Origin: a virus
Length of the DNA: 22,535 nt
Virus record (IMG/VR): IMGVR_UViG_3300043331_000079
Span: 1 to 22,535 of that record
Reading direction: 5' to 3' (one strand)
A program made the translations under genes and the position numbers. Of this stretch, positions 1-22,535 are shown one piece after another. Position 1 is the first letter of the stretch; every line of letters begins with the position of its first letter. Under the pieces are notes generated by a model. It saw only the letters and a program-made list of their open reading frames with translations, ran no database searches and had not been told where the DNA came from.

Positions 1-178
1 CCGAGCCCAGGAAGGCGGCGCACCAGGCCGTCTCGTCATCCTTGACCCAGCCGTGGCCGACGTCGGCGAAGAACTGCACGACGCGGGCCTCGTGATCCGG
101 GCCGGGCTTCTCGCGTAGGCCCACCTCGGCCTGGGCGAGGACGAGCCACGGCGGGCCGGAATTATTCGAGTTGCTCAT
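1..178 (-). CDS. Endolysin, cysteine-peptidase/amidase type (5' part only)
   Basis: Partial gene: the ATG lies at 176-178 on the minus strand and the reading frame runs off the left edge, so about 59 N-terminal residues are seen. The visible protein has the layout W-L-x-x-A-x-x-E-x-G, then a Gly-rich EKPGPDHEAR stretch, then DETAWCAAF. This matches the N-terminal part of the TIGR02594/NlpC-P60-like cell-wall hydrolase family used as endolysins by many phages; the Cys in AWCAAF would be the nucleophile. The catalytic His and C-terminal region are outside the window. An AGGAA Shine-Dalgarno sits just upstream (about 183-187). No signal peptide is seen, so it would need a holin to reach peptidoglycan; two small membrane proteins lie divergently next to it. 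Family match is from memory of the motif, not a search. Confidence 0.75.
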   Translation of the reverse strand, partial: MSNSNNSGPPWLVLAQAEVGLREKPGPDHEARVVQFFADVGHGWVKDDETAWCAAFLGS

Positions 179-223
179 GTTTTCCTGTTGCACGTTGCAG
201 TGCGGGCGGGGTAGCGTTCTGGT
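179..223. other. Short divergent intergenic region
   Basis: These 45 nt separate the minus-strand endolysin start from the plus-strand membrane-protein start. They hold the endolysin ribosome binding site and a small GCAC-GTTGCA-GTGC inverted repeat. No convincing -35/-10 pair could be read for either strand, although divergent genes imply that at least one promoter lies here or inside a flanking gene. Confidence 0.4.
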
Positions 224-457
224 ATGGCACGACGTATCCAGATTGGCTTCCGACGGTTCGGCGTCCTGTGGTTTTCAGGGTGCGCAGTGGTGGCATGCGC
301 AACGCTGATTGGCGCGGCCGGCTATGCTACCGTGTACGGCCCCAATGATCTCGGTGGAGCAGTCGCTGTAGGCATCAGCGCACTGCTGAGCGGCAGCATA
401 GGATATGCCGTCCTGTCCGGCGTCGGCTGGGCACTATCGGGGTTCTTCGCGGACTGA
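224..457 (+). CDS. Small two-helix membrane protein, holin candidate 1
   Basis: 77 residues on the plus strand, against the direction of the structural genes. After a basic N-terminus (ARRIQIGFRRF) there is a hydrophobic segment at about residues 12-38 and a second at about 44-72, joined by a short loop containing YGPND. That gives a two-transmembrane hairpin with positively charged residues before the first helix. No enzymatic motif is present. It is followed after 5 nt by a second small membrane protein and is divergent from the endolysin. Class II phage holins have this size and topology, so a lysis role is a reasonable inference, but no family was recognised. The ribosome binding site is weak (only a G-rich tract about 12 nt upstream), so the exact start is uncertain. 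Confidence 0.6.
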   Translation: MARRIQIGFRRFGVLWFSGCAVVACATLIGAAGYATVYGPNDLGGAVAVGISALLSGSIGYAVLSGVGWALSGFFAD

Positions 458-462
458 GCCAA

Positions 463-678
463 ATGACAGATCGTCTAGCCAGGTTATCTGTGTACACGTC
501 AGTTGCCTTGTTTGCCCTGCTGTACACATTCATCGCGCTATTCGATACCCTCTATGCCTACCGCGACTGCGTGATGCTCGCTCTCGCCGCTCTGCTCGCG
601 GCAACATTGCCTGGAGCCGCAATTCTCTGGTACCGCGCATTCATGCACATTGCGTTCGGCAGACCGACAGGACTGTAG
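463..678 (+). CDS. Small two-helix membrane protein, holin candidate 2
   Basis: 71 residues, starting 5 nt after the preceding membrane protein stops. Two hydrophobic stretches are visible: about residues 10-32 (aromatic-rich, with YTSVALFALLYTFIALF) and about 36-66 (Ala/Leu-rich). Between them is a short polar turn (YRDC). Its stop codon ends 1 nt before the stop of the convergent minus-strand gene, the close packing expected of real genes. GC is locally low (29 of 60 bases in 481-540), unlike the structural genes. Candidate roles are holin, antiholin or an accessory membrane protein; none is proved. No strong Shine-Dalgarno is seen, so translation may be coupled to the upstream ORF. Confidence 0.6.
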   Translation: MTDRLARLSVYTSVALFALLYTFIALFDTLYAYRDCVMLALAALLAATLPGAAILWYRAFMHIAFGRPTGL

Positions 679-679
679 A

Positions 680-2311
680 TCAACGCCGGTTCCGCCACCT
701 CAGCAAGGCATTCATCTCCCGACCGCCGCGGGCAACATCTGGCCTGAATTGATGATAGGGAACGATGCCCATCGCGGTCAGGTAGCTCAGTGCCGCACCT
801 TCGGGTATGCGCGCCCCGAGACGTGCCGTCTCAAGCCGATCTTCTGCTCTTCGCAGTGCCTCCATGTTCTCGCGGCTCGGATCGGTATCAGCTCTGCGTC
901 TCGCTTCCGTCAACTCTCGTTCGACACGCCCCATGTTCCACTCGCCGAGCCCGGACAGACCGCCATACATAACCGCCGGGCCCAGGTCTCGCGGCTGCGC
1001 AAAGGCATCGAGCCGCCCGGTCAACCCAGCCGGTGGTGGATAGAGGCGGGTGGCATCTGGAAGCGGGTTGTTCGGCATGAAATTACCCCGTGCCCGCGGT
1101 GAATCGCGGAACGGTCTTTCCTGCCCGCCACGTACGAAGAACTCGTTGACGCCCGCAACCCGTCCTGGAATGTTGTTCGTCGGCTGGTCGAGAAGGCGAT
1201 TTGCCCCTGCGGCAGCTTCCTCTCGCGCTCTATTGACGGGACCGACCAACCGGCTGCGGACGTATCCACTCAGCGGCAATCCGGCACCGAGGCCAAGGCC
1301 CAACCCGATCCAATCCCCGTAGTCGCGCATGATCTGGCGATGCCACGGCCTGTTGCGATCTGCTGCGTCACGATTCAGCTGCCGCACAATCCCCGATACC
1401 GCCGTGTCCTCCCGGTCGTAAGCCCCGCTGCGCCGTCCCAGCTCCTCACGCGCCGCCTTCAGCTCCTCCTGCAGCTGCGCCCGCCGCGCACCGGCCGCCG
1501 CCGTCGTTCCGCCAGCCCAGTTGCCGTCGATAGGACCGGGCTGATACCGGCCCTGCCGATCCCTGCGGTTGCTCCGGTAGAGCGGGTTGCCTTCGGCATC
1601 CGTGGCCCTGCCCAACTCCCGCTGCAGCTCCATGACGCGCTCGCGGTGCTGCTCGGCGCTCTCCCCCTCGCGCCGGTTGCCGACGTCGGGGCCGAACCGA
1701 GCCAGATCGCGCTCCAGCCGGCCGACGATGCCCTGCTGCTCGTTCCTCGCCGTCTCCGCCCTGCCGCGCCGCCCCTGCGCCTCCAGCAGCTCCGGCGTGG
1801 GTGGCGGAGTTTCCTGAGTCTCGGCCGTCCCCAGCATGGTGGCGCCGCCCGCCCCAAGCGCGCCGGCCGTGCGCGGCGCTGACTGCATCATGGACCCGAC
1901 GCGGCGGCCTACCGCGCCGACGCCGCGGTTGATCATGTTCAGGGCCGGGCCCACCGGAGCCATCATCAGCGGCAGCTGCGTGTAGAGCTCGGCGATGCCG
2001 CGACTGCCGGTCGGCTCGGCACTGTGCAGCTCCGGTGTTCTGGGCCCCGGAGGCTGCATGCCAACACCGGACGGCAGCCGCAGAGGCGGCGGCGGCGGCG
2101 GTGCCATGTTCATCGGCGCGGCAAACTGATTGCCCGGGCTCCTGACCAGCGCCTCCACATCGGCCGAAGGCGGCACGTTGGGCGTGGGCGGCTGTGCCCC
2201 GGCATTGGGCCCCAGCAACCCGGCCTGCATCAGCGCGGCCAGCATCGGGTTGGGAGCGGCGGCCTGCGGCAGCCCGCCCATCATGCCGAAGCCGAACGGA
2301 AGCGTTGCCAT
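680..2311 (-). CDS. Internal virion / ejection protein candidate (543 aa)
   Basis: The start is placed at the ATG at 2309-2311 (MATLPFGFG...), which overlaps the stop of the upstream gene as TGATG. An open frame continues upstream to 2461, but that extension is Arg-rich antisense noise inside the preceding gene. The protein opens with a Met/Gly/Ala/Pro-rich stretch including a run of six prolines. A charged Glu/Arg-rich central region, probably coiled coil (about residues 170-310), follows. Next comes a Gly/Leu hydrophobic segment around DWIGLGLGLGAGLPLSGY, then a second helical charged region. It is the last gene of a four-gene block that includes a virion transglycosylase. Size, composition and position suggest an internal head protein ejected with the DNA, but no specific family was recognised. 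Confidence 0.6.
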   Translation of the reverse strand: MATLPFGFGMMGGLPQAAAPNPMLAALMQAGLLGPNAGAQPPTPNVPPSADVEALVRSPGNQFAAPMNMAPPPPPPLRLPSGVGMQPPGPRTPELHSAEPTGSRGIAELYTQLPLMMAPVGPALNMINRGVGAVGRRVGSMMQSAPRTAGALGAGGATMLGTAETQETPPPTPELLEAQGRRGRAETARNEQQGIVGRLERDLARFGPDVGNRREGESAEQHRERVMELQRELGRATDAEGNPLYRSNRRDRQGRYQPGPIDGNWAGGTTAAAGARRAQLQEELKAAREELGRRSGAYDREDTAVSGIVRQLNRDAADRNRPWHRQIMRDYGDWIGLGLGLGAGLPLSGYVRSRLVGPVNRAREEAAAGANRLLDQPTNNIPGRVAGVNEFFVRGGQERPFRDSPRARGNFMPNNPLPDATRLYPPPAGLTGRLDAFAQPRDLGPAVMYGGLSGLGEWNMGRVERELTEARRRADTDPSRENMEALRRAEDRLETARLGARIPEGAALSYLTAMGIVPYHQFRPDVARGGREMNALLRWRNRR

Positions 2312-4665
2312 CAGATGAACCCCGGTGATGGTTGCTGTCCGGCGGCGGCCCCGCCAACGGCCCCGGCCCCGCCGAGCGCGCCGGCGGCCGAGCGCTGTAC
2401 CTGGCTCATCAGCTCTTCGAACCGGCGCATCCGGCTGGCCGGCATCGTCATGCGCAGCCACGCGATGATCGCCGTGATCTCCTGCGGGTTGGCCGTCAGC
2501 AGCAGCCTCGATACCTCACGCGCCCGATCGGCCGACATGCCGAAGGCACGGTTGTACGCCCACTGGATGCCGCGGCTGGCGAGGTCGAAGAACGATGTCG
2601 ATCCGCGCGCGATGTCCCGCAGGCTCTGCACGTTCTGGGCAATCTCCATGGTGCCCATCGCCAGCGCATCCTGCAGGTTGCGGTCGGTCATGGAACCGCC
2701 AACCACCGTCTTCGCTGTGCCGCGCACCATCTCCTGCTCGCCGCCGATGTAGTTTCCGAACCGGCGCATGACCTCGTCCGCATCCCGGCTGCGGGCCCGT
2801 GTGCGCCGCCCCAGCGCCGTCAAGGTCTGCTCCACCCGGTTGGTATCGAGCAGCAGCGTGGCGTCCTGCGCACCCCTGCGGCCGAGGTTGGCATCCTCGA
2901 TCCCCCAGATGTAGCCGAGGCGCGCCAGCTTGCGGTGCGCAGCGGTTGTCAAGGCGTCGTAGTCGCCGACCGTGGCATCAGGGTTGGACTTGGTCACGTG
3001 GTCGCGGAAGCGCGTGAGAATGTCCCGCTCTTCCATGCCGCCGGCATAGATGCCGCGCGCGCGGGCGTAGAGCTCTCCGACCCGGCCCTGCTTGATGCCG
3101 TCGACAGCGGCCAGCAGCTCCCGCTTCAGGTTCTGCAGCGTGAACCCGACCTCGCTCCCGAGGTTGTCCTGGATGAGCTTGTCGAGCGCCCGCTTGCCGC
3201 GGTCGAAGCGCCGCAGGTCGCGGATCATCTGGGCGTCCTTTCCGCCGCCCGTCGTATAGAACTGGCGCAGCGCCCGCCGAACGACCGTACCGATCAAGGG
3301 GGCGTCCTCGGCGGCGCGCTGTCCCCACGCCGTCAGGATCGGGCCGATTGCCGGACGCAGATCGACCATGTCGCCGGCACCGAACGCGGCCTTGCGTGCC
3401 GGAAGCGATGTCTTCTCCAGCGAGTCCATGATCTGCTGCACGGTGCGGTTGGCATTGGCAGCATGCCCGTGGAAGTCGCTGTCCTTGATGCGGAACAGGC
3501 GCTTGCCTTCGTCAACCATCCGGCCGAGCTGTCCTGTAGGCGAGATGTTCTTGTCGCCGGTGCCGAGCTCGACCCCGAACCGCTCCCGGTTCTCGGCAAC
3601 CGTGCGCCCCGGCATGAACCGCTCGCGCGTCGGGATGCCGCGCTGCGCCAGCCCGGCCGCCTCGTCTGCGCTCGCAATGCCGGTGTGCCTCGCCCGCAGG
3701 AACCGGGTCACGTCCTCGCCCACTTCGCGATAGCCGCTCGCTGCAGCCCGCAACAGCCTCTGGAGCGGCGGGTATAGCTCGGCCAGCGTCTGGGCGTTGA
3801 TAGCCTCGCCACTGCTGTGGAGCACCCTGGAGCGCTGCGCAGCCTGCCAGGCACGATCCAGACCTTCGATGGAACCACCAGCCGATGTGATCCAGTCGTC
3901 GATCATCTTCAGCGCGCCTTTCTGGGCGCCCAGTGCTTCCTGCGTCGGCGGGATCGGCACGTCGTTGACGAACCGCGCGCCCTCTATCGGCCGGCCCATC
4001 GGTGGCACCGGCGGCTGGTAGTCGGCGCTCGGACGCGCCCTGCCGCGCCGCATGATGTTGTTCGCCCATTCCAGCCCGCGACCGGCCCCGGCGAACACTG
4101 GCGGTATGGCAGCACCGATGGCGCCTCCGAAGGCCGCGCCGGTGAGCCCGCTCGGCATCCGCTCCATCAGGTCGCCCTCGCCGGCGCCGAGGCCGGCCGC
4201 GCCGCCCGCGCCGGCGCCCAGCAGAGCGGAGCGCCCAGCGGTGCGGGGCAGCGTGGCTCCCCGCATCGCCCAGCGCGCGGCTGCGCCCAGCGGTCCGCCT
4301 GTGAACGGCACGATGCCGCCAACAAGGTTGGCCGTCAGCGAGGCGCCGGGGTTGTCCTGGGCGAACTCCTCGTTCTCGCGCCGGACCTCGCCGACTATGT
4401 CCCCGTAGGAGCGGCCTCCGACCAGCGAGCGCGCGCCTGCCTCCAGCTCGTCGGCGAACCCGAAGCTGAGACCCTGTGCGCCCTGGCGGGCCAGGCCGCC
4501 CAGATACTCACCCCATGAGCGATCGCGGGCCGGTGCTGCCGGCGTGCGCGGGGTGACGCCGATTTCCGTCTGGAACCGGCGCAGTACCTCGCCTTCGCTC
4601 ATGCCGTCCGGGGCGGTGACCTCGTACTTCCCCCCATCGGGCGCCGATATCTCGTAGCGGGCCAT
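2311..4665 (-). CDS. Large internal virion / ejection protein (784 aa)
   Basis: 784 residues starting at an ATG that overlaps the upstream stop as TGATG. The first 35 residues carry two similar short beta-type units (YEISAPDGGK, YEVTAPDGMSEGE), a pattern seen at the N-terminus of many phage internal and ejection proteins. A conserved-looking SFGFADELEAG segment follows at about residues 66-76. Residues about 105-205 are Gly/Ala-rich and hydrophobic, with several potential membrane-active helices. The remaining two thirds are charged and mostly helical, without a catalytic motif I can identify. Downstream of a transglycosylase-bearing internal protein, it is plausibly part of the trans-envelope DNA ejection conduit of a podovirus. 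Function is inferred from position and composition. Confidence 0.65.
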   Translation of the reverse strand: MARYEISAPDGGKYEVTAPDGMSEGEVLRRFQTEIGVTPRTPAAPARDRSWGEYLGGLARQGAQGLSFGFADELEAGARSLVGGRSYGDIVGEVRRENEEFAQDNPGASLTANLVGGIVPFTGGPLGAAARWAMRGATLPRTAGRSALLGAGAGGAAGLGAGEGDLMERMPSGLTGAAFGGAIGAAIPPVFAGAGRGLEWANNIMRRGRARPSADYQPPVPPMGRPIEGARFVNDVPIPPTQEALGAQKGALKMIDDWITSAGGSIEGLDRAWQAAQRSRVLHSSGEAINAQTLAELYPPLQRLLRAAASGYREVGEDVTRFLRARHTGIASADEAAGLAQRGIPTRERFMPGRTVAENRERFGVELGTGDKNISPTGQLGRMVDEGKRLFRIKDSDFHGHAANANRTVQQIMDSLEKTSLPARKAAFGAGDMVDLRPAIGPILTAWGQRAAEDAPLIGTVVRRALRQFYTTGGGKDAQMIRDLRRFDRGKRALDKLIQDNLGSEVGFTLQNLKRELLAAVDGIKQGRVGELYARARGIYAGGMEERDILTRFRDHVTKSNPDATVGDYDALTTAAHRKLARLGYIWGIEDANLGRRGAQDATLLLDTNRVEQTLTALGRRTRARSRDADEVMRRFGNYIGGEQEMVRGTAKTVVGGSMTDRNLQDALAMGTMEIAQNVQSLRDIARGSTSFFDLASRGIQWAYNRAFGMSADRAREVSRLLLTANPQEITAIIAWLRMTMPASRMRRFEELMSQVQRSAAGALGGAGAVGGAAAGQQPSPGFI

Positions 4666-6881
4666 CAGTTGAGCCGCCTGATCTGGAAGTCGCTGCTGCC
4701 GACCTCATCCATGCCGAGAGGCGCCACGGCACGATTGCGGATGCCTCGCAGCATCTCGCGCAGCCGGGACGTGTTGTTGCGAACGCGACCGGCAGCATTG
4801 CCGAACATGTTCTGCATCCCGAACGGCCCGGTCCAGCCAACGCCGTAGGTTGGGTCGACCAGCATCGACTCCATCAGGTTCAGGTCGGGCCCGTTCAGAA
4901 CACCCAGGTTGAACAGCTCCTTCAGCTGCAAGAGGATGTTCGTTCGCTCGGTCCGCACATCATCCTGCTCCTGGCTGGGGATCAGGTTGAAGTTGCCGCC
5001 AGTACGGTCGACGATCCGCTCGTAACGATCCAGCGCATCGATGATGGACTGGTAGGCGGTGTTGATCTGCAACCCCCGGGTGCGCACCGTCTCCGGCGTG
5101 TTGGTGTTGCGGCGTGCGTCCTGGATCTCGCGCTCCAGCGCCTCCGACCTCTGGCCGAACAGATCCAGTATCTGCGCCCGCCGCACGGCCTCGCTCAATG
5201 GTGTCTGGCGCCCGAAAACGTTGACCATCGGCTCCTGCTGCGGCTGACGCCTGATCTGCAGGTTGCCGCTGTCGGTGCCGCCAGTCAGGGACGGCGGCGG
5301 GGTCGTCTCCGAATATGTGTTGCCGACCGGCGGCTGCAGGTTGCCCGTGGTGTCGGACATCGCAGACCCGGGCTGAATGTTCGGGGGCTGTATCTGCAGA
5401 TTGCCAGGCGGCGGCTGGTTGCTGGTCGGCGGCTGCTGGTTGCCTTGCGGGCCGGCGATCATCTCCAGGATGCGCTGGCGCTGCCGCAGCTGCAGATCCT
5501 GCTGGCCCCGCAGCATCTGGAACCGCCCCAGCTCCGTCAGGCCCGCTTCCGGACCCAGCGCGAACACGGTGGACGCCATTTCAGGCGTGATGCCCTGCAG
5601 CAGCTGGTGTTGCAGGTTGGCCTGCCCGTTCGGGAATGCCTCACCCCAGATGCGGTCCATCACAGTACGGCGGTTCTGCAACCGCTGATACTCGCTTTCC
5701 TCGCGCCGCGCCCGCTGTGACGCCAGTCCGGCCTGAACCGCGTTGGGCCCCCAGTTGCCGCCCGGCGCCGTCCCCAGGATCGACAGACCCATCAGAAATG
5801 CGCGGTTGTTCACGAGCCGCTCGAAATAGCCGGGGCCCGGAGGCTCGCGGTGGACCGTCGGCGTCCAGCGCTCGCGCTCGCCCTGTGTCCGGCTAGCCTC
5901 GTTGACGACGCGGTTGGCCTCGTCCTCCGACAAGCCAGTGGGCGGCGGGATGCGTCCGCGCTCCAGGATGTCCCCAGTGGTTACTTCCTCGCGGTTGCCG
6001 GGTGCATCAAGCAGCCCGCGCGGGCCCCGCACCAGATCGGTCAGCGGCGAATTCAAGCCGGTCGGGTCTATCGGGGGCGGCGTTTGGTTGCCGGCGGGCT
6101 GACGATTACCCAGGTTGCCCACACCAGGAGGCGTCCCGGGGTTGCGCACTGCCGCCTCGATCTCCGCCTGACTCATGCCAGGGGGCGGCCTGGCTGCACC
6201 CAGATCGCCCACACCTGGCGGCAGTCCGATGTTCATGCCAGGCGGAAGCATCGACGGGTCGATGCGCCCCGGAGGTGCCGGCGGCGGCTCCTGCATGTCC
6301 AATGTCGGATCGCCGGGCACAAGAGGCGGCGCGACCTCGCGGTTTACGCTGGTCGTGAATGGCGGCAGCTGGCCGTTGGTGAGCCCTAGCGAGCTCGGCC
6401 ACAGCCATCCCCGCACCTCGGGCTGCCTGCGTGTGGGCGACTGCGGTGCCCCCATAGCCGCACCGAACCGCCGCACGTACTCCTGGCCAGAGATGCCCCT
6501 ATGGCTGCCGGGCTGATAGTCGGTAGCGTTGCCGCCCTGGCTCAAAGGCCGACCCGTGAACCACATCGATGCCGCGTCGTTCGTATTGCCGAAACGGTTC
6601 ACATAGCCGCCGAAGCGGTGCTGGAACAGCCGGTCCTGGGCGTTCTGGTCGGCGAGGAAGGCGTCCGGCGTCATGTCCTGCATGCCGGCCTCGGACAACC
6701 ACGGCCGCAGGTTGCCGGGCATGATCTGGTAGCGGCCCAAAGCGCGCTCGTTGTAATAGCGGCTGCGCGGGTTGGTAATCAGCGGGCCGCGCCGATCGTA
6801 ACGATTGCCGCTCTCGATGCTGGCAATTGCATCCGCCCATCGGCGCCAGTCGGTGTTTCCACCCTCCCAGGGAAGCGGCAT
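4665..6881 (-). CDS. Internal virion protein with N-terminal lytic transglycosylase domain
   Basis: 738 residues. Residues about 12-145 form a goose-lysozyme/SLT-like lytic transglycosylase domain: ASIESGNRYD with the probable catalytic Glu at residue 23, ALGRYQIMP at 47-55, and a later DAASMWFTG segment near 102-110. Such domains cleave the MurNAc-GlcNAc bond so that ejected proteins can cross peptidoglycan during DNA entry. Residues about 145-330 are a Pro/Gly-rich linker with short repeats (PPGVGDLG, PPGVGNLG). A second Gln/Asn/Pro-rich region with GNLQ repeats lies at about 490-560. The C-terminal third is helical and charged. No signal peptide is seen, which fits packaging in the virion rather than export. 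It starts 1 nt after the preceding stop and overlaps the next start as TGATG. Confidence 0.8.
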   Translation of the reverse strand: MPLPWEGGNTDWRRWADAIASIESGNRYDRRGPLITNPRSRYYNERALGRYQIMPGNLRPWLSEAGMQDMTPDAFLADQNAQDRLFQHRFGGYVNRFGNTNDAASMWFTGRPLSQGGNATDYQPGSHRGISGQEYVRRFGAAMGAPQSPTRRQPEVRGWLWPSSLGLTNGQLPPFTTSVNREVAPPLVPGDPTLDMQEPPPAPPGRIDPSMLPPGMNIGLPPGVGDLGAARPPPGMSQAEIEAAVRNPGTPPGVGNLGNRQPAGNQTPPPIDPTGLNSPLTDLVRGPRGLLDAPGNREEVTTGDILERGRIPPPTGLSEDEANRVVNEASRTQGERERWTPTVHREPPGPGYFERLVNNRAFLMGLSILGTAPGGNWGPNAVQAGLASQRARREESEYQRLQNRRTVMDRIWGEAFPNGQANLQHQLLQGITPEMASTVFALGPEAGLTELGRFQMLRGQQDLQLRQRQRILEMIAGPQGNQQPPTSNQPPPGNLQIQPPNIQPGSAMSDTTGNLQPPVGNTYSETTPPPSLTGGTDSGNLQIRRQPQQEPMVNVFGRQTPLSEAVRRAQILDLFGQRSEALEREIQDARRNTNTPETVRTRGLQINTAYQSIIDALDRYERIVDRTGGNFNLIPSQEQDDVRTERTNILLQLKELFNLGVLNGPDLNLMESMLVDPTYGVGWTGPFGMQNMFGNAAGRVRNNTSRLREMLRGIRNRAVAPLGMDEVGSSDFQIRRLN

Positions 6882-6882
6882 G

Positions 6883-7500
6883 TCAGGCGCCCCCGCCCCA
6901 GGGCATGCCGCCCATTCCCAGCCCTAGGCCCATAGGCCCGCCGCCGAACATGCTGGCCGCCGTCAGCCCGAGGCCGGCAAGCGTTTGCATCGTGCTCGGA
7001 GTGGAGGTCTGTGTACCCTTGCTGGCGAGCAGCGACAGATTGCGCATACGCTCCAGGTACTGCTCCAGCGGCAAGTTCGCCGCCGCATCCAACGCGCCAG
7101 CCTGCCCAGCGGCAACCGTCTGGAACCCGCGCTCCTGGTTGTACTGATTGAACAGCGGCTGAGCCAACGCGCTCGTGAAGCCCCGTGTAAGAGCGCCGCC
7201 CAGCCCACTGTCGTTGGCGCTGCTGCCGCGGCCGGCGCGACCGAACACCGACGTAACAGCCGGAAACACCTGCTCGCGTATGGCACCCGTGAGCGCCCCG
7301 AGGTTAGGGTTGCTGGCGGGGTTTAGGTAGTTGCCGGATATGACGCTGCTGAGGTACTGCGACGCCTGCGGCACCAGCCGGCTCGGGTTGGTCATGTCCG
7401 ACTGGTAGGCTTGCTCGATGCGGCCGGGGCCGACACGGGATAGGTCAGCAAACCCAGGCCCGGCCGCGGTCTGACTGGACGTCTGCTTGCTTGTTGTCAC
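6883..7500 (-). CDS. Small internal virion / ejection protein candidate (205 aa)
   Basis: Starts at a GTG (7498-7500) that overlaps the upstream stop as GTGA. The protein is low in charge, with an Ala/Asn/Gln/Ser-rich N-terminal half and a helical segment rich in Leu and Gln (about residues 115-165). It ends in a Gly/Met-rich hydrophobic tail (AASMFGGGPMGLGLGMGG). No family was recognised. It heads the block of four internal-protein candidates, and small Ala/Gly-rich proteins often sit next to the transglycosylase ejection protein in podoviruses, as with the P22 gp7/gp20/gp16 set. That comparison rests on position and composition only. Confidence 0.6.
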   Translation of the reverse strand: MTTSKQTSSQTAAGPGFADLSRVGPGRIEQAYQSDMTNPSRLVPQASQYLSSVISGNYLNPASNPNLGALTGAIREQVFPAVTSVFGRAGRGSSANDSGLGGALTRGFTSALAQPLFNQYNQERGFQTVAAGQAGALDAAANLPLEQYLERMRNLSLLASKGTQTSTPSTMQTLAGLGLTAASMFGGGPMGLGLGMGGMPWGGGA

Positions 7501-7898
7501 AGCTCACGTTCCATAACCACCAGCGTCTGTCTCCACTCCGGCCGCAGCTGGCGCACCCATCCACGGCGTCCCACGAGGGTCAGCCGCACGCATCCCCAGT
7601 GCTCGCGCGCCCAGTGCGCCACGTCCGCCTCCAGGTGCCGCCACGTGTCGAAGCCCTCGCCCGCAACCGCCACGATGTTGCAGCACCGCCCGCGCGCCGA
7701 CAGGATGATCTCGGTAAGGCACACGCCTACTGGCTTGCCATTCCAGGCGAGCCACATCTGCATGGCGCCGCGGTCGCACATGGCGCGCACGTCGTGCGGG
7801 GCATGATCTGAGCCGCGAGCCAAGGCTGCCTTGACCCAGTGCTCGACATAGGGCCAGGCAGCAGCCGTCTTGGCCGGCGGCACCTGGACGGCTTTCAC
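7497..7898 (-). CDS. GNAT-like phage protein (133 aa)
   Basis: The start is the GTG at 7896-7898, which overlaps the upstream stop as GTGA. A longer frame extends to 8399, but its first part is Arg/His-rich antisense of the glycine-rich gene. The 133-residue protein has a beta strand pair around MWLAWNGKPVGVCLTEI (48-64), another hydrophobic strand at about 73-80, a helix containing WRHLEADVAHWAREHWG (86-102), and a final VGRRGWVRQL / TLVVMEREL unit. This resembles small phage proteins with a GNAT acetyltransferase fold found among structural genes. The classical acetyl-CoA pyrophosphate loop is not clearly present, so activity is uncertain. It follows a fibre gene and could modify or assist it; that is inference. 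Confidence 0.6.
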   Translation of the reverse strand: MKAVQVPPAKTAAAWPYVEHWVKAALARGSDHAPHDVRAMCDRGAMQMWLAWNGKPVGVCLTEIILSARGRCCNIVAVAGEGFDTWRHLEADVAHWAREHWGCVRLTLVGRRGWVRQLRPEWRQTLVVMEREL

Positions 7899-8722
7899 GG
7901 GGTCGCGCCGCCGACGAACTCGATCACGAGGCACACGCCGGCAGCGCCATCGGCGCCGACCTGGCCGCCTGCCGTGTTGATGTTCGCGGAGCCGCCGCCG
8001 CCGGACCCGTAAGCCACGCCGGCACTGCCGGCAGCCGTGCCCACAGCGCTGTTCAGCTGCACATTGGCGCGGCCCCCGCCCCCCCAGAACGACGCACCAC
8101 CATGTCCGCCTACGCCGCCGGGGCCGTTGCCGCTGTAGCCAGTGCCACCGTCGCCACCTGCGATGTTCAGCGCGCCACCAGTCGGTACGCCGCCGAGGCC
8201 ACCAAGCGTGGTGTGCTCGTTGCCCGTGCCGGCAACGCCAGCCCCACCGGTTCCCCCGGTCGCTGTGTGCAACGAGCCAAACGTGGTGTCCCCGCCGTTG
8301 CCACCATTGCCACCCGTGTTCGCTCCGGCAGTACCGGCAGCACCGATGGTCACCGTCTGGTTGGCGCCGATCTGGGCGGCCGTAAAGCGCTCGATGCACG
8401 TACCGCCCGCGCCGCCGCCGCCTGACGCCGCCCGCGAACTACCATCGCTGTCGACACCGCCGCTGCCGCCTCCCCCGCCTGTCGAGACGACGACGGCATA
8501 GAGCAGGCTGGCCGTGGGCGTGTAGGTGCCGGAAGCCGTGAACACTTGCAGGTTGACGTTGAAAAATAGCGTCGCCAGCAGGCTGACTATGTCGGAAATG
8601 TCTCCTTCGATGCCTTCCTGGAAAGAACCTTTGCGCAGCTCTCTGATAAGGTCTTGCGCCCACAGATGGAGCTGCTTAGGGTCTGATCCTTGAGGGTTCT
8701 TCCAGCGACTGTCGAATGTCAT
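7895..8722 (-). CDS. Glycine-rich tail fibre / adhesin
   Basis: 275 residues with an ATG at 8720-8722. Residues 1-60 are a charged, helical N-terminal part, likely for attachment. A SGTYTPTASLLYAVVVST strand pair at about 63-80 opens a domain that is extremely rich in Gly (runs such as GGGGGSGG and GNGGNGGD) and continues to about residue 262. It closes with a hydrophobic strand, GVCLVIEFVGG. This is the layout of glycine-rich receptor-binding domains in phage fibres and adhesins, where polyglycine helices expose host-specific loops. It follows another fibre gene, so it may be the terminal adhesin of the tail. No Shine-Dalgarno is visible; the start may be coupled to a tiny upstream ORF ending 1 nt before it. 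Confidence 0.75.
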   Translation of the reverse strand: MTFDSRWKNPQGSDPKQLHLWAQDLIRELRKGSFQEGIEGDISDIVSLLATLFFNVNLQVFTASGTYTPTASLLYAVVVSTGGGGGSGGVDSDGSSRAASGGGGAGGTCIERFTAAQIGANQTVTIGAAGTAGANTGGNGGNGGDTTFGSLHTATGGTGGAGVAGTGNEHTTLGGLGGVPTGGALNIAGGDGGTGYSGNGPGGVGGHGGASFWGGGGRANVQLNSAVGTAAGSAGVAYGSGGGGSANINTAGGQVGADGAAGVCLVIEFVGGATP

Positions 8723-8838
8723 TTCAGATGCGCGCTGTCATCATTTCACTACTGACTGTCTTCGTGCTCGCTGCAGCACTTCTTCTGCTGACCGCCATCC
8801 TGCCAGAGCCAATCGAGTGCAGGCTGTGGGGCTGCTAG
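8716..8838 (+). CDS. Possible antisense membrane mini-protein (36-40 aa)
   Basis: A plus-strand frame from ATG 8716 (40 residues) or ATG 8728 (36 residues) to TAG 8836-8838 encodes one long hydrophobic segment (begins MRAVIISLL, continues Val/Leu/Ala/Ile-rich for about 22 residues). A short tail with two cysteines (PEPIECRLWGC) follows. It fills the gap between two minus-strand fibre genes and overlaps both ends slightly. No Shine-Dalgarno precedes either ATG, and the strand is opposite to the operon, so it may be accidental. A single-helix protein such as a pinholin-like or regulatory peptide is the alternative. It competes with a minus-strand 24-codon frame in the same gap. Confidence 0.3.
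   Translation: MSFQMRAVIISLLTVFVLAAALLLLTAILPEPIECRLWGC
8724..8798 (-). CDS. Possible 24-codon leader ORF before the glycine-rich fibre
   Basis: In the 112-nt gap between the fibre genes, a minus-strand frame from ATG 8796-8798 encodes MAVSRRSAAASTK... for 24 residues and stops 1 nt before the ATG of the glycine-rich fibre. That fibre gene has no visible ribosome binding site, so a translated leader could couple its initiation, as other junctions in this operon do. There is no good Shine-Dalgarno for the leader itself (only GGCAGG touching the ATG), so support is weak. Confidence 0.25.
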   Translation of the reverse strand: MAVSRRSAAASTKTVSSEMMTARI

Positions 8839-9647
8839 GCCATATCGCCGTACACGGCAAAGGAGAAGTACCTGTCCAGGTTGTCTCCGTTGTCGCGCTC
8901 CAGAGTGATCGTGAACGAGCTCGAACTCACGACCGCCCAATTGGCGATCGCCGAAACCGAATTGAACTCCGACGATACCACCACGCCGTAGTTGGTATCG
9001 GCCATGGCATTAGTGAGCGTAACAGTATAGTTGCCGGTCGAATTTCTGGTGATGGAGGCCACGTTGTACGACGTGCCCACAATCCCACCGGCCGACGCGC
9101 CACGCCCTACGGCTTTCGGGTGTCCCGGATGGAAGTGCTGCCGCCCCGGCGTGACGGCCGTAACCAGCGATGCCGCGGCTTCCATCAGCGTCTGCGTGGC
9201 CAGCGCCAGCCCGCCCACGATGGCATCGCCGGCTTGGAATGCGCCTGGGCTCAGCAGCCGCCACTCATCCGGGCTCGACTTGTAGACGACGACCACCTGC
9301 TGGCCCGAGACAATGTCGTTGGCAGCCAGAGCATCGCCGTTCGGCCGCTTGATCGACTTCGCCGTAAGACCGTTGAGCGCCAGCGTGGCGGCTCCGGTAT
9401 TGGCGAAATTCGCCGTGAAGGCGACCACTGTGTTGTTGACCAGCGCCGCAATGGTGCGGTTGCTGGTGACGGCATAAGCGTTCGCGCTGCCGGTGGACGT
9501 GATCGACCCGTCGGTGTCGAAGTACCAGCGCGCCAGCAGGCCCTCCAGAGCACGCGCGGCATTGTTGATGGCCCCGCCCAGCATGCCCTCTGGAAAGCGG
9601 TCGGTGTTGCTCGCGTCCACCACCTCCAAATCAACCATCTCGGCCAT
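8835..9647 (-). CDS. Tail fibre protein (270 aa)
   Basis: The N-terminal 40 residues (N-T-D-R-F-P-E-G, then INNAARALEGLLARWYFD) match the N-terminal anchoring segment common in podovirus and siphovirus fibres. Residues about 55-135 look like a beta-rich fibre repeat (ANTGAATLALNGL). At about 170-182 is HFHPGHPKAVGRG, followed by SYNVASITRNSTGNYTVTLTNAM. That is the widespread fibre C-terminal domain in which an H-P-x-A-x-K-A-W-like segment precedes a beta sandwich. The usual aromatic residue after KA is replaced by VG here. It probably binds the tail hub encoded just upstream and contacts the host surface, alone or with the glycine-rich fibre. It starts 3 nt after the preceding stop, with a poor Shine-Dalgarno; a second in-frame ATG lies at 9638. 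Confidence 0.75.
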   Translation of the reverse strand: MAEMVDLEVVDASNTDRFPEGMLGGAINNAARALEGLLARWYFDTDGSITSTGSANAYAVTSNRTIAALVNNTVVAFTANFANTGAATLALNGLTAKSIKRPNGDALAANDIVSGQQVVVVYKSSPDEWRLLSPGAFQAGDAIVGGLALATQTLMEAAASLVTAVTPGRQHFHPGHPKAVGRGASAGGIVGTSYNVASITRNSTGNYTVTLTNAMADTNYGVVVSSEFNSVSAIANWAVVSSSSFTITLERDNGDNLDRYFSFAVYGDMA

Positions 9648-9650
9648 GTG

Positions 9651-11126
9651 CTATCTTTGCCCCGTCGGCGTTGCCGTCGCGTGTATGCCTTCCATCCGCC
9701 GCCAGCTCGCGCCGGCACCCAGAAGCACCCGCCCGAGCAGAAACCGCGCGTCCACCCGCTGTGGGCAGAACCCGGCCCGGTTCATGGTCGTGGGATTCGT
9801 GAACTGCATTGCCTCGCCCGGCAGCGCCTTGCGATAGCCCACTGCCGCCGACACCTGCCCCTGCTGGAAATCGCCCAGCGGCCAGATCTCGCTCACCATC
9901 GCCCGCATCCCAGCCATCGGCTCGAACTCGCGCGTGTGCAGCGTCGCCGCTCGCGCCGCGCCCGTGAACAGCGCCAGGCGATGGTTGGCCACCTTGAACC
10001 CCGCCAGTCTCCGCCGCCGGTCGTCGAACACGCCCGAGTCGATGTCGAACGTCGATAGCGGCGCCGCATCGATGCTCTGATCCCAGAACCCGGACGAGAC
10101 GTCGATACTCTCCGGCTCCGACGGCGTGTCGAACAGGAAGTCGAGGTCCACCTCGTCCCTGGTCCAGCGGCCGTCCTCCACCGCGTAGATCAGCAGATCG
10201 GAGATGACCTCGCTCGATCCGGCCGGATAGCCGAACACAACGAGCTTGCGCTGCGGATCGACGCCCACCGCCACCCGGTGCCGGTAGGGATAATTGAGCC
10301 GCCGCACGAAGTAGTCGTCGACCTTGCCGTGCCCAATCGACACGCTGGCCTGACCGTCGAACACCCGGAAGCCGCCGTCGGAGACATAGAAGATCAGCCG
10401 GTTGTAGGCCGCCGCACCGTTGCGCGAGACGCAGCCCGCGGCCTTCTCGACGTAGTCCTGGCCGAAGTCCCAGATCACCGGAGGGCCGACGTAGATGGCC
10501 CGGCGCACGGCGCGCTCCTGAAAGAGCGCCGCGTAGTCCAGGCCAATGATGGTCTGGATTTCCCCCTGCTCCTGGTCCAGCTCCTGGTTGCCGGCCTGGG
10601 TTGCTGGATCTGGCGTCCAGTCAGTAATGTCGTTGAAGGCAGACCAGTGCGCCGTGTACAGCTCCCCCATCATCAGGAAGTCGTTGACGCGGGCGACGCT
10701 GGTCGCGGCCGACGGCGGCGAGCCGGCCAGATCGGTGAAGTCGGCGCTGGTGCCCATCTCGTAGTGCTGCGGCACCTCGGCGCCCGTCACCGCCACCACG
10801 TTGTCGCCGAACTGGGCGAACTGCCACGTGCCTTCTGAGGTCAGCGCGTAGCCACCAGACTTCGACACATCCTCGGCAGCACGGTCGGTCAGCTTGTAGA
10901 GCTTGGACGCGTCGCCGAAAAAGATGTTGGGCGCCGTCGAACTGTCGTAGACGGCACGCGCGCCGACCACCTGGGCATCGGCCTCAGCGTCGGCATCGTA
11001 ATCGGCGAGGTCCGGGAACGGTGCGTACTGCCCGCCATAGGAAACAACGCCCTTGGCCTCGGCCGTCGGGTTCTCGCGGTCGCTCTTGTCGGGCTCGAAC
11101 GCTGCGAACGGAATGGTCTCCGGCAT
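9651..11126 (-). CDS. gp10-like tail hub / packaged-DNA stabilisation protein
   Basis: 491 residues, close to the 472 of P22 gp10. The sequence reads as a beta-propeller: repeated short strands with W/F/Y-D turns, including DFLMMGE...HWSAFNDITDW (149-170), IIGLDYAALFQERAVRRAIYVG (about 193-214) and YVSDGGFRVFDGQASVSIGHGKVDDYF (about 247-273). Proteins with this pattern form the tail hub below the portal and adaptor and close the DNA channel in short-tailed phages. It directly follows the gp4-like adaptor gene, and fibre genes follow it, which is the P22-type order. The ATG sits 1 nt after the previous stop, with no strong Shine-Dalgarno, so translational coupling is likely. Identification is from pattern and synteny, not a search. 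Confidence 0.65.
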   Translation of the reverse strand: MPETIPFAAFEPDKSDRENPTAEAKGVVSYGGQYAPFPDLADYDADAEADAQVVGARAVYDSSTAPNIFFGDASKLYKLTDRAAEDVSKSGGYALTSEGTWQFAQFGDNVVAVTGAEVPQHYEMGTSADFTDLAGSPPSAATSVARVNDFLMMGELYTAHWSAFNDITDWTPDPATQAGNQELDQEQGEIQTIIGLDYAALFQERAVRRAIYVGPPVIWDFGQDYVEKAAGCVSRNGAAAYNRLIFYVSDGGFRVFDGQASVSIGHGKVDDYFVRRLNYPYRHRVAVGVDPQRKLVVFGYPAGSSEVISDLLIYAVEDGRWTRDEVDLDFLFDTPSEPESIDVSSGFWDQSIDAAPLSTFDIDSGVFDDRRRRLAGFKVANHRLALFTGAARAATLHTREFEPMAGMRAMVSEIWPLGDFQQGQVSAAVGYRKALPGEAMQFTNPTTMNRAGFCPQRVDARFLLGRVLLGAGASWRRMEGIHATATPTGQR

Positions 11127-11127
11127 G

Positions 11128-11787
11128 TCAGAGACTGCGGTGCACCTGATGGCCGATCATGACCTTGGCGGACATCTTGCGCTTGAGGCTCCATTCCGCC
11201 TCCTTGATGCCCTCCGAGGCCAGCGCCATGCCGTCCTTGTCGCGGATCACGTCGCGATAGAGCAGGAATTTCGCCTGGTGCCGGATCAGCGCCTCGCCAT
11301 CCGTCATCCACCCGTTGGTGTCGTTGTCACTGGAGAGCGGGTTGGGTCCGAGCCGCGCCAGCCCGTTCAGCCGCAGCTCGTAGGCGTCATCGGGCGTAGG
11401 GAAGATGCGCAGCTGGTCGCCATAGATCGTGTAGCTGTCCGGCTGGCTCTGAAAACTGTCGTCCTGCCACTCGTTGACGTACTGCTGAGTGCGCGGGCAG
11501 AGCCGATAGGGCATGCTGTCGACGACGGCCACGATGTCATCGAGCTCCAGCACCAGCTCGCCGGTTGCAACCGCGGCACCGGCGCTGGTTAGCAGCGTCG
11601 GCGAGGCCATGGTGTAATACTCGGTGCCGGCCACCGTGTTGATGGTCCAGCGCGTCTCGTTGAAGGCGAAACGCTGGCCTTCCCAGGTCTGGATGGCGCT
11701 GTTGATCGACTGCCGGATCTGGCTGGCGAGGTCGTCGCGCAAGGTCTCGTCAGCGATGCGGGCCTGCATCGTGGCGAAGGTGGTCAC
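11128..11787 (-). CDS. Head-tail adaptor protein (gp4-like)
   Basis: 219 residues from a GTG (11785-11787) overlapping the previous stop as GTGA. The N-terminal helix pattern MQARIADETLRDDLASQIRQ, then SINSAIQTWEGQRFAFNE, is characteristic of phage adaptor proteins that dock under the portal. A beta segment and G-T-E-Y-Y follow. The QPDSYTIYGDQLRIFPTPDDAYELRLNG stretch, the WMTDGEALIR motif (about 164-173) and a C-terminal helical bundle complete the usual family layout. In P22, gp4 holds this position in the assembly, between portal and gp10; P22 gp4 also has muralytic activity, for which nothing is seen here. The gene is followed 1 nt later by the gp10-like gene. Confidence 0.65.
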   Translation of the reverse strand: MTTFATMQARIADETLRDDLASQIRQSINSAIQTWEGQRFAFNETRWTINTVAGTEYYTMASPTLLTSAGAAVATGELVLELDDIVAVVDSMPYRLCPRTQQYVNEWQDDSFQSQPDSYTIYGDQLRIFPTPDDAYELRLNGLARLGPNPLSSDNDTNGWMTDGEALIRHQAKFLLYRDVIRDKDGMALASEGIKEAEWSLKRKMSAKVMIGHQVHRSL

Positions 11788-11993
11788 TCCGCAGCCTCTT
11801 CTGGTCGCGCCTTCAACCGCCTGAACTCTTCTCGACGTTCGATTTCTGCACGAATGCGTCCAAGCAGGTCTCGATCTCTCGTTGTGTTAGCGCCCTTGGC
11901 TTCCTCTGCCTCAATATGAAAGAGCAGGAGCGTATGCAGCGTGATCAGATCGACCAGACTCAACTTCATGCTCGGCGTGTAGTCTGTTGCCAT
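11784..11993 (-). CDS. Small charged helical protein of unknown function (69 aa)
   Basis: Not recognised. The ATG at 11991-11993 is chosen because GGAG lies 8 nt upstream of it; an in-frame GTG at 12000-12002 overlaps the previous stop as GTGA but has no Shine-Dalgarno spacing. Residues about 9-28 (MKLSLVDLITLHTLLLFHIEAEEAK) form an amphipathic helix rather than a clear membrane span. Residues about 35-69 are a charged Glu/Arg-rich helix ending in EEAAE. The final GTGA couples it to the adaptor gene. GC is about 52-53% over 11821-11940 (63/120 by hand count), noticeably lower than its neighbours, so it may be a later insertion. Confidence 0.65.
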   Translation of the reverse strand: MATDYTPSMKLSLVDLITLHTLLLFHIEAEEAKGANTTRDRDLLGRIRAEIERREEFRRLKARPEEAAE

Positions 11994-11998
11994 GCGTC

Positions 11999-14233
11999 TC
12001 ACTCCGCAGCCTCAGCAGGCTGTGAAACCCACGGCATGCCGTAGGCTTCGACCATCGCAGCGATCTGCCGGTCGTTGCCGCCGTCGCGGTTGTGCTGCGA
12101 CCACAGCCCGTCGGCGCCACTCGGCAGGTCGTAGATCGGCTGCGAACTGTCGATCAGCCGGAACGTCGAGCCGCCCAGCAGCCCCATCCAGTACCACCAG
12201 ATGTCATCGTTCATCGGGCAGAGCGAGCGCGCCTTGGCCATGTCCAGGACCTCCGGCGCCATCGCGCAAGGCGGCACCAGCATGCCGTGGCAGGACGTGG
12301 GGAACAGCCCCGAATTGCTATCGCCAGGCTTCCACGCCAGCGGCCAGGTGTTATAGCTCCCAATGCCCCCGTCAGGCGTGTTCGTCGGCAACCGCCCGCG
12401 CCGCAGCAGAATCTCCTTGTCGCTGCGATGCGCCTCCGCCAACTCTCGCAGCCACGACGGCGGATAGACCAGGTCGTCGTCGGCCGTAACGATATAGGCG
12501 TCCGGGTACGCCTCCAGCGCCGGCACCAGCTTCTTGTAACTGCGGATGTCCTCCTCCACCTGCCGAATGGTGAGACCGTCCATGCGCAGGACGGTGGAAG
12601 GCAGCGCGGCGAATTCAGCTCGCGTCAGCCACAGCACCGTAGCGTCCGGCTTCACGTCCTGGTTCAGCAGGCTCTGCAGCGCGTGGTGCAGATGCTTGTA
12701 GCGCGGCGGGTGCGACGTGAGTGACACCACCACCGGCTCCAGCCTCGCCTTCGGTGCGGCGAACGCCTTGGCCCTCGGATCGGTCCCCGACGGCACGGCT
12801 ACCGCCCAGCGCTTCTTGCCGCCTTCCCTCACGTCGACGGCATGCCCGGCCTTGCCCAGCATCTCCAGCAGGCCGACGCTGGTGTCCACGTCGTCGATCA
12901 GCAGTGTCGCCGCCCTGATGCGCTCGCGCAGTGCCCATAGCGCCGTCTTGCGCTGCGGCGAGTGGTAGGGCCCATCCACCAGCACCAGCCCGAAGCTCTC
13001 GGGCAGCTCCGCCTCGCCGTAGGCCACCTCGTCGGCCTTCGGCCCGATCGGCACCAGCGGAGCATAGTGCAGCACGACGTTCTTGATCGCGAGCCGGTTC
13101 AGGATTGCCGCCGTGTCGCGCCAGCTTTCCAGGTGACACTCCAGCACGTGCACAGCCAGGCCGCTGCCCTGCAGAGCCAGCCCTAGCACGACTGTCGTCA
13201 ACCCGGAGCCCATCTCCAGCACCGGCTGCGTAGCCTCGCGCGCCCTGGCGTACAGCTCGGCTAGCGCCTCAGCCTCCAGCGTCCATGGGTTGTTCATCGG
13301 CGAGCGACCAGAGATGATGTCCCAGCCCTCGAACAGCGCCGCGAACGTGTCAGGCTCAGCCTTACCGGCTCGCAGCACCTCTACAGCGTCCAGGAACGGC
13401 TGCGGCAGCACCCGCTGCTGACGGCGCAGGTGGTTGCCGAAATGGCCCTGCCAGACCTGGGCGCCGGCGTGGCTGAACTGCATGTCCGGGTCCACGAACA
13501 CCCGGAAGCCGGCCGCACGCGCCTTCAGGCACAGCATGTAATCGCCGGACTGGTAGTCGTTGCCGGCGTGCACCTCCTTGGGGATGCCGACCTCGCGCGG
13601 CCAGCCGCGTTCCACGATGCGCGCCACCGAATGATTGGGGTTGGCCTTCTCGTCGTCCGGATTGGGCCACCACGCCCGCGGGAAGCCCGACTTCCGCAAG
13701 CCGCCGCCGCGCTCGACCTCCGTCAGCTTCTCCAGCACGGGACGGCGAATGCGCATGAACCCAGTCGCCGCCTTCTCCATCTCGAACAGGTTGTTCTCGT
13801 TCTTGCCCAGCCCCTCGAACTGCCCGGCCACGAACGGGTAGGTCTCCGTGTCGTTCTTGTGCCGGTAGACGCCGGCCACGACGTCCCCGGGCGCCATCAG
13901 CAGATCCAGCACGCCCTTGGCATCCCATCCCATGTCGGCGTCGATGAAAAACAGATCGGTGTAGGTGTGCCGGCAGTTGGGGCTGTCGCTGCGGGGGCGC
14001 TCGAATTTCAGAAAGTCCCTGATGATGCCGTTGCGCACGTCGTCGACGTGGCAACTCCCCTGCACCATCAGAAAGTCGAACTGGACCCCGGCGCGCGACA
14101 GTGTTTCCACCGTCGCGGCCATGGACTTGGAGTGGTTGCACTCGGGATGATTGGTCGCCGGCGTCGCCAGCAGCACGTAGTAAGGCGATGGCGCGACCGG
14201 CGCCGCCCCGATGTACTGATAGTAACCACTCAC
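11999..14233 (-). CDS. Glycosyltransferase-methyltransferase-glycosyltransferase fusion (744 aa)
   Basis: The start is the GTG at 14231-14233 (GTG AGT GGT TAC TAT), with GGAG 8 nt upstream and the previous stop 13 nt away. Domain 1 (about residues 15-290) is a GT-A-type glycosyltransferase: YYVLLATPATNHPE, then DLFFIDADMGWD with DAD at 98-100 as the metal/nucleotide-sugar motif, then AGNDYQSGDYMLCLKARAAGF near 223-243. Domain 2 (about 318-490) is a class I SAM-dependent methyltransferase: VLEMGSGLTT at 338-347 (motif I), an acidic LEC after the next strand, and LVLVDGPY at 416-423. Domain 3 (about 500-744) is a second GT-A glycosyltransferase: VVSLTSHPPRYKHLHHALQS, VLWLTRAEF, TADDDLVYP with DDD at 585-587, and CPMNDDIWWYWM near 672-683. 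The acceptor is unknown; capsid, decoration or fibre proteins, or host glycans, are possible. Domain assignment is by motif reading. Confidence 0.8.
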   Translation of the reverse strand: MSGYYQYIGAAPVAPSPYYVLLATPATNHPECNHSKSMAATVETLSRAGVQFDFLMVQGSCHVDDVRNGIIRDFLKFERPRSDSPNCRHTYTDLFFIDADMGWDAKGVLDLLMAPGDVVAGVYRHKNDTETYPFVAGQFEGLGKNENNLFEMEKAATGFMRIRRPVLEKLTEVERGGGLRKSGFPRAWWPNPDDEKANPNHSVARIVERGWPREVGIPKEVHAGNDYQSGDYMLCLKARAAGFRVFVDPDMQFSHAGAQVWQGHFGNHLRRQQRVLPQPFLDAVEVLRAGKAEPDTFAALFEGWDIISGRSPMNNPWTLEAEALAELYARAREATQPVLEMGSGLTTVVLGLALQGSGLAVHVLECHLESWRDTAAILNRLAIKNVVLHYAPLVPIGPKADEVAYGEAELPESFGLVLVDGPYHSPQRKTALWALRERIRAATLLIDDVDTSVGLLEMLGKAGHAVDVREGGKKRWAVAVPSGTDPRAKAFAAPKARLEPVVVSLTSHPPRYKHLHHALQSLLNQDVKPDATVLWLTRAEFAALPSTVLRMDGLTIRQVEEDIRSYKKLVPALEAYPDAYIVTADDDLVYPPSWLRELAEAHRSDKEILLRRGRLPTNTPDGGIGSYNTWPLAWKPGDSNSGLFPTSCHGMLVPPCAMAPEVLDMAKARSLCPMNDDIWWYWMGLLGGSTFRLIDSSQPIYDLPSGADGLWSQHNRDGGNDRQIAAMVEAYGMPWVSQPAEAAE
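12002..12005 (-). promoter_or_regulatory. Shine-Dalgarno deciding the 69-aa gene start
   Basis: GGAG on the minus strand, 8 nt before the ATG at 11991-11993, within the last codons of the fusion gene. The competing GTG at 12000-12002 would begin on this site with no spacing. Confidence 0.6.
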
Positions 14234-14241
14234 TAGGCAGT

Positions 14242-14245
14242 CTCC
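14242..14245 (-). promoter_or_regulatory. Shine-Dalgarno deciding the fusion enzyme start
   Basis: GGAG on the minus strand, 8 nt before the GTG at 14231-14233. It supports that GTG over an upstream in-frame ATG at 14290, which would overlap the preceding gene by more than 40 nt. Confidence 0.7.
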
Positions 14246-14246
14246 G

Positions 14247-14669
14247 TCAGGCTGGGGTTGATCCAAACAACGACGACACCACGTAGGCAACCGCGATGTC
14301 GAACTGTCCCGCAGTCGGCTTGGTCGTCGTCATGCCGGTCTGCGTGATGTAAAGGTCGGTGTCCTGGGTGAAGTTCACCGACTTGATGCCGGTCGGCACC
14401 TGCACCGTCGTCGAGGTGCCCTCGGCAATGCCGGCCGCCCCGACCAGCGAGCTCTTCGCCGCCGTGGTGCCTATCCAGAGCTGCCGGGCACCGCCAGCCG
14501 GCGCCTCGGCCTGCTTCTTGTAGACCGCTGTCACCATGGCTCCCTTCGGGATGGTCCCGATCAGGAACTGGGTGCCGTTGGTGTCCGTCGCGTCACCGGC
14601 GTTGTGCCGGATCTCGAGGAAAGAGACCTGGAGACCTTCAGGCTTCCGGGCCGTTGTTCCGACTGCCAT
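14247..14669 (-). CDS. Head decoration / capsid-associated protein candidate (140 aa)
   Basis: 140 residues starting 12 nt after the capsid gene stops. A strong TAGGAGG ribosome binding site (AGGAGG at 14675-14680) lies 5 nt before the ATG. The sequence is mostly beta strands and Thr/Gly/Ala-rich loops: LQVSFLEIRHN, TQFLIGTIPKGAMVTAVYK, TTAAKSSLVGAAG, then VNFTQDTDLYITQTG and GQFDIAVAYVVS. That is the look of small immunoglobulin- or jelly-roll-like decoration proteins often found directly after coat genes. The very good ribosome binding site suggests high expression, as for a stoichiometric capsid component. No specific family was recognised. It would also be a plausible target of the adjacent glycan enzyme. 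Confidence 0.65.
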   Translation of the reverse strand: MAVGTTARKPEGLQVSFLEIRHNAGDATDTNGTQFLIGTIPKGAMVTAVYKKQAEAPAGGARQLWIGTTAAKSSLVGAAGIAEGTSTTVQVPTGIKSVNFTQDTDLYITQTGMTTTKPTAGQFDIAVAYVVSSLFGSTPA

Positions 14670-14681
14670 CGTGGCCTCCTA

Positions 14682-15821
14682 TCAGGTGTGCGCCGCGGCG
14701 TAGGACGACATGACCACGGCCGCGAAGTCGTGGTCGGTGCTGCTCTCCGTATACGTGGACTTCTTCAGCCCGGAGATGCAGCCGGCCTTAACGCCCAGCT
14801 TGTTGCCGTAGTCGAAACGCTGCTCGAACCAATCGTACGTCGACTGGTCGTGGCCGATGCCGAAGCCGGCAATGGCCGCCTGCGCCCCGCACAGCACAGC
14901 ACGGCGAGTGTTGCTGACCGCCAACCCGGTGGAGCTGCTCACACCCTTGGGGATGTGCGTGCTCTCGTGCAGGATGCAGCCGTTGTACTCGCCGAGCGCC
15001 CCGTTCAGGATCGGATTCTCGTCGCCCTGCCCGCCCTGCAGCCTGGAACGATGAATGTCGTACCAGAGGATCGGATGCGCGGTGTCGGAGCTCGACTTCG
15101 TGCGCAGGTCCGTCACCTGATACGGGTGCAAAAACACCACGAAGTAGGGCTTGCCGCCGACCATCACGGGACGGATAGGGTTCCTCCCGGTGCCGGTCTG
15201 GGCAACCTTGGCGTTCTCGATCGCCTTGTCGATCAGGATCAGCGAGAACACGTTGGAGGTCGTCAGCGACTGGTCCGCCGTCAGCCCGGAACCGGCGCGC
15301 ACGACACGGGTAGGCGCCGTGATCGTGTTGTGGCCGTTGTACTCCGAGCCGGTGGCATCGGTGTCGCTGCCGGCGGTGCCGGTGGTGTTGCCGGGGGTGA
15401 AGCCGCAGAGGTGATAGAACCCCCAGATGTCCCAGCGCTCGGCCCACCAGTCGGCGAGGCCCTGCATGCCCTCGTCCCGGAGCGAGAAGGTGACGCGCTG
15501 CTGCGTCATCTCGCCGGCGGAGCGGACAGCATGCCGGAGCTGGTTGATCTCCAGGCCCTGCACGAAGGTCGAGAGCGACTCCTCGTTGCCCTCCAGGGTC
15601 GTGTCGCCGACGACGCCGCGGCCCCTCAGCTGCTTGCGCAGCGTGACGTATATCTTGTCGCCACGCTGCCGGTTGGTCTCGTTCTTGACCGTGATGATGC
15701 TGTCTGTGCCGGAGCCCATGAAGCGCTTGAGGTAGGTCCTCTTCAGCGCCTCGCGGTCCAGCTTGCGACTCCAGAGCTTGACGCTCTCCGGGTCGTTGAG
15801 ATTGTAGGTCGTGTCTGCCAC
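14682..15821 (-). CDS. Major capsid protein, N4-gp56 family
   Basis: 379 residues from a GTG (15819-15821), with GAGGTG 7 nt upstream. The N-terminal half has the recognisable family pattern: SVKLWSRKLDREALKRTYLKRFMG (14-36), GDKIYVTLRKQLRGRGVVGDTTLEGNEE (54-81), a helix with EINQLRHAVRSAGEMTQQR (91-109), and WWAERWDIWGFYHLCGF (125-141). This is the N4-gp56-type (DUF4043) coat family, presumed HK97-fold, which builds the icosahedral shell. The gene stands behind the scaffold gene and before a decoration-protein candidate, as expected. It is the only gene in the operon with a long untranslated leader, suggesting that capsid expression is raised or separately controlled. Confidence 0.85.
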   Translation of the reverse strand: MADTTYNLNDPESVKLWSRKLDREALKRTYLKRFMGSGTDSIITVKNETNRQRGDKIYVTLRKQLRGRGVVGDTTLEGNEESLSTFVQGLEINQLRHAVRSAGEMTQQRVTFSLRDEGMQGLADWWAERWDIWGFYHLCGFTPGNTTGTAGSDTDATGSEYNGHNTITAPTRVVRAGSGLTADQSLTTSNVFSLILIDKAIENAKVAQTGTGRNPIRPVMVGGKPYFVVFLHPYQVTDLRTKSSSDTAHPILWYDIHRSRLQGGQGDENPILNGALGEYNGCILHESTHIPKGVSSSTGLAVSNTRRAVLCGAQAAIAGFGIGHDQSTYDWFEQRFDYGNKLGVKAGCISGLKKSTYTESSTDHDFAAVVMSSYAAAHT

Positions 15822-15828
15822 GTCGGCA

Positions 15829-15834
15829 CACCTC
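15829..15834 (-). promoter_or_regulatory. Ribosome binding site of the capsid gene
   Basis: GAGGTG on the minus strand, spaced 7 nt from the GTG start of the capsid gene. It decides this GTG as the start. It sits just downstream of a GC-rich hairpin. Confidence 0.7.
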
Positions 15835-15842
15835 GGGCGTGA

Positions 15843-15868
15843 CCCCGCGCGGCCTCAAACCGGCGGGG
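15843..15868 (-). promoter_or_regulatory. GC-rich hairpin upstream of the capsid ribosome binding site
   Basis: CCCCGC-G-CGG pairs with CCG-GCGGGG around a 7-nt loop: nine base pairs with one bulged G. It ends 8 nt before the GAGGTG ribosome binding site. There is no T-tract, so it is unlikely to be an intrinsic terminator. It could stabilise the 5' end of capsid mRNA or affect ribosome access; both are inference. Confidence 0.45.
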
Positions 15869-15883
15869 CTGTTGATGGGATCG

Positions 15884-15905
15884 GCGGTGTGCTTCGAATG
15901 ACGCC
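15884..15905. repeat. Imperfect direct repeat in capsid leader, copy 1
   Basis: Plus-strand blocks GCGGTGTG, TCGAATG and ACGCC in this order. The same three blocks recur about 83 nt away at 15967-16001, with extra bases between them. Both copies are in non-coding DNA. Confidence 0.5.
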
Positions 15906-15966
15906 TCGATGCGCGGGCGATGGTCTTCGCTTGCGGTGCGAGCCGGAGAACCGGGCCACCTTTGAC

Positions 15967-16001
15967 GCGGTGTGGCCAACTCGAATGCCGCGGATGACGC
16001 C
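15967..16001. repeat. Imperfect direct repeat in capsid leader, copy 2
   Basis: GCGGTGTG, six extra bases, TCGAATG, six extra bases, then ATGACGCC. The second insertion (CCGCGG) makes the left arm of the perfect hairpin, so copy 2 looks like copy 1 with two small insertions. Confidence 0.5.
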
Positions 16002-16008
16002 CCGCGGC
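15987..16008 (-). promoter_or_regulatory. Perfect 7-bp hairpin just after the 161-aa gene
   Basis: GCCGCGG and CCGCGGC form a perfect 7-bp stem with an 8-nt loop, 9 nt downstream of the TAG of the 161-residue gene on the minus strand. The following bases (ATTCGAGTT) are not a T-run, so termination would be weak or factor-dependent. An RNA-processing or mRNA 3'-end protection role is an alternative. Confidence 0.45.
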
Positions 16009-16017
16009 GCGGCGAAC

Positions 16018-16503
16018 CTACATCTGTGCGAGCCTGCGCCGCAGCTCCGCGATAGCGGCCTCGTGTCCAACTATCTGGCGTTCGATGCCGGCACGAGTAG
16101 CACGCGCCTCCGAGGCTGTCTGCGCTTCCAGACGCTCGCGCTCGGCAGCGTCGACAACCGTCCGATGCCGCCGGCCGGCCTGGTTCTTCAGCGCCACGTA
16201 CTCGTTCTCCAGCTGCGCCTTCACGGCGGCGTTGCCGTAGTAGTGCCAGGCAACCTCCACGTCGCCGGGCGCGCCTACCTCTGAGGTCGCGTGCAGCCAC
16301 TTGCGGAACGCCTCAGGCGTCAGCGGCGCCGGCCTCTGCACCACACAGCCGTCGTTGGCCGCCCGCAGCCGCACGAGGGCCTCCAGCTGCTCCGTCGCCG
16401 TGGGCGCGCGCTGCGGCTCTTCGGGCGCCTGCCGCGCCTGCTCGGCAAGGGCAACCTGCCGGGCCCGCCGGCTGGCCGGGTGTGGCGGCAGCGGTCCGGT
16501 CAT
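16018..16503 (-). CDS. Hypothetical protein between scaffold and capsid (161 aa)
   Basis: The start is placed at the ATG at 16501-16503, which overlaps the scaffold stop as ATGA; a start 33 nt further up lies inside the scaffold gene. Residues 1-45 are Pro/Arg/Ala/Gln-rich and probably disordered. Around residue 60 is DGCVVQRPAPLTPEAFRKWLHATSEVG, then EVAWHYYGNAAVKAQLENEYVALK. A charged helix, likely coiled coil, runs to the end (about 100-161, ending RRRLAQM). No enzymatic motif is visible and the family was not recognised. Its position between scaffold and coat suggests a head-assembly accessory, such as a second scaffold component or a minor capsid protein. Confidence 0.65.
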   Translation of the reverse strand: MTGPLPPHPASRRARQVALAEQARQAPEEPQRAPTATEQLEALVRLRAANDGCVVQRPAPLTPEAFRKWLHATSEVGAPGDVEVAWHYYGNAAVKAQLENEYVALKNQAGRRHRTVVDAAERERLEAQTASEARATRAGIERQIVGHEAAIAELRRRLAQM

Positions 16504-17498
16504 CCCAGCTTGCCCGCGCGCGCCATCTGGTCCCATATCTTGTCCGCCATCTCCGGGTCTTCGATGAACAGATCGGCGAGGTCGGCCACCGACAGGTCCT
16601 CCGCGCCCTTGCGCCCCGAGCTGCCGCCAGAGATGCTCACCGCCGCCTTCTGCCCGCGCTTGGCCGTATCCAGCTGAGCCTTGGCCTGCTCCGCCAGCGA
16701 CTTGCCGTTCTGCCCCGCCGGCACCTTGCCAGCCGCCTTGGGCATGTAGCCGCGGCCCTTGGCGACCTCGTAATAGAACTGAGCCGGCGGGATGCCTAGC
16801 GCCAGCGCCTGCCGCGTCACCTGATCAGCGTCGTTCGCAAAGATAGCGTTCTTCAGGTCGGCCACGCTGCGGAAGCCCTGCTGCTGCGCGATATGCTGCG
16901 CCACCTGGCTATCGTCGGGGTACATAAGGTTGAGCTCGGCGACCCGCGTTGCCCGGATGTGCTGGATCGCGTCGTCGTAATCGGCCTTGTGCGCCTGTGA
17001 GGCCGGGTTGCGGATATCGCGCTCGGAGTGCTCGATCAGCGCGTCGATCTGCTGGCGCTCATGCAGCGCCTGCACGTCCTGCGTGGCGTGCTGGCTGCCC
17101 TGGCGCGCCTCGGTCAGCGCCGCCTCCAGCTGCCCGATGCGGCCCTCGAAGTACCCGATCGGATCCTCCTCCTTGGCCGGCAGCGCCGGCTTGTCGTCCT
17201 TCTTCGGATCCGGCTCGCGGGTGCGTGACTGCTCGATGACGCGCATGAGCTGGGCAAAGCGCTCGTCGGACGCCTTCTGCTGGGCCCGGGCCTCGCGCAA
17301 GGCGCGCTGCACGTTCTCATGCTCGGAGAACGGCACGTGCTCGGGCTTGGGGGGCTCCGGCTCTGCTGCAGGCGCTTGCGGCTCCGGCTCGGCGCCGGGC
17401 TCGGCAACCGGCGCGGCCTCTATGCCGAGCTCATTGCGCAGGTCCTCGTATTTGCCGGCATCTGGATCGGCTGCCGGTGTAGTCGTCACATCGCCCAT
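16500..17498 (-). CDS. Scaffolding protein
   Basis: 332 residues, close to the 303 of P22 scaffold. The ATG at 17496-17498 has GAGGAAGG just upstream, and the previous stop is 7 nt away. The N-terminal 65 residues are acidic and Pro/Ala-rich (repeated PEPE/AEPE). A long Gln/Glu/Arg-rich helical region, predicted coiled coil, runs from about 60 to 160. A helical middle (FRSVADLKNAIFANDADQV) and a short C-terminal helical pair (LSVADLADLFIEDPEMADKIWDQMA) follow. Low hydrophobicity, high charge and placement just before the coat gene are typical of an internal scaffold that directs procapsid assembly and then leaves. Assignment is by composition and order rather than a specific motif. Confidence 0.75.
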   Translation of the reverse strand: MGDVTTTPAADPDAGKYEDLRNELGIEAAPVAEPGAEPEPQAPAAEPEPPKPEHVPFSEHENVQRALREARAQQKASDERFAQLMRVIEQSRTREPDPKKDDKPALPAKEEDPIGYFEGRIGQLEAALTEARQGSQHATQDVQALHERQQIDALIEHSERDIRNPASQAHKADYDDAIQHIRATRVAELNLMYPDDSQVAQHIAQQQGFRSVADLKNAIFANDADQVTRQALALGIPPAQFYYEVAKGRGYMPKAAGKVPAGQNGKSLAEQAKAQLDTAKRGQKAAVSISGGSSGRKGAEDLSVADLADLFIEDPEMADKIWDQMARAGKLG

Positions 17499-17505
17499 GC
17501 CTTCC

Positions 17506-18723
17506 TCAGCTCATCTTGGCCCGCCAGCCCTGCTTGCGCAGCGCGCCGACAGCGGCCCTGAAACGCCTCTCGTACCCGTATGCCCCGCTGCGGGAGACGC
17601 GCCGCAGCTCGCGCAGCTCCTCCTCGTCGGCACGCAGGGCGGCCTGTACAGCGCGTGCGTCACGTCCGGCGAGAGCCGCCTGAACGCGCGCCGCCTCTGC
17701 CGCTCTGCGTGCGTCGTCCTCGTCCTGCAGGCGACGAATGGCGGCCTGCAGCTGCATGTCGAGCACACGCTGCTGCTCGGCCGCGACGGCGGCAAGACGG
17801 GCCTCTTCGGCGCGCTTCTGCCGGAGGTCCTCGCGGCGTGCCGCGACCTCCAACTCGTACGCGCGCGCCCGCTCCGCCTCCAGCTTCTTCGCCCGCTCGC
17901 GCCATTCGGCGTCGATCTCATCGAGCCACTGCTCGAAATAGGACTGCCACCACCAAGGTAGCGTACGCTTGGGCTGCTTGTGCCCGCCGCCGCCGTCGAC
18001 ACTGTCGGCAAAGACCAGCAGGCGCTCCACGCGGCCCTGCAGAAACGCTATCGCGAGCTGGGCAGATTCAATCTGCTCATCGGTCCACCCATGCCCCATA
18101 ACGGCGCCGTGGAACCGCACGTTGGGCTTGTTGCCGATGCCTATGCCGGTTCCTGCCGTGCTGGCCGTGCCGGCATCGCCGGTATCGTAATCGCCGTCGT
18201 CTACGGCAAGCCGGCTCGCTGCGCCGGAATGCCGCTCGGTAACCACGAAATCCACATCCTGGTCCGGGATCGGCCGAGTCACGTCACCTTCCACGCCGGA
18301 GAAGATGCGCACCTCGTCGGTCTGCTCGAAATAGAGCTGCCCGTTGATACTGGCCGTGTCCCGGAACAGCCGGCCGACGTTGTCGGTGGACAGCCGCCGC
18401 CAGCCCGACACACGGTCAAGGGGCTGATCGAACGTCTCGGCAAAGGTCACCTGCACCGCGTCGTCGACGCCGTCGAACTCCACCCACTGCACGCCACCGC
18501 TGGCCTGATAAATGGGACGGCTGCCGGCCACCGACTGCGCAAGCGCGCCACCGTCGGAGCCGAGCCCGGCAATGAATCCGACCGTACCACCGACCGCCAC
18601 ATTACCCAGGCCAGCATCCGTAGGCCCGATGTTGCCAGCAGTAGGAAGCCACAGCCCGACCGGATCGAGCGCCAGCAATTCCGCCACCGGGTCGTAGTCG
18701 CTCGGGACCGGACCGAACGGCAT
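17506..18723 (-). CDS. LamG/concanavalin-like domain plus long coiled coil (405 aa)
   Basis: The ATG overlaps the portal stop as TGATG, with GAAGG 7 nt upstream. Residues about 15-235 read as a LamG/concanavalin-A-like jelly roll: QASGGVQWVEFDGVDDAVQV (73-92), alternating strands such as INGQLYFEQTDEVRIFSG, and the typical closing helix WTDEQIESAQLAIAFLQGRVERLL (213-236). A Gly-rich hinge (DGGGG near 243-247) and a Trp-rich patch (LPWWWQSYFEQWLDE) follow. Residues about 265-385 are one long Ala/Arg/Glu helix, almost certainly coiled coil, with a basic C-terminus. LamG folds often bind carbohydrate or proteins. Between portal and scaffold this could be a minor head or neck protein. The specific role is unknown. 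Confidence 0.7.
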   Translation of the reverse strand: MPFGPVPSDYDPVAELLALDPVGLWLPTAGNIGPTDAGLGNVAVGGTVGFIAGLGSDGGALAQSVAGSRPIYQASGGVQWVEFDGVDDAVQVTFAETFDQPLDRVSGWRRLSTDNVGRLFRDTASINGQLYFEQTDEVRIFSGVEGDVTRPIPDQDVDFVVTERHSGAASRLAVDDGDYDTGDAGTASTAGTGIGIGNKPNVRFHGAVMGHGWTDEQIESAQLAIAFLQGRVERLLVFADSVDGGGGHKQPKRTLPWWWQSYFEQWLDEIDAEWRERAKKLEAERARAYELEVAARREDLRQKRAEEARLAAVAAEQQRVLDMQLQAAIRRLQDEDDARRAAEAARVQAALAGRDARAVQAALRADEEELRELRRVSRSGAYGYERRFRAAVGALRKQGWRAKMS

Positions 18724-20885
18724 CAGGCAGCCTTCGCCGGCCGCTTCGGCGCCGCTCTGGCCTTGGCCATGGCCGCGGCTACCGCCTGCTCGTCCTTCGC
18801 CCGCTGCGCATCCAGCTTCTGCTCGTCAGCCTGGGCCTGCGTGGCGGCCTTCTGCTGCGCCATGGCCATGTCGGCGTCGATCTTCGCGTAGGTGGCCTCG
18901 ATATCCAGCCGGCCCTTCTCGCGCTGGATCTGCAGGTCGACCGCGGCCTTGCGCATCTCGATCTGCGCCTTCTCGCGCTCGATCGCCAGCTCCTGCTCGG
19001 CCTTCTCGCGCTCCAGCGCGGCCTGCTGCTGCTGCGCCTGGGCATCCATCTCCAGCTCGGCCTTCCTCGCCTCTAGCTGCGCCTGCACCTTCATCATCTC
19101 GGGATCGGGAGGCGGCGGCTCCTGCGCCTTCTGCGCCAGCATCTGCCCGATCTCGGCCGACACGCTGGACGGCAGCGGGCTGTACTCCAAGATCTTCGCC
19201 CATACCTCGATCGGCACGTTCAGCTTGGCCAGCATCGGCAGCATGGCCTGGATCATCAGCCAGGTCTGCTCCTTCTGGTTCGGCGACATGGGCGCCTCGT
19301 CGACAATCACGTCGTAGGTCGACACACCCGGCTCGCGCACCAGCGGCACGTACTGCATGGTGGCATCGCGGCCCTTGATGCGGACCAGCCGCCCGTCGGA
19401 AATGTAGTGCTGGATGAAGTAGAGACGGACGCGACCCTTCTCCTTGCGGTAGCGGCGCAGGCTATCGAAGAACACGGCCAGGATCGCATATCCGGCCTTC
19501 TTGCGCTGCGCCTCCAGCACGCCAGGCTGGTCGCGCTCGACTAGCCCCAGCAGCTCCATGTTGATGCCCGAGGTCTGGGGCATCATGTTGTGCACGAACT
19601 CCATCAGCCGCTCGGTGCCGGCCGGCCACACCACCTGCGGCCGTTCCTTCACCATCGCGTTCTGGCCCGAGAGCGCGCCGCGCTTCATCTCGATTGGCGC
19701 GCGCGGGTTCGACCAGTCCTCCAGGGCCTTGCGCGGGTTCGCGAAACTGTCCTGCTCGTACATGATACCGCCTTTCGCAGCGGTATTCAGGATGTCCAGT
19801 ATCTGCACGAAGAACTTGTTGCCCCACATCTGCGGGTCGATCATCGCCCTGACCGCACCGTAGAACGTGTTGGTGTTGCGATCACGTTTGCCGGTGATGC
19901 ACTTGAAGGTGAAAGCGCCGGCCTCGATCTCCGTCTTTTCCTCCAGAAACACCGAGCCGCAGATCACCGCCTGATAATACTTGCGGGTCTGGATCTCCAT
20001 CGCCTCGGGCGGCTTCATACCGTTGCTGATGAACATCGCGTTCACCTGCCGCAACTGTTGACGTGTCAACGTCGCGGCCTGGCCGGTCATCGGGTCGGCG
20101 ATGCGCCAGACCGGCTCCTCGTCCCACCACTGCACGTGGCGCACCCACACCTCACGCCGGTCGGCGCCGGCCTCCTTCCTGTGCGGCTCGTCCTCGCGCT
20201 CGTAGTCGTCCCGCGGCCCGGTCCAGCCCGTCGCGGGATCGTCCTGGCTGTTGCCTGCAATAGCCGTCGGCAGCTTCTTGCGCCACGCCGGCGGCAGGCT
20301 GTCCTTGTCGCGGTAACGCGCGCGGACGAGGCAGCGCGAGTTGCCCAGGTTGCGCTGGAAGGCGCCGTTGGGAACCGCCCACATCTCAAGCGGGTCTATG
20401 CGCTCGTCGACGATGCGGCCCTCGGGGTCGATGCTGTAGTCCATCCGCGTCTCGGTCCAGCCTAGCCCGCAGATCACCACGTCGCCGAAAGCGTCGCTCT
20501 CCTCGTCCTCGGTATCGGCTAGATCGCGTGACCACTCATCGGCAGCCGTGACGAGCTCGGACACCTGCACGTCGCCCTGCTCGCGCGGCATGTAGCGCAC
20601 TTCCTGCCGGTTCAGGATCTCCGCGCCTGTGACGGCGTCAACCATAGGCCCGACGCGGTTGAAGGTGACGGGCTGGCGCATCTGGTCGAGCAGCGCGGCC
20701 TTGTCCTCGCTGGTCCACTGGTCGCCGGCATGAAAGGCGTAAGAGCGGCGAGCCTCCTCGCGCCACTTCGACCAGTGGTTGCGCGCCTGGCGCTCCCACC
20801 TGCGGATGCGGCGGAGAAGGCTGTCGTCGGTACGGCCCGGGTCCGCCTCGGCGGTCTCGGGCTCGTCGGTGTCGTAGTCGGCCAC
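18723..20885 (-). CDS. Portal protein, P22-like
   Basis: 720 residues, against 725 for P22 gp1. The N-terminal region contains NHWSKWREEARRSYAFHAGDQW, VTFNRVGPMVDAVTGAEILNRQEVRY and DVVICGLGWTETRMDYSIDPEGRI, followed by PLEMWAVPNGAFQRNLGNSRCLVRARY. This is the signature arrangement of P22-type portal proteins (12-mers at the packaging vertex through which DNA enters and leaves). Residues about 590-700 form a very long Gln/Glu/Lys/Ala coiled coil, comparable to the extended barrel of the P22 portal. The start is a GTG at 20883-20885; no Shine-Dalgarno is seen before it. Initiation may be coupled to the 20-codon ORF ending 16 nt upstream or to the 62-codon gene. Confidence 0.85.
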   Translation of the reverse strand: MADYDTDEPETAEADPGRTDDSLLRRIRRWERQARNHWSKWREEARRSYAFHAGDQWTSEDKAALLDQMRQPVTFNRVGPMVDAVTGAEILNRQEVRYMPREQGDVQVSELVTAADEWSRDLADTEDEESDAFGDVVICGLGWTETRMDYSIDPEGRIVDERIDPLEMWAVPNGAFQRNLGNSRCLVRARYRDKDSLPPAWRKKLPTAIAGNSQDDPATGWTGPRDDYEREDEPHRKEAGADRREVWVRHVQWWDEEPVWRIADPMTGQAATLTRQQLRQVNAMFISNGMKPPEAMEIQTRKYYQAVICGSVFLEEKTEIEAGAFTFKCITGKRDRNTNTFYGAVRAMIDPQMWGNKFFVQILDILNTAAKGGIMYEQDSFANPRKALEDWSNPRAPIEMKRGALSGQNAMVKERPQVVWPAGTERLMEFVHNMMPQTSGINMELLGLVERDQPGVLEAQRKKAGYAILAVFFDSLRRYRKEKGRVRLYFIQHYISDGRLVRIKGRDATMQYVPLVREPGVSTYDVIVDEAPMSPNQKEQTWLMIQAMLPMLAKLNVPIEVWAKILEYSPLPSSVSAEIGQMLAQKAQEPPPPDPEMMKVQAQLEARKAELEMDAQAQQQQAALEREKAEQELAIEREKAQIEMRKAAVDLQIQREKGRLDIEATYAKIDADMAMAQQKAATQAQADEQKLDAQRAKDEQAVAAAMAKARAAPKRPAKAA

Positions 20886-20901
20886 GGCTCGACGTGCGGC
20901 G

Positions 20902-20964
20902 TCAGTAGCCGCCGCCAGGCCTAGGCTTCGGACGCGGCTTAGGTTTCGGTTTGCCTTTGGCCAT
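20902..20964 (-). CDS. 20-codon Lys/Arg-Pro repeat micro-protein
   Basis: ATG at 20962-20964 to TGA at 20902-20904, in a different frame from the end of the 62-codon gene and beyond its stop. The peptide begins MAKGKPKPKPRPKP, continues RPRP-like, and ends GGGY: an alternating basic-proline chain with a Gly-Tyr tail. AAGGA lies 8 nt upstream of the ATG, good spacing for a ribosome binding site. An alternating K/R-P pattern is unlikely to be maintained by chance in unused sequence, although the repeat could be low-complexity DNA. It could be a DNA- or RNA-binding peptide, a packaging accessory, or a leader controlling portal translation. Function unknown. Confidence 0.5.
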   Translation of the reverse strand: MAKGKPKPKPRPKPRPGGGY

Positions 20965-21127
20965 CGTACCAGTCCTTCAGCTTCGCCCTTGCGGTTGTCA
21001 TGTCACCCGCCGCCACGCGCACACCGTGACGCAGATAGAGCCCGTCCGGACGCTTCCAAGCCCCGATCACGCCCATCTGCCCGTCCGGGAGCACCACCGT
21101 GCTGATCTCCGGCTCTACGCTGCCCAC
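20939..21127 (-). CDS. Small conserved-looking protein between terminase and portal (62 aa)
   Basis: Starts at a GTG (21125-21127), 13 nt inside the end of the terminase gene. A near-perfect AGGAGG ribosome binding site sits 6 nt upstream, which fixes the start. The peptide has a short beta-rich part (EISTVVLPDGQMGVIGAWKRPDGLYLRHGVRV) followed by a helix (DMTTARAKLKDWYDGQ). It looks like a compact folded protein of about 60 residues, but no family was recognised. Position between terminase and portal suggests a packaging or head-vertex accessory. The TAA stop lies inside the 20-codon basic-proline ORF. Confidence 0.7.
   Translation of the reverse strand: MGSVEPEISTVVLPDGQMGVIGAWKRPDGLYLRHGVRVAAGDMTTARAKLKDWYDGQRQTET
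20973..20977 (-). promoter_or_regulatory. Shine-Dalgarno of the 20-codon ORF
   Basis: AAGGA on the minus strand, 8 nt before the ATG at 20962-20964. It lies inside the coding sequence of the 62-codon gene and is the main support for translation of the micro-ORF. Confidence 0.5.
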
Positions 21128-22535
21128 GCACTGCCTCCTGTCCGCGGCTTGGCGTACCTGTCCGACGGCGGCGGAACATAGTCAGGCGCGAACCCGCATG
21201 CCCCTGTCTGCAGAGCGTCGGCCCCGTGCGAAGCCCAGTTGTGCGCAGGCTCGTCCTTGTACCGCCCGTTCACGTCGTCCCAAACCCAGCTGTAATTGTC
21301 CAGACAGCGGATGCCCTGCGCGCAGTTCTCCTCGTCGATCCAGCACATCGACAGGAAGTTGCGCGCGGCCTCGATCGCATCCGCCTTGTTGGACACCCGC
21401 GGCACCACCTCGAACGGCAACCCGAGCTCGAACGCCACGTCTTTGACCTTCTTCTGGCCGGGCAGCGTCCAGTTGGAGTTGTCCAGGTCGTGCGGGCCGT
21501 AGTGCTTGCGATAGGTGTATCCCTTCTCGCGGGCCAGCTCCTCCAGGTAGCGCCGGTAGTGCTGTACCCCCTCGCCGCTGTTCTCATAATAGTCGATCAG
21601 GTGGTGCATGTTGGAGCCGTTGTTCTGGTGGAACCAGATGGCGGTATTCGGCCCCTTGGCGATGTCCCAGAACGTGTTCACCGGCAGCGCCTGATCATGC
21701 TCAACCACGCCGATCCGGCGCTTCTCCCTCAGCCGCGTCATCTCGCGCCGGAACACGGCGCCCTCGAGCGACACCTTGAACGCCTCCTCCGGATAGCTCG
21801 GGTACTCCCGCCACATCATATCGGGACCCAGCTTGGCGCGCTGCACCGCATACCAAGCCTTCTGCTCGTCATCGAGCCGGATGCCGTACCGCGCAGCCAT
21901 GTCGGCGAAATACTCGCCAAGCTCCTTGTGGATGACCACACCGTCCGGGCTCAGGCGGTACTGCCGCCGCATCTGCCACGGCAGAAAGATCAGTTTGAAA
22001 TCGAGCGGCGTGGGCGACTTGCCAGCCGCCTGAGCCTTCATCGCCGCGTCGGCCAGGTCGTAGAAATCACCGGCAGCACCTTCCGCCGTGCTCTCCACGA
22101 ACACCGTGTTGCCGGCGTGGACAGTTCCGAAGGCGCCGGTCCTGATCTCCCGGCTGCGCTTGGGCGCCGTCGCGGCGATCTTGCCCAGCTCCGACACGTG
22201 CAAGATCTGCAGCGTGCCGCCGCGATGGGACGTCCCGACACTTATCGAGCTGCCGTTATAGAACTCCAGCTCGGTGTTGTTTTCTTTCCTGAGCGGCGAG
22301 GCGCGCCGGAACTCGGGCGGCAGCGACGCATAGGCGTGCTTGGCCTTGTCCAGCTTCTTCTCGGCATCGGTCAACGTCGCGTCGACCAGGCCACACTGGG
22401 TGTTCGGATAGAACAAAGCCGTGTCGAGCATCAGCAGCACGATGAGCGTCGAGATCCCGTGCTGACGGCCCTTCAGGATCAGGTTCCAATACCAAACGGC
22501 GCGCATCATCGACGCCTGCACGTCATTCATGACGA
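21115..22535 (-). CDS. terL: Terminase large subunit (5' end outside window)
   Basis: The frame is open to the right edge, so the true start is beyond the window; the Met at 22530 is probably internal. Counting from that Met, residues 20-28 (KGRQHGIST) are the Walker A-like motif of the packaging ATPase. ILHVSE (109-114) is the Walker B region with Ser-Glu, and ESTAEG (146-151) is the coupling motif. The C-terminal RNase H-like nuclease has FWDIAKG with Asp 289, HYGPHDLDN with Asp 348/350, and SHGADALQTG with Asp 438, consistent with its metal-binding acidic residues. The enzyme pumps DNA through the portal and cuts the concatemer. Only a short N-terminal piece seems missing. A small terminase, if present, would lie further right. 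Confidence 0.9.
   Translation of the reverse strand, partial: VMNDVQASMMRAVWYWNLILKGRQHGISTLIVLLMLDTALFYPNTQCGLVDATLTDAEKKLDKAKHAYASLPPEFRRASPLRKENNTELEFYNGSSISVGTSHRGGTLQILHVSELGKIAATAPKRSREIRTGAFGTVHAGNTVFVESTAEGAAGDFYDLADAAMKAQAAGKSPTPLDFKLIFLPWQMRRQYRLSPDGVVIHKELGEYFADMAARYGIRLDDEQKAWYAVQRAKLGPDMMWREYPSYPEEAFKVSLEGAVFRREMTRLREKRRIGVVEHDQALPVNTFWDIAKGPNTAIWFHQNNGSNMHHLIDYYENSGEGVQHYRRYLEELAREKGYTYRKHYGPHDLDNSNWTLPGQKKVKDVAFELGLPFEVVPRVSNKADAIEAARNFLSMCWIDEENCAQGIRCLDNYSWVWDDVNGRYKDEPAHNWASHGADALQTGACGFAPDYVPPPSDRYAKPRTGGSAWAA
21134..21139 (-). promoter_or_regulatory. Strong Shine-Dalgarno of the 62-aa gene
   Basis: AGGAGG on the minus strand, spaced 6 nt from the GTG at 21125-21127. It lies within the terminase coding sequence and confirms that the small gene is translated from a GTG. 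Confidence 0.75.

Follow-up and report, generated by a model that had tools for sequence, protein, structure and literature searches.

The window analyzed here is the whole 22,535-nucleotide stretch of an uncultured virus record (IMG/VR IMGVR_UViG_3300043331_000079). Its minus strand encodes a 744-residue protein with three predicted domains: an amino-terminal glycosyltransferase (GT1); a central methyltransferase (MT); and a second, carboxyl-terminal glycosyltransferase (GT2). The gene runs from a GTG start codon at 14233 to a TGA stop at 11999. A GGAG sequence lies eight bases 5' of the GTG (TGACGGAGACTGCCTAGTG), in line with the initial annotation's statement that the gene has its own ribosome binding site, and homologue alignments begin at this same GTG.

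The structural genes of the window all lie on the same strand as the GT1-MT-GT2 gene, in agreement with the earlier description of a co-oriented set of capsid and tail genes. Their order is large terminase subunit, portal, major head protein, 140-residue protein, and GT1-MT-GT2, followed by a 72-residue reading frame, an SU10-type adaptor, a phrog_3287 virion protein, and tail-fiber-like proteins (Table 1). The gene had been placed between a decoration-protein candidate and the head-tail adaptor. The 140-residue protein does adjoin it, but the 72-residue reading frame (11784-12002) precedes the adaptor; in four related loci (L009, L011, L013, and L014) the adaptor directly adjoins the GT-MT or GT-MT-GT gene. 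The 140-residue protein (14247-14669) has only weak matches, to families of unknown function, and a decoration role for it is plausible. Elsewhere in the window, a 405-residue protein without family match (17506-18723) lies between the portal and a 332-residue protein, a position from which it is absent in locus L012.

Table 1. The fusion gene, its predicted domains, and its neighbors in the window.
Feature	Position	Strand	Basis or remark
GT1-MT-GT2 fusion protein, 744 residues	11999..14233	-	Open reading frame, ribosome binding site, full-length homologues of 67-75% identity
GT1, residues 1-275	13409..14233	-	Predicted GT-A glycosyltransferase, phrog_1574 / STIV A197-like
MT, about residues 300-483	12785..13336	-	Predicted COMT-type class I SAM O-methyltransferase
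GT2, about residues 500-735	12029..12736	-	Probable KfiA-like glycosyltransferase
Carboxyl-terminal EAAE and stop	11999..12016	-	GAGGCTGCGGAGTGA; in relatives, the matching DNA forms the adaptor gene's ribosome binding site and overlapping start
140-residue protein, Ser/Thr 21%	14247..14669	-	Possible decoration protein, acceptor candidate; directly after coat
Major head protein	14682..15821	-	Acceptor candidate; phrog_334 E 8.5e-82; PF13252 E 9.1e-64
SU10-type head-tail adaptor	11128..11787	-	PF24175 E 6.5e-19
72-residue reading frame, itself ending EAAE	11784..12002	-	Separates the fusion gene from the adaptor

The 744-residue reading frame had been read as one real gene, and comparison with its relatives bears this out rather than chance: full-length identities are 67-75%, motif residues are near-invariant over 24-33 relatives, and dN/dS falls at 0.16-0.39 (GT1, 0.16-0.29; MT, 0.29-0.31; GT2, 0.32-0.39). 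Each of the three domains is thus under purifying selection. All of the motifs originally listed are present: DAD (98-100); LEMGSG (339-344); LVLVDGPY (416-423); TADDDLVYP (583-591); and NDDIWWYWM (675-683). A hydrophobicity scan of the protein found no stretch hydrophobic enough to anchor it in a membrane, the best 19-residue mean being 1.56, beside the SAM-binding motif; the protein is predicted to be soluble. Pfam and NCBIfam scans of the single protein gave matches too faint to identify the domains, for which alignments were required. The full-length structural model (pTM 0.54) leaves the domain arrangement uncertain, and the linker between MT and GT2 (residues 484-496) is variable and of low confidence.

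Because Foldseek and VIA searches with the full model yielded mainly methyltransferases, a separate AF2 model of GT1 was built from a 33-row alignment (pLDDT 91.8, pTM 0.91). Its closest solved relative in the fold search is STIV A197 (Z 15.8 over 162 residues, 2.4 A), followed by the lysyl hydroxylase LH3 (Z about 14.6), Mnn9 (13.8), and many further GT-A enzymes at Z 11-15; the first domain of PBCV-1 A064R (A064R-D1, 2p6w) is among the Foldseek matches (E 7.8e-4). STIV A197 is also the closest match when a sequence profile alone is used (E 1.4e-6), the DxD motifs being aligned, and GT1 matches phrog_1574 at E 1.3e-18. Residues R67, D98, D100, D231, H255, and G257 are invariant across the 33 relatives. 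In the model, D98 and D100 follow strand 93-97, D231 lies in helix 230-240, and H255 lies in strand 252-256, as expected for a DxD motif behind a strand, a catalytic acid where a helix begins, and a late histidine. Structure prediction, fold search, and the A197 alignment agree with the original reading of the first domain: GT1 is predicted to adopt the GT-A fold with its DAD motif correctly placed for a metal site, and hence to transfer sugar.

The middle domain, annotated from the start as a Rossmann methyltransferase, matches COMT in fold searches (Z 18.2 over 183 residues, 2.8 A), and 11 of the 25 members match Methyltransf_24 (E down to 5.3e-11). Conserved positions include E340, G342, S343, G344, E365, the D420-G-P sequence, and D447-D448. 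Those of SAM motif I and the strand-2 acid (E340, G342, G344, and E365), together with D420, show no exception in the 23 rows that have data; D447 is likewise invariant, and a single row departs from D448. In an alignment to Rv0187, an O-methyltransferase, and to other O-methyltransferases, D420 falls on the Asp motif of Rv0187 and D447-D448 on its Asp-Asn motif. By analogy with COMT-type enzymes, D420, D447, and D448 form a putative metal triad. The model thus predicts that MT is a Rossmann O-methyltransferase of the COMT type.

Full-length fold searches are dominated by the MT domain. For GT2, a seven-row profile matches KfiA (5z8b, E 8.4e-5), the Escherichia coli K5 GlcNAc transferase. The match spans the donor half and brings the DDD motifs into register, in support of the claim that the third domain is a second glycosyltransferase. 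(Matches of the same profile to Prp6 and to armadillo repeats were taken as chance.) Its motifs are D585-D586-D587, D676-D677, and GGND at 718-721. Relatives with identity up to 42% are common in bacteria, and GT2 also matches glycosyltransferases of Gordonia phages. Sequence comparison indicates that GT2 is a KfiA-like glycosyltransferase; unlike GT2, KfiA itself is a free-standing capsule-polymer enzyme with a different acceptor. In Gordonia phages Bakery and Howe, a free-standing GT2 relative adjoins the tail genes on the opposite strand (L003 5818-6738 and L004 5806-6993).

The GT-MT pair is present in some 20 uncultured P22-like phages; a tblastn scan of genome contigs, queried with the GT-MT profile, yielded no relatives. 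The initial annotation had proposed a survey of related phages for the same domain order. The full GT-MT-GT order does recur, in L005-L011 (L005 is a near-identical contig and L011 is incomplete), but most relatives lack GT2: GT1-MT alone is encoded by more than 15 further contigs and by one database phage, the P22-like podovirus ctkAd229 (MW202691). A midpoint-rooted GT1-MT tree groups the three-domain genes in a single clade (100/100) nested within the two-domain ones, so GT2 was most simply gained once. The GT2 tree places the phage clade among mostly proteobacterial enzymes (92/94). Together, the alignments and trees suggest that GT-MT is the older unit and that GT2 was added later, probably from a bacterial-type KfiA-like enzyme.

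Three- and two-domain forms have the EAAE carboxyl terminus in common, and in several relatives (L009, L011-L014) the DNA encoding it also provides the next gene with its ribosome binding site and with a start that overlaps; in the window the same EAAE recurs at 11784-11801, at the end of the inserted 72-residue reading frame. This dual use of the DNA suggests that GT2 was inserted ahead of a shared carboxyl-terminal tail. (EAAE was also considered as a protein motif, and rejected in favor of the next gene's ribosome binding site as the better explanation.)

Wherever flanks could be read, the GT-MT gene sits within the head genes. In nearly every case it has the head protein on one side and, on the other, the head-tail adaptor or a tail accessory factor; in L049 it immediately precedes the head protein. 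This placement holds in phages with three head-protein families (phrog_334, phrog_283, and, in L049, phrog_3990). Late expression, which we infer from position in the operon, is the better supported for this conservation. Relatives of the coat gave 408 matches. In the loci around the best 80 of them, a sample whose proportions are not population figures, the slot between the coat-proximal protein and the adaptor holds GT1-MT-GT2 in 5, GT1-MT in 7, an unrelated TPR cassette in 7, and neither in 52; the remaining 9 are cut off or have no recognizable adaptor. GT-MT and the TPR cassette never occupy one slot together in this set. Besides TPR proteins, the alternative cassettes include members of the Methyltransf_24 and Methyltransf_11 families, a GT8-like protein, and an NDP-sugar dehydratase/epimerase. 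From their sequences, the cassette TPR proteins look like TPR-linked GT-B enzymes, their matches to heptosyltransferases being weak (E 0.04 and 0.22). Loci with alternative cassettes are L205 (8606-13150), L207 (8438-12144), L216, L218, L224, L225, and L226; the TPR proteins are about 450-530 residues long, and the dehydratase/epimerase is in L205.

Published precedents exist both for the fusion of two glycosyltransferases with a methyltransferase and for sugar enzymes in phage head operons. PBCV-1 A064R likewise joins two glycosyltransferases and one SAM methyltransferase in a single viral polypeptide, and it makes the methylated terminus of the capsid glycan (PMC9614988). It differs in domain order (GT-GT-MT rather than GT-MT-GT) and belongs to a large DNA virus of eukaryotes that expresses its glycan genes early and has a known acceptor, the major capsid protein; the likeness is one of working, not of membership. 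Reports on cluster F and O mycobacteriophages describe glycosylation of capsid and tail tube (PMC12363180, PMC11600133, PMC11256854), and for cluster O they ascribe this modification to an O-methyltransferase and glycosyltransferases (PMC11600133, PMC12363180). The cluster O phages, among them Firecracker (gp33-36) and Corndog, thus share with the present phage an O-methyltransferase and glycosyltransferases in the head operon, but these are separate genes, located between the portal and the protease and capsid genes, in siphoviruses of Actinobacteria. Comparison of the domains with Firecracker gp33-36 by BLAST and hhalign, a weak test made with single sequences, found no detectable homology. 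STIV A197, the best match of GT1 in both fold and sequence, is a candidate coat glycosyltransferase (PMC4187194); unlike the fusion, it is a single domain of 197 residues from an archaeal virus. Closest in setting is the MW202691 protein, a GT1-MT fusion of 31% identity whose gene lies between the P22 coat and P22 tail accessory factor genes. It lacks GT2, and its designation, 'polysaccharide biosynthesis', is a keyword annotation; a literature search found no functional work on it. In the literature examined, demonstrated phage virion glycosylation is confined to a few actinobacterial phages.

These observations point, with moderate confidence, to a soluble, late-expressed phage glycan enzyme that has a virion protein as its most likely acceptor and leaves a short O-methylated glycan on the particle. 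Domain activities, acceptor, reaction order, and benefit are all inferred. GT1 would transfer a sugar from a nucleotide sugar using a metal bound by its DxD motif; the COMT-type domain would O-methylate a hydroxyl of that sugar, presumably with a divalent metal; and GT2 would add a further sugar. The acceptor would be a virion protein from the same operon: the coat, the Ser/Thr-rich 140-residue protein, or a tail component. The phage would presumably benefit from a changed particle surface. Three features make this the best reading: a soluble enzyme with two glycosyltransferases and an O-methyltransferase; the company of head genes; and replacement in the slot by other sugar-modifying sets. 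The history of the gene, with GT-MT the older unit and GT2 inserted once before the carboxyl-terminal tail, means that the order of the domains is a poor guide to that of the reactions, and the 'methyl-capped' glycan first proposed is one of several possible products. Against a virion acceptor, neither the coat nor the 140-residue protein is a dedicated partner: each is just as conserved in loci that lack the GT gene, and the 140-residue family follows the coat with or without GT-MT inserts. For this reason the 140-residue protein was rejected as a dedicated acceptor.

Late co-expression is also compatible with an acceptor on the cell surface or a small molecule. The enzyme might, for example, act late in infection on a lipid-linked sugar or a surface glycan of the host, and so mask receptors, exclude other phages, or help progeny to be released. 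Phages do encode surface-modifying glycosyltransferases, the gtr systems, and the nearest relatives of GT2 are bacterial enzymes resembling KfiA, a capsule-polymer GlcNAc transferase. However, unlike gtr-type enzymes, the protein has no membrane-like segment, its hydrophobic stretches being too weak for an anchor; within the window, no gtr-type set of membrane glycosyltransferase, flippase, and carrier-lipid glycosyltransferase was recognized; placement with head genes is conserved through three head-protein families; and GT1 is most similar to a viral coat glycosyltransferase candidate. Host-surface modification is therefore unlikely. It is less probable still that the domains act separately, with GT1-MT making one product, GT2 serving another acceptor, and the fusion only securing co-expression. 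Such a division of labor would suit the late, single arrival of GT2 via a variable, low-confidence linker, and the two-domain forms that manage without it, but the fusion is kept in all three-domain relatives found, with each domain under purifying selection. Modification of phage DNA, with sugar and methyl placed on a hypermodified base, is very improbable: some phages do glycosylate their DNA, and the class I methyltransferase fold also serves nucleic acids, but the best fold matches of MT are COMT-type O-methyltransferases rather than DNA methylases, the gene is grouped with head rather than replication genes, and the complete relative MW202691, most of whose genes are unnamed, lists no base-hydroxymethylase or hypermodification gene.

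Modification of a virion protein thus remains the favored reading, and the slot invites a broader, more tentative proposal. With chances somewhat short of even, P22-like uncultured phages may share a glycosylation slot, placed in the head operon from the coat-proximal protein to the head-tail adaptor, in which unrelated enzyme sets are exchanged (GT-MT or GT-MT-GT fusions on the one hand, and sets of TPR protein, methyltransferase, GT, and sugar-nucleotide enzyme on the other), such that O-methylated virion glycans would be common and fast-changing in environmental podoviruses. Different transferase sets alternating in a conserved slot would let sequence predict which uncultured phages decorate their particles, and would also allow tests of the purpose of decoration. 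Moreover, the natural GT-MT-GT fusion has two-domain relatives at hand for stepwise comparison.

GT1 relatives occur in other arrangements as well. Those of 455-514 residues (L019, L022, L023, L025, L028-L031, and L054) have an amino-terminal half with WYG..DD motifs, possibly another glycosyltransferase, which would make them GT-GT fusions. Two consecutive GT1-only genes are found in L015-L017, L062, and L063, and in L045 (2707-4751) a GT-MT gene is followed in tandem by a separate GT1 paralogue.
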